NCBI RefSeq assembly: GCF_000058485.1
Contig: NC_008278.1
Span: 1,048,962 to 1,112,961 of the forward strand
Direction of reading: 5' to 3'
Source: Frankia alni ACN14a
GTDB lineage: Bacteria; Actinomycetota; Actinomycetes; Frankiales; Frankiaceae
DNA length: 64,000 nt
Shown here in pieces: positions 1-64,000 of this stretch. The position numbers and the translations under genes are program-made. How positions within the stretch are numbered: the first letter of the stretch is position 1; every line of letters starts with the position of its first letter. Under the pieces are notes generated by a model that saw only the letters and a program-made list of their open reading frames with translations, was not told the DNA's origin and did not search any database.

Positions 1-1
1 G

Positions 2-1381
2 ACCGCCCCGACCTCGCTGCTCGAGCAGGCGTCGGTGTCCGGCGACGACACCCCGAAGGTCCTGCACGATCTCGCCGCCGCGGCGCACGTCAACGAGGCG
101 GTCGTGCTCTCGACCTGCAACCGGACCGAGATCTACGCCGACGTCGAGACCTTCCACGGCGGGGTGGCCGACATCTCCGACCAGCTCAGTCGCATCTCCG
201 GGATCGATCTCGGTGATCTGGCCGGCCATCTGTACGTCCACCACGACGCCCGCGCGGTCGGCCACCTGTTCTCCGTGGTCTGCGGGTTGGACTCGATGCT
301 CGTCGGCGAGTCGCAGATTCTCGGGCAGGTGCGCGGCGCGTTCCGGACCGGGCAGTCGGCCGGGGTCGCGGGCAGCGCGCTGTCCGGGCTGTTCCAGGCG
401 GCGCTGCGGGTCGGCAAGCGGGCCCACTCCGAGACGTCGATCGACGCCGCCGGCGCCTCGATCGTCGCGGTGGGCATCCGGCTCGCCGCCTCCAGCCTCG
501 GGATCCTCAGCGAGGTGCCGGCCGTGCCGGTCGCGCCGCCGGGCGGGGTCGCGGGCGAGCTCGGGGGCGCCGCGGTGCTCGCCGCGCCCGTGGCCGAGCC
601 GCCGCCGCTGGCGGGTGCCCGGGTGCTGCTCATCGGTGCCGGCGCGGTCGGCTCGCTGGCGGCGCAGACCGCCCGCCGGGCCGGCGCCACGGAGATCGTG
701 ATCGCCAACCGGACCCCGGCCCGGGCGGCTCGGGTCGCCGAGATGCACGACGGCCGAGCCGTCGGCCTGACCGACCTTCCGCACGAGATCCTCATGGCCG
801 ACCTGGTGATCTCCTCGACCGGCGCCACCGGTCTCGTCGTCGACCACGACCTCGTGGCCGCCGCGCTGCCCGGGCGCGGCGGGCGACCGCTGGTGTTCCT
901 CGACCTGGCCCTGCCGCACGACATCGACCCGGGCGTGCGCGCCCTGCCCGGGGTGAGCCTGATCGATCTGGAGGCGCTGCGGGTCGCGCTCGACGGCGCC
1001 CAGGTGGCGCACGACGTGGAGGCGGTCCGCGCCCTGGTCTCGACCGAGGTCGCGGGCTTCCTCGACCGCCGCCGCGCGGGTCGGGTCGCGCCGACCGTGG
1101 TCGCGCTGCGGGCGCACGCCGACTCCGTCGTGCACGGCGAGCTTGCCCGGTTGCACTCCCGCCTGCCCGACCTCGACGATCGGGAGTGGGAACTGGTGGA
1201 GGGCGCGGTCCGCCGCGTCGTCGACAAGCTGCTGCACGCCCCGACCGTGCGGGTGCAGCAGCTCGCCGGCGCGCCCGGCGGCGATTCCTACGCCGAGGCC
1301 CTGCGGGAACTGTTCGATCTGCCGCGCGAGGTGCCCGCCGTGGTGTCCGCGCCCGATCTTGATCTTGTGGAGCGTTCGTGA
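2..1381 (+). CDS. hemA: glutamyl-tRNA reductase (5' end outside window)
   Basis: Reduces glutamyl-tRNA to glutamate-1-semialdehyde, the first committed step of C5-pathway tetrapyrrole synthesis. The reading frame is open from base 2; about ten N-terminal residues are missing, because the first visible residues ([12 protein letters not shown]) match the region just after the usual start. The catalytic-Cys motif STCNRTEIY is at 110-136, followed by GESQILGQV, then a Rossmann motif (LLIGAGAVG) of the NADPH domain and a C-terminal dimerisation helix region. An Ala/Pro/Gly-rich stretch of about 35 residues (roughly 500-610) lies between the catalytic and NADPH domains and is not usual for the family. 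The stop overlaps the hemC start (GTGA), so the two are co-transcribed. Confidence 0.96.
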
Positions 1382-2586
1382 CGGCGATGGAGCCGACCAG
1401 CACCGAGACCGACCCGACGGCCCTGGGCGCGACGCTGCGCGCCCGGTTCGCGGGTCGCCGGCTGCGGCTGGGCACGCGTCGTTCCGCGCTGGCCCTGACC
1501 CAGTCCGGCATGATCGCCGCGCAGTTGCGGGAGAGGGTGGGCTGCGCGGTCGACCTCGTTCCGATCGTAACCGCCGGTGACCGGTCGCCCGCGGAGATCA
1601 GTCAGATCGGCGGTACCGGCGTGTTCGTCAGCGCGCTGCGCGACGCCCTGCTGGCCGGCGAGATCGACCTGGCCGTGCACTCCCTGAAGGACCTGCCGAC
1701 GGCCACCCCGCCCGGCCTCGTGCTCGCCGCCGTCCCGACCCGGGAGGACACCCGGGACGTGCTCGTCTCGCCCAGCGGGCGGGGGCTCGCCGCGCTCGGG
1801 CCGGGCGCCCGGGTCGCGACCGGCGCCCCGCGCCGCGCCGCCCAGCTGCGGGCGCTCGGGCTCGGGTTCGACGTGGTCGCGATCCGCGGCAATGTCGACA
1901 CCCGGCTGAAGAAGGCCATCGACGGCGAGGTCGACGCCGTCGTCCTCGCCTATGCGGGACTGGCGCGCCTGGACCGTCTGGACGCCGTCACGGAGATCCT
2001 CGACCCCGAGGTCATGCTGCCGGCGCCCGGCCAGGGCGCGCTGGCGGTCGAGTGCGCCGCGGAGGCCGGGCTCAGGCTGGCCGGACCGGCCCGCGCGCTG
2101 GTCGCGGCCGGGGCCGGGGACCACGCCGACGGGGATCGCCCGGGCGCGGAGGCCGGGCGGGACGGGCGGGGCCGGGGTCCGGATGTGGGACGGAACAGTG
2201 GCCAAACGCGGTCAGATCATGGTCAGCCGCTCGATGGTGGCCTTGCCGAGCTGCTACGGTTTGTGCTCGATGACGCATCGTCGTCCGTCGCGATCAGAGC
2301 GGAACGCGCGTTTCTCGCTGGGATCGAGGCTGGATGCACCGCCCCGGTCGGCGCTTTGGCAGTGGCAGAGCCTGCGCCGGCGGCGGCCGTCGGCACTGTG
2401 GCACCGGCCGGCGATGCGTCCCCCGCGGGTCGACTGCGCCTGCGGGCGGTCGTCGCCGCGCCGGATGGCAGCACCGTCCTCCGGCGTGACGTGACCGGGT
2501 CCGCCGTCGACCCGGAGGCGCTCGGGCAGCGCCTCGCGGACGACCTGCTGTCCGCCGGAGCACACTCGCTGATGGGAATTCGCTGA
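1378..2586 (+). CDS. hemC: porphobilinogen deaminase with an in-frame insertion
   Basis: Polymerises four porphobilinogens to hydroxymethylbilane. Recognised by [14 protein letters not shown], the dipyrromethane contacts ([19 protein letters not shown]) and the cofactor Cys, C320 in [12 protein letters not shown]. The GTG start overlaps the hemA stop; an ATG three codons in is an alternative. At 402 residues it is some 80 longer than typical HemC. The excess is mostly one low-complexity Gly/Ala/Asp/Arg segment (about 2080-2265), between the AVEC strand of domain 2 and the RAERAFL start of domain 3. All recognised motifs flank it in one frame, so this looks like an insertion in a working enzyme and not a frameshift. 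Confidence 0.95.
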
Positions 2587-2588
2587 GC

Positions 2589-4409
2589 ATGGCCACCCGA
2601 CGCACGAAGAAGCCCGTCTCCCCGGTCGCACTCGTGGGTGCCGGCCCCCGTGACCCGGGCCTGCTGACCGTCCTCGCGGTCGAGACCCTCTCGTCGGCCG
2701 ACCTCGTCGTCGCCGACCCCGACGTCGCGCCCGCCGTCGTGGAGAACCTCTCCGCCGAGGTGCTGCGCATCGGGGACCTGGAGGCGTCCAAGCCGGTCCG
2801 CGACGCCGAGGCGGCCACCGCCGCGGTGGTCAGCCGGGCCCGTGCCGGGGACAGGGTCGTCCGGCTCTACGCGTCGGACCCGTGGCTGACCCGCATCGGC
2901 GCCGCCGACGCCCAGGCGCTCGCCAAGGCCAAGATTCCCTACCGGGTCGTGCCCGGGGTCCTCACCGGCGCCGCGGTGGCCACCTACGCCGGTGTCGCGC
3001 CCGGCTCGCCGATCACCTTCGCCAGCACGTCGGGCGTGTTCTCCTCGTCGGGGACGCTCCCGGCGCCGTCGCCGTTCGGCGTGGGCGAGCCCGTGGGCCC
3101 GCTGACCGGCCCGCCCTTCGGCGCCGGCCGGCTCGGCGCCCGTCCGATGACCGGGCTGGGCGGCGGCCTCGGCGGCGGGCTGGGCGCCGGCTTCGGGTCG
3201 CCGCTGGGGCTGGGCAGCCCGGGTGGGTTCGGCGGGTTCGGCGCGCCGGTTCCCTCGCCCGGCGACGTCGACTGGGCCGCGCTCGCCCAGGCGCCCGGCA
3301 CGCTCGTGGTCACCGCGGCGCCGACCGAGGTCGGCAAGGTCGCGGCGGCCCTGGTGGAGCACGGCCGCCCCGGGGACACCCCGATCGCGGTCACCGTGGA
3401 CGGCACCACCACCGACCAGCGCACCGTCACCTCGACCCTCGACCGGGTCGAGGCGGACGTCGCGCCGCTGCTGACCGCCGCCCCCGCGCCGATCACTCAG
3501 GTCGTGCTCTCCGTCGGGGCCGTCGTCGCCACCCGGACGAAGTTGTCCTGGTGGGAGACCCGGGCGCTGTTCGGCTGGACGGTGCTGGTGCCGCGGACCA
3601 AGGAGCAGGCGGCGATCCTGTCCGACCTGCTGCGTTCGCACGGTGCGAGTCCGCTGGAGGTGCCGACGATCGCGGTCGAGCCGCCGCGGACCGCCGCCCC
3701 GATGGAACGCGCGATCACCGGCCTGGTGTCCGGGCGTTACCAGTGGGTCGCCTTCACCTCCGTCAACGCCGTGCGCGCCGTGCAGGAGAAGGTCGAGGAG
3801 CGCAGCCTGGACGCCCGCGCCTTCGCCGGGGTCAAGGTGGCGGCGATCGGCGAGGCGACCGCCGAGGCCCTGCGCGCCTTCGGGATCCGTCCCGACCTGG
3901 TCCCCACCGGCCAGCAGTCCAGCGAGGGCCTGCTGGAGGACTGGCCGGAGTACGACGAGTCGCTCGACCTGCTCGACCGGGTGCTGCTGCCGCGGGCCGA
4001 CATCGCCACCGAGACCCTGGTCGCGGGCCTGAAGGACCGCGGCTGGCAGGTCGACGACGTGACCGCCTACCGCACGGTCCGGGCCGCCCCGCCGCCCGCC
4101 CCGATCCGCGAGGCGCTCAAGGGGGGCCGGGTCGACGCCGTCGTGTTCACCTCCTCGTCCACCGTGCGCAACCTCGTCGGCATCGCCGGCAAGCCGCACG
4201 AGACCACGGTGATCGCCGTCATCGGCCCCGCGACCGCGGCGACCGCCCAGGAACTCGGGCTGCGCGTCGACGTGCAGGCGCCGGAGGCGTCCATCCCGGC
4301 TCTGGTCGGGGCGCTCGCCGAGTTCGCCGCCGAGCACCGCGAGGAGCTGGGCAAGATCGGTCCGCTTGCGGCCCGCCTGCCCAAGCCGCGCCGCGGCTCG
4401 CGGCGGTAG
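2589..4409 (+). CDS. hemD: uroporphyrinogen-III synthase fused to a SUMT-like domain
   Basis: Two domains. Residues 1-285 resemble uroporphyrinogen-III C-methyltransferase (N-terminal VALVGAGPRDPGLLTV), but the conserved RLKGGDP and GRGGEE segments are replaced (RLYASDPWLTR, IGAADAQAL) and the PGITSA loop reads PGVLTGA, so SAM-dependent methylation by this half is doubtful. Residues 320-590 are a clear HemD domain (VLVPRTKEQA near the start, WVAFTSVNAV, VVFTSSSTVRNL), which cyclises hydroxymethylbilane to uroporphyrinogen III. A Gly-rich linker lies at about 3060-3250. It starts 2 bases after hemC and belongs to the same operon. A second SUMT-HemD fusion occurs at 40624-42180. Confidence 0.92.
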   Translation: MATRRTKKPVSPVALVGAGPRDPGLLTVLAVETLSSADLVVADPDVAPAVVENLSAEVLRIGDLEASKPVRDAEAATAAVVSRARAGDRVVRLYASDPWLTRIGAADAQALAKAKIPYRVVPGVLTGAAVATYAGVAPGSPITFASTSGVFSSSGTLPAPSPFGVGEPVGPLTGPPFGAGRLGARPMTGLGGGLGGGLGAGFGSPLGLGSPGGFGGFGAPVPSPGDVDWAALAQAPGTLVVTAAPTEVGKVAAALVEHGRPGDTPIAVTVDGTTTDQRTVTSTLDRVEADVAPLLTAAPAPITQVVLSVGAVVATRTKLSWWETRALFGWTVLVPRTKEQAAILSDLLRSHGASPLEVPTIAVEPPRTAAPMERAITGLVSGRYQWVAFTSVNAVRAVQEKVEERSLDARAFAGVKVAAIGEATAEALRAFGIRPDLVPTGQQSSEGLLEDWPEYDESLDLLDRVLLPRADIATETLVAGLKDRGWQVDDVTAYRTVRAAPPPAPIREALKGGRVDAVVFTSSSTVRNLVGIAGKPHETTVIAVIGPATAATAQELGLRVDVQAPEASIPALVGALAEFAAEHREELGKIGPLAARLPKPRRGSRR

Positions 4410-4504
4410 GCCGGCGCCTTCCTGGCCTGTCCAGCCGCAGCGGCGGGGCGGGTAGCGTCGGCGTGGGCCGGCCGTCGTCGTCATCGTCGGGAGGTGCGGG
4501 GCTG

Positions 4505-5623
4505 ATGAGCGGGATAGCGGGAGCACGGGGCGCCGGCGGCGCAGGGGCGGGAAACTCCGGTCCGGCGAGGTCGGGGTCGGGCGGCCCGGGGAGCCCGGGC
4601 TCGGGCGGTTCGGGCTCGGCCGGTTCGGGGTCGGCCGGGTTTCCGGCGGCACGGCCCCGCCGGCTGCGCCGCTCGCCCGCCCTGCGCCGGCTCGTGTCGA
4701 ACGTGCGGCTGCACCCGGCGGACCTGGTCCTGCCGCTGTTCGTCAAGGAGGGTGTGGACCAGCCGGTTGCGCTGACCTCGATGCCCGGCGTCGTCCAGCA
4801 CACCCGCTCGTCGCTGCTCAAGGCCGCCGTCGAGGCGGTCGAGGCCGGGGTCGGCGGGCTGATCCTGTTCGGCGTGCCGGCGGCGAAGGACGCCCGGGGC
4901 TCGGCCGCCGACGACCCCGCCGGGATCGTCCAGCTCGCGCTGGCCGACCTCGTCGCCGAGGTCGGCGGGGACATAGTGCTGATGACCGACCTGTGCCTGG
5001 ACGAGTACACCGACCACGGCCACTGCGGCCTGCTGACCGACGCCGGCGAGGTCGACAACGACGCCACCCTGGCGCGCTACGCCTCGATCGCCGTGGCGCA
5101 GGCCCGCGCCGGCGCCGAGGTCGTCGCGCCGAGCGGGATGATGGACGGCCAGGTCGGCGCGATCCGGGCGGCGCTGGACGCCGAGGGCTTCACCGACCTG
5201 CCGGTCCTCGCCTACTCGGCGAAGTACGCCTCGGCGTTCTACGGCCCGTTTCGCGAGGCGGCCGAGTGCGCCCCCCAGTTCGGCGACCGCACCGGCTACC
5301 AGCAGGACCCGGCCCGCTCGGTGGCCGAGGCGCTGCGCGAGGTGGCGCTGGATCTCGCCGAGGGCGCCGACGCCGTGATGGTCAAGCCGGCGCTGGCGTA
5401 CCTGGACGTGCTGCGCGCGGTCGCGGACACCGTGGACGTGCCCGTCGCCGCCTACCAGGTCTCCGGCGAGTACGCGATGGTCGAGGCCGCCGCCGCCGCG
5501 GGGTGGATCGACCGGGACCGGGCGATCGCCGAGACGTTGACGGCGATCCACCGCGCCGGCGCCGACATCATCCTCACCTACTGGGCCGTCGAGGTCGCTC
5601 GCGGCCTCGCCGCCCCCCGCTGA
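4505..5623 (+). CDS. hemB: delta-aminolevulinic acid dehydratase
   Basis: Condenses two 5-aminolevulinates to porphobilinogen. The ATG at 4505 follows a GGGAGGT site. The first 50 residues are a Gly/Ser linker-like tail; the family sequence begins at RRLRRSPALRRLV. The two active-site lysines are K240 (YSAKYAS) and K294 (VMVKPALAYLD). The metal loop reads DLCLDEYTDHGHCG: the first and third cysteines of the zinc motif are present but the middle one is Asp, an intermediate between zinc-type and magnesium-type enzymes. It lies 95 bases after hemD, the last gene of the hem cluster here. Confidence 0.96.
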   Translation: MSGIAGARGAGGAGAGNSGPARSGSGGPGSPGSGGSGSAGSGSAGFPAARPRRLRRSPALRRLVSNVRLHPADLVLPLFVKEGVDQPVALTSMPGVVQHTRSSLLKAAVEAVEAGVGGLILFGVPAAKDARGSAADDPAGIVQLALADLVAEVGGDIVLMTDLCLDEYTDHGHCGLLTDAGEVDNDATLARYASIAVAQARAGAEVVAPSGMMDGQVGAIRAALDAEGFTDLPVLAYSAKYASAFYGPFREAAECAPQFGDRTGYQQDPARSVAEALREVALDLAEGADAVMVKPALAYLDVLRAVADTVDVPVAAYQVSGEYAMVEAAAAAGWIDRDRAIAETLTAIHRAGADIILTYWAVEVARGLAAPR

Positions 5624-5969
5624 CCCCCTCGCCGCTGCCGGCATCGCTCCCGCCCTCGTCGCTCCCGCCCTCGCCGCTCCCGAGTCGGCCCCACCCTGGT
5701 GCGGTCCAGCTCCAGCTGTCCCGCCTGTCCGGAGGGATAAATCGCCCGCCGAGGGCTCCGGATTGCGGGGGCGTTCGACGATCGGACTGGTGGGAGGCGT
5801 GCGGCCAGATGGTGGCGGGCGCTGAGCGGCGGCGCGCCGGTGTGAGGCTTCTCCGGCATGCGTCGATGGTGGCGCCGGGCGGCCGACTCGACCGGCCGCA
5901 GGCGGGTACCCGGCGCGGGCCGCGCGTCGCCGGGCCGCACGTCGCCGGCGTTCTCCCAGGCCACCAGGC

Positions 5970-5995
5970 GGTGATCCCCCGTCCGGGGGATCACC
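5970..5995. terminator. perfect 11-bp inverted repeat, terminator or operator
   Basis: Arms GGTGATCCCCC and GGGGGATCACC are separated by the 4-base loop GTCC. There is no T-run on either side. It lies 346 bases after hemB and 190 bases before the copper operator, so it could insulate the two transcription units or serve as a protein-binding palindrome. Confidence 0.55.
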
Positions 5996-6183
5996 CCGTT
6001 TGGCCCGGCCTGCGCTCGATCGCTGGTCAGGGCGTTGCCGGGCGCAGGGGTCGGGCGGGGTTTCCCGGCCCGGCCGGCGGGTGGGGAAGTTCGGGAGGCT
6101 GGGCGGGGGCGCAGCGCCGCGGCCAGGGGTTGCGGGAAGCGCGTCCAGGTCTGTTCCCGTGACTTGCGTCGCCGTGTCGCAGG

Positions 6184-6225
6184 TACCCCTGGGGGGTAAT
6201 TGTGTGCCATACGGGGGAGGGGTAT
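6184..6225 (+). promoter_or_regulatory. CsoR-like copper operator ahead of copZ-copA
   Basis: Two GC-block sites: TACCCC-TGG-GGGGTA at 6184-6198, an almost perfect dyad, and ATAC-GGGGGAGG-GGTAT at 6209-6225. Known copper-sensing CsoR operators have the form TACCCC/GGGGTA around a GC-rich centre, and a copper chaperone gene starts 60 bases downstream. The csoR gene itself is not in this window. That CsoR acts here is inference. Confidence 0.6.
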
Positions 6226-6287
6226 GTTCGGGCTGCCGGGCGGATCCGCTCGGCCTGTGGACTGTGGCTGAGGAGACGAGGACCGCG

Positions 6288-6500
6288 ATGACCGCGACCG
6301 CCTACACCGTGACCGGAATGACCTGTGAGCACTGCGCCCGCTCCGTCACCGAGGAGCTGGAGCGGTTGCCGGAGGTGTCCAGCGTCGCGGTGGATCTCGC
6401 GGGCAGCCGGGTCACGGTCGTGAGCGCCGGGGAGCTGGCGGACGGCGCCGTCCGCGAGGCCGTGACCGAGGCCGGATTCGAACTGGTCGGCCGGGCCTGA
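6288..6500 (+). CDS. copZ: copper chaperone, heavy-metal-associated domain
   Basis: A 70-residue single HMA domain with the Cu(I)-binding motif MTCEHC near the N-terminus and the beta-alpha-beta-beta-alpha-beta pattern of CopZ/Atx1. It delivers Cu(I) to the CopA ATPase encoded 49 bases downstream. The ATG at 6288 has an AGGAG-like site about 12 bases upstream (GAGGAGACGAGG). The in-frame upstream extension lacks codon bias and was rejected. Likely copper-induced through the CsoR-like sites just upstream. Confidence 0.93.
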
Positions 6501-6549
6501 CCGAGCCCGCGGGCAGTGCGTCGCCGGGCGGACCGGGGAGGGGAAGCGC

Positions 6550-9132
6550 GTGACCAACGTCGGGGTCGAGGCCGGTGAGCCGGCCCGGGTCGAACTCGCG
6601 ATCGGCGGCATGACCTGCTCGTCCTGCGCGGCGCGGGTGGAGCGCAAGCTCAACCGGATCGACGGCGTGAGCGCCTCGGTGAACTACGCCACGGAGAAGG
6701 CGACCATCACCCTCGCCCGGCCGGCGCCGGCCGACACGGCAGGCACGGGGGGTCCCGTGACGATCGACGAGCTGATCGGGGCCGTGCAGGCCGCCGGCTA
6801 CACGGCAAACCTGCCCGCCGCCGCGATGCGGCCGCCCGCCGGGCAAGGCCGCGCGACGGCGACCGCGACAGGAGCGGGCGGTTCGACCGCCGTCGGTTCG
6901 ACCGCCGTCGGCTCGGACGACGCCACGGAGTCCACCGGCGATGCGGCCGGCGCCGGCGGCGATGCGGAAAGCGCCGCGGACGACGAGGCAGGGCGCCACG
7001 GCGCGGATCTGCGGGCGATGCGCCGGCGCCTGACCGTCTCGGCGGTGCTGGCGCTGCCGGTGGTCGTGCTCGCGATGGTGCCCGCCTGGCAGTTCGACTA
7101 CTGGCAGTGGGTCAGCCTGGCGCTGGCGACACCGGTCGTCTTCTGGGGCGGCCGCCCCTTCCACGCCGCGGCGGCTCGCGGCGCCCGGCACGGTGCGGCC
7201 ACCATGGACACCCTGGTCTCCCTCGGCACGCTCGCGGCCTTCGGGTGGTCGCTCTACGCGCTGGTCTTTGGTGGGGCCGGTGACCCGGGGATGCGGCACT
7301 CGTTCTCGTTCACCGGCGGCCTGTCCGACGTCGGCACCGGCACCGCCGGTGCGGGAATGTCCCACGGCGGCGGAATGTCCCACGGCGCCGGCGGGCACTC
7401 CGGCGGCGCCACCGCGATCTACCTGGAGGTGGCCGCCGGGGTCACGGTGTTCCTGCTTGCCGGACGGTTCCTTGAGCTGCGTGCTCGGCGCCGCTCCGGT
7501 GCCGCGCTGCGTGCCCTGCTGCACCTCGGGGCGACGGACGTGACGGTCCGCCGTCCGGTGTCCGGGCCCGGGGGTCTGATGGTCGAGACGCGGATCCCGG
7601 TCGACGAGCTGTGCCCCGGCGACGAGTTCGTCGTCCGCCCCGGCGAGAAGATCGCGACCGACGGGGTCGTGCTGGAGGGGGTCTCCGCGGTCGACGCGAG
7701 CATGGTCACCGGCGAGTCGGTGCCGGTGGAGGTCGGGCCGGGGGATCCGGTGGTCGGCGCGACCGTGAACGCGGGTGGTCGTCTCATCGTGCAGGCCACC
7801 AGGGTCGGCGCCGACACGCAGCTCGCGCGTATCGCGCGGCTCGTCGAGCAGGCCCAGAGCGGCAAGGCGCGCGTCCAGCGGCTGGCCGACCGGATCTCGG
7901 CGGTCTTCGTCCCGGCCGTGATCACGGCCGCGTTGATCACCCTGGGTGCCTGGCTCGCCGCCGGGCAGCCGGCGACGGCCTCGTTCACCGCCGCGGTCGC
8001 CGTCCTGATCGTCGCCTGCCCGTGCGCGCTGGGACTGGCCACCCCGACCGCCCTGCTCGTCGGCACGGGGCGGGGTGCGCAGCTCGGCATCCTCATCCGT
8101 GGCCCGGAGGTCCTCGAATCGACGCGGCGGGTGCAGACCGTGCTGCTCGACAAGACCGGCACGGTCACCACCGGCAGGATGCGGACGGCCGCCGTCCACC
8201 CGGCGCCGGGGGAGAGCGCCGCCGACGTGCTCCGCCTGGCCGGGGCGGCCGAGGACGCCAGCGAGCACCCCATCGCCCGCGCCGTCGCCGACGCCGCCCG
8301 GGCCGCCGCCGGCGGGTCGCTGCCGCCGGTGACGGACTTCGCCAGCGACGCCGGGCTCGGCGTGCGCGGCACCGTCGAGGGCCGGGCGGTCGTCGTCGGC
8401 CGGGCCCGCCTGTTCGCCGAGCTGCCGGCCGAGCTCGCGGACGCCCTGGCGCGGGAGCGCGATGCCGGGCGCACCGCGGTCGTGGTCGGCTGGGACGGCG
8501 CCGCGCGCGGGCTGATCAGCGTCGCCGACACGGTCAGGCCCACCGCCGCGGAGGCGGTCGCCGCCCTGCGCCGCCTCGGCCTGCATCCGGTCCTGCTGAC
8601 CGGGGACGCCCACGCCGTGGCCCGCGCGGTCGCCGCCGAGGTCGGGATCGCGCCCGAGGACGTCATCGCCGAGGTGCTGCCCGAGGAGAAGGTGGCGACG
8701 GTCCGCCGGCTGCAGGGCGAGGGCCGGGTCGTGGCGATGGTCGGCGACGGGGTGAACGACGCCGCTGCGCTGGCCCAGGCCGACCTCGGGCTGGCGATGG
8801 GCGGCGGGACCGACGCGGCGATCGAGGCGTCCGACCTGACCCTGGTCAACGCCGACCCGCGGCTGGTGGCGGACGCGATCCGGCTGGCCCGGGCCACCCT
8901 GCGCACGATCCGGGGGAACCTGTTCTGGGCCTTCGCCTACAACCTGGCGGCGCTCCCGCTGGCCGCGGCTGGGCTGCTCAACCCGATGATCGCCGGCGCG
9001 GCGATGGCGTTCAGCTCGGTCTTCGTCGTGACGAACAGCCTTCGCCTGCGTCGGTTCGCCCCGCTGCCGCCAGCCGGCCCCGCGGCGTTGCCGTCCGCGC
9101 GGCCGGCCCCCACGGTCGCGGCGCGCTCCTAG
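6550..9132 (+). CDS. copA: copper-exporting P1B-type ATPase
   Basis: Exports Cu(I) across the cytoplasmic membrane. Domains in order: HMA domain with MTCSSC (residues 21-26), an Ala/Gly-rich linker, first transmembrane segments, a Met/His-rich loop ([14 protein letters not shown], near 7360-7400), actuator TGES, transmembrane CPC at 490-492, phosphorylation site D534 in DKTGT, SEHPIA of the nucleotide domain, and GDGVND at 732-737. The GTG start follows GGGAGGGG. The Met/His-rich loop probably scavenges extracytoplasmic copper (inference). The stop codon interlocks with that of convergent metG in one CTAG. Confidence 0.97.
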
Positions 9133-10640
9133 GCCGGGGCCTCCAGGCGGGGGAACACCGGGGCGGGGTCGGCGACGCGGGGACCGCCGTCGCCGCACTG
9201 GGCGGCGATGCGCGGCGCCGCGTCGGGCAGGAACGGGGTGAGATGCGCCGCGAGTTCCCGGCAGGTGGCGACCAGCTCGGCGAGCACGGCGTCGAGGGCG
9301 GCGGGGCCCGCGTCCTCCTTGCGCTCGGCCTTGGCGAGGTCCCAGGGACGCGCGGCCTCGACGTAGCGGTTGCCCTCGTTGCCGATCGCCGTGACGGCCT
9401 CGGCGGCGCGGCGGAAGTCGAACGCGGTGAACGCCGCATCGATCGTCGCCGGGGCCTGCTCCCGAACCGCCCGCAGCGCCGCTGCCCCCGGGTTGTCCGC
9501 CGCGACGGGCGGGATCACCCCGTCCCGGTAGCGCTTCACCATCGACACGGTCCGGTTGACCAGGTTACCGATGTTGTTCGCCAGGTCCTCGTTGGCGCGG
9601 GCGAGCAGCCGCTCGGTGGTGTAGTCGGTGTCGCCGCTGCGGGCGACGTCGCGCAGCATCCACCACCGCAGCGCGTCGGTGTTGGACGCGGCGACGATGT
9701 CCGCCGGGTCCTCCGCGTTCCCGGCCGACTTGGAGATCTTCTGGCCGTCCGCGGTGAGGTACTCGTGCACGAAGATGGTGTCGGGCAGGCGCACGCCGGC
9801 GGAGAGCAGCATCGCCGGCCAGTAGACGGCGTGGAACCGGATGATGCCCTTGCCGATGACGTGGACGCGGGCGTCGCTGTCGTTCCACCAGTGCTGGAAG
9901 GTGGCGTCGTCGGTGCCGTACCCGGGTGCGGTGATGTAGTTGCCGAGGGCGTCGAACCAGACGTAGATGACCTGGTCGGGATCGCCGGGCACCGGAATGC
10001 CCCAGCCGCGCGCCCGGCTCATGCTCCGGGATGCGCTGAAGTCCTCCAGCCCGGCCTCGATGAACGACAGCACCTCGCGCTTGCGGGTGGCCGGCTCGAT
10101 ACGCAGCCGGTCGGTGGAGATGAGCTCGTGCAACTGGTCCTGATAGCGGCTCAGCCGGAAGAACCAGTTGCTCTCCTCGACGAGGTCCGGCACGGTGCCG
10201 TGCTCCGGGCAGCGGCCGTCGACCAGCTCGTCGGGGGAGTAGAACAGCTCGCAGCCGACGCAGTACAGGCCGGCGTAGCTCTTGCGGTAGAAGTCGCCGC
10301 GCTCGGCGCAGGCCGCCCAGAGCTTCTCCACGCCGGGCCGGTGCCGCGGGTCGGTGCTGGTCTTGATGAAGTCGTCGAAGGAGAGGCTCAGCGGCTCGCG
10401 CAGGGAGATGAAGCGGGCGGCCACCCGCTCGACGTATTCCGCGGGGGTGATTCCCTCGGCCTCGGCGCCCTGGACGTTCTTCAGCGCATTGTCGTCGGTG
10501 CCGGTCTGACACCGGACCTCGTCACCGCGCGCCCGCAGGTGCCGGGCGAACGCGTCGGTCTCGACCAGCTCCAGCGCGTGCCCCACGTGCGGCTTGCCGT
10601 TGACGTACGGGATGGCCGTCGTCACGAAGTAGCGACCCAT
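9129..10640 (-). CDS. metG: methionyl-tRNA synthetase
   Basis: Charges tRNA-Met. Class I signatures: HVGH at residues 18-21 and KISKS at 301-305. The zinc knuckle reads CVGC followed by CPEH, and the anticodon-binding helical domain follows [16 protein letters not shown]. At 503 residues it is the short form without the C-terminal tRNA-binding domain. The ATG has a GGGAGGA site 10 bases upstream (10657-10651). It faces copA tail to tail, sharing the CTAG at 9129-9132 so both genes end in TAG. About 160 bases of transcribed leader are predicted, holding a Met-rich peptide and hairpins (separate entries). Confidence 0.96.
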
Positions 10641-10678
10641 CGGTTTCGGATCCTCCCGCCCCGGTGCGCAACCTCGCT

Positions 10679-10761
10679 GATGAGGCTCCGTCGGGGCCTC
10701 ATCGGTGGTCTGTCAGGACGCGCGGAAAAGGCCGGATGGCATGGACATCAGCATCATCCGG
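10679..10761 (-). promoter_or_regulatory. metG: candidate Met-responsive attenuator of metG
   Basis: Four segments on the minus strand: 1 CCGGATG (10761-10755), 2 CATCCGG (10738-10732), 3 GATGAGGC (10703-10696), 4 GCCTCATC (10686-10679). 1:2 and 3:4 pair perfectly. 2 can instead pair with CCGATG overlapping 3 (10705-10700), with one bulge. Segment 1 overlaps the Met codons, so a ribosome stalled there would free 2 to pair with 3 and disrupt 3:4. No T-run follows 3:4, so classical termination is uncertain. No T-box TGGNACCGCG element is present. Confidence 0.55.
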
Positions 10762-10799
10762 GGGCTCGCCGCCTCGGCGGTGACACGTGCCGTCGACAC
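10713..10799 (-). CDS. methionine-rich leader peptide of metG
   Basis: A 28-codon frame from GTG (10799) to TGA (10715-10713). It reads VSTARVTAEAASPR followed by MMLMSMPSGLFRAS: four Met codons within six positions (10757-10740), where Met is normally rare. A -10-like TAGGAT (10811-10806) ends 6 bases before the GTG, the spacing of a leaderless start; the internal ATG at 10757 is an alternative. The stop is 9 bases before a perfect hairpin, and metG starts 72 bases after the stop. This is the layout of a transcription-attenuation leader peptide sensing charged tRNA-Met; function is inferred from position and composition only. Confidence 0.6.
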   Translation of the reverse strand: MSTARVTAEAASPRMMLMSMPSGLFRAS

Positions 10800-10805
10800 A
10801 GGGAA

Positions 10806-10811
10806 ATCCTA
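10806..10811 (-). promoter_or_regulatory. -10 element for the metG leader transcript
   Basis: TAGGAT on the minus strand, 6 bases before the GTG of the leader peptide. No good -35 hexamer is visible, as is common for actinobacterial leaderless promoters. Confidence 0.45.
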
Positions 10812-11081
10812 CCCGCCCGCCCCGACCGCGGCCGCCGCGCACGACCCGGCCCGCCTACGGCTTGCGGGCCACACCGGCATGGACACTGACCTCGGCGTCG
10901 GTGAGTCCCCCCGCCGACCACCTCCCCCCGCCGGCAGACGGCCACGTTGTGGTGGCACACCCGCGGCACGGCAGCGGCACGCCTGTGGGGTGATCGGTGA
11001 ACAACGCACGGCTGACCGGGAGTGGTGTGCCGTGGGCATCCGATCATCCGCCAGGTAGCAGCATGTGACCGAAGGAATGCC

Positions 11082-11912
11082 GTGCCTCGCAGCCGCCTCC
11101 GTCCCGGACTCGCCATCCTCGCCGGGACGCTCCTCCTCGCCGCCTGCGCCGACGACCGAGCGTCGGGTGCCCCGACACCTGGCGGTGCCGTCACCACGGG
11201 GATCTCCGCGACGCCGACCGCCACCGCGGGCACAGCGACGACGAGCACGACCACCACCCGCACGCCGACGACCACCCGCACGCCGACGACCACCCGCAGG
11301 CCGACCGCGAACCGCACACCGAGCACGAGCACGACGCCGGTCCGGTCGGAAGCCGCCCTGGACGGCGATGTCGACGGTGACGGTCGACCGGACACCCTGA
11401 CCATCCCCCGGCCGGGGACGCTCCAGGCCCGTTACACCGGCGGAGGCACGGACTCGGTCCGTTTTCGGGCCGGCGACCCTGCGTTCGTCGACATCCACGT
11501 CCTCGGTGCGGCCGACGCCGATCGCGATGGCCACGCCGAGGTGTTCGTTCAGGCCGACCAGGGCGCGTCCGTCCGGACCGCGGCCGTCTTCCGCTACGTC
11601 GACGGTCACCTGCGCCTGGTCACCCTCGCCGGGAGTCAGGCCGGGCTCGCCTACGGCGGATCAACCGGTTTCGTCGCGACGTGGGCGTGCCGCCCCGCCG
11701 CCGTCCCCGCCGCGGCGGTCGTCACCGCGTCGGGGCCGAGTGACGCGTCCGGCGCGTACACGGTGACCCTCGACTACTACCGATTCCAGCAGGCCAGCCT
11801 GGTGCCGCTCGCCCACCGCACTGTCGGCCCCGGCCCCCTCGACAGTCTGCCCGGCATCCGTGACGGGGTCTCGGGAGAGGCCGGCTGCGGGCAGGCGCGG
11901 CTCAACCCATGA
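11082..11912 (+). CDS. secreted lipoprotein with Thr-rich stalk and VCBS/FG-GAP-like repeats
   Basis: A 276-residue protein from GTG 11082 (GAAGGA site 6 bases upstream). The signal peptide ends in a lipobox, LLAAC, so it should be lipidated and held on the outer face of the membrane. A Thr/Arg/Pro-rich stalk with 18-base tandem units (TRTPTT, about 11255-11310) follows, then DGDVDGDGRPD and GAADADRDGHAE, which look like Asp-rich calcium-binding loops of FG-GAP/VCBS repeats. The rest is a beta-rich domain without recognised catalytic motifs. Substrate unknown. It is divergent from metG and stands alone. A start 60 bases upstream would put a poor leader in front of the signal peptide. Confidence 0.8.
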   Translation: MPRSRLRPGLAILAGTLLLAACADDRASGAPTPGGAVTTGISATPTATAGTATTSTTTTRTPTTTRTPTTTRRPTANRTPSTSTTPVRSEAALDGDVDGDGRPDTLTIPRPGTLQARYTGGGTDSVRFRAGDPAFVDIHVLGAADADRDGHAEVFVQADQGASVRTAAVFRYVDGHLRLVTLAGSQAGLAYGGSTGFVATWACRPAAVPAAAVVTASGPSDASGAYTVTLDYYRFQQASLVPLAHRTVGPGPLDSLPGIRDGVSGEAGCGQARLNP

Positions 11913-11940
11913 CCGGCCTGGTGCCAACCGGCGTAGCGAT

Positions 11941-11978
11941 ACGACGGGTCACAGCAACCGACGGGTCACAGCGACCGG
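11941..11978 (+). repeat. short direct repeat between convergent genes
   Basis: Two copies of a CGACGGGTCACAGC unit, 18 bases apart, lie in the 90-base gap between the lipoprotein gene and the convergent hydrolase gene. No function seen. Confidence 0.5.
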
Positions 11979-12002
11979 AAGAAGCGGGAGTGGGAGAAGC
12001 GA

Positions 12003-12839
12003 CTATCGGGCGTCGACGGCCTCGGTCATGACCTTGGCGAGCCGATCGGGAGCGTCGAGCATGACGAAGGTGGAACTGTCGGGGATCTCGACCAGTCGGG
12101 CGTGCGGGAACGCCTGCTCGAGCCGGCGGGCGTGGTCGAGCGGAAAGAGCTTGTCGTCTGTGCCCCAGGCCAGCACGACGGGCCGGGAGAACCGTTCGAT
12201 CGCGGTAGCCGCCCGCATGGTCAGGGCGGGGTCGAGGGATGCCGTCACGCGCACCGCCTCCCGTCTGGTACCGGAATTCGTCGCGAACTGCCCGAAAATC
12301 TCGTCCTGCCTTGCCCGAGGCACAGCCGTCGCGCAGACCGCCTTCAGGAAGAACGCACGGCCGCGCCCGCTGGCGAGCGCGCCCAGCACGACAGCGCCGA
12401 GCCGGCGGCTGGTTCGGCACAGCCGGACGATGTGCCGGAACGACCCCGGCGGGAAGTGCTCGTAGCTGTCACAGTTGGTCAGGATGAGCCCGCCGATGCG
12501 GGACAGGTCCAACGAGTCGTCCCCCAGGGCGGTGAGGACCAGCCCGCCGCCGGTGTCGTTCGCGACGACCGTCACGTCGTCCAGGTCGAGAAGCTCGATC
12601 AGATGGACGATTCGACGGGCGGCCGCCCCGGCGCTCAGGTCCGCGTCGCCCACCGGCTCGTGCGCGCCGAGGGGCCAGGTCGGGACGATGCAGCGGTACC
12701 GGTCGCCGAGCGAGGCGACGAGGTCCTTCCACAAAGCGCCGGTCACATAGACGCCGTGGACGAACAGGAACACCGGCCCGGTACCGGTATCGGTGTAGCT
12801 GACCGATACCCCGTCGACTCGGCACTGGTTGACGGCCAT
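12003..12839 (-). CDS. alpha/beta hydrolase, dehalogenase/epoxide-hydrolase-like, catalytic His absent
   Basis: 278 residues of the alpha/beta-hydrolase fold: oxyanion-hole HGVYVTG, nucleophile elbow VVANDTGGG with Asp (D95) where haloalkane dehalogenases and epoxide hydrolases have it, and acid-region motif VLAWGTDDKLFP. In relatives the catalytic base lies in a PDSGHFVMLD-type stretch; here it reads PDSSTFVMLD, with Thr257 in place of His. Coding is otherwise intact. It is either catalytically altered or inactive, or it uses another base. Divergent from the DHA2 exporter. Substrate unknown. Confidence 0.85.
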   Translation of the reverse strand: MAVNQCRVDGVSVSYTDTGTGPVFLFVHGVYVTGALWKDLVASLGDRYRCIVPTWPLGAHEPVGDADLSAGAAARRIVHLIELLDLDDVTVVANDTGGGLVLTALGDDSLDLSRIGGLILTNCDSYEHFPPGSFRHIVRLCRTSRRLGAVVLGALASGRGRAFFLKAVCATAVPRARQDEIFGQFATNSGTRREAVRVTASLDPALTMRAATAIERFSRPVVLAWGTDDKLFPLDHARRLEQAFPHARLVEIPDSSTFVMLDAPDRLAKVMTEAVDAR

Positions 12840-13143
12840 CGCCGCCTCCCTTTCCGCGGCCCTGGGCCGTCTGAGCTGTTGGAGCCCGCCTGGCGGTACC
12901 GGTTGTACGCCTCGGCTCCGCGACGAGGGCGATGCTGACCTGTAACCGGGCGATTGTCCTACTGCACGGCCTGGCCGTGCTCTGCCTCGCCGGCTCGGAT
13001 CGCCGACCTGCCCGACGTCCGCTGGTCTTACTCATCCACCGGCGTCGGTCGCCTTGACTTCATGGTGACTTCAGGTTTGAGGGTGGTGGGCGACCGGGTG
13101 TGGTGGAGACTCCGCCGGACGGCCCGGGCCGAGGAGGACCGTG
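12840..13143. other. divergent promoter region between hydrolase and exporter genes
   Basis: 304 bases without a convincing gene. A direct repeat of GACTTCA at an 11-base period (13056-13073), with TTGACT at 13054-13059, is the only promoter-like feature facing the exporter; the matching -10 is poor. Confidence 0.4.
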
Positions 13144-14787
13144 ATGGCAGGCAGTTCGCCCAGGACAGCCCCCGACCGTCCAGGTGCGCCGAACCCGCGG
13201 GCCGGTGAGATCGGCCCCGCGCACGCAGGTGCCCGGGCGAACGCTTCCGCCGCGCCCTGGCGGGATCCCAGTCCGTCGGCCGGGACGCTGGCCGAGCCGG
13301 CAGTATCGCCGCCGCCTGGGGGAATCGACCGGCAGACCCGGCTGACGCTGGCCGTGCTGGTGCTCGGCGGGCTGATGGTCGTGCTCGACGTGACCATCAC
13401 CAACGTCGCGATCCGCAGCCTCTCCCGCGACCTGCACGCCCCGTTGGCGGTGATTCAGTGGGTCACCACCGGGTACACGCTGGCGCTGGCGGTCGCGGTG
13501 CCGACGACCGCATGGCTGGCCGCACGCCTGGGCACCCGCCGCGTCTACGTCGCCGCGCTGGCCCTGTTCGGGCTGGGCTCGCTGCTGGCGGGGCTGGCCC
13601 CGAACATCGGTTCGCTGGTCGCCTTCCGAGTGCTGCAGGGCATCGGCGGTGGGCTGGTCAACCCGATCGCGATGACGATCGCGATGCGCAGCGCGCGGCC
13701 GGAGGTCCGGGGCCGCACGATGGGCGTGCTGGGCCTGCCCGTGCTCGTCGGCCCGCTCGTCGGGCCGACGCTCGGCGGCTGGCTCGTCGAGTACTCCTGG
13801 CGGTGGATCTTCCTGATCAACGTGCCGATCGCGCTGGTGGCCATCCCGCTGGCGCTGTGGCTGCTGCCGCGAGACGCGCCCGCGGGTGCCCGCGAGCGGC
13901 TCGACGTGCCGGGGCTCGTGCTGATCGGGCCGGGGCTGGCCGCCGTCGTGTACGGGCTGGCGGAAAGCGGCCGGCGCGGCACCCTGGTTTCGGCGGCCGT
14001 GCTGGTCCCGGCGCTGCTCGGCCTGGCGCTGTGCGTCGTGTTCGTGCTGCGGGCGCTGCGGCTGCGCACGCGCCGCCCGCTGGTCGAGGTGCGCCTGCTG
14101 GGACGGCGGGCCGTCGCCTCCGGGGCCGGCACGCTGGGTCTGTTCGCGGCCGCCTACTTCGGCTCGATGTTCATCGTGCCGCTGTACTGGCAGCTCGTCC
14201 GGGGGCAGAGCCCGGCGGCGGCCGGACTGCTGGCCATCCCGCAGGCGCTGACCACCGGGGTGTCGCTGCAGGTCGCGAGCCGGCTGATCGACCGGATTCC
14301 GCCGGCGCGCGTCGTCGGGGCGGGCATCGTGATCGCGACCGCCGGCCTGCTGACCACCCTGCTGCTGCTCGAACGGGACACGCCCTACTGGCAGCTGCTC
14401 ACGTCGATGGCGGTGACCGGGATCGGGACCGGTGCGACGATCATGCCCACGATCACGACGGCGATGCGTCACCTGCCCGACCGGGACACCGCCGCCGGCA
14501 GCACCCTGCTGAACATCACCAACCAGGTCGCCGTCTCCGTCGGCACCGCGCTGACGTCGGTGCTGCTCGCGTCGAACCTGGCGAGCCGGGCCGGCCTGGA
14601 CCAGGGCGCCGACCTCTCCGGCGACATCCCCGCCACCGCGGCCGGCGGCGTGGTCGCGGCCTTCCGCCACACCCTGCTGCTCCCGTTGGCCCTGATGGCG
14701 GTGGCCGGGGCGGTGGCGCTCCTGTTGCTGCCCCGCCCACCCCGGCCCGCCCCCGCACCGGCGCAGCCGGCCGGCCCGGCGCGCTGA
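13144..14787 (+). CDS. DHA2-family (EmrB/QacA-like) multidrug efflux transporter
   Basis: A 547-residue, 14-helix major facilitator that exports drugs or metabolites by proton antiport. The N-terminal 50 residues are Pro/Ala-rich and cytosolic; the first helix begins LTLAVLVLGGLMVVLDVTI, followed by IQWVTTGYTLALAV and the motif-C-like segment VLVGPLVGPTLGGWL. AGGAGG at 13132-13137 lies 6 bases before ATG 13144; the GTG at 13141 is too close. There is no regulator beside it. A truncated relic of another DHA2 transporter lies at about 16062-16452 on the other strand. Confidence 0.93.
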   Translation: MAGSSPRTAPDRPGAPNPRAGEIGPAHAGARANASAAPWRDPSPSAGTLAEPAVSPPPGGIDRQTRLTLAVLVLGGLMVVLDVTITNVAIRSLSRDLHAPLAVIQWVTTGYTLALAVAVPTTAWLAARLGTRRVYVAALALFGLGSLLAGLAPNIGSLVAFRVLQGIGGGLVNPIAMTIAMRSARPEVRGRTMGVLGLPVLVGPLVGPTLGGWLVEYSWRWIFLINVPIALVAIPLALWLLPRDAPAGARERLDVPGLVLIGPGLAAVVYGLAESGRRGTLVSAAVLVPALLGLALCVVFVLRALRLRTRRPLVEVRLLGRRAVASGAGTLGLFAAAYFGSMFIVPLYWQLVRGQSPAAAGLLAIPQALTTGVSLQVASRLIDRIPPARVVGAGIVIATAGLLTTLLLLERDTPYWQLLTSMAVTGIGTGATIMPTITTAMRHLPDRDTAAGSTLLNITNQVAVSVGTALTSVLLASNLASRAGLDQGADLSGDIPATAAGGVVAAFRHTLLLPLALMAVAGAVALLLLPRPPRPAPAPAQPAGPAR

Positions 14788-15124
14788 CGCTCACGCCCGC
14801 GCTGGTGCCCGTGACGGGCTGATCCCGTGCAGGAGGCATACGTGTCGACCCGGTGTCCGGCAGAAGCGCGACGGATAACTCGGTCCACGACGCAGGCGGT
14901 GGCGATCCGGTCATTCCCTGTTCACCTACCACGGTTGACCAGGGCTGATGTGCCACATTCGTCTGCGGGGGCAGGTAGATGGTCCCTAAAGACGGTTGAT
15001 ATCAGTCCGGCGCTAGAGTGGGAGTTCAGGCTCGCCAGAACGTATGCAGGTCAACGGTCAGAGCCGCACTCCCGGCACAGGAGGGCGGCCAGCCTTCCGT
15101 CGATTGAAGGGGATGCCTCCCGAA
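14788..15124. other. intergenic region ahead of the KAS III gene
   Basis: 337 bases, visibly less GC-rich than the surroundings. A ribosome-site-like AGGAGG before a GTG (14842) opens a frame that runs on into the KAS III gene in the wrong phase and was not accepted. TTGATA at 14995 and TAGAGT near 15013 are promoter-like but too closely spaced. Confidence 0.4.
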
Positions 15125-16060
15125 ATGGGCTCTCGAGTGCTGGCTCTCGGCCATTATCAGCCGACCAGAATACTGACAAACGACGACCTCACGGAGCTCG
15201 TCGACACGAGCGACGAATGGATCAGAACGCGGGTGGGCATCCGCACCCGGCATATTGCTGGAAAAGACGAGTCCGTGGCGGACATGGCTGCGCAAGCCGC
15301 AGAAAAGGCCCTGGCCAACTCCGGACTCGCTGCCGACGAGATCGACCTGGTCGTGGTGGCCACGTGCACGGCCGTGGACCGCTCTCCGAACACGGCGGCC
15401 CGGGTGGCTCTCCGCCTGGGGATCCCTGCCCCTGCGGCCCTGGACATCAACACCGTGTGTTCCGGATTCTCCCACGCCCTGGCCACGGCCGACCACGCCA
15501 TCAGCGCGGGCTCCGCGACCAGGGCACTGGTCATCGGCGCGGATAAACTGACCGCCTTCACCGACTGGACCGACCGGACGACCTGTGTGCTGGTAGGCGA
15601 CGGTGCCGGCGCCCTCGTGGTCGTCGCTGCCGAGCAGCCGGAGATCAGTCCCGTGGTCTGGGGATCCGTGCCCGACATGGGACATGCAATTCGCATCCAG
15701 ACCCCGACGAACACCTTCTCCCAGGAGGGGCAGGCCGTTTACCGCTGGGTGACCACCGCGCTGCCCGCTGTCGCCCGGCAGGTGTGTGAACGTGCCGGCA
15801 TCACCCCCCAGGAACTGGGTGGCGTGGTGCTCCACCAGGCCAATCTGCGGATCATCGAGCCCCTCGCCCACAAGATCGGTGCGGTGAACGCCGTCATCGC
15901 CCGCGACGTGGTGGAATCCGGTAACACGTCCGCCGGCAGTATCCCCCTGGCCTTCTCCAAGATCGTCGAACGCGGCGAGATTCCCAAGGGCGCCCCGGTG
16001 CTGCTCTTCGGCTTCGGCGGTGGTCTGTCCTACGCCGGCCAGATCGTGCGCTGTCCCTGA
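15125..16060 (+). CDS. 3-oxoacyl-ACP synthase III family protein (KAS III, FabH-like)
   Basis: A thiolase-fold decarboxylating condensing enzyme with the full triad: C112 (TVCSGF), H237 (LHQANLR) and N267 (ESGNTSAGS). The N-terminus GSRVLALGHYQPTRILTNDDL aligns with FabH starts, favouring ATG 15125; ATG 15113 and ATG 15044 are alternatives. It primes fatty-acid or polyketide-type chains with an acyl-CoA. No acyl carrier protein or partner enzyme lies nearby, so it may be a spare FabH or part of a dispersed pathway. Codon use is less GC-biased than its neighbours and it abuts a truncated transporter relic: signs of acquisition by transfer. Confidence 0.9.
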   Translation: MGSRVLALGHYQPTRILTNDDLTELVDTSDEWIRTRVGIRTRHIAGKDESVADMAAQAAEKALANSGLAADEIDLVVVATCTAVDRSPNTAARVALRLGIPAPAALDINTVCSGFSHALATADHAISAGSATRALVIGADKLTAFTDWTDRTTCVLVGDGAGALVVVAAEQPEISPVVWGSVPDMGHAIRIQTPTNTFSQEGQAVYRWVTTALPAVARQVCERAGITPQELGGVVLHQANLRIIEPLAHKIGAVNAVIARDVVESGNTSAGSIPLAFSKIVERGEIPKGAPVLLFGFGGGLSYAGQIVRCP

Positions 16061-16061
16061 G

Positions 16062-16452
16062 GCCGGCACCGCGCGCATCGCGCCGAAGGCGGCGATCGCG
16101 CAGAACCAGTAGACGTCGAGAGAATTGCCCAGCGGGTCGGGGGTGTCGCCGGTGAGGAGCACGGCCATGACGGCGACCCCGACGGCGCCGCCGAGTTGGC
16201 GCGCGGTGAGCGTCAGCCCGGTGCCGACCGAGAATCGGATCGGGGGCACCGAGACGGCCGAGATCGAGGACAGCCCGGTGAGCACGGCGCCGATCCCGAC
16301 GCCGCCGACGATCCCCGCCGGCAACCAGATCGCGGCGAACCGTGGCTCGTGGCCGAGGGTGGCCGCCATGAACGCGCCGACCGCGGCGAAGAGCGCGCTG
16401 CCGAGTACGACCGCGAGGAATTGCGCCTTCGGCGTCGCGCGGGGTGAGAGTG
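16062..16452 (-). pseudogene. C-terminal relic of a DHA2-family transporter
   Basis: Minus-strand frame reading SPRATPKAQFLAVVLGSA, then an IWLPAGIVGGVGIGAVLTG helix, LTARQLGGAVGVAVMAVLL and a last helix YWFCAIAAFGA. This is the C-terminal third of a 14-helix drug exporter. An in-frame TGA stands just upstream (about 16452), no start or N-terminal two thirds are present, and the end runs into the stop region of the KAS III gene. Likely a remnant left when the adjacent gene arrived or the locus was deleted. Confidence 0.75.
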
Positions 16453-16890
16453 CTCACGCCCGAACGGGCCATCCGCGGGGTGGCCCGGCCGGAAAGTCCG
16501 CTGCTGCGGCGAACCACCCGTCGGGGGACCCCCGGCTAGGCCAGGCTCGCCTATCGATCAGTCGTTCGGCGCCGGGCGCGTGGCCGTTGCAGCGGGCACT
16601 ATCAGGACAACGTCGCCATCCCTCCGCCTCCGCCCCGGGCCCGGCATCCCTGCCGAACCGCCCGCGACGGCGGTCCGGAAGGTGGCCTCGGAGCTGCTGG
16701 CGGGCGCGATCCGCGTCCCCGGCCGGCCGGGGTCCGGCGCACAGACCGCCGCCGGTGGGCGGCCGGGGCAGACCCCCGTCCACCGGCGGCGCTCCACCGG
16801 CGCTTCGCCGCCACGCCGACGGGTGGCGGCTGGCGTGCCGCTGGCCACGCGAGGCGCAGGTGACCGAGTGGACCTGCGAGGATCGTGGGC
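16453..16890. other. intergenic region ahead of hemL
   Basis: About 440 bases with no credible gene; the frames through it are antisense shadows or short. Only the GAGGAT ribosome site of hemL (16878-16883) is clear. Confidence 0.5.
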
Positions 16891-18249
16891 ATGGTGGTTC
16901 CCTCTGCCGCGCCGGCCTCCGAAGAGCTGTTCCGGCGTGCCGAGCGTGTCGTTCCCGGTGGGGTCAACTCCCCGGTCCGCGCCTTCCGGGCCGTCGGCGG
17001 CACCCCGCGTTTCATGGTGTCCGGCAACGGCCCGTATCTGACGGACGCGGACGGGCGTACCTACGTCGACCTGGTCTGCTCCTGGGGGCCGATGATCCTC
17101 GGCCACGCCCATCCCGCCGTCGTCGAGGCGGTGACCCGGGCGGTGTCCGCCGGCACCAGCTTCGGCACGCCGACGCCGGGCGAGGTCGAGCTCGCCGAGC
17201 TGATCGTGGAGCGGGTCGGCCCGGTCGAGAAGGTGCGTCTGGTCAACTCCGGCACGGAGGCGACGATGAGCGCCGTGCGGCTGGCCCGGGGCTTCACCGG
17301 CCGGTCGACGATCATCAAGTTCGCCGGCTGCTACCACGGGCACGTCGACGCCCTGCTCGCCGCCGCCGGCTCCGGCGTGGCCACCCTCGGACTGCCCGAC
17401 ACCCCCGGCGTGACCGGCGCCGCGACCGCCGACACCATCGTCCTGCCCTACAACGACCTCGCCCTGGTCGAGGCCGTCTTCGCCGAGCGCGGCGACACGA
17501 TCGCCGCGGTCATCACCGAGGCCGCCGCGGCCAACATGGGCGTGGTCCCGCCGCTGCCCGGCTTCAACGCCGGGCTGCGCCGGCTGTGCGACGTCCACGG
17601 CGCGCTGCTCATCTTCGACGAGGTGATGACCGGCTTCCGGATCTCCCGCGCCGGCTGGTGGGGCAACGAGGGCGCCATCGAGGACTGGTCGCCGGACCTG
17701 TTCACCTTCGGCAAGGTGATGGGCGGGGGGCTGCCCGCCGCGGCCTTCGGCGGCCGCGCCGACGTGATGGCGCGGCTCGCGCCCGCCGGCCCGGTCTACC
17801 AGGCCGGCACCCTGTCGGGTAATCCGATCGCGGTCGCGGCGGGCCTGGCCACCCTGCGGGCCTGCACCGACGACGTCTACGCCACCGTCGACGCCCGCGC
17901 CGTCGACGTCGCCGGCATCGTGTCGACGGCGCTCACCGAGGAGGGCGTCGCCCACCTGCCCAGCAGCGCCGGCTCGCTGTTCAGCTTCTTCTTCACCGAC
18001 GCCGCGGCCGTCGTCGACTACGCAGGCGCCCAGGCGCAGCACGCCGCCCGCTACGCCGCGTTCTTCCACAGCATGCTCGACGCGGGGATCTACCTGCCGC
18101 CGTCGGCGTTCGAGGCGTGGTTCGTCTCGGCCGCCCACGACGACGCCACGATGGAGCGGATCGCCGCCGCCGCGCCCGCCGCCGCCCGCGCCGCCGCCGC
18201 CGTGCCCGAACCGGCTCCCGTGCCCGCGACCAGCGGGGGCCGGTCGTGA
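16891..18249 (+). CDS. hemL: glutamate-1-semialdehyde 2,1-aminomutase
   Basis: A PLP enzyme converting glutamate-1-semialdehyde to 5-aminolevulinate, the step between HemA and HemB. Family motifs: [10 protein letters not shown] near the start, [27 protein letters not shown] and the PLP lysine K275 in [12 protein letters not shown]. Length 452 is usual. ATG 16891 is chosen for its GAGGAT site 7 bases upstream; GTG 16885 is the alternative. The C-terminus has an Ala/Pro-rich tail. Its stop overlaps the next gene's start, so hemL is co-transcribed with the phosphatase. Confidence 0.96.
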
Positions 18250-18926
18250 GCGGCCCGGCGCTGGAACCGGCGGACGACGAGCCGGGGCGGGGCCCGCTGA
18301 CACGGGTGCACCTGGTCCGCCACGGGGAGGTCTTCAACCCGGAGAAGGTCCTCTACGGCCGGCTGCCCGGATTCGGGCTGTCCGAGACGGGCCACCGCCA
18401 GGCGAAGGTGACGGCGGAGTTCCTCGCCGGGCTGGACGTCGCCGCCGTGGTCGCGAGCCCCCTGGACCGCGCGCAGCAGACGGCCACTCCCATCGCCGCC
18501 GCCCACGGCCTGCCCGTCGAGGTCGACCCGAGGCTGATCGAGAGCCGCAACGCCTTCGAGGGCAAACCGTTCGAGGCGGGCCCCGCGGTCCTGCGCTACC
18601 CGCACCTGTGGCGGCTGCTGGCCAACCCGTTCCGGCCGTCGTGGGGCGAGCCGTACACCGAGATCGCCGAGCGGATGCTCGCCGCCGCCGCCGAGTGGCG
18701 CGACGCCCATCCCGGGCGGCACGTCGTGCTGGTCAGCCACCAGCTCCCGGTGTGGACGGCGCGGCGGGCGCTGGAGGGGGTGCACCTGTGGCACCGTCCC
18801 GACCGGCGTCAGTGCGGCCTGGCCAGCGTCACCACCGCGGTCTACCGGGGACGGGAGCTCGTCGGGATCGAGTACGCCGAACCGAACGGCCCGACCGCGA
18901 ACCTGCCCGGATCGGTCGGCGCCTGA
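18246..18926 (+). CDS. histidine phosphatase superfamily protein
   Basis: A 226-residue phosphoglycerate-mutase-like fold: the phospho-acceptor motif [10 protein letters not shown] near the N-terminus, [11 protein letters not shown], and the second catalytic His in VLVSHQLPV. It hydrolyses a phosphomonoester; the substrate cannot be read from sequence. The GTG start overlaps the hemL stop (GTGA), so translation is coupled. The same hemL-phosphatase pair followed by cytochrome c maturation genes is common in actinobacteria, which suggests a respiratory or cofactor role. Confidence 0.9.
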
Positions 18927-19069
18927 CCGGCCCAAACCCGCCCCGGCCGCCCGCGCCGCCTGAACCCGCCGTCGTCGGCGGCGGTGCCGGTGACGCCGAT
19001 GTCGGCGGCGTTGGCGGCGTTGGCGGCGGTGTCGGTGATGGCGGGTTCGGCGCTGTCGGTGTCGATGCG

Positions 19070-20005
19070 GTGCTGCCGGTGCTGCGCTGCCCGGTGTGCG
19101 CCGGCGCGCTGCATCGGGACGGCGGTGCCCTGCGTTGTGCCACCGGGCACGGTTTCGACCTCGGGCGCGGCGGTTACGTGAACCTGCGCACCGGCCGCGC
19201 CCGCCGGGTCGCCGGCGACACCGCCGCCATGGTCGCCGCGCGGGAGTCCTTCCTCGGGGCCGGGCACTACCGGCCGCTCACCACCCGGCTGGCCGAGCTC
19301 GCGACCGCCGGGCCGCCCGCCGTCCGAACGGCGCAGGCCCCGGGCCGGGAGGCGGGCACGATCACTCACCCCGCCTCGCGGGCCGATCCGGGGCTGGCCG
19401 ATCCGGGGCCGGCCGGCGCAGGGCCGGTGGTGCTCGAGATCGGGGCCGGCACCGGCCATCACCTGGCCGGAGTGCTCGCCGCGCTGCCCGCCGGGGCGGC
19501 CGGGGTCGCGGTCGACGTGTCGAAGTACGCGCTGCGCCGGGCCGCGCGGGCCCACCCCCGGATCGGCGCGGTCGCGTTCGACGCCGCCGGCCCGTGGCCG
19601 GTCGCCGACGGCTGCGTCACCGTGCTCCTCGACGTCTTCGCGCCGCGCAACCCGGCCGAGATGGGCAGGGTGCTCCGACCAGACGGGTTGCTCATCGTCG
19701 TCACCCCCGAACCGGGCCATCTCGCCGAGCTTCGGGACCCGCTCGGGCTGGTCGGGATCCAGCCGGACAAGGGCGACCGACTCGACGAGCGGATCGCCGA
19801 CCGGTTCGCCCCGGCCGCCGTCGAACGCCTGGACATTCCGCTCGTGCTGTCCCCCGACGAGGCCGTCGACCTGGCCCTGATGGGCCCGACCGGCCACCAC
19901 CGCACGGCCGAGGACCTGCGTGCTCGTGCGGCGGCGGCCTGGCCGCGGCGTCACGCCGCGGTGACCGTCCGCCTCGCGGTCCGGTGCTATCGGCCGCGCG
20001 GATGA
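19070..20005 (+). CDS. RlmA-like rRNA (guanine-N1) methyltransferase
   Basis: A 311-residue SAM-dependent methyltransferase. The N-terminus carries a zinc finger typical of RlmA/TlrB proteins (CPVCAGAL, then RCATGHGFD), followed by AARESFLGAGHYRPL, the SAM motif VLEIGAGTGHHLAG, VDVSKYALRRAARAHP and DVFAPRNPAEMGRVLRPDGLL. RlmA methylates G745 or G748 of 23S rRNA; members can give macrolide resistance. The only in-frame starts near the finger are GTG 19070 and GTG 19079. A Gly/Val-rich open stretch upstream has no start codon in frame. An Ala/Gly insertion of about 40 residues precedes the SAM motif. Confidence 0.85.
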   Translation: MLPVLRCPVCAGALHRDGGALRCATGHGFDLGRGGYVNLRTGRARRVAGDTAAMVAARESFLGAGHYRPLTTRLAELATAGPPAVRTAQAPGREAGTITHPASRADPGLADPGPAGAGPVVLEIGAGTGHHLAGVLAALPAGAAGVAVDVSKYALRRAARAHPRIGAVAFDAAGPWPVADGCVTVLLDVFAPRNPAEMGRVLRPDGLLIVVTPEPGHLAELRDPLGLVGIQPDKGDRLDERIADRFAPAAVERLDIPLVLSPDEAVDLALMGPTGHHRTAEDLRARAAAAWPRRHAAVTVRLAVRCYRPRG

Positions 20006-20189
20006 GGGACCGTTCGCTGCGCGATACCCGGCGGCGTCACCCCTTTGGTCATCCCGTTCAGGACCGGACCAGCCGTCGGCCCTGGCCTGCCTGCGCGGCG
20101 GTGCCCGGAGGGCGCCGGGACGGCCCGCACGGACACCGGCGGTCACACTCGACGGCCGGACACGGCTCGGCCGACGATGGAGGTTCGGA

Positions 20190-20969
20190 ATGGACATGGG
20201 ACTGCTCGGGCGGATCGCCGTCGTCACGGGGGCGAGCCGGGGCATCGGCCTGGCGGTGGTTCGGGCCCTGGTCGCCGAGGGCGCCACGGTGGTGGCCGGA
20301 GCCCGTCGCAGCTCGCCCGAGCTCGACGAGCTGGCGGCCGGCGGCGCGGTGCGGGTCCACCTGGTGGATCTGGCCACCCCCGACGGTCCGGCCGCGCTCG
20401 TCGAGCGGGCCGGCGAGCGGGTCGACATCCTGGTCAACAACGTCGGTTCCGCGCCCGCCCGGACCGGCGGGTTCGGCTCGGTCACCGACGAGATGTGGCT
20501 CGGAACACTCAACCTGAACCTGCTCGCCGCGGTGCGGGCAACCCGGGCGGCGCTGCCGCTGATGCTCGCCGCCGGTGGCGGATCCATCGTCACGATCAGT
20601 TCGGTGAACTCGGTCCTCGCCGATCCGGCGGTCATCGACTACTGCGCGGCGAAGGCCGCGCTGGCGAACTTCTGCAAGTCGCTGGCCCGGGAGGTCGGTG
20701 GCCGGGGCGTGCGGGTCAACACGGTCAGTCCCGGCCCGGTCGCCACCGACCTGTGGCTCGGGTCCGACGGCGTCGCCGCCACCGTCTCGCGAGCCACCGG
20801 CGCGGATCCCGCGAGCGTCGTCGACGCCGCGGCCGGCAGCTCCGTGACCGGCCGGTTCAGCACACCGGAGGAGGTCGCTGCCGCCGTCGTCCTGCTCGCC
20901 GGGGACCGCAGCGGGAACATCACCGGCGCGGACCTCCGGGTCGACGGGGGGATGGTACCCACCTGGTAG
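20190..20969 (+). CDS. short-chain dehydrogenase/reductase
   Basis: A classical SDR of 259 residues: cofactor loop VVTGASRGIGLAV, LVNNVGSAPA, catalytic Ser in ISSVNSV, YCAAK as the Y-x3-K pair, and a C-terminal VDGGMVPTW typical of FabG-like oxidoreductases. NAD(P)-dependent alcohol/ketone interconversion; substrate unknown. ATG 20190 has a GGAGG site about 7 bases upstream; ATG 20196 is possible. It stands alone between the methyltransferase and the cytochrome c cluster. Confidence 0.92.
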   Translation: MDMGLLGRIAVVTGASRGIGLAVVRALVAEGATVVAGARRSSPELDELAAGGAVRVHLVDLATPDGPAALVERAGERVDILVNNVGSAPARTGGFGSVTDEMWLGTLNLNLLAAVRATRAALPLMLAAGGGSIVTISSVNSVLADPAVIDYCAAKAALANFCKSLAREVGGRGVRVNTVSPGPVATDLWLGSDGVAATVSRATGADPASVVDAAAGSSVTGRFSTPEEVAAAVVLLAGDRSGNITGADLRVDGGMVPTW

Positions 20970-21045
20970 CCGCCGAGCCCAGTGGTGTCCGCCGTGTCGA
21001 ACTCCACGCGCGCCGGCCAGCCTGGCCGCCTACGCTGAGTTGAGT

Positions 21046-21063
21046 TCTACAGTTGGTCGTAGA
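21046..21063. promoter_or_regulatory. inverted repeat ahead of the cytochrome c maturation genes
   Basis: TCTAC and GTAGA arms around 8 bases (AGTTGGTC). Position and form resemble small dyad operators of winged-helix repressors such as BlaI/CopY types, but the match is too short to name a regulator. Confidence 0.3.
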
Positions 21064-21210
21064 CGGGTTCCGGGCCGGGAAGGGGCAGGGCACATACTGG
21101 TTCGCGTGGCGGAGAAGGGACGGCGGTCCGCGTCGGGTGACAGGTCGGACACGCCGGTGGCAGACGTTGTCCACGACCGGTTCGCCGGGTCGCGCCGGCA
21201 GCGGACCAGG

Positions 21211-21777
21211 ATGAGGCGGGTCGGGTTCGTCGCGGTGATGCTCGCGGTGGCGGGGTTCGCGGCGGCCTGTTCCGGCGGGGGAGGCACGGTCGACGCGACC
21301 GGCGGCGGAGGCTTCAACTTCGTCCAGCAGTCCGCCGGCAAGGACTTCGTCCCGGCCGGGAACCGGCACGAGGCGCCCCGACTGGCCGGGAAGAACCTCG
21401 ACGGTGCCGACTTCGACGTCGCGTCCCTGCGCGGCAAGATCGTCGTGGTCAACTTCTGGGCCTCGTGGTGCGCTCCCTGCCGGGCGGAGACGCCGGGTCT
21501 GGTGCGGCTCTCCAAGGCGAACCCGACGGTGGCGTTCCTCGGCGTCAACGAGAAGGACCCGTCGGGCGCCAAGGCCTTCGTGCGTGACAACGGCGTGCCG
21601 TACCCGAGCGTCGTCGACCGGCTGGGCACGCTCGCCGCTGGCTGGCCGGTCGCCCCGGGACTGCCGTCGACCTTCGTGCTCGACGCGGACGGGCGCATCG
21701 CGGCCCGGTTCACCGGCCCGGTCGTGCCCGACGACGACCTCAAGCCCGTGCTGACCCGGTTGCAGGCCGAGGCGTGA
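21211..21777 (+). CDS. resA: ResA/TlpA-like thiol-disulfide oxidoreductase lipoprotein
   Basis: A membrane-anchored thioredoxin-fold protein that reduces apocytochrome c haem-site cysteines. The signal peptide ends in the lipobox GFAAAC; the active site is WASWCAPCRAE, with the cis-Pro loop GLPSTFVLDADG. ATG 21211 puts a short MRR n-region before the hydrophobic core; GTG 21106 would add 35 residues and is less likely. First of four genes for system II cytochrome c maturation, each joined by a short gap or overlap. Confidence 0.93.
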   Translation: MRRVGFVAVMLAVAGFAAACSGGGGTVDATGGGGFNFVQQSAGKDFVPAGNRHEAPRLAGKNLDGADFDVASLRGKIVVVNFWASWCAPCRAETPGLVRLSKANPTVAFLGVNEKDPSGAKAFVRDNGVPYPSVVDRLGTLAAGWPVAPGLPSTFVLDADGRIAARFTGPVVPDDDLKPVLTRLQAEA

Positions 21778-21811
21778 GCGGGCGGCGGCCGAGCGGGACG
21801 GGGGACCCGCG

Positions 21812-22876
21812 GTGAGCGTGGTCGGGCTCGTCACGGACGGGCCCGTGCTGCTCGCCGCCCCGGTCGCGGCGGCCGCCGGGCTGCTGTCCTTCCTGTCACC
21901 GTGCGTGCTGCCCCTGGTGCCCGGCTACCTCAGCTTCATCACCGGCCTGTCCGGCGAGGAGCTCCAGGACCGCCAGCGCCGCCCCGCTCGGCCACCGGCC
22001 AGCTCGCCCGAGCCCGAGCCCACGCCTGCGGCGGCCATGGCCGCCGCCGTGGCCGCGCCGCCGCTGCCGGCACCGGCCGGCGCACCGCTGCGGGTCGGCC
22101 GGGTCGGTCCGTTCGCGGCCGGCGACGGGCGCAATGCCGGCGACGGGCGCAACGCCGGCGACGGGCGCAACGCCGGCGACGGGCGCGTCGGTGACGTCGG
22201 CGACGTCGGTGACGTCGGAGGTGCCGGGAACGGCGCGGGCGGTGGGTGGTTCGCGGGTCTCGGGCCGCGGCTGGGCCGGCTGCGCGTCGGCGGGCGGGTC
22301 GCCGCCGGCACCGGCCTGTTCGTGCTCGGGTTCACCGCGGTGTTCGTCTCCTTCGGTGCGGCCTTCGGCGGACTCGGTCAGTGGCTGGTCCGCCATCAGG
22401 TCGGGGTGAGCCAGATCCTGGGGGCGTTCACCATCGTCATGGGTCTGGCCTTCGCCGGGATGTTCTCCCGGATGTCCTGGGCGAACCGCGAGTGGCGCAT
22501 CCACCGGCTGCCGCGCCCCGGCCTGCTCGGCGCGCCGGTGCTCGGTGTGCTGTTCGGCATCGGCTGGACCCCCTGCCTCGGCCCCACGCTGGCGGCGGTG
22601 CAGGGGCTGGCGGTGACGAGTGCGACGGCCGGGCGGGGCGCGTTCCTCTCCGCCGTGTACTGCCTCGGACTCGGGTTGCCGTTCCTCGCCGTCGGGCTCG
22701 CCTTCCGGCGTGCCGTCGGCGCCCTGCACCTGCTGCGGCGACACACCCGCGCCCTGACCCTGGCCGGTGGCGTGCTGCTCGTCGCGGTCGGGGTGCTTCA
22801 ACTCACCGGGGAGTGGGCCGACCTGATCGCGAACCTGCGGCCCTATGCCCCCGGCTTCTCGGAGACGCCGCTGTGA
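21812..22876 (+). CDS. ccdA: CcdA-family transmembrane thiol reductant carrier
   Basis: Passes electrons from cytoplasmic thioredoxin to the ResA-like protein across the membrane. The first helix holds FLSPCVLPLVPGYLSF with the catalytic Cys; the second Cys is in GWTPCLGPTLAAVQGL. Six or so hydrophobic helices. Between helix 1 and helix 2 is an unusual loop of about 110 residues (22000-22290) containing 18-base tandem repeats and GDV repeats; normal CcdA has a short loop here. GTG start 35 bases after resA; the stop overlaps the resB start (GTGA). Confidence 0.94.
   Translation: MSVVGLVTDGPVLLAAPVAAAAGLLSFLSPCVLPLVPGYLSFITGLSGEELQDRQRRPARPPASSPEPEPTPAAAMAAAVAAPPLPAPAGAPLRVGRVGPFAAGDGRNAGDGRNAGDGRNAGDGRVGDVGDVGDVGGAGNGAGGGWFAGLGPRLGRLRVGGRVAAGTGLFVLGFTAVFVSFGAAFGGLGQWLVRHQVGVSQILGAFTIVMGLAFAGMFSRMSWANREWRIHRLPRPGLLGAPVLGVLFGIGWTPCLGPTLAAVQGLAVTSATAGRGAFLSAVYCLGLGLPFLAVGLAFRRAVGALHLLRRHTRALTLAGGVLLVAVGVLQLTGEWADLIANLRPYAPGFSETPL
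22119..22225 (+). repeat. in-frame tandem repeats inside ccdA
   Basis: Three and a half 18-base units (GCCGGCGACGGGCGCAAC, encoding AGDGRN) followed by 9-base GTCGGTGAC-type units encoding GDV. All units are multiples of three, so the frame is kept. They encode a flexible acidic loop in the cytoplasmic or periplasmic connector. Confidence 0.85.
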
Positions 22877-25050
22877 CCTCTTCCACCCGTCCCCACCAGC
22901 CTGCCGGTGCGGCCACCGACCTCGCGCCGAAGCCGGGCCCCGGCGACCCGGCCGCGGCCGATCCGGCGGGCACCCTGGATTCGGCGGGCACCATCGACGA
23001 GGAGGCCGTCGGGTTCGACCCGGACTCCTCGGGCGGGCGTCGACTGCCCGAGGGGCACGCCGATGCCCGCGTCGCCGTCGCGCCGGACGCGTTCGCGCCA
23101 CCCGGGGCCGACCGGGCTGACGGGCTCGACCCGGACCCGGCCCCTGCGGGGGGAGCTCGCCGCGCCGCAGCCGGAGGTGCTCGCCGCGCCGCGGCCGGGG
23201 GGGCCGACGGCGCCGGCGGGCAACCCGGCCCGGCGCCGGGCGGGACCCGGGCCGGGCGGCATCCGGCGTTGGCGCTCGCGGTCCGCTCCTGGCGTCAGCT
23301 CACCAGCATGCGCACCGCGTTGGTACTGCTGTTCCTGCTCGCCCTGGCCGCCGTGCCGGGGTCGCTGCTGCCACAGCGCAACATCAACCCGATGCGGGTC
23401 GATCAGTACCTGTCGAAGCACCAGACCCTCGGGCCCCTGCTCGACAAGCTCTCCGGCTTCGACGTCTTCGCCGCCCCCTGGTTCGCGGCGATCTACCTGC
23501 TGCTGTTCATCTCGCTGATCGGCTGCCTGTCGTCGCGCATCCGCTGGCATGCCAGGGCGCTGTTCACCGCCCCGCCGAAGGCGCCGGCGCGGCCCGGCCG
23601 GCTGCCGGGTGGCAGTGCGTGGACCAGCCCGCTGGCCCCCGCCGACGCGACGGCCGCCGCGCGCGCGGCGCTGCGCCGGCGCCGGTTCCGCGCCAGCGTC
23701 GCCCGCGCCGGGACGCGGCGGCCGGACGGTTCGGCGGACCACTCCGTCGCGGCCGAGAAGGGCTACCTGCGCGAGACGGGCAACCTCGTCTTCCACGTCG
23801 CGCTGGTCGGGCTGCTCGCCGCGGTCGGCTTCGGCTCCTGGTTCGGCTACCAGGGGACCACGCTCGTCGTCACCGGGGACAGCATGGCCAACACGATCAT
23901 CTCGTACGACCAGTTCAGCGGCGGCAAGCTCGTCGACACCGCGAAGCTGCGCCCGTTCTCGCTGACGCTGAACCGCTTCGCGGCCGCCTACGAGCCGAAC
24001 GGCGAGCCGTCGGACTTCCGCGCCGACGTCACCTACTCGCCCGACCTGGACGCACCGACCCGGCAGGCGACGATCCGGGTGAACCATCCGCTGGTCCTCG
24101 GCAACGCCAAGATCTACCTCATCGGGCACGGGTACGCCCCGCACTTCGTCCTGCGCGACGCCCGGGGCCGGACCGTCTGGCAGGGCAACGTGCCCTGCAC
24201 CCCGCGCGACGGGATGTTCACCTCGACCTGCACGGTCAAGATTCCCGACACGGGCCTGGCGCCGCTCGGCGTCCGCAAGGAGCCCCAGCAGCTTGCCTTC
24301 AGCGGCGTGTTCACCCCGACGACGCACCTCGACCCGACCCAGGGCTACGTCTCGACCTTCCCGGCGGCCCGCGCACCCGGCCTGACGATCACCGGTTTCG
24401 TCGGCAACCTCCACCTCGACGAGGGCGTGCCCCAGAACGTGTACACGGTCGACACCCGGGACATGCGCCAGCTCACCCTGACCGGCCCGGCCGGAGCGGC
24501 CCGCAACGCTCAGGTGCTCGCTGTGAACAACCCCCGGCAGCGGACCCTGACCGGGCTGCCCGGCGGGCTGAGCCTCGAAGCCGACAGCGTCGCGGAGTTC
24601 GCCACCTTCCAGGTGAAGTCCGACCCGTTCAAGCGGGAGGCCCTGATCTTCGCGGTGCTCATCATCGTCGGGCTGATCGCCAGCCTGCGGGTGCACCGCC
24701 GCCGCCTGTGGGTCCGGGCGAGCCCGGCGCCCGGCGGCGGTTCCGTCGTCGAGATCGGCGGCCTGTCCCGGTCGCACGGGGACGGCTTCGTCGTCGAGCT
24801 CGGCCAGCTCACCACCCTCGTCCGCGAGGCCACCGGCCCGACCGGCGGACGGGATCCGGCGCCGTCGGCGGGGTCGCCGGGGTCGCCGGGGTCGCCCGAG
24901 TCGGCGGGTCCGGCGGCACCGTCCGGGGCCGTGGCACCGCCGGACACGTCCGCGGCGCCGGGCACTGGCGCCGCGGCGCCGGGCACTACGGAATCGCGCG
25001 GCACCGCAGCCGGTGGCGCCGCGTCGAACGCCAGCGAACGGGAGCACTGA
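22873..25050 (+). CDS. resB: cytochrome c biogenesis protein ResB (Ccs1)
   Basis: With CcsA forms the system II haem export and ligation complex. Residues 1-130 are Ala/Pro/Asp-rich and cytosolic; the ResB domain begins at WRQLTSMRTALVLLFLL, with MRVDQYLSKH, a second and third helix (WFAAIYLLLFISLIGC; LVFHVALVGLLAAVGF), a large extracytoplasmic domain, and a last helix EALIFAVLIIVGLIASLRVHRRR. An Ala/Pro/Ser-rich tail with GSPGSPGSP units ends the protein. At 725 residues it is longer than usual because of the two tails. GTG 22873 overlaps the ccdA stop; its own stop overlaps the next ATG. Confidence 0.94.
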   Translation: MTSSTRPHQPAGAATDLAPKPGPGDPAAADPAGTLDSAGTIDEEAVGFDPDSSGGRRLPEGHADARVAVAPDAFAPPGADRADGLDPDPAPAGGARRAAAGGARRAAAGGADGAGGQPGPAPGGTRAGRHPALALAVRSWRQLTSMRTALVLLFLLALAAVPGSLLPQRNINPMRVDQYLSKHQTLGPLLDKLSGFDVFAAPWFAAIYLLLFISLIGCLSSRIRWHARALFTAPPKAPARPGRLPGGSAWTSPLAPADATAAARAALRRRRFRASVARAGTRRPDGSADHSVAAEKGYLRETGNLVFHVALVGLLAAVGFGSWFGYQGTTLVVTGDSMANTIISYDQFSGGKLVDTAKLRPFSLTLNRFAAAYEPNGEPSDFRADVTYSPDLDAPTRQATIRVNHPLVLGNAKIYLIGHGYAPHFVLRDARGRTVWQGNVPCTPRDGMFTSTCTVKIPDTGLAPLGVRKEPQQLAFSGVFTPTTHLDPTQGYVSTFPAARAPGLTITGFVGNLHLDEGVPQNVYTVDTRDMRQLTLTGPAGAARNAQVLAVNNPRQRTLTGLPGGLSLEADSVAEFATFQVKSDPFKREALIFAVLIIVGLIASLRVHRRRLWVRASPAPGGGSVVEIGGLSRSHGDGFVVELGQLTTLVREATGPTGGRDPAPSAGSPGSPGSPESAGPAAPSGAVAPPDTSAAPGTGAAAPGTTESRGTAAGGAASNASEREH

Positions 25051-26204
25051 TGGCGGTCAACGAGGGCGTAGCCAGCCTCTCCGATCATCTGTTCGGCAGC
25101 GGCATGGCGGTCTACGCCGCGGCCATGCTCGGCTACGCGGCCGAGTTCGCGTTCAGCCGCCTGGGCGCGCGCCGCGGTGCCGCGGAGCTGGCGGTCGAGG
25201 TTCCCGCCGCCCGCGCGGCCGATCGGCCGGCCGTGCTCGTCGGGGCCGGCGCCCCCGCGGACGCCGGATCCGTCGCGGAGATCGACCCGGACGATCCCGC
25301 CGCGGCCGCGCTCGCGGCGGCGCGCGCCCGCGAGATCGAGGCGGTGCGCCAGCGGGACACCGCCGCTCACACCCTGGTCGCCGGCAACGACGGCGACGTC
25401 GAGGTGCCCGCCCGCGCCCAGTGGATCGGGCGGATCGCCGTGCTGCTCACGGTGGTGGGCTGGGCGCTGCACCTGGGCTCGGTCGTCACCCGTGGCATCG
25501 CGGCGGACCGGGTGCCCTGGGGCAACATGTACGAGTACTCGTCGATGATCTGCCTGATCGCGGTCACGACGTTCCTCGCCCTGATGACCCGGCAGCGGGT
25601 CCGCTGGCTGGGCGTCTTCGTCATGGTGCCGGTGGTGCTCTACCTCGGCTTCGCCGGCACGGTGCTCTACGTCGCGCCCGGGCCCCTGGTGCCCGCGCTC
25701 AACTCGTACTGGCTGAAGATCCACGTGGTCGGTGCGATCGTCTCCAGCGGGGTGTTCCTGATCTCCGCGGTGACCACGGTGCTGTTCCTGGTCAAGGAGC
25801 GCTGGGAGAACCGGCTCGCCGAGGTGGCGGCCGGCCGGGCCGACGCCAGCCGCGCGATGCAGAGCCGCGGCGGCATCGTGATGCGCCTGCCGTCGTCCGC
25901 GGCTCTCGACACCCTGTCCTACCGGGTCATCGCGTTCGCGTTCCCGATCTGGACCTTCGCGATCATCGCCGGGGCGATCTGGGCCGAGGCGGCGTGGGGC
26001 CGGTACTGGGGCTGGGACCCCAAGGAGACCTGGTCGTTCATCACCTGGGTCTGCTATGCGGCCTACCTGCACGCGCGGGCGACCGCAGGCTGGCGGGGCC
26101 GGCGGGCCGCCGCCATCTCCCTGGTCGCGTTCACCGCGCTGTTCGTGGACTACTACCTGGTGAACCTCGTTATCACCGGCCTGCACTCCTACGCGGGCGT
26201 CTGA
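25050..26204 (+). CDS. ccsA: cytochrome c assembly protein CcsA/CcsB
   Basis: An integral membrane haem-handling subunit, partner of ResB. The tryptophan-rich WWD-type motif WGRYWGWDPKETWSF lies near the C-terminus, flanked by conserved His regions (LKIHVVGAIVSSG; YAAYLHARA). About eight helices. The ATG overlaps the resB stop (TGATG). A hydrophilic insert of some 65 residues follows the first helix. Completes the ResA-CcdA-ResB-CcsA set needed for c-type cytochromes, such as those of the bc1 complex. Confidence 0.95.
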   Translation: MAVNEGVASLSDHLFGSGMAVYAAAMLGYAAEFAFSRLGARRGAAELAVEVPAARAADRPAVLVGAGAPADAGSVAEIDPDDPAAAALAAARAREIEAVRQRDTAAHTLVAGNDGDVEVPARAQWIGRIAVLLTVVGWALHLGSVVTRGIAADRVPWGNMYEYSSMICLIAVTTFLALMTRQRVRWLGVFVMVPVVLYLGFAGTVLYVAPGPLVPALNSYWLKIHVVGAIVSSGVFLISAVTTVLFLVKERWENRLAEVAAGRADASRAMQSRGGIVMRLPSSAALDTLSYRVIAFAFPIWTFAIIAGAIWAEAAWGRYWGWDPKETWSFITWVCYAAYLHARATAGWRGRRAAAISLVAFTALFVDYYLVNLVITGLHSYAGV

Positions 26205-26234
26205 CCAACGGCGGCCGCCGACCCAGGGTCGGGC

Positions 26235-26258
26235 GGGGCCCCGGGCCTCCGGGGCCCC
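26235..26258. terminator. GC hairpin after the cytochrome c maturation genes
   Basis: Perfect 10-bp arms GGGGCCCCGG and CCGGGGCCCC with a GCCT loop, 30 bases after the ccsA stop. There is no T-run, but the position and stability fit an actinobacterial terminator. Confidence 0.7.
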
Positions 26259-26696
26259 TGCACGCGTCCCTGGTGGTGATCAGGGGCGCGGACGACGCGG
26301 TGGCGTCCACGCCCCCGGAGCGTGCCACGGTCACGAACCGGTGACAGCCGGCTTGGGGACGTGCGGGTATCGCGGTGCGATGGGCCCGGTTCTCGGGTTC
26401 ACCGGGCAGAACGCACCGCACCCGGCCCTGCCGGCAGGATCGCCCTCGCGGCCGAGCGTGGCCCCGGGTCCCGGAGCAGTCTCGGACGGCCGAGCTCGGT
26501 TCAGCTCGGCCGTGACCGGTGTGGCCAGGTGCGGGTGCACGCGGTGCCGCATGGGCCGCCCGGGCGTGTGGTGCGGCCCGGGCGTGGGTGCGGCCCGGGC
26601 GTGGGTGCCGTCCAAGTGTGTGGTGCGGTTCGGGCCGAGCGGGTATGGCCTTGGGGGGATAGGGCGGTGCCGCCTCGGCTTGGGGCAGGGGCGGTG
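26259..26696. other. gene-free convergent region with G-rich repeats
   Basis: About 440 bases between ccsA and a convergent gene. At 26566-26615 there are direct repeats of a GGTGCGGCCCGGGCGTG unit, two exact copies and decayed flanking ones. No gene supported. Confidence 0.5.
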
Positions 26697-27113
26697 TCAG
26701 CCGCGGGCGGACGGCGGCTCCGCGTCGCCGCCGCGGATGCGGTCCGCGAGCTCGCGGAGGAACTCCGGGTCGTCGTCCGGGCCCTTGGGGCGCACGGCCG
26801 GGCGCCGGGTACCCATCCGCGAGCCGGGCCGTCCCAGGCCCCCCTCGCGGCGGTCGACGTCCCAGGTCGGACGCTGGCCGAAGGCCGGGTGGTCCGAGAC
26901 CGCGCGCCGCGGCGGGCGCGCTCCGAGCCCGTTCGCCCGCGGCCGTCCGAAGAAGTACCACGCGACGGCACCAGCGAGGGCGAAGAGAACCACGACCACG
27001 ATCCAGATCGGTTTGGACAGACCGCGTACCTCGTCGGACGGGGTCCCGAACACGTCGGCGACCATGTACGCCCAGAAACCGATGAACACGAAACTCAGTG
27101 CGAGGCCCAGCAC
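26697..27113 (-). CDS. small membrane protein with PLDc_N-like domain
   Basis: 138 residues. Two hydrophobic helices (LGLALSFVFIGFWAYMVADVF; IWIVVVVLFALAGAVAWYFFG) with the intervening sequence typical of the phospholipase D nuclease N-terminal (PLDc_N) membrane module, followed by a charged cytosolic tail ending in a FLRELADRIR helix. The enzymatic PLD domain is absent, so it is not a phospholipase; the module is a membrane anchor of unknown purpose. Convergent with ccsA and divergent from the UbiD-like gene. Confidence 0.8.
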   Translation of the reverse strand: MLGLALSFVFIGFWAYMVADVFGTPSDEVRGLSKPIWIVVVVLFALAGAVAWYFFGRPRANGLGARPPRRAVSDHPAFGQRPTWDVDRREGGLGRPGSRMGTRRPAVRPKGPDDDPEFLRELADRIRGGDAEPPSARG

Positions 27114-27460
27114 AGGCTGGTCGCTCCTTCCGCTCTCCTTGATCGATTACATCCGGTTCGACATATCGGGTATGAACATCGGTCGGCGGGTGTGTAGTCC
27201 CGGCCCTACGCGGCATCGCCGAAGGGGGCAGACGAGCGTGCGGCGCCCTCCCCGGAGAGCGCACATGTCGCGGTGATGGCCGGCCCGTGTATCCCTAGTG
27301 TGCCCTCCGGCCCCGGCCCGCGTCCGGCCGGTCCGCCATCAGCCGCTGCCGGCGTCCGCCCGCTTACCGTTACAGCCGCGCGTCGTGACTCCCCGGGTTT
27401 CAACTGTGACGGATGGTGGGAGCCCGGACGGCCGGGCGCGCCGGCTGCCAGGATGGAGGC
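27114..27460. other. divergent intergenic region ahead of the menaquinone genes
   Basis: 347 bases without a gene, somewhat less GC-rich at 27130-27200 (GATCGATTACATCC). It should hold promoters for the PLDc_N-like gene and the UbiD-like gene, but no confident hexamer pair was found. The GGATGGAGG site of the downstream gene ends at 27459. Confidence 0.45.
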
Positions 27461-37328: not shown

Positions 37329-37650
37329 TCCGTGATCGAATGTCGGCGTCGATCGCGTTGTTCACTTTCTCCGTCGGTGCGGTAGAGTTGTGATGGCGGT
37401 GTCGGAAGGTCGGAAAGGCCACCGATAGCCGCCCGATTTGGCCCGGTTTGCGGGGTGATGCGCTGCTGGTGGCGGGGTGCTGGGACCCACAACGCGCCCA
37501 TCAGCGTCACTTCTGTGGAAACATGGGGTCGTGGTTGCGCGTGCCCTCACCCTCGGGGCGCCGGTCGAGCGAGCGACGGGTCTGATCCCCGTCTCGCCCC
37601 GGCGCGGGTTCGCGTCGCACCCCGCGGCCGCGTGCCTCGTGATTGAGCCG
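37329..37650. other. leader region ahead of the sulfite/nitrite reductase
   Basis: About 320 bases. TTGTTC at 37358-37363 and TAGAGT at 37383-37388, 19 bases apart, form a possible promoter. Short frames starting near 37393 and 37455 have no clear support. The leader peptide gene follows at 37651. Confidence 0.4.
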
Positions 37651-37719
37651 ATGCTCGTCGCGCGCCTGCACGTCGATCTGCTGCGGGTCTCCAGCGCCGG
37701 CTGTCGCCGCTTCCGCTGA
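37651..37719 (+). CDS. sulfur-gene leader peptide (22 residues)
   Basis: Starts MLVARLHVDL and continues LRVSSAGCRRFR before TGA. The core LHVDLxRVSSAxCRR matches the short peptides found ahead of sulfate-assimilation operons in Streptomyces and mycobacteria, where an L-H-(V/I)-D-L start and a C-terminal Cys-Arg are the hallmarks. It ends 60 bases before the siroheme sulfite/nitrite reductase start. Such peptides are thought to let ribosomes sense cysteine supply. Here only one Cys codon is present (codon 18), so how strong the sensing is cannot be judged. Confidence 0.75.
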   Translation: MLVARLHVDLLRVSSAGCRRFR

Positions 37720-37779
37720 CGTTCCCGTTCGCGGCGCCGCTGTGCCGGCGTCGCGTTTCCCCGCGCATCGAGAGATCTC

Positions 37780-39579
37780 ATGACTTCTCCTGCCCGTCCC
37801 GTCCGTTCCGCACGCCCGTCCCGTCCCAAGGGGGCGGGCCAGTGGGCGTTGGGATACTCCGAGCCGCTCAACGCCAACGAGCGGATGAAGAAGGACCAAG
37901 GCGGGCTGGAGGTGCGCGACCGCATCCTCAACGTCTACCCGCACACCGGCTTCGACGGGATCGACCCCCAGGACCTGCGTGGCCGGTTCCGCTGGTGGGG
38001 GCTGTACACGCAGCGCCGGCCGGGGATCTCCGGCGGGCGCACGGCGGTCCTCGAACCGGAGGAGCTCGACGACTCCTACTTCATGCAGCGGATCCGGCTC
38101 GACGGCGGCCGAATGACCGCCGAGCAGCTTCGGGTCATCGCGGACATCTCCACCCGGTACGGCCGGGACGTCGCCGACGTCACCGACCGGCAGAACATCC
38201 AGCTCCACTGGATCCGCATCGAGGACGTGCCCGCCATCTGGGCCGCCCTCGAGGGCGCCGGGATGACGACCGCCGAGGCCTGCGGCGACACCCCGCGGGT
38301 CATCCTCGGCTGCCCGCTGGCGGGCGTCGACGGCGACGAGGTCATCGACGGCTCGGCCGCGATCGACGAGGTGGTCGAGCGTTTCGTCGGCGACCCGACG
38401 CTGGCGAACCTGCCCCGCAAGTTCAAAAGCGCGATCTCCGGCTGCGCGGACCACTGCACGCTGCACGAGATCAATGACATCGCGTTCGTCGGCGTCGTCC
38501 ACCCGGAACTCGGTGCGGGCTACGACCTGTGGGTCGGCGGCGGACTGTCGACGAACCCGAAGCTCGGCGTGCGGCTCGGCGCGTTCGTGCCGCCGGCGCG
38601 CGTCGCCGAGGTCTGGCACGGCGTCGCCTCGCTGTTCCGTGACTACGGCTACCGCCGCCTGCGCACCCGGGCGCGGCTGAAGTTCCTCGTCGCGGACATG
38701 GGCGCCGAATGGGTGCGCACCACCCTGGAGAAGGAGTATCTGACGGCCGCGCTGCCCGACGGGCCGCCGCCGGCACCGCCGCGCAACGAGGGCCGCGACC
38801 ACATCGGCGTGCACCGCCAGCGCGACGGGCGCAACGCGGTGGGCTTCGCCCCGCGGGCGGGGCGGGTCTCCGGATCGATCCTGCACGCCGTGGCGGATCT
38901 CGCCGATCGGTTCGGGCAGGGCCGCATCCGCGCCACGACGACCCAGAAGCTGGTCATCCTCGACGTCGCCGACGAGGCCGTGGCCCCGCTGGAGGCCGAG
39001 CTCGCGGCGCTGGATCTGGTCGTCCGGCCGAGCGTGTTCCGCCGCGGCACGATGGCCTGCACCGGGATCGAGTTCTGCAAGCTGGCCATCGTCGAGACCA
39101 AGGGCAACGCCCGCGACCTCATCGAGGAGCTGGAGCGCCGCCTGCCCGACTTCGACGAGCCGATCGGGATCAACGTCAACGGCTGCCCGAACGCCTGCGC
39201 CCGCTTCCAGGTCGCCGACATCGGGCTGAAGGGTTCGCTGGTCCCCGACGACAACGGCGAGATGGTCGAGGGCTTTCAGGTCCACCTCGGCGGCCACCTG
39301 GGCACCCGGTCACGGCTGGGCCGCAAGTCGCGAGGCCTGAAGGTCACCGCCGACGGCCTGCTCGACTACGTCGTCGGCCTGCTGGAGACCTACCGGCACG
39401 AGCGCGCCGACGGGGAGAGCTTCGCCGACTGGGCGGAGCGGGCCGACGAGGCGTCGCTGGCCGCCGTCGGCGCCGTGAGTTCCTCGGCCGGTGCCGGTGC
39501 CGGTGCCGGTGCCGGTGGCGGTGGCGGTGGCGGAGCCGGAGCAGGGCCGGCGGGCGGGGGTGGCGATGGCCGGCAGTGA
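37780..39579 (+). CDS. nirA: ferredoxin-dependent sulfite/nitrite reductase
   Basis: A siroheme/4Fe-4S enzyme giving six-electron reduction of sulfite (or nitrite). The cluster/siroheme cysteines are C427 and C433 (CTGIEFC) and C469 and C473 (NGCPNAC). Two ferredoxin-like halves: TDRQNIQLHWIRIED, then TTTQKLVILDVADE. Location with cysH, SUMT and a chelatase favours sulfite; the annotation nirA/sir is the actinobacterial convention. At 599 residues it has a 40-residue Gly/Ala tail of GAGAGA/GGGGGG type (39480-39550). Electrons probably come from ferredoxin via the reductase at 42745-43872. Expression is likely tied to the leader peptide upstream. Confidence 0.95.
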   Translation: MTSPARPVRSARPSRPKGAGQWALGYSEPLNANERMKKDQGGLEVRDRILNVYPHTGFDGIDPQDLRGRFRWWGLYTQRRPGISGGRTAVLEPEELDDSYFMQRIRLDGGRMTAEQLRVIADISTRYGRDVADVTDRQNIQLHWIRIEDVPAIWAALEGAGMTTAEACGDTPRVILGCPLAGVDGDEVIDGSAAIDEVVERFVGDPTLANLPRKFKSAISGCADHCTLHEINDIAFVGVVHPELGAGYDLWVGGGLSTNPKLGVRLGAFVPPARVAEVWHGVASLFRDYGYRRLRTRARLKFLVADMGAEWVRTTLEKEYLTAALPDGPPPAPPRNEGRDHIGVHRQRDGRNAVGFAPRAGRVSGSILHAVADLADRFGQGRIRATTTQKLVILDVADEAVAPLEAELAALDLVVRPSVFRRGTMACTGIEFCKLAIVETKGNARDLIEELERRLPDFDEPIGINVNGCPNACARFQVADIGLKGSLVPDDNGEMVEGFQVHLGGHLGTRSRLGRKSRGLKVTADGLLDYVVGLLETYRHERADGESFADWAERADEASLAAVGAVSSSAGAGAGAGAGGGGGGGAGAGPAGGGGDGRQ

Positions 39580-39841
39580 TCGGGCGGTGCCCTTCTACTG
39601 CCCGTACTGCGGCGAGGAGGACATCGTCCCGGAGCCGGCGCCGGACGGCGTCGGCACCGGGCACGGGCACTGGGCGTGCCGGTCCTGCCGGCGAGCCTTC
39701 CGGCTGAACCTGACGGCCCTCGCGGTCGCCGCGGGCCCGGTCGGGGCCACGCCGGCGGGCAGGCCGGCGGGCAGGCCCGACGCAGCGGGGGACCAGACGG
39801 CACGGCGAGGCGCCGCGCGCGACGACGAGGAGACGAGCTGA
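39566..39841 (+). CDS. zinc-ribbon protein of the sulfur operon
   Basis: 91 residues with a CPYC...CRSC zinc ribbon (YCPYCGEED, HWACRSCRRAF) and a disordered C-terminal tail. A small protein of this kind lies between sulfite reductase and cysH in Streptomyces too. Function unknown; perhaps a cluster- or partner-binding accessory. ATG 39566 overlaps the end of the reductase gene by 14 bases; the stop overlaps the cysH ATG. Confidence 0.82.
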   Translation: MAGSDRAVPFYCPYCGEEDIVPEPAPDGVGTGHGHWACRSCRRAFRLNLTALAVAAGPVGATPAGRPAGRPDAAGDQTARRGAARDDEETS

Positions 39842-40512
39842 TGGGTGCCACGTTGCAATCCCGGGCGTTGCGGGCCGGGGACGAGCTCGACGGCGCGCCG
39901 GCCGAGGAGATCCTCGGCTGGGCAGTCGAGGAGTTCGGCCCGAAGCTGGTGGTCGCCGCCTCCATGGCCGAGGCGATCCTGGTCGACATGCTCGCCCGGA
40001 TCCGGTCGGACGTGCCCGTGGTCTTCATCGACACCGGGTACCACTTCGCCGAGACGGTCGGCACCCGCGACGCGGTGGCCGCGACCTACGACCTGCCGCT
40101 GATCAGCGTCCGCCCCCAGCTCACCGTCGTCGGCCAGGACGCCGTCTACGGCCAGGACCTTTACAAGACCGACCCCGACCTGTGCTGCCGGATGCGCAAG
40201 GTGGTGCCGCTGGACCGGGCGTTGGCGCCGTACGACGCCTGGGCCGCCGGGTCGCGGCGCGCCGAGTCCGCCGGCCGGGCGAGCCTGAAGGTCGTCGACT
40301 GGGACGCGCGCCGCGGCAAGGTGAAGATCCACCCGCTGGCCGCCTGGACCGACGCCGACGTCGACCGGTACGTCGCCGAGCACGAGGTCATCGTCAATCC
40401 GCTGCTCTCGGACGGCTACGACTCCGTCGGCTGCCAGCCGTGCACCCGCCGCGGTGCCGGCCGCGCGGGCCGCTGGTCCGGCACGAACAAGACGGAGTGC
40501 GGCATCCACTGA
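39841..40512 (+). CDS. cysH: adenylyl-sulfate (APS) reductase, 4Fe-4S type
   Basis: Reduces APS to sulfite with thioredoxin. PP-loop-like start of the fold (VVAASMAEAILVDML, FIDTGYHFAET), and the 4Fe-4S ligands C115-C116 (DLCCRMRKV) and C198/C201 (GCQPCTRR) that separate APS from PAPS reductases; catalytic Cys in KTECGIH at the C-terminus. 223 residues. ATG shares its A with the preceding TGA. Partner of nirA in making sulfide for cysteine. Confidence 0.95.
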   Translation: MGATLQSRALRAGDELDGAPAEEILGWAVEEFGPKLVVAASMAEAILVDMLARIRSDVPVVFIDTGYHFAETVGTRDAVAATYDLPLISVRPQLTVVGQDAVYGQDLYKTDPDLCCRMRKVVPLDRALAPYDAWAAGSRRAESAGRASLKVVDWDARRGKVKIHPLAAWTDADVDRYVAEHEVIVNPLLSDGYDSVGCQPCTRRGAGRAGRWSGTNKTECGIH

Positions 40513-40610
40513 CCGACCCCGCTGCTGACCTGTGCCGCTGACCTGTGCCGCTGACCCGGCCGGGATGTGGCGCCGCCCGCGTGAGCGCTCGCCGGACGAG
40601 GACGAACAGG

Positions 40611-40616
40611 TACGGT
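40611..40616 (+). promoter_or_regulatory. -10 element placing the SUMT gene as leaderless
   Basis: TACGGT ends 7 bases before GTG 40624. It also overlaps the alternative GTG 40615, which favours 40624 as the true start. Confidence 0.45.
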
Positions 40617-40623
40617 GCACGCC

Positions 40624-42180
40624 GTGACGGACGGGCAAATCGCGGGTGAGGTCTGGCTGGTCGGGGCTGGGCCGGGTGATCCCGGGCTGTTGACCGTGCG
40701 TGGTCGTGAGCTGCTTGCGACCGCCGACGTGGTCGTGGTCGACCGGCTCGCCGCGGCCGTCCTGCTCGACGCCGCGCCGCCCGACGCGGAGATCATTCAC
40801 GTCGGCAAGAGCCCGACCGCCCGCTCCTGGGCCCAGGAGAAGATCAACGCGGTCCTCGTCGACCGGGCCCGGGCCGGCGCCCGGGTCGTGCGGCTCAAGG
40901 GCGGCGATCCCTACGTCCTGGGCCGGGGCGGGGAGGAGGCCCAGGCCTGCGCCGAGGCTGGCGTGGCCTGCACCGTCGTCCCCGGCATCACCTCGGCGCT
41001 GGCCGTGCCGGCGCTGGCCGGCATTCCGGTCACCCACCGCGACCTGGCGCAGGAACTTGCCGTCGTCTCCGGTCACCTGCCGCCCGGCCACCCCGACTCG
41101 ACCGTCGACTGGGCGGGACTGGCCGCCTCCCGGGCGACGATCGTCATCCTCATGGGGGTGGCGCGGCTGATGGACATCGCCGATGCCCTGCTCGCCGGCG
41201 GCCGCCCGGAGGTCACCCCGGTCGCGGTGATCGAGCGGGGCGCCACCCCGGCCCAGCGGGTCCTGCGCACCACGCTCGACGCCCTGGCCATCGACGCGAT
41301 TGCCGCGGGTGTGCGCTCACCGGCGGTGATCGTGGTCGGCGAGGTCGCCGCCCGCAACGACGCCCCGGCCGTCGGTGCGGCGCCGCTCGCCGGCGTGCGC
41401 GTCCTGGTCGCCCGCACCCGGCCTCGCCCCGGCCTGCTGGCCCGCCGGCTGCGGCAGCTCGGCGCGGACGCGGTCGAGACCGTCGTGGCCCATCCCGCCC
41501 CGCCCGACGACGCCGGCGCGGCGTTGCTGGCGGCGCTGCCCGGGGCCGCGGGCCTCGTGCTCGCCGACCCGGACGAGGTCGCCGCGGTGGTCGCCCTGCT
41601 GCGCCGGGCGGGCACCGACGTGCGCGCACTGGCCGGGCTGACCCTGGTGGCCGCCCGCCCCGACGTCACCGACGCCCTCGACGCGCTGGGCCTGGCCGCC
41701 ACCACACTCGACCAGCTCGGCCAGGCCGACCGGACCGACGCGGGCGCGGGCGACGCCGGCCGGGTCGCCCGTGCGGCGGGTGCCGGGCCGGCAGCGGCGG
41801 GCCGCCGGCCGGCCCCGGGGCCGGCGGTGCTCGTCGTCGGCGCGGCCGATCTGCCGGCGGGCGGCCCCTGGACTCCGCGCCGCGTGCCGCTGTTGACCGA
41901 CGTGACCGCCGATCCCGATCCGCGGATCGCCGACGAGCTGCGGCACGGCGACTTCGACGTCGCGGCCTTCGCCTCCTCGACGGCTGCCCGCAGTACCGCC
42001 CAGCTGTACGGGCCGCTGCCCCCGGACCTGCTCGTCGCCGCGATGGGCCGGCGTAGCGCCGAGGCCTGCGAGGCCGCCGGCATCCGGGTGGACATCGTGC
42101 CGACCGAGCCGGGGGTGCGCCCGCTCGCCGCCGCCGTCGCCGACTTCGTCACCGCCAGCCGCGCCGCCGCGGCCTCCTGA
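40624..42180 (+). CDS. cobA: uroporphyrinogen-III C-methyltransferase fused to a HemD-like domain
   Basis: The N-terminal 255 residues are a complete SUMT: VWLVGAGPGDPGLLTVRG, HVGKSPTARSWAQEKIN, RLKGGDPYVLGRGGEEAQ, VVPGITSALAVPALAGIPVTHR, ILMGVARL. It methylates uroporphyrinogen III to precorrin-2 for siroheme and cobalamin. The C-terminal half (from VRVLVARTRPRPGLLARRLRQ) resembles a uroporphyrinogen-III synthase fold but with an internal Ala/Pro-rich break and weak motifs. 518 residues. The leaderless-type GTG 40624 is preferred. It supplies siroheme for nirA; the hem-cluster fusion at 2589-4409 has the opposite pattern of domain conservation. Confidence 0.93.
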   Translation: MTDGQIAGEVWLVGAGPGDPGLLTVRGRELLATADVVVVDRLAAAVLLDAAPPDAEIIHVGKSPTARSWAQEKINAVLVDRARAGARVVRLKGGDPYVLGRGGEEAQACAEAGVACTVVPGITSALAVPALAGIPVTHRDLAQELAVVSGHLPPGHPDSTVDWAGLAASRATIVILMGVARLMDIADALLAGGRPEVTPVAVIERGATPAQRVLRTTLDALAIDAIAAGVRSPAVIVVGEVAARNDAPAVGAAPLAGVRVLVARTRPRPGLLARRLRQLGADAVETVVAHPAPPDDAGAALLAALPGAAGLVLADPDEVAAVVALLRRAGTDVRALAGLTLVAARPDVTDALDALGLAATTLDQLGQADRTDAGAGDAGRVARAAGAGPAAAGRRPAPGPAVLVVGAADLPAGGPWTPRRVPLLTDVTADPDPRIADELRHGDFDVAAFASSTAARSTAQLYGPLPPDLLVAAMGRRSAEACEAAGIRVDIVPTEPGVRPLAAAVADFVTASRAAAAS

Positions 42181-42186
42181 TCCGTC

Positions 42187-42234
42187 CGACGCCACGGCGC
42201 GGTTCCGCGGAACACCTCGGTCATCGGGCGTCGG
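42187..42234. terminator. bidirectional stem structure between convergent genes
   Basis: CGACGCC (42187-42193) and GGCGTCG (42228-42234) can pair and enclose the 12-base palindrome GTTCCGCGGAAC (42202-42213). It sits in the 60-base gap between the convergent SUMT and chelatase genes. Confidence 0.5.
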
Positions 42235-42240
42235 GCTTGA

Positions 42241-42705
42241 TCAGCCGGTGGGGTGGTCGGCGGCGTCGACGAGTGCGCGCAGCGTGTCGTCGAGCCGCGC
42301 CCGCACGGCCTCGACGACGCAGGTGTGCAGGCCGAGGGGCTCGGAGAGGATCCAGCGGGTCGTCGGGTGCCGTCCGCGCGCCTCCTCCAGCGCCGCGGGG
42401 AGGTCGCGGCGGGTGTGGTTGCCGCCGAAGAGGAAGAACGGGTAGACAACGATCTCGGTGCAGCCCGCGTCCGCGAGCGTGTCATAGCCCTCGCCGATGT
42501 CGGGCCGACTGACCTCGAGGAACGCCGCCTCGACGGCCCCCCACGGCCGCGGCCCGGCCGGCGACGGCTGCATGGTCGGCGGGCGCCCCGCGCAGCCGTC
42601 GCCGTCCTGGCGGGGCTCGGTCGCCAGGCGGCGGGCCAACTCCCGGACCGTGGCGTTCGCCTCGTCCCGTCGTGAACCGTGGCCGATAACCAGAAGACCG
42701 CGCAT
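42241..42705 (-). CDS. sirohydrochlorin chelatase (CbiX/SirB-like)
   Basis: Inserts Fe(II) or Co(II) into sirohydrochlorin. Metal/catalytic His motifs VIGHGSRRDEAN at the N-terminus and YPFFLFGGNHTRRDLPAALEEARG. 154 residues, a single-domain (short) chelatase, with a 20-residue insertion after the first helix. It lies 39 bases after the ferredoxin reductase gene and is in the same minus-strand unit. With the SUMT it supplies siroheme; the precorrin-2 dehydrogenase needed between them is not in this window. Confidence 0.88.
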   Translation of the reverse strand: MRGLLVIGHGSRRDEANATVRELARRLATEPRQDGDGCAGRPPTMQPSPAGPRPWGAVEAAFLEVSRPDIGEGYDTLADAGCTEIVVYPFFLFGGNHTRRDLPAALEEARGRHPTTRWILSEPLGLHTCVVEAVRARLDDTLRALVDAADHPTG

Positions 42706-42744
42706 GGCACCAGTGTGCGCCGGATGCCCGACCGCGGCTGCCGG

Positions 42745-43872
42745 TCAGGAGGCGGTGCTGTCGCCGGAGCTGTGCCCCGGGAACACCTTCGCCGCGGGGT
42801 CGACGACCGGAGCGGCGTTGTTGACGGCGGTCGCGACCTCGCCGAAACCGGTGGCGATCAGGCGGACCTTGCCGGGGTACTCGGTGATGTCCCCGGCCGC
42901 GAAGACACGGTCGACGCCCGTGAACATCGTCGAGTCGACCGCGATGTGGCGACGGGCCATGGTGAGCCCCCAGCGGGTCAGCGGCCCGAGATCGGCGGTG
43001 AAGCCGAGCGCGGCGACCACGGCCTGCGCCGGGCGGACGTGCCGGTCCCCGGTGCGGGTCTGCACCAGCTCGACCTTCTCGATCCGGTCCTCGCCGTGGA
43101 TGGCGGCGACCTCGGAGAAGGTGAGGATCTCCACGCGCGACGCCTCGACCCGCTCGATCGTCGCCGCGTGCGCGCGGAACCGGTCGCGGCGGTGCACCAG
43201 CGTGACCGAGCGGGCGATCGGCTCCAGGGCGAGTGCCCAGTCGAAGGCGCTGTCCCCCCCGCCGACCACGATGACGTCCTGGTCGGCGTAGACGTCCAGC
43301 TTCGGCACGAAGTAGACCAGGCCGCGGCCGAGATGGCCGGTCCCGGTCGGCAGCGGCCGCGGGGTGAACGTGCCGAGCCCACCGGTGATCACGACCACCC
43401 TGGCGCGGACCCGGTGGCCCTGACTACTGGTGACCACGACCGCGTCCGGTTCGTGGGCGAGCTCGGCGGCCTGCTGGTCGAGCAGGTAGGTCGGGTCGAA
43501 CTGGGCCGCCTGGGTGACGAGGGCGTCGACCAGCTCGCGGCCGCGGATGGCCGGGAAGCCGGCCACGTCGTAGATGACCTTCTCCGGGTACATCGCGGTG
43601 ACCTGGCCGCCCGCCTCGGGCAACGAGTCCATCAGCGCGACCGACATGCCCCGGAACCCCGCGTAGTAGGCGCCGTAGAGCCCTGCGGGGCCGGCGCCGA
43701 CGATCAGCATGTCCACAGTCGTGTCGACGTCGCCGGTGCCCACGTCGCCGGTGCCCACCTCGCCGGTGCCCACCTCGCCGGTGACGATGTCGCTGGTACT
43801 GACGTCGCCGTCCGCGGCGGCCTCCGGGCGGACGACGGTGCCGTCGTTCGCCTCGACCGACTGCGTGACCAT
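42745..43872 (-). CDS. thioredoxin-reductase-like ferredoxin-NADP+ reductase
   Basis: A 375-residue FAD enzyme of the YumC type: FAD motif MLIVGAGPAGLYGAYYAGF, PEAGGQVTAMYPEK, NADPH motif VIVVGGGDSAFDWAL, and C-terminal FAAGDITEYPGKVRLIATGFGE. The CxxC of thioredoxin reductases is absent, as expected for this group. It would reduce ferredoxin for nirA. The first 45 residues hold GEVGTG/GDVGTG repeats. ATG 43872 has a GGGGAG site 6 bases upstream. It is transcribed with the chelatase. Confidence 0.93.
   Translation of the reverse strand: MVTQSVEANDGTVVRPEAAADGDVSTSDIVTGEVGTGEVGTGDVGTGDVDTTVDMLIVGAGPAGLYGAYYAGFRGMSVALMDSLPEAGGQVTAMYPEKVIYDVAGFPAIRGRELVDALVTQAAQFDPTYLLDQQAAELAHEPDAVVVTSSQGHRVRARVVVITGGLGTFTPRPLPTGTGHLGRGLVYFVPKLDVYADQDVIVVGGGDSAFDWALALEPIARSVTLVHRRDRFRAHAATIERVEASRVEILTFSEVAAIHGEDRIEKVELVQTRTGDRHVRPAQAVVAALGFTADLGPLTRWGLTMARRHIAVDSTMFTGVDRVFAAGDITEYPGKVRLIATGFGEVATAVNNAAPVVDPAAKVFPGHSSGDSTAS
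43722..43800 (-). repeat. 15-base tandem repeat in the ferredoxin reductase N-terminus
   Basis: Four to five copies of an in-frame 15-base unit, GTGGGCACCGGCGAG in the minus-strand reading (GTGEV and GTGDV). Copies are nearly identical, suggesting slippage. Confidence 0.85.
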
Positions 43873-44239
43873 GGGCAGCTCCCCGCACCTCGCGGCCCGA
43901 CCGGTTGGACAGGAGTGCCCGGTCGGTGCCACTGGACGTTCCTTCGTCTCATCCTGCCGGAGAACGGGACGGCACGCCTTCCTGTGGTCCCGGCCCATGG
44001 GAGGTGGTGTTGCGCTTGTATCGTCTTTCTGTTGCACGGTTCGTTGCCGGGCCCACCGGTTGTTCAGGCAGTATCCCGGGACGTGCCCGGAGGAACGGAG
44101 TGCCGTCGCGGCCGTCGGATGGCGGACAGCGCTCCCCGCGCCGCGTCCGGCGAGGGCTAGCGTGCAGCGGCAGGCACCCGCAGTCGCCGGGCCGCACCGG
44201 GCGGCGGTGGGGACTACAGCGGACACGGGCGGGAGAGCG
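43873..44239. other. divergent region between ferredoxin reductase and kinase genes
   Basis: 367 bases, no gene accepted. On the minus strand GATACA near 44022 is a possible -10 for the reductase-chelatase unit. The GGGAG site of the kinase is at 44231. Confidence 0.4.
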
Positions 44240-46435
44240 GTGGCGGATCGATCGACGGGCCGGGACGCGCCGGGCGGCACCCGGGGTGAGGCGCTGTACC
44301 CGGACGACCCCACCGTGATCGGCGCCTACCGGGTCCTGCGCCGGCTCGGCTCGGGCGGCATGGGCACGGTGTACCTCGCCCGGGACACCGCGGGAGCCCC
44401 CGTCGCGATCAAGGTGATCCGCTCGGAGCTGGCCGCCGACCCCGAGTTCCGCGACCGGTTCCGGGACGAGGTCGCCGCGGCACGCCGGGTCGCCCCGTTC
44501 TGCACCGCGCAGGTCCTCGACGCCGACCCCGCCGCTCGCCGCCCCTACCTGGTCACGGAGTACATCGACGGCGTCCGCCTCGATGACGTCGTCGCCCGGT
44601 CCGGGCCGTTGCCGATGTCGACCCTGCAGGGCGTGGCGATCGGCGTGGCCAGCGCGCTGACCGCGATCCACAAGGCCGGCATCGTCCACCGCGACCTCAA
44701 GCCGAGCAACGTCATGCTGTCGTTCTCCGGCCCCCGGGTCATCGACTTCGGGATCGCCCGGGCGCTCGACGCGGCGCAGGGACGGACCCAGACCGGCCTC
44801 GTCCTCGGCTCGGTCGGCTGGATGGCCCCCGAGCAGATGGAGGGCTCGCCGATCGGCCCGGCGGTCGACGTCTTCGCCTGGGGCCTGCTCATCGCCTACG
44901 CCGCCGTCGGCGCCCACCCCTACGGAGAGGGCACCTACCTGGCGATGTCGGAGAAGATCCAGACGGGTCGGCCCGACCTGCGGGACGTGCCGGCGCAGCT
45001 CCAGCCCGTCGTCCGCGCCGCGCTCGCCCGCGACCCGCGGGACCGCCCGTCGGCCGAACGTCTGCTGCTGACCCTGCTCGGGGAGGAGGCGCCGCCCGGC
45101 GGGGACGCCCGGGTCGCGGCCACCGCCGTCCTCGACGACACGTGGCCGCGGGGCCGCAGCGCCGCCGCCGCCGCGGTTGGAGCGGTTGGAGCGGCCGGGA
45201 TAGCCGCGGCCGCGGGTGCCGCGGCGGGCGCGGACGCCTTCCGGACGAGGCGCTATGACGACTCGGCGGCCGCCGACCGCTCGAGGGGACCCGACGTCGA
45301 CTCCGCCGCGCCCGGCGCCCGACGCGCCGACGCGGCCAGGGCGGCGCGAACCCGCGTCGCCGACGCCGGCGAGCTGCACGGCTCGCGGGAGGCCGGTGCC
45401 CCGCCGGTGGGGGAACGCTGGTGGGACGAGCCGGCCGATCTTCCGCCGCCGGCCGGGCCGCCCGTGCCGCCGCCGGCCCTGGCCGGTCTCGGCGTCGAGG
45501 ACCGCGCCCCGGGTGCCCGCGCCGGAGCCGCCGAGGATGCCGGCCGCGCCGGCGGCGCCGGTTTCGATGCCGCCGGCGGCGGTGGCGCCGGCTTCGGTGG
45601 TGCCGGCGGGCAGGGGGCGCCGGGGCGCCGGCGGCGGCGCGCCGGATTCGTCCAGTACGAGGATGAGCAGCCCTCCGCCCCGCCCGCCGCGCCCGGAGCG
45701 GCCGCCCGCGACCGCCGCGCCGAGCCGGTGCCGCCCGCGGACGACCGCCGCTCGCCCCCGTCGCGCTACCCGCCTGCGGCTCCGTACTCGCCCGCGGCTC
45801 CGTATCCGCCTGCCGCACAGTCCCCGTCCGCGGCACCTCGCCAGGCGGACCGCCCGTACCCGCCGCCTCAGCAGCAGCCACAGCCGTATCCGCAGGCTCA
45901 GCCCTACCCCCAGGCCCGGCCCGACCAGCGGCCCCGGCTCGACCAACGAGCCCAGCCATACCCGCAGGCCCAGCCGTACCCGCAGGCCCAGCCGTACCCG
46001 CAGGCCCAGCCGTACCCGCAGGCCCAGCCATACCCGCAGGCCCAGCCGTACCCGCCGGCTCGTCCCGAGGGGCGGCGCGCCGAGGGGCGGCGGGCGGCCG
46101 ACCGCGGCGATGCTGCGCGCCCGCAACCGGCGCCACGCCCGGTCGCCGAGCGTCCCCGGGAGCGGGCGCCGGAACCCCAGGGACTCCCGGCGCCGCGCCG
46201 CCCGCGCCGACGGTTCCGGCTGCGGATCCCTTTCAAGCGGACGATCGTGTTCGTTCTGGTCGTCCTGCTCCTGCTCTCCGCGGCCGACCAGATCGCGTCC
46301 ATGGTCGACGAGCAGCGCAGCCGGCTGTGGGACAAGGTGGCCACCTCGGTCAGGAACGGCGTGGGCGACCAGGTGGACAGTCTGTGGAACCAGGCAAAGG
46401 ACACCTTCGGCGGTTCCTCGGGCGGTCCGGGGTGA
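44240..46435 (+). CDS. PknB-like transmembrane serine/threonine kinase
   Basis: 731 residues. Hanks-type kinase domain at residues 25-280: glycine loop LGSGGMGTVYLA, lysine K58 (VAIKVI), catalytic D152 in HRDLKPSN, metal D169 in DFGIAR, and GWMAPEQM. A long disordered Pro/Ala/Gly linker follows, with about seven PYPQAQ repeats (45955-46056), then one helix TIVFVLVVLLLLSAADQI at about 668-685 and a 45-residue extracytoplasmic tail. No PASTA domain. GTG 44240 has a GGGAGA site; upstream in-frame starts have none. Substrates unknown. Confidence 0.92.
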   Translation: MADRSTGRDAPGGTRGEALYPDDPTVIGAYRVLRRLGSGGMGTVYLARDTAGAPVAIKVIRSELAADPEFRDRFRDEVAAARRVAPFCTAQVLDADPAARRPYLVTEYIDGVRLDDVVARSGPLPMSTLQGVAIGVASALTAIHKAGIVHRDLKPSNVMLSFSGPRVIDFGIARALDAAQGRTQTGLVLGSVGWMAPEQMEGSPIGPAVDVFAWGLLIAYAAVGAHPYGEGTYLAMSEKIQTGRPDLRDVPAQLQPVVRAALARDPRDRPSAERLLLTLLGEEAPPGGDARVAATAVLDDTWPRGRSAAAAAVGAVGAAGIAAAAGAAAGADAFRTRRYDDSAAADRSRGPDVDSAAPGARRADAARAARTRVADAGELHGSREAGAPPVGERWWDEPADLPPPAGPPVPPPALAGLGVEDRAPGARAGAAEDAGRAGGAGFDAAGGGGAGFGGAGGQGAPGRRRRRAGFVQYEDEQPSAPPAAPGAAARDRRAEPVPPADDRRSPPSRYPPAAPYSPAAPYPPAAQSPSAAPRQADRPYPPPQQQPQPYPQAQPYPQARPDQRPRLDQRAQPYPQAQPYPQAQPYPQAQPYPQAQPYPQAQPYPPARPEGRRAEGRRAADRGDAARPQPAPRPVAERPRERAPEPQGLPAPRRPRRRFRLRIPFKRTIVFVLVVLLLLSAADQIASMVDEQRSRLWDKVATSVRNGVGDQVDSLWNQAKDTFGGSSGGPG
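45955..46056 (+). repeat. 18-base tandem repeat in the kinase linker
   Basis: Six or more copies of an in-frame CCGTACCCGCAGGCCCAG unit encoding PYPQAQ. Near-perfect copies imply recent expansion. Confidence 0.95.
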
Positions 46436-46507
46436 CTCCGGGGTGACGGATCTCGGAACCGCTGCCCGGCAGGCGTAAAACCACCGCCGGATAGGTACAC
46501 CGACCTC

Positions 46508-46936
46508 ATGGCGAGCATCTCAAGCAAGATCAACGAATTCCTGCACAGCCCGAAGACGCGAGAAATGGTCGACAAGGCCAAGGCCGCGGCCAACAAGCCC
46601 GAGAACCGAGCCAAGATCAAGCAGGTGCAGCAGAAGTTCACCCACCGCACGCACGGTCCTGGTCAACACGACGCCCCCGGTAGCCCCCCGACCGCCGGCG
46701 GCCCGACCACCGGCTCGACCCCGAGCCACCCGGGCGGCTACGGCGCGGAGCGCGGCTACGTCGAGCGGCCGTCCGGCTCCGGCGGCTCCGGCTCCGGCGG
46801 CTCCGGATCCGGCTACGGTGAGCGGCCGTCCAGTGGTGCTGATGCCGGTTACGGTGAGCGGTCGCCCAGCGGCTACGACGCGGACGTCCCCCCGGGTACC
46901 GGTCCGGCCGACACGGGCGGTCGTTCCGGCTACTGA
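46508..46936 (+). CDS. MT0933-like (Rv0909 family) antitoxin-type protein
   Basis: 142 residues. The N-terminal 48 are helical and charged (INEFLHSPKTREMVDKAKAA, NKPENRAKIKQVQQKF), like the short mycobacterial MT0933/Rv0909 family, often paired with a SRPBCC-fold toxin. No such partner gene is adjacent. The remainder is Gly/Ser/Tyr-rich (SGSGGSGSG, GYGERPS). TAGGTA at 46492-46497 lies 10 bases before the ATG. The antitoxin role is a family label only. Confidence 0.7.
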   Translation: MASISSKINEFLHSPKTREMVDKAKAAANKPENRAKIKQVQQKFTHRTHGPGQHDAPGSPPTAGGPTTGSTPSHPGGYGAERGYVERPSGSGGSGSGGSGSGYGERPSSGADAGYGERSPSGYDADVPPGTGPADTGGRSGY

Positions 46937-47021
46937 TCGTCCGGTCGTCTCACCTCGACCGCCCCGCCCTGACCGTCCCGGTGCCGGCCTGAACGCCGGT
47001 CCGACACCGGGACCCAGGTCG

Positions 47022-47027
47022 TACCAT
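47022..47027 (+). promoter_or_regulatory. -10 element placing mqnC as leaderless
   Basis: TACCAT ends 6 bases before ATG 47034. There is no ribosome-binding site in between. Confidence 0.5.
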
Positions 47028-47033
47028 CGCGCC

Positions 47034-48239
47034 ATGAGCCTTGTGGATGCCGACGGCGGGACTGCGGTGGGTCGGGGCGACGGCGCCGACGAGATCCGGT
47101 CGATCCTGGACCGGGCCGCCGAGGGCGGCCGCATCTCGCCCGAGGAGGCGCTGCTTCTCTACACCCGAGCGCCGCTGCACGCGCTCGGCACGGCGGCGGA
47201 CACGGTGCGTCGCCGCCGCTATCCCGACGGCATCGCCACCTACATCATCGACCGAAACATCAACTACACGAACATCTGCGTGACGGCCTGCCGGTTCTGC
47301 GCGTTCTACCGGGCGCCGAAGCACGCCGAGGGCTGGGTCCGCGACGTCGACGACCTCGTCACCAAGTGCGGTGAGGCCGTCGAGCTCGGGGCCACCCAGA
47401 TCATGCTCCAGGGCGGCCACAACCCCGACTTCGGCATCGAGTGGTACGAGCAGGTGTTCGGCGCGATCAAGGCGGCCTACCCGCAGCTCGCCCTGCACTC
47501 GTTGGGCGCCAGCGAGGTCGTGCACATCGCCCGCACGTCCGGCCTGACGTTCCCCGAGGTCATCACCCGGCTGCGCGACGCGGGCCTGGACAGCTTCGCC
47601 GGCGCCGGCGCGGAGATCCTCACCGAGCGCCCCCGGCACGCCATCGCCCCGCTCAAGGAGCCCGGTCACGTCTGGCTGTCGGTGATGGAGACCGCGCACA
47701 CCCTCGGCCTCGAATCGACCGCGACCTTCATGATGGGCACCGGCGAGACGAACGCCGAGCGCATCGAGCACCTGAAGATGATCCGGGACGTGCAGGACCG
47801 CACCGGCGGTTTCCGCTCGTTCATCCCGTGGACCTACCAGCCGGAGAACAACCACCTCGGCGGGCGGACCCAGGCCACGACGCTGGAGTACCTGCGCCTC
47901 GTCGCCGTCGCCCGGCTGTTCTTCGACAACATCGCCCACCTGCAGGGCTCGTGGCTGACGACCGGCAAGGAGGTCGGCCAGCTCACCCTGCACATGGGCG
48001 CCGACGACCTCGGCTCGGTGATGTTGGAGGAGAACGTCGTCTCCTCGGCGGGCGCCCGCCACCGGACCAACCGTTCCGAACTGATCAGCCTGATCCGCAC
48101 GGCCGGCCGCATCCCCGCGCAGCGCGACACCCTCTACCGTCACCTCGTCGTCCACCGCGACCCGGCCCAGGACCCGACCGACGACCGCGTCGCCTCCCAC
48201 TTCTCCTCCACCGCACTCCCCCTCGTCTCGACCACCTGA
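47034..48239 (+). CDS. mqnC: cyclic dehypoxanthine futalosine synthase
   Basis: A radical SAM enzyme cyclising dehypoxanthine futalosine, late in the futalosine branch before dihydroxynaphthoate release. Cluster ligands C82, C86, C89 (CVTACRFC) with AFYRAPKHAEGWV; MLQGGHNPDFGIEWY, ATFMMGTGETNAERI and FIPWTYQPENNHLGG are MqnC hallmarks, and MGADDLGSVMLEENVVSSAG the C-terminal one. 401 residues. The start is set by a leaderless-type -10. It lies 13.6 kb from mqnE, in the same genomic neighbourhood. Confidence 0.96.
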   Translation: MSLVDADGGTAVGRGDGADEIRSILDRAAEGGRISPEEALLLYTRAPLHALGTAADTVRRRRYPDGIATYIIDRNINYTNICVTACRFCAFYRAPKHAEGWVRDVDDLVTKCGEAVELGATQIMLQGGHNPDFGIEWYEQVFGAIKAAYPQLALHSLGASEVVHIARTSGLTFPEVITRLRDAGLDSFAGAGAEILTERPRHAIAPLKEPGHVWLSVMETAHTLGLESTATFMMGTGETNAERIEHLKMIRDVQDRTGGFRSFIPWTYQPENNHLGGRTQATTLEYLRLVAVARLFFDNIAHLQGSWLTTGKEVGQLTLHMGADDLGSVMLEENVVSSAGARHRTNRSELISLIRTAGRIPAQRDTLYRHLVVHRDPAQDPTDDRVASHFSSTALPLVSTT

Positions 48240-48541
48240 CGGGCATCGACCACCTGACGGGCATCGGCCGGACGGACGGCGCGATGTCGGTTTGTGGACA
48301 CGCCGGTCAAAAGCCCAATCCATCCTGAGAGCGGTCCTTCCCGGCTACTCTTTCCCAAGTGAACGCGCCGTCGTACGCGGCTTTCCGTGATAAGGGACGG
48401 CGCGCGTCTCGGGGGTATGAAGATGGCGCACCGTGGGCTGCCGGTACTTTCGTCGTATGCGCTGTCCGTCAAAGGCGGATCGTTTGCGCTACCCGTACTC
48501 GCCCGTCGTGAGGTCGGCCGCCGGCCGGCGGGCGGCTAGCG
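48240..48541. other. intergenic region between mqnC and the LGFP protein gene
   Basis: 302 bases. It starts with two copies of a CACCTGACGGGCATCG unit (48234-48267). TACTCT at 48346-48351 ends 7 bases before a GTG at 48359, opening a 50-codon frame to TGA 48511 that is not supported by homology (see findings). Confidence 0.5.
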
Positions 48542-49975
48542 GTGCCGCTGCCGGCGTGGTGGGCGCGGGTGCGGGCGTGGCTGAACACGCACGGGTGGAC
48601 GCTGGCCATCGGCCTGGTTGTCGGCGGTACGGTGGTCGTCGCAGCCGCGTTCGATTCGCCGTTCTGGATGGTCGCTGCGGCCGTCGTCATTGTCGCCGTC
48701 GTCGTCTGGGCCGGTGGACGGCGGCGCGCCGCCCTGTCCGACGCCATCGCGGTGTTGACCGTCGCCGGAATGCTTTTCGGAATCTATCTCGGCGCGCGTA
48801 CTTTTTTCGGTGGTGCCGAGGCCCCCACACCGCCGGGTGGATCGGTGCCGGCGGCCGAACCGGGCGTCTGCATTCCTCCCGGGGCCGGGCAGCCGGACTA
48901 CGAGAAGGCGTTCACCGCCGCGTTCCGCGCGGCCGGCGGCCAGGCCGCGCTCGGCTGCGGGAAGGGCCTGGCGGGCCGCTGGGGTGACGGGGTGAGTCAG
49001 AGCTTCCAAAGCCCCCGGGGCATCGCCACGATTGCGGCGGTGTCCCCGGACCGGGCCTACGTCCTCGACGCCGACGCCGTGAAGTGCATCAACGAGGCGG
49101 TCAACGGGGGCGAGACGTTTCCCACCGCCGGTTATCCACGCGGGGCACCGAGCCGGATACCCGGTGGTCTACGGATTGACCTGGGCGCGGGAGCGACCGC
49201 CGACAAGGGCGCGCAGGTGGTGCTGCGCAGAGGCTCGGGCCGCTGCTACTGGGTAAGCGACCCCATCTGGCCCCGGTACGAGCAACTCGGTGGTCCGTCC
49301 GGCCCCTATGGCTTCCCGACCAGCCCGGTTCACAGTTTCCAGGACGGCCTGCGGCAGGACTTCGAACACGGATGGCTGTACCGGAAGCCGGGGGGCGCGG
49401 TGCTCACCGCCGACGAGGAGCGGGCCGCGCCATCATCCGCCGCGACGCCGGCATCCCCGACCGCCGGCACCACCGGGACCGCCGGCGCGCAGCCGCCTTC
49501 GGACCGGCATGTGTCCTACGACGTCAACGGGGACAGAGCACGCGGCGCCCTGAGCATCGTGGTGCGCGCGGGCGGCTACGTCACGCAGCAGTTCGTCGCC
49601 GCCTCCTCCACCGTCACCTGGGCCGGTGTCATCGCCGGCTGCGATCCCGGCCTCACCGCGACCTGCGGCCCGGATGGCACCAGCTTCGGCCCGCTGAACG
49701 TCCAGATCCTCGACGACACCCGAGTGGTGGCCTCGGCCCAGGTCGACACGACCAACAACGGGACGTCCGGGGGTGCGCTGGGGCCGGTCACCGTGACGCC
49801 CGGGCGGCGGTATGTCCTGCGGGTGGTGAACGCCTCCGGCATCCCGGTCGGCTTCTACTTCAACCGCAACGCCGATCCCGCGCTCGATACCGTGATCTCG
49901 GGCGCGTGGCACAGGGGAGACGACGGCCCCGATGCTCTCGATCTCGCCGCGTTGGTCGACGACCGCTCTGGGTGA
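48542..49975 (+). CDS. membrane-anchored LGFP-repeat surface protein
   Basis: 477 residues. Three hydrophobic N-terminal helices (LAIGLVVGGTVVVAAAF; WMVAAAVVIVAVVVWA; AIAVLTVAGMLFGIYLG) and then an exported region with an LGFP-type repeat (RYEQLGGPSGPYGFPTSPVH...DFEHGWLY), a fold that binds mycolate- or arabinogalactan-linked cell walls in Actinobacteria, followed by an Ala/Thr/Pro linker and a beta-sandwich-like C-terminal domain (VTQQFVAASSTVTWAGV). Paired cysteines in the exported part suggest disulfides. GTG 48542 is the earliest start before helix 1; ribosome site weak. Role probably in cell envelope structure. Confidence 0.78.
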   Translation: MPLPAWWARVRAWLNTHGWTLAIGLVVGGTVVVAAAFDSPFWMVAAAVVIVAVVVWAGGRRRAALSDAIAVLTVAGMLFGIYLGARTFFGGAEAPTPPGGSVPAAEPGVCIPPGAGQPDYEKAFTAAFRAAGGQAALGCGKGLAGRWGDGVSQSFQSPRGIATIAAVSPDRAYVLDADAVKCINEAVNGGETFPTAGYPRGAPSRIPGGLRIDLGAGATADKGAQVVLRRGSGRCYWVSDPIWPRYEQLGGPSGPYGFPTSPVHSFQDGLRQDFEHGWLYRKPGGAVLTADEERAAPSSAATPASPTAGTTGTAGAQPPSDRHVSYDVNGDRARGALSIVVRAGGYVTQQFVAASSTVTWAGVIAGCDPGLTATCGPDGTSFGPLNVQILDDTRVVASAQVDTTNNGTSGGALGPVTVTPGRRYVLRVVNASGIPVGFYFNRNADPALDTVISGAWHRGDDGPDALDLAALVDDRSG

Positions 49976-50063
49976 CGGTCCGCCGTCGCCGGCCTCCGCC
50001 GCGCCGGGCGGGCCGGTGGCGGGCGTGAGCTGAGGCCTCGTCGCCCCGCGGGCGCGGACGCCA

Positions 50064-50069
50064 TAGATT
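50064..50069 (+). promoter_or_regulatory. -10 element placing the deaminase gene as leaderless
   Basis: TAGATT ends 6 bases before ATG 50076, with no ribosome-binding site between. Confidence 0.5.
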
Positions 50070-50075
50070 GTCCTG

Positions 50076-51284
50076 ATGAGCGAGCTTGCCGGGTCCTCGG
50101 CCGTGGTCGGACCGCCGGGGGGATCGTCGCCGAGCGGGCCGAAGATCGAGCTGCATGTCCATCTGGAGGGGACGGTCCGGCCGGCGACGCTGCTGGAGAT
50201 GGCGCGGCGTAACGAGGAGGCGCTGCCGTCGCGGACGGTCGAGGGCCTCGCGGAGTTGTACCGGTTCCGCGACTTCAACCACTTCATCCAGGTCTGGGTC
50301 ATGACGACGCACGTGATGCGGACCGAGGCCGACTTCCGCCAGGTCGTCGTCGACTACGCCGCCGAGGCGGCCGCGCACGGCGCCGTCTACGTGGAGGGCA
50401 TCTTCTCGCCGTGGTTCCGCGTGCAGCGCGGTGTCCGGGTCGAGGAGATCTTCCACGGCTACGCCGACGGGGCGATCGAGGCCCGGGAGCGGTTCGGTGT
50501 CGAGGTGCGGCTGACCCCGGACATCGACCGGGTGCTGCCCGTCGAGGCGGCGACCGAGGTGGCCCGCTGGGCGGCGCGCTTCGCCGAGCGGGGCGTCGTC
50601 GGCCTCGGGCTCGGCGGTCCCGAGATCGGCCATCCGCCGGAGCCGTTCGCGCCCGCGTTCGCCCTGGCCGCGGACGCCGGGCTCGCCGCGGTGCCGCATG
50701 CGGGGGAGACCGACGGCCCGGCGTCGATCCAGGGCGCGCTCGACGCGCTTGGCGCCCGGCGGATCCGCCACGGCATCCGCGCGATCGAGGACCCGGCGCT
50801 GCTGCGCCGCCTGGTCGACACGGGGACCGTGCTGGACGTCTGCCCCGTGTCGAACCTGCGCACCCGCTCGGTGGTCCGCCTGGGCGACCATCCGCTTGCC
50901 GCGTTGCACGCGGCCGGCGTGGCCTGTTCACTGGCCACCGACGACCCGGCGATGTTCGGCACCGACCTCGGCACCGAGTACGCCGTCGCCGCCGGGCTCG
51001 GCGCCCGGGCCCGTGACCTGTACGCGGCCGGCGTCGCCGGGGCGCTGTGCGACGAGGCGACCCGCGACCGGCTGCGCCGCCTCGGTGCGGCCACCGACTG
51101 GGACGCCGCCGAGCAGGCGGCCCGCGCCGCGGCCCCGGCGGCCCTCGCCCGCTTCGACGCCGAGCTGCTCGACGGCGGGTCCACCGCCGGTAGGTCTGCG
51201 GGCGGGGGATCTGCGGCCGGGGGAGGCGCGGCGGCGGGACCGACGGCCAGGGGCCTCGCGGCCGGTGGACCGGCCGGTGGCTGA
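50076..51284 (+). CDS. adenosine-deaminase-family protein, likely aminofutalosine deaminase
   Basis: A metal-dependent amidohydrolase: [19 protein letters not shown] (metal His pair), [30 protein letters not shown] (catalytic Glu/His), HGIRAIED and [14 protein letters not shown] (metal Asp). In actinobacteria with MqnE, a protein of this ADA-like group deaminates 6-amino-6-deoxyfutalosine to futalosine; clustering with mqnC, menG and the other mqn genes supports that over plain adenosine deamination. 402 residues, the last 35 a Gly/Ala/Ser tail with AGG repeats. Leaderless-type ATG. Confidence 0.88.
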
Positions 51285-51345
51285 GCGGAGCGGAGGGTTC
51301 GGATCGGTGCGGCGTGGATCGGGGTCGACGACGGGAGGGGGCGCT

Positions 51346-52224
51346 GTGGGTAGGGCCGGGCTGGACAAGCGACCGCAGGAGGTCGCGGCGATGTTCGACG
51401 GGGTGGCCGGGCGCTACGACCTGACCAACGCCGTGCTCTCCGGCGGCCTCGACCGGACCTGGCGGCGCGCCACCGCCGCCTTCCTCGATCTGCGCCCGGG
51501 CCTGCGGGTCCTCGACCTCGCCGCCGGCACGGCCACGTCCTCGCGGGCCTTCGCCGAGGCCGGCGCGGACGTCGTCGCCTGCGACTTCTCCCTGGGCATG
51601 CTGCGCGCCGGCCAGCGTCGTCTCGCCGAGAAGCCGCTGCCCGCCAGCCCGACCTTCTCGGCCACCGGAGCCCCGGCCTCGGGCGCCCCGGGTTCGGTTG
51701 CAGCAGGTTCGGTTGCCGCGGGTTCAGGCGCCGCGGACCCGGGCGCCGCGGACCCGGGCGCCGCGGACCCGGGCGCCGCGGATCTGGGGGCGGCGGACTC
51801 GGGTGTGGGACGGGTGGTGCTGGCTGGCGGGGACGGGCTGCACCTGCCGTTCCCCGACGCCGCGTTCGACCGCACGACGATCTCGTTCGGGCTGCGCAAC
51901 GTGGCCGACACCGTGCGCTGCCTTACCGAGCTGCGCCGGGTCACCCGGCCCGGCGGCTCGCTCGTCGTCTGCGAGTTCTCCCGCCCGGTGTGGGGCCCCT
52001 GGCGGACCGTCTACCTGGAGTACCTGATGCGGGCGTTGCCGAAGGTCGCCCGCACGGTCAGCAGCAGCCCGGACTCCTACGTCTACCTGGCCGAGTCGAT
52101 CCGGGCGTGGCCGGCCCAGGCCGAGCTCGCCGACCTGCTGCGCGAGGCCGGCTGGTCCCGCGTCACCTGGCGCAACCTCACCGGCGGCGTCGTCGCCCTC
52201 CACCGCGGCCACGCCCCCGACTGA
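51346..52224 (+). CDS. menG: demethylmenaquinone methyltransferase with AADPG insertion
   Basis: The last step of menaquinone synthesis: SAM methylation of demethylmenaquinone. MenG/UbiE motifs: [28 protein letters not shown] loop [57 protein letters not shown] and [12 protein letters not shown]. Between the SAM loop and the DGLHLPF motif is a 45-residue Ala/Pro/Gly/Ser insertion containing AADPG repeats from a 15-base unit (51725-51790). GTG 51346 follows GGGAGGGGG; 292 residues. The last codons and stop form the first unit of the repeat that follows. Confidence 0.94.
51725..51795 (+). repeat. 15-base tandem repeat inside menG
   Basis: About four in-frame copies of GCGCCGCGGACCCGG (GAADP). 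Near-perfect, so of recent origin. Confidence 0.9.
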
Positions 52225-52335
52225 CCACGCCCCCGACTGACCACGCCCCCGACTGACCACGCCCCCGACTGACCACGCCCCCGACTGACCACGCCCCCGA
52301 CTGACCACGCCCCGACTGACCATGCCCTCGACCTG
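52209..52335 (+). repeat. 16-base tandem array spanning the menG stop codon
   Basis: Seven to eight copies of CCACGCCCCCGACTGA, the first containing the final menG codons and its TGA; copies diverge at the 3' end. Each unit carries a stop codon in the menG frame or a shifted frame. No spacers, so it is not CRISPR. It may act as a transcriptional pause region, or be a slippage product. Confidence 0.92.
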
Positions 52336-52478
52336 ACCACACCTCCGACCCGCCCGCAGTGCCACACCGGACTGCGGTGCGTTCAGCACGGTTCTCGGCG
52401 TCAGAGCGTGCATTCCGCACCGCACTTCGGCCGCACCGCACTTCGGCCCCGCAGTTGCGCGCCGCGCCGGAGGCGGGG
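52336..52478. other. convergent gap between menG and dienelactone hydrolase
   Basis: 143 bases with no gene; contains CGCACTTCGGCC repeats near 52420-52445. Confidence 0.5.
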
Positions 52479-53195
52479 TCAGCCGGGCAGGTGGGAGTCG
52501 AACCAGGTCAGGGTGCGCGACCAGGCGTCGCGGGCGGATGTCGGATGGTGGGACGCGGGGCGGGCGTCGTTGTGGAAGCCGTGCCCGGCCTCGGAATAGC
52601 GGATGATCTCGGTGGGCACGGGAGCCTCGGCCGCCGCGGCCCGCAGCGCCTCGACGTCCTCGACGGGGATGCTCGGATCCTGGTCGCCGTACAGGCCGAG
52701 CCACGGTGCCTGCAGCCGCCCGGCGATCTCCAGCAGGCTCGGCTCGCCGAAGCGCCGGGTGCGGATCCCGCCGCCGTAGAACGTGACCGCGGCACCGAAC
52801 GGGCGGGCGACCGCGGCCTGGAAGGCGATGTTCCCGCCGAGGCAGAAGCCGACGACGGCGCAGCGGTCCAATGCCGTCCCCTCCTCGGCGAGGACGGCGA
52901 GGGCGGCGTCGACGTCGTCGAGCAGGTCCGTGCCGTCGAGGTCCTCGACCACCTTCACCGCCGAGGCGATGTCGTCGTAGTCGAACACCGGCGAGCCGAC
53001 GCGGTGGAACAGGTCGGGCGCGATCGCCCGCCACCCGGTGCGGGCGAAGCGGGCACAGAGTCCCTGCACGTGCTCGGTGAGGCCGAACGCCTCATGCAGG
53101 ACGACGACGCCGCCGCGCACGGGACCGTCGGGTTCGGCGAGCATCGCCGGGGCAGGTCCGTCGGCGGTGGGGAGGACGACGGTCTCTTCGGTCAT
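52479..53195 (-). CDS. dienelactone hydrolase family protein
   Basis: 238 residues of the DLH fold: GGVVVLHEAFGLTEHVQ at the N-terminus, nucleophile Cys in GFCLGGNIAF, catalytic Asp in GLYGDQDPSIPVEDV and His in SEAGHGFHND. Hydrolyses a lactone or ester, such as dienelactones from aromatic degradation, but no aromatic pathway genes lie nearby, so the true substrate is unknown. Convergent with menG. Confidence 0.93.
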   Translation of the reverse strand: MTEETVVLPTADGPAPAMLAEPDGPVRGGVVVLHEAFGLTEHVQGLCARFARTGWRAIAPDLFHRVGSPVFDYDDIASAVKVVEDLDGTDLLDDVDAALAVLAEEGTALDRCAVVGFCLGGNIAFQAAVARPFGAAVTFYGGGIRTRRFGEPSLLEIAGRLQAPWLGLYGDQDPSIPVEDVEALRAAAAEAPVPTEIIRYSEAGHGFHNDARPASHHPTSARDAWSRTLTWFDSHLPG

Positions 53196-53841
53196 CGGCT
53201 CTCTCGATTCGGAACCATTGCGGCAGTTTGGGCTACTTTGCGCTACTCGGGGTTAGATGACACGGCGTGGGCGAGGCGGCTGGCGGTCGGGTGGACAGAG
53301 GGGCGGATCGGGTCGGGGCAGAATGTCGTGGCTGCCAGGTCAGGGTGGTCCCTTCCGGCCGGACGTCACCCGCCTGGGCCGGTCGAGACCGCCCGTTCGG
53401 GCGGCGCCGCCTGGTCCGGACGTGCCCCGTACGGTCCCGACGGCACCGCCGCGACGCATCCGGCGCCCGCGGACGAGCGCCGCGTTTCGGGCGGCCAGCG
53501 GGTGACTACCCCGCACAGGCGGTGATCCCACCCCGTGGGGAGAAGGTGCCATGGGCCGTTTCTGGCCGTCGGCTGCACGTAGTGGGTGAGTTGCGAAGCG
53601 TGACGCGCCGGAGAGGCCGGAGGGCGTGCCCCGCTCGCGACCAGCGGTCCTGAGAGGAGAGAGGTCGGGATTATACGCCTATCTAGAAGTTGCGCCAGGA
53701 CGCCGCGACGGCTCCATGCGGGCCGGGAGCGGGAAACGGTCGCTCACAGTGGTCATTGGGTGCGCGAAGTCGACTCGTCCGGTCTTCAGCGCATCCTGGT
53801 TGGTGCGATTGGCCTGCGTAGGGCCTACACTCGCCGAGGAC

Positions 53842-53863
53842 GCTCGTGAAGAATTTCACGAGC
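53842..53863 (+). promoter_or_regulatory. Rex-type operator
   Basis: Arms GCTCGTGAA and TTCACGAGC, perfectly symmetric, around GAAT. The core GTGAA-N4-TTCAC is that of Rex sites (TTGTGAANNNNTTCACAA), with C for the outer T. It starts 11 bases after TACACT, a plausible -10, so it would cover the transcription start. Rex binds when NADH/NAD+ is low and in Streptomyces controls nuo, cyd and rex-hem genes. The rex gene is not in the window. Confidence 0.75.
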
Positions 53864-53883
53864 ACTCAAGCGGAGGGTCCCGG

Positions 53884-53899
53884 CCGGGAGTACTCCCGG
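53884..53899. promoter_or_regulatory. perfect 16-base palindrome in the reductase leader
   Basis: CCGGGAGTACTCCCGG, 31 bases before the GTG start and 20 bases after the Rex-type site. It could be a second operator or a stem in the leader RNA. Confidence 0.45.
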
Positions 53900-53930
53900 G
53901 ACGGGTGGTCGAGCAGATCCGGAGCAATGG

Positions 53931-55241
53931 GTGGCCATGGCGACGACAAGGACTGACGGCGTGGGCGGCGGGTCGACAACCGACGCCGACGTCATCGTGG
54001 TCGGCGCCGGCCCCGGTGGTTCGTCGGCCGCCTACCACCTCGCCAGCACCGGGCTCGACGTCCTGTTGGTCGAGAAGACGACCTTCCCGCGGGAGAAGGT
54101 CTGCGGCGACGGGCTGACCCCGCGCGCCGTGCGCAGCCTCGTCGAGATGGGCATCGACACCTCGCCCGCCGCCGGCTGGGCCCGCAACAAGGGGCTGCGC
54201 ATCGTCGGCGGCGGCGTGCGGATGGAGCTGCCCTGGCCGGACCTGGCGAGCTGGCCCGACTACGGCCTCGTGCGCCCCCGGCTGGACTTCGACGACCTGC
54301 TCGCCAGGCACGCGGTGAAGGCCGGCGCCCGGCTGCAGGAGGGCACGGCCGTGACCGGGCCGCTGCTCGACGAGCGCACCGGCCGGGTCGTCGGGGTCCT
54401 GGCGCGCACCGGGCCCGACCGGGAGCCGGTGACCTACCGTGCGCCGCTGGTCATCGCCGCGGACGGCAACAGTGCCCGGATCGCGCTGGCGCTCGGCATC
54501 CGCCGCCGGGAGGACCGGCCGCTCGGCGTCGCCGTCCGCCGGTACTACCGCAGCCCCCTGACCCACGACGACCACCTCGAGTCCCACCTCGAGCTGTGGG
54601 AGGGCCGCCCGCGCGAGAGCCGGCTGCTGCCCGGCTACGGCTGGATCTTCGGCGTCGGCGACGGCACCAGCAACGTCGGTCTCGGCCTGCTGAACACCAC
54701 CGACGCCTTCCAGAACACCAACTACACCGATCTGTTGCGTCGCTGGCTCGCGGCGCTGCCGCCGGAGTGGGGCTTCACCGAGGACAATGCGATCGGCCCG
54801 GTGCGCGGCAGCGCCCTGCCGATGGGCTTCAACCGCACCCCGCACTACCGCGACGGGGTGCTGCTCGTCGGCGACTCCGGCGGCATGGTCAACCCGTTCA
54901 ACGGCGAGGGCATCGCCTACGCGCTGGAGTCCGGCCGGTACGCGGCCGAGGTCGCCGTGCAGGCGCTCGCCCGCGCCGAGGGGCCCGCCCGGGAACGCGC
55001 CCTCGGTCACTATCCGGCGATGATCCGCGCCCAGTACGGCGGGTATTACACGCTCGGGCGGTACTTCGTCCAGCTCATCGGGAATCCGACCATCATGGCG
55101 CTCGGCACGAAGTACGGGCTGCCGCGGCCGACCCTCATGCGTTTTGTCCTGAAGATCATGGCGAATCTCACCGACCCCCGGGGAGGGGATGCGATGGACC
55201 GACTGATCAATGCCATGACCCGGCTCGCTCCCGCGGCCTGA
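53931..55241 (+). CDS. geranylgeranyl reductase family protein (MenJ-like menaquinone reductase)
   Basis: A 436-residue FAD protein: VIVVGAGPGGSSAAYHLAS, the family CGDG motif (FPREKVCGDGLTPRAV), GDSGGMVNPFNGEGIAYALESGR, and GWIFGVGDGTSNVGLGLL. In actinobacteria this group, encoded beside nuo, saturates an isoprene unit of the menaquinone tail (MenJ in mycobacteria). It acts at the membrane face. GTG 53931 lies 6 bases after GGAG; ATG 53937 is the alternative. It is preceded by the Rex-type site. Confidence 0.92.
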   Translation: MAMATTRTDGVGGGSTTDADVIVVGAGPGGSSAAYHLASTGLDVLLVEKTTFPREKVCGDGLTPRAVRSLVEMGIDTSPAAGWARNKGLRIVGGGVRMELPWPDLASWPDYGLVRPRLDFDDLLARHAVKAGARLQEGTAVTGPLLDERTGRVVGVLARTGPDREPVTYRAPLVIAADGNSARIALALGIRRREDRPLGVAVRRYYRSPLTHDDHLESHLELWEGRPRESRLLPGYGWIFGVGDGTSNVGLGLLNTTDAFQNTNYTDLLRRWLAALPPEWGFTEDNAIGPVRGSALPMGFNRTPHYRDGVLLVGDSGGMVNPFNGEGIAYALESGRYAAEVAVQALARAEGPARERALGHYPAMIRAQYGGYYTLGRYFVQLIGNPTIMALGTKYGLPRPTLMRFVLKIMANLTDPRGGDAMDRLINAMTRLAPAA

Positions 55242-55666
55242 CGTGTTATCCGGGTCGATCCGGTGGCGTGCGGCGCGGGCCGGATCGACGGAATTGCGCT
55301 ATGTCGCGCGCTTCGGTGTCGGTGCCGGTGGACCGGTTGCGCACCGGAGTGCGGCAGGTCGCCGAAGCGTGTTCGGACCGCTTTCTCCGCTTTCTCCGCG
55401 GACAGGACTGTGGGACCAGCCCGTCGTCGGAGGTTCTCGGGTCACAGGTCCTGGGGGGAACCGGTCGGAGCGGCCGGCGAGGCGGCGAAGTACCACCGGG
55501 CCAGGGGATCTGGCACGGGAATCCCTGTGGGCGCCGCGCTGTCGGCGCCGCGGGCACATGGCCAGAAGCGTGACGAACACCGAGTGCGGACCGTTTGCGA
55601 TCCGTTCACCGGAAAGCCATTCCTTATAACGTCCGGCAACACTCTTTCGAAGGGGAGGAGTTCGGC
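55242..55666. other. intergenic region ahead of nuoA
   Basis: 425 bases with no gene. TATAAC at 55625-55630, 37 bases before nuoA, is a good -10 and implies a separate nuo promoter in addition to read-through from the reductase gene; no matching -35 was found. AGGGGAGGAG at 55651-55660 is the nuoA ribosome site. Confidence 0.55.
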
Positions 55667-56029
55667 ATGCTCTCGAACTACGTGCCGATCCTCGTTCTGC
55701 TGGCGATCGCGACCCTGTTCGCGGTCGGTTCCGTCGCGGCGGGCGCGCTCATCGGCCCGCGCCGGTTCAACCGCGCGAAGATCGACGCCTACGAGTGCGG
55801 GATCGAACCCTCTCCGGCCCCGGCCGGACCGCAACGCTTCCCGGTGAAGTACTACAACACCGCGATGCTTTTCATCGTCTTCGACATCGAGATCATCTTC
55901 CTGTTCCCGTGGGCGGTCGCCTTCGACAGCCTCAAGGTGTTCGGCCTCGGTGCGATGGCGCTGTTCATGGCGACGATCTTCGTCGCATACGCCTACGAGT
56001 GGCGTCGTGGAGGTCTGGAATGGGACTAG
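55667..56029 (+). CDS. nuoA: NADH-quinone oxidoreductase subunit A
   Basis: 120 residues, three transmembrane helices ([59 protein letters not shown]). The loop [11 protein letters not shown] and [11 protein letters not shown] are NuoA signatures; this subunit couples the peripheral and membrane arms of complex I. ATG 55667 has AGGGGAGGAG 6 bases upstream. It overlaps nuoB by 10 bases. Confidence 0.97.
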
Positions 56030-56865
56030 AGGAGAAGCTGCCCGGTGGCGTGCTCCTCGCCAGCGTCGAGAAGCTCGCCAACTGGTCGCGGCGGTCGTCG
56101 CTGTGGCCGGCGACCTTCGGGCTGGCCTGCTGCGCGATCGAGATGATGTCCACCGGCGCCGGCCGCTACGACCTGTCCCGGTTCGGCATGGAGGTCTTCC
56201 GGGCCAGCCCCCGCCAGGCCGACCTGATGATCGTCGCCGGCCGGGTGAGTCAGAAGATGGCGCCGGTGCTGCGGCAGATCTACGACCAGATGCCCGAGCC
56301 CAAGTGGGTGCTGTCGATGGGCGTCTGCGCCAGCAGCGGCGGCATGTTCAACAACTACGCCATCGTGCAGGGCGTCGACCACATCGTCCCGGTCGACATG
56401 TACCTGCCCGGCTGCCCGCCGCGGCCGGAGATGCTGATGGACGCCATCATCAAGCTGCACGAGAAGATCCTCGCCGGGCCGGTCACCGGCAGGACCGCGC
56501 ACACCGAGTCCGGTTCGTCGCCCTACCCCAAGCCGATCGACGTGGCCACCGCCCGCGCCGGGCTGCCCGCGGGTGAGCTCGACACCCGGACGCTGTCCGT
56601 CAACGACCGCAAGCGTTTCCGGATCCCGGCCGGCGCGCCGGTCCCGACGGGCCGCGGCGCCGTCGAACCCGTCCTCGACACCCGCCGGCCGGCCGCGATA
56701 GCCCCGCCGTCGGTGTTCGGGCGGGCCAAGGGAATCCCCGTCGACGCCAAGCCCCTCGACGAGTCGCGGGCCCACGGTCCCGGTCCGACTACCGCCGACA
56801 TCGCCGACGCAGCCGACACGGCCGACAGCGACGCCGCCCCGGGAGCGACCCATGACACCCCCTGA
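56020..56865 (+). CDS. nuoB: NADH-quinone oxidoreductase subunit B, C-terminally extended
   Basis: Carries the N2 4Fe-4S cluster close to the quinone site: [31 protein letters not shown]. The family core ends near residue 165. The 281-residue protein has about 110 further residues of Ala/Pro/Asp-rich tail ([14 protein letters not shown]), unusual but seen in other proteins here. ATG 56020 overlaps nuoA and the 3' end overlaps nuoC. Confidence 0.96.
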
Positions 56866-57604
56866 CGCCGGCGCCCTCGACGAGAGCGGGGCCGCGGCGA
56901 ACGGCGCCGGCGAGCTGGTGGGCGGCGGCAACGGCGTGGGCGGCGGCGACGGTCTGCGGCCGGGTCGGCGCCACGACGCGTTCGGTGCCGGCGGCACCGG
57001 CGACACCTCCGGGTTCGGTCGCCTCGTCGCCCCGGCCCCGGTGCTGGCCGCCAGCGAGCGGCCGTTCGGCGACGCCGACGCCGACGCGGTCTACGACACC
57101 CTCGAACGCGTCTTCCCGCAGCTCGGCGACGCCGTCGAGCGGGCCGTCGTCGACCGCGGCGAGCTGACCCTGCACGTGCGCCGGGAGGGTCTGCCGGCGC
57201 TGGCCCAGACCCTGCGCGACGACCCGGGGCTGCGCTTCGAGCTGCTGTCGTCGCTGTCCGGAGTGGACTATCCGGACGACGTCACCGGCCGCCGACTGCA
57301 CTCGGTGGTCCACCTGACCTCGATGACCCACCGCCGCCGGCTGCGCCTGGAGGTCTCCGTCGCCGACGCCGACCCCACGCTGCCGAGCCTGACCTCGGTG
57401 TGGCCCACCGCGGACTGGCACGAGCGGGAGGCCTACGACCTGTTCGGCATCATCTACACCGGCCACCCCGGGCTGACCCGGATCATGATGCCGGACGACT
57501 GGATCGGGCACCCGCAGCGCAAGGACTACCCGCTGGGCGGCATCCCGGTCGACTACAAGGGCGCCACGGTCCCACCACCGGACGAGCGCCGGAGCTACTC
57601 GTGA
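56852..57604 (+). CDS. nuoC: NADH-quinone oxidoreductase subunit C
   Basis: 250 residues. A Gly/Ala-rich tail of about 55 residues precedes the 30-kDa subunit domain: [75 protein letters not shown]. Peripheral arm. ATG 56852 overlaps nuoB and follows GGGAG. Confidence 0.95.
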
Positions 57605-57662
57605 TCCCGCACCAGGCCCTGACCGGCCGCCTGCATCCCCGAGGCGACATCCGAGGTTCGCT

Positions 57663-59075
57663 ATGACGCCCAGCACGTCGACCCCGCACACATCCACCGC
57701 GCCCCACACGTCCACCGGCCAGTCCACCGACGGCGCCGCCCAGCCCGGCGACGGGTCCTCGGCCTACGAGGCCGGCTTCACCGAGTCCGCCTCCGGCCGC
57801 GTCTACACCGTCACCGGCGGCGACTGGGAGGAGATCCTCGGCGCCGGCGAGCAGGACGCCGAGCGCATCGTCGTCAACATGGGGCCGCAGCACCCCTCCA
57901 CCCACGGCGTGCTGCGCCTCGTGCTGGAGATCGACGGCGAGACGGTCACCGAGACCCGCCTCGTCATCGGCTACCTGCACACCGGGATCGAGAAGAGCTG
58001 CGAGTACCGGACCTGGACCCAGGCGGTCACCTTCCTCACCCGTGCGGACTACCTGTCCCCGCTGTACAACGAGGCGGCCTACTGCCTGTCGGTGGAGAAG
58101 CTGCTCGGCATCACCGACGACATCCCCGAGCGGGCGACCGTCATCCGGGTGCTGGTGATGGAGCTGCAACGGATCGCCTCGCACCTGGTGTGGCTGGCCA
58201 CCGGCGGGATGGAGCTCGGCGCCACCACTGCGATGATCTTCGGGTTCCGGGAGCGGGAGAAGGTTCTCGACCTGCTGGAGCTCATCACCGGGCTGCGGAT
58301 GAACCACGCCTTCATCCGCCCCGGCGGCCTGGCCCAGGATCTCCCGGACGGCACGGAGCGGGCCATCCGGGAGTTCCTCGCCGACATGCCCAAGCGGATC
58401 CGCGAGTACCACCGGCTGCTGACCGGCCAGCCGATCTGGAAGGCGCGGATGGTCGACGTCAACGTCCTCGACGCCGCCGGCTGCATCGCGCTGGGCGTCA
58501 CCGGGCCGGTGCTGCGGGCCGCGGGCCTGCCCTGGGACCTGCGCAAGACCATGCCCTACTGCGGCTACGAGACCTACGAGTTCGACGTGCCGACCGCCCT
58601 GGAGGCGGACTCCTTCGCCCGCTACCTGGTGCGGCTGGAGGAGATGGGCGAGTCCCTGAAGATCATCGAGCAGTGCCTGGACCGGCTGCGGCCGGGGCCG
58701 GTCATGGTCGCCGACAAGAAGATCGCCTGGCCGGCGCAGCTGTCGATCGGCGCGGACGGGATGGGCAACTCGCTGGCCCACATCAGGAACATCATGGGGA
58801 CCTCGATGGAGGCCCTCATCCACCACTTCAAGCTCGTCACCGAGGGCTTCCGGGTGCCGCCCGGCCAGGTCTACACGCAGATCGAGTCGCCCCGCGGCGA
58901 GCTCGGCTACCACGTCGTCAGCGACGGCGGGACGAGACCGTTCCGCGTCCACGTCCGCGACCCCAGCTTCGTCAACCTGCAGGCCGTCCCGGCGCTGACC
59001 GAGGGCGGCCAGGTGGCGGACGTGATCGTCGGGGTCGCCTCGGTGGACCCGGTGCTCGGGGGAGTTGATCGGTGA
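57663..59075 (+). CDS. nuoD: NADH-quinone oxidoreductase subunit D
   Basis: 470 residues. The 49-kDa subunit forming the quinone cavity with Nuo[83 protein letters not shown]. The first 70 residues are Thr/Ser/Pro-rich. ATG 57663 is 58 bases after nuoC; the stop overlaps nuoE. Confidence 0.97.
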
Positions 59076-59845
59076 TGGCCTTCTCGCCCGAGACCCACGC
59101 CGCCGCGGCCGAGATCATCGCTCGCTACCCGGCCGGCCGCTCCCGCTCGGCGCTGCTGCCGCTGCTGCACCTGGTGCAGGCGGAGCAGGGCAGCGTGACG
59201 ACCGAGGGGGTGACCTTCTGCGCGGACACGCTCGGCATCACCCAGGCCGAGGTCGGCGCGGTCGCGACCTTCTACACGATGTACAAGCGCCGGCCCGTCG
59301 GCGACTACCTCGTCTCGGTCTGCACGAACCTGTCCTGCGCGCTGCTCGGTGGGGACGAGGTCTTCGCCCGGGTCGCCGAGCGCCTCGGCGTCGGCCACGA
59401 CGAGACGACCCCGGACGGTTCGATCACCCTCGAACACGCCGAGTGCCTCGCCGCCTGCGACTACGCGCCGGTGATGACGGTGAACTACGAGTTCTACGAC
59501 CAGGTCGACCCGGACTCGGCGGTGGCGATCGTCGAGGGCCTGCAGGCCGGGGAGCGCCCGGCGCCGACCCGTGGCGGTCCGCTGTGCTCGTTCGCCGAGA
59601 CGTCCCGCCAGCTCGCCGGGTTCGCCGACGAGCGCCCGGCCGGCGTCGCGGGACCGGGCGTCGGCGAGCCGTCGGTCGCCGGCCTGCTGCTCGCCGAGGC
59701 CGCCGGCTGGCGGGCCGACCAGGCCCCCGCGCCGCTGGTGGCCGCCACGCCGCCCGTCGCGGGCCAGGGCACCGGCCCCGCGGCCCCGGCCGCGGCTCCG
59801 GTTCCGGTTCCGGCTCCGGCATCCTCCGAGCGGAAGGGGAACTGA
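59072..59845 (+). CDS. nuoE: NADH-quinone oxidoreductase subunit E
   Basis: 24-kDa subunit with a 2Fe-2S cluster held by C84, C89 (CTNLSC), C125 and C129 (CLAAC). Conserved [15 protein letters not shown] and [14 protein letters not shown]. 257 residues because of an Ala/Pro tail of some 60 residues ([15 protein letters not shown]). GTG 59072 overlaps the nuoD stop; ATG 59075 is the alternative; GGGGGAG at 59058-59064. Confidence 0.96.
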
Positions 59846-59848
59846 TCG

Positions 59849-61180
59849 ATGCCTGTCACCCCGGTCCTCACCCGGCGCTGGAACACCCCGGAGTCGTGGA
59901 CGATCGAGACCTACCGCCGGCTCGACGGCTACGTCGCGCTGCGCACGGCGCTGGCCGGTGACCCCGACGACCTGATCAAGCTCATCAAGGACTCGGGGCT
60001 TCGCGGGCGCGGCGGCGCCGGCTTCCCCACCGGGATGAAGTGGGGCTTCATCCCGCAGGGCGACGGCAAGCCGCACTACCTCGTCATCAACGCCGACGAG
60101 GGCGAGCCCGGCACCTGCAAGGACGCCCCGTTGATGAAGGCCGACCCGCACTCGCTCGTCGAGGGCATCATCATCGCCGCCTACGCGGTGCGGGCCAACC
60201 GGGCGTTCATCTACCTGCGCGGCGAGCTGATCCACGCCGGCCGCCGGCTGCGCGCCGCGGTCGCCGAGGCGTACGCCGCCGGCTACCTCGGCCGCGACAT
60301 CCTCGGCAGCGGCTTCGACCTCGACCTCGTCGTCCACTCCGGCGCCGGCGCCTACATCTGCGGCGAGGAGACGGCCCTGCTCGACTCGCTGGAGGGCCGG
60401 CGCGGCCAGCCGCGGCTGCGCCCGCCGTTCCCGGCGACGCACGGGCTGTACGCGTCCCCCACCGTCGTCAACAACGTCGAGACGATCGCGACCGTGCCGT
60501 ACATCGTCAACTACGGGGTCGACTGGTTCCGCACGATGGGCCGGGAACGCGCCCCGGGCCCGAAGATCTTCAGCCTGTCCGGCCACGTCACCCGGCCCGG
60601 CCAGTACGAGGTCCCGATGGGCACCACCCTGCGCGAGCTGCTGGAGCTGGCCGGCGGGGTGCGCGGGGGGCGCGCGCTGAAGGCGTGGACGCCGGGCGGG
60701 TCGTCCACCCCGATGCTCACCGCGGAGCACCTCGACGCCCCGCTCGACTTCGAGGGCATGCAGGAGGCCGGCTCGCTGCTGGGCACCGCAGCTTTGATGA
60801 TTATGGATGAGACGACCGACATGCTCCGGGTCGTCCGCCGGCTCACCCAGTTCTACGCCCACGAGTCGTGCGGCAAGTGCACCCCGTGCCGCGAGGGCAC
60901 GAGCTGGATGGTGAAGATCCTGTCCCGGCTGGAGCGGGGCCAGGGCGACGCCTCCGACGTCGACACCCTCGTCGACGCCTGCGACAACATCTTCGGCCGG
61001 GCGTTCTGCGCGCTGGCCGACGGGGCCACCTCCCCGATCGTGTCGGGGATCAAGTACTTCCGGGACGAGTTCATCCCGGTGAGCGCGGTGACCTCGAAGC
61101 CGGATCCCACCCCGGGCGGCGACGCGGCCGGCAACGGCGCGCCCGCCCCCACCCCGGGCGCCTACGCGGGAGCGCACTGA
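59849..61180 (+). CDS. nuoF: NADH-quinone oxidoreductase subunit F
   Basis: 51-kDa NADH- and FMN-binding subunit: [50 protein letters not shown], and the N3 cluster cysteines C341, C344, C347 (CGKCTPC) with the fourth Cys in [12 protein letters not shown]. 443 residues. It is the electron entry point, so it fits redox regulation by NADH. ATG 59849, 3 bases after nuoE. Confidence 0.97.
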
Positions 61181-61182
61181 TC

Positions 61183-63903
61183 ATGACCGTCGCCCCATCC
61201 CAGCCGGCCGCGCCGGCCGCCCCGGATCTCGTCACCCTGACCGTCGACGGGCTGCCGGTCAGCGTCCCCAAGGGCACGCTGATCATCCGGGCGGCGGAGC
61301 TGCTCGGCATCGAGATCCCGCGGTTCTGCGACCATCCGCTGCTCGACCCCGTCGGCGCCTGCCGGCAGTGCATCGTCGAGGTGGAGGGCCAGCGCAAGCC
61401 GGTTGCCTCCTGCACGACGACCGTCACCGCCGACATGGTCGTGAAGACCCAGCTCACCTCGCCGGTCGCCCGCAAGGCCCAGGCCGGCAACATTGAGTTC
61501 CTGCTGCTCAACCACCCGCTCGACTGCCCGATCTGCGACAAGGGCGGCGAGTGCCCGCTGCAGAACCAGTCGATGGCCAACGGCGGCGCCGTCTCCCGGT
61601 TCAAGGAGACCAAGCGGGCCTACCCGAAGCCGCTGGCGATCTCCACCGAGATCCTTCTCGACCGGGAACGCTGCGTGCTGTGCGCCCGCTGTACCCGGTT
61701 CTCCGCGCAGATCGCCGGGGACCCGTTCATCGAGCTGTTCGAGCGCGGCGCCGCCGAGCAGGTCGCGGTCAGCGACGGCCAGCCGTTCTCCTCCTACTTC
61801 TCCGGCAACACGGTGCAGATCTGCCCGGTCGGCGCGCTCACCAGCGCCGCCTACCGGTTCCGGGCGCGCCCGTTCGACCTGGTCTCCACGCCGACGGCGT
61901 GCGAGCACTGCGCGTCGGGATGCAGCCTGCGCACCGACCACCGCCGCGGCAGGGTGATGCGCCGCCTCGCCGGCGACGACCCGGCGGTCAACGAGGAGTG
62001 GAACTGCGACAAGGGCCGCTTCGCGTTCGCCTACGCCCGCGCCGCCGACCGGCTGACCACGCCGCTGATCCGCGACGACGACACCGGGCAGCTCGTCGAG
62101 GCCACCTGGTCCGAGGCGCTCGAGTACGCCGCCCGGGGCCTGGCCGAATGCCGTGACCGGCACGGCGTCGGCGTGCTCGCCGGCGGCCGGCTGACCCGCG
62201 AGGACGCCTACGCCTACGCCAAGTTCACCCGGGTGGCGCTGGCCACCAACGACGTGGACTTCCGCGCCCGGCCGCACTCCGCCGAGGAGGAGCAGTTCCT
62301 CGGCCACACGGTCGCCGGCACCGGCATCGGGGTGACCTACGCCGACCTGGAGGCGGCGCCGGCGGTGCTGCTCGTCGCCTTCGAGCCGGAGGAGGAGTCG
62401 CCGATCGTCTTCCTGCGGCTGCGCAAGGCCGCCGACAAGCACGCCACCGCCGTGCACGCGCTCGCGCCGCTGGTCACCCGCGGGCTGGCCAAGCTCGCCG
62501 GGACGCTGGTCACCACCGAGCCCGGCGCGGAGCCGGCCGTCCTCGACGCGCTCGCCGACGCCGGCCTCGGGGTGGGCGGCACCTCCCCGCTGGCCGCGAC
62601 GGCCCGCGCCGTGCGGGAGCCCGGCGCGGTCATCCTCGTCGGCGAGCGGGCCGGTGAGATCCCCGGGACGCTGTCCGCCGTCCTGCGCCTCGCCGAGGCC
62701 ACCGGCGCCGCGCTCGCCTGGGTGCCGCGCCGCGCCGGGGACCGCGGCGCCGTCTCCGCCGGGCTGCTGCCCTCGCTGCTGCCCGGCGGCCGCCCGGTCG
62801 CCGACCCCGCCGCCCGCGCCGAGGTCGAGGCATTCTGGGGCGGCCGGCTGCTCGGCGCGCCCGGCCGCGACACCGACGGCATCCTCGCCGCGGCCGCCGC
62901 CGGTCGCCTCGACGGGATCCTCGTCGCCGGGGTGGACGCCGAGGACCTGCCCGACCCCGCCGCCGCGCTGGCCGCGCTGGCCCGCGTGCCGTTCTGCGTG
63001 TCGCTGGAGGTGCGGCGCTCGGCCATCGCCGAGGTCGCCGACGTGGTGCTGCCGGTCGCGCCGGTGGCGGAGAAGGCCGGCTCGTTCGTCGACTGGGAAG
63101 GCCGACTGCGGCCGTTCCAGCGGGCGCTGGACACCCCGGCGCTGCCCGACGTGCGCGTGCTCCACCTGCTCGCCGCCGAGATGGGCATCGACCTGCGCCT
63201 GCCCGACACCGGCGCCGCCGCCCGCGAGCTGCGCGACGTCGGCCGCGCCGGCAGCGGCGTCCCCCGGGTGCCCGCGCCGGCCGATCCCGCCGAGGCCGCG
63301 AGCGTCCCCGGACCGGGCGAGGCGGTGCTCGCCACCTGGCACCAGCTCGTCGACGACGGCGCCCTGCTCGTCGACGAGCCGTACCTCGCCGGCACCGCCC
63401 GGCCCGCCCGCGTCCGCCTGTCCGCGGCGACCGCCGCCGAGATCGGAGTGGCCGCCGGGGAGCTGGTGACGGTGCGCAGCGGCCGGGGGTCGGTCACCCT
63501 GCCCTACGAGCCGGCCGCCATGCCCGACCGCGTCGTCTGGGTGCCCACCCACTCGCCGGGCTCGCACGTGCGCCGCTCGCTGGCCGCCCGCGCCGGCGTC
63601 GTCGTCCGGATCGCGGCCGGCGGCACCGCCCGGCCCGCCGGCACCGACACGTTCGGCGTCGACCAGCGCCGCGGCACGGCGCTGGGGGCCGAGCTCACCG
63701 CCGCCCGCGACACCGCCGTGACGGTCGAGACGTCGCCCGCCGGCTCCCGGCCACCCGCGGCCGGACCGCCGGGAACGGCTGCACCGCCGACGTCGCCCCC
63801 GCCCGGGGGTCCGGCCGCGCCGCCGGTGCTGCCCAGGACCGTGGACGCGGTCGCCCCGGCGCCGCGCCGGGTCGGCGACGAGCCCGCGGGGGGCCGGCCA
63901 TGA
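61183..63903 (+). CDS. nuoG: NADH-quinone oxidoreductase subunit G
   Basis: 906 residues. N-terminal 2Fe-2S ferredoxin domain ([24 protein letters not shown]), His-Cys 4Fe-4S ([19 protein letters not shown]), a [10 protein letters not shown] cluster region and [10 protein letters not shown], then [17 protein letters not shown] (extra cluster-type cysteines) and a molybdopterin-oxidoreductase-like domain ([25 protein letters not shown]). Long Ala/Pro-rich C-terminal tail. ATG 61183; the 3' end overlaps nuoH (ATGA). Confidence 0.96.
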
Positions 63904-64000
63904 GCGTCACCGCCTCCACGCTCGTGCTCGCCGCCCCGGTCGACCCGGACCTCTCCGGCTTCGGCGACGACCCGTTCTGGCTGATCCTGCTCAAGGGCGT
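63900..64000 (+). CDS. nuoH: NADH-quinone oxidoreductase subunit H (3' end outside window)
   Basis: Only the first 33 codons are present, [18 protein letters not shown]... ending ...FWLILLKGV, which is the run-up to the first helix of NuoH. Position after nuoG and the ATGA overlap support the call. Confidence 0.85.

Follow-up and report, generated by a model that had tools for sequence, protein, structure and literature searches.

A candidate cysteine-responsive leaderless leader peptide with a conserved UGU codon upstream of the nirA operon of Frankia alni ACN14a

How might a sulfite reduction operon respond to cysteine when the short frame that precedes it contains a single cysteine codon? 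This question is raised by a locus of Frankia alni ACN14a (NC_008278.1), analysed within a stretch of 64,000 nucleotides (the window; all positions count from its first letter). The original prediction described a cysteine-type leader peptide of 22 codons located 60 bases ahead of nirA. We estimate at roughly 0.7 the probability that a cysteine-responsive leaderless leader peptide controls the nirA operon. By analogy, the leader would be a cysteine-responsive attenuator of the mycobacterial kind, without the polycysteine tract.

The short frame, its operon and its family

The predicted frame was recovered as such: it runs from ATG 37651 to TGA 37719 on the forward strand, encodes the peptide MLVARLHVDLLRVSSAGCRRFR and stops 60 nt upstream of the nirA ATG (37780). 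The nirA gene, with its NIR_SIR domains, is followed by a PAPS reductase gene and a cobA/hemD-type gene, and the three therefore most likely form an operon for assimilatory sulfite reduction, the nirA product being probably an assimilatory sulfite reductase. The leader, which precedes nirA and the PAPS reductase gene, thus occupies a sulfur-operon position. No Pfam family matched the 22-residue peptide at E 0.01. A known RNA family was rejected, as the Rfam search of positions 37200-38000 returned one chance-level match, on the other strand.

The original prediction had proposed a comparison of nirA leaders among Frankia strains, and this comparison revealed a conserved core. All 22 residues of the peptide are matched, with 91-100% identity, in 13 out of 13 genomes of the genus (F. 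alni ACN14a included). The mean pairwise differences at the three codon positions are 0.026/0.000/0.163 in this core, i.e. substitutions fall at third positions, and 0.206/0.194/0.222 in the 126 nt upstream of it (the linker), where there is no third-position bias. The core thus evolves as a protein, while most of the preceding stretch does not. The last 60 nt of the linker show a slight third-position lean (0.174/0.109/0.234). A constrained coding linker was rejected, since no codon-position bias was observed across its full 126 nt.

The peptide passes the curated cut-off of the NCBIfam model NF042934, ‘putative leader peptide’ (cis_reg_atten; 34 bits for a cut-off of 27). This is a peptide model, which cannot state a codon, and the findings on the start and on the codon presented below are additions to it. 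The match to NF042936 (leader_Ms4527A) is only partial and fails the cut-off (28.1 bits for 45): this model is Cys-rich, whereas the Frankia leader is not, although its namesake precedes nirA in M. smegmatis, as the Frankia leader does (accessible part of PMC4633059). Members of NF042934 above the cut-off were found in 35 out of 35 genomes of the family, in 96 out of 148 genomes of the class and in none of 14 control genomes, 10 of which gave weak matches at E up to 10. In F. alni ACN14a itself, 26 matches are listed at E up to 10, five of them above the cut-off; only nine of the 26 reach E 0.001 or better, which counts against our main reading. Among the 18 listed matches that were inspected, 15 are leader-like (L009-L023, including the present leader).

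We then considered the genes located behind such leaders. Ten ORFs behind leaders of the same genome, cut at 330 residues before the scan, were compared with NCBIfam: six gave matches, none above the curated cut-off, including alkanesulfonate monooxygenase and peptide/nickel-type binding proteins, and four gave none. In the wider set, 101 downstream ORFs were retained from 137 motif-bearing sequences after removal of near copies and short ORFs; they were selected by length and GC bias, and some are hence wrong. Their most frequent domains are rhodanese (26), NIR_SIR (17), SBP_bac_5 (12), luciferase-type monooxygenase (8) and PAPS reductase (4). The match to NF042934, these sulfur-related domains and the 32 Frankiaceae nirA genes preceded by such a leader support the predicted cysteine-type leader ahead of a sulfite/nitrite reductase.

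Two side observations concern other loci. At L017, in the same genome, two motif-bearing leaders lie on opposite strands; by eye, the frame behind one of them resembles a beta-carbonic anhydrase, and NCBIfam returned no match for the frame scanned at this locus. In Streptomyces (L188, L196 and others), leaders, some of them ending Cys-stop, precede a gene beginning MAIEVRIPTILR, ThiS/MoaD-like by eye and equipped with a GACAGGAG-type ribosome-binding site.

Table 1. Positions of the features discussed, within the 64,000-nucleotide window
Feature	Position	Strand	Evidence
TTGTTC ... TAGAGT, promoter-like block further upstream that may be a second promoter	37358..37388	+	13-genome alignment by eye, some variation
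CACAAC element (25 nt ahead of the -10-like hexamer)	37488..37493	+	Genus alignment and two other-genus sequences, by eye
TG-G-AAACAT, an extended -10-like element whose end lies 6 nt upstream of GTG 37531	37516..37524	+	Pattern in 30/32 Frankiaceae nirA leaders
Probable full leader ORF, leaderless, GTG start, 62 codons	37531..37719	+	Frame kept at ten distances, 30/30
Linker TGC, the other Cys codon of the longer ORF	37633..37635	+	TGC in 13/13 genus sequences
22-codon frame of the original prediction, constrained C-terminal part of the leader	37651..37719	+	Family match, conservation, codon-position pattern
Fixed motif RLHVDLLRVSSAGC, R-x3-D-x2-R-x5-C	37663..37704	+	Residue conservation with varied codons
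Invariant Cys codon TGT, presumed sensing codon	37702..37704	+	TGT throughout the family sets
GC-rich hairpin of the leader-nirA spacer	37730..37755	+	Pairing in 13 genomes
GAGAGATC, putative ribosome-binding site of nirA	37770..37777	+	Conserved position in Frankiaceae
nirA, ferredoxin-type nitrite/sulfite reductase	37780..39579	+	PF01077 and PF03460 (NIR_SIR domains)
PAPS/APS reductase gene	39676..40512	+	PF01507
cobA/hemD-type uroporphyrinogen methylase/synthase gene (siroheme branch)	40615..42180	+	PF00590, PF02602

Start of the leader and promoter-like elements

The start at ATG 37651, as originally predicted, is probably 40 codons too late. The genus alignment displays a second conserved stretch, about 110-160 nt upstream of this ATG. 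In relatives of other genera, the stretch resolves to the pattern TGN-[AG]ANNAT, followed 5-7 nt on by ATG or GTG. Thirty out of 32 Frankiaceae nirA leaders contain the pattern, each a single time in the 330 nt upstream, and the NTG behind it is open and in frame with the motif in all 30, at ten distances from the start to the motif Arg codon (51, 75, 108, 132, 135, 138, 174, 180, 264 and 291 nt). As the promoter-like pattern was composed after inspecting these sequences, the frame test alone is independent of it. In the two remaining leaders (L163 and L174), visual inspection shows a variant element with an ATG in frame. The in-frame, open NTG kept at ten distances makes a leaderless ORF the probable form of this leader, the promoter-like element standing, in silico, directly before the start codon. 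Judging from these alignments, GTG 37531 is probably the true start, rather than ATG 37651; an internal start at ATG 37651 or GTG 37639 may also be used.

In the wider family, the plain arrangement TANNNT-N5-7-[AG]TG was searched within 150 nt of 134 leaders and was found in frame in 49 cases and out of frame in 3, the majority of these leaders having no plain TANNNT start site. For the leaders of F. alni ACN14a, a plain site was found in 3 out of 16 rows, which also counts against the main reading. Among the named loci (best 80 of at least 306 relatives), a TANNNT-type site is in frame in 67 out of 80, with TACGAT-N6 in 58, and no out-of-frame hit was observed within 90 nt.

The sigma-70 scan of positions 37340-37800 found no promoter. 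Much of the genus retains the CACAAC element, a possible activator site. The TTGTTC ... TAGAGT block, about 140 nt upstream of the leader start, is also conserved in the genus. The conserved block preceding the leader was rejected as a regulon element, as it has one exact place in the genome (the present one) and one with 3 mismatches.

The motif and its invariant cysteine codon

Leaders were collected by the motif itself: 137 sequences scored at least 17 for the motif, carried its Cys and reached a stop codon in no more than 200 nt, with TGT and TGC both admitted. The first counts were made on 132 of them. The five omitted were three leader-like sequences (TGT) and two chance matches (TGC); restoring the former gave 135 leaders, and all 137 sequences comprise 135 TGT and 2 TGC. 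The Arg, Asp and Arg of the motif are kept in 132, 132 and 131 of the 132 leaders, with several synonymous codons each. Since the set was collected by the motif, this codon variety is the informative part of their conservation.

The motif Cys is encoded by TGT in 135 out of 135 leaders, spread over 50 genus labels. A second collection, the best 80 of at least 306 confirmed relatives found via the stretch LVARLHVDL before the Cys, overlaps the first set in a few contigs; it gave TGT in 80 out of 80 (77 distinct), the other Cys codons being TGC 76 times and TGT 5 times. From the 35 genomes of the family, the place of the leader was readable in 33, one stretch being N and another ending at a contig edge. 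TGT was found in 32, i.e. in 32 out of 32 Frankiaceae nirA leaders having the motif Cys. The last one (L175) keeps the motif and has no Cys, which counts against the main reading.

In comparison, TGT represents 24 out of 133 other Cys codons of the same leaders (counted over the stretch that begins three codons ahead of the motif and ends at the stop) and 24 out of 366 Cys codons of the downstream ORFs (Fisher P = 8e-52 and 7e-98, respectively, relatedness ignored). The proportion of U-ending codons is raised in the leaders for Asp (39/144 vs. 205/3014) and His (25/103 vs. 96/828), yet far from fixed. As a control, distinct windows were sorted by motif score: TGT was found in 117 out of 117 windows scoring at least 20, while those scoring 17-18 comprised 4 TGT and 4 TGC, and chance matches of lower score had mostly TGC. 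Finally, a tRNA scan of the genome gave 45 hits, including one tRNA-Cys, with anticodon GCA. The same tRNA thus serves UGU and UGC, the former through wobble pairing.

The statement that this leader has a single Cys codon is correct for the 22-codon frame; a second one, the linker TGC, belongs to the longer ORF. The original prediction took a Cys after DL as usual and a lone Cys codon as a possible sign of weaker sensing. Neither holds across the family: the position after DL is Leu in 46 and Cys in 46 of the 132 leaders, and a lone Cys is seen in 64 out of 135 when the count runs from three codons ahead of the motif up to the stop codon.

Two kinds of variant leaders are also of note. L084, L086 and L087 carry polycysteine versions of the motif, the motif Cys being TGT there as well, with TGC immediately before it. 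L058 and L175 (G015:C611) form a divergent leader pair, in which the leader on the nirA side has no Cys at the motif place; the nirA match on the L175 side contains one in-frame TAG, and the genome is 63% complete.

We consider it rather likely that the sensor is one specific synonymous codon, UGU and not UGC, acting as a working part. UGU would be slower, or less misread, than UGC once Cys-tRNA runs low. Alternatively, the reading of UGU could depend on a sulfur-containing modification of tRNA-Cys, for which ms2i6A37 is a candidate, and would then report sulfur status besides charging. On this reading, replacing UGU by UGC would leave the peptide unchanged yet diminish the response or eliminate it. 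No report of a UGU rule was found in the mostly open-access literature searched, and a UGU codon fixed across the family would come as a surprise to specialists.

Proposed mechanism, alternatives and known leaders

From the ORF, frame, conservation, family, sulfur context, UGU codon and single tRNA-Cys computed here, we infer the transcription start, the translation, the stalling and the sign of the response. The transcript would begin at or adjoining GTG 37531, and ribosomes would translate from its 5' end, crossing the linker, where constraint is loose, before they reach the fixed motif. A shortage of Cys-tRNA would, by analogy with mycobacteria, make the ribosome wait at the lone UGU of the motif, and this wait would raise nirA expression. 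When cysteine is plentiful, the ribosome would read through to the stop at 37717, and nirA would be kept low.

The spacer between the leader and nirA measures 55-77 nt in two genera (g1 and g5). It has no terminator-like site in the window, the sole one in 37340-37800 lying upstream of the leader (37344-37360), and the locus thus differs from a classical transcription attenuator, which has an intrinsic terminator between leader and gene. Given this length and the lack of a terminator-like site, a translational effect at the ribosome-binding site seems likelier than termination in the spacer. GAGAGA (29 sequences) or GAAAGA (2 sequences) is found 4-7 nt upstream of the nirA ATG in 31 out of 32 Frankiaceae sequences. 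The nine pairs of the spacer hairpin are formed in all 13 genomes (117 out of 117 cells paired, five pairs varying); covariation is weak, its score being reached by 73 out of 500 shuffles. RNAalifold, applied to 13 sequences, pairs leader codons with the stretch upstream of nirA in a predicted helix. Release of the ribosome-binding site through pairing with the leader found no support in two folding tests: own duplexes are no better than cross-genus ones (in the best 5% at 2 of 32 loci, L161 and L174, and weakest at 3, L154, L155 and L173), and folding with a ribosome footprint does not open the site. Masking the footprint at the Cys codon changed the folding by a mean of -0.24 kcal/mol compared with no ribosome (lower at 12 and higher at 5 of 32 loci) and by -0.01 kcal/mol compared with a ribosome at the stop.

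Other explanations have to be weighed against a ribosome waiting for Cys-tRNA. The nascent chain R-x3-D-x2-R-x5-C could itself stall the ribosome in the tunnel, with or without the help of a small molecule (cysteine, for instance), the charging of Cys-tRNA being secondary. Such a nascent-peptide role, raised by the original prediction, is possible because Arg, Asp and Arg are kept while their codons vary. An arrest peptide would also fit the place of the motif, as 112 out of 135 leaders end 1-4 codons past its Cys and the following codon never begins with G, compared with a G after 110 out of 247 background Cys codons. However, it leaves the TGT-only Cys unexplained, and the upstream residues may reflect common descent in a set collected by the motif; we hold this explanation as a tentative one. 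The signal could instead lie in the RNA: UGU and its neighbours might, for example, pair with the ribosome-binding site further on, which would make the codon preference a by-product. TGT is preceded by C or G in 135 out of 135 leaders and in 79 out of 80 of the second collection (best 80 of at least 306), it is followed by G in neither set, and the GACAGGAG-type site downstream in Streptomyces loci might, judged by eye, pair with CUGUY. However, 24 out of 32 Frankiaceae nirA spacers contain no ACA and thus no Watson-Crick partner for UGU, so pairing with an ACA near the gene was rejected for these loci, and the bases further from UGU vary at third positions. A signal in the RNA is quite improbable.

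A stalled ribosome could also prevent Rho-type transcription termination in the untranslated stretch past the leader. The g1 and g5 spacers, with their 55-77 nt, are short for a Rho site, and the spacer is able to fold as a GC-rich hairpin. In its favour, the spacer is devoid of any intrinsic terminator-like site, and Seliverstov and colleagues (2005) put forward such a mechanism for the cys leaders of mycobacteria, in the accessible part of PMC1262725; we judge it unlikely. Lastly, the whole could be a conserved untranslated sequence or a chance ORF of a GC-rich genome, in which long open frames are common, and the linker overall has no codon-position bias. The third-position substitutions of the core, the peptide family with its codon-varied residues and the frame kept across ten distances make this hardly credible.

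The cysteine-responsive leader preferred here is closest to the polycysteine leaderless short ORFs of mycobacteria, which were reportedly described by Canestrari et al. in 2020. As far as the accessible parts of the following sources go, Cys-rich leaders precede nirA/Msmeg_4527, cysA2 and Rv0485 in mycobacteria, with ribosome occupancy demonstrated at the cysA2 locus (PMC4633059), and later papers attribute cysteine-dependent attenuation in M. smegmatis to leaderless ORFs with Cys codons (PMC9031893, PMC13236596). The Frankia leader resembles these leaders as a probably leaderless short ORF with Cys codons upstream of sulfur genes. In contrast, it has no contiguous tract but isolated Cys codons (one in the 22 codons, one in the linker), a long linker and an invariant UGU, and the folding tests did not support a release of the downstream ribosome-binding site. 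In the part of PMC1262725 that is accessible, the leaders of Mycobacterium, P. acnes and B. longum analysed by Seliverstov et al. (2005) similarly have Cys codons near the stop and no conserved terminator hairpin, but these codons form runs, unlike those of the Frankia leader. The uORFC-8-2 that precedes cysS in Rhodobacterales is likewise a Cys-codon uORF proposed to sense Cys-tRNA; it differs by two tandem Cys codons, a dominance of UGC and an intrinsic terminator (accessible part of PMC8632094). In the accessible text of a study of S. lividans, eight leader peptides are given, none of which is named cysteine-dependent (PMC8079986).

Relative to these known leaders, the probably leaderless arrangement without a Cys tract and the UGU at the motif Cys appear to be new. 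Leader peptides are usually thought to sense through several codons for one amino acid. For annotators, the motif R-x3-D-x2-R-x5-C ending in TGT, combined with a leaderless start, offers a rule to find candidate sulfur-responsive operons in actinobacteria, and this rule also reaches genes of unknown role located behind such leaders. If the codon reading is true, codon-specific sensing could be tested directly by silent mutation in a class-wide family that works with one codon but not with its synonym.
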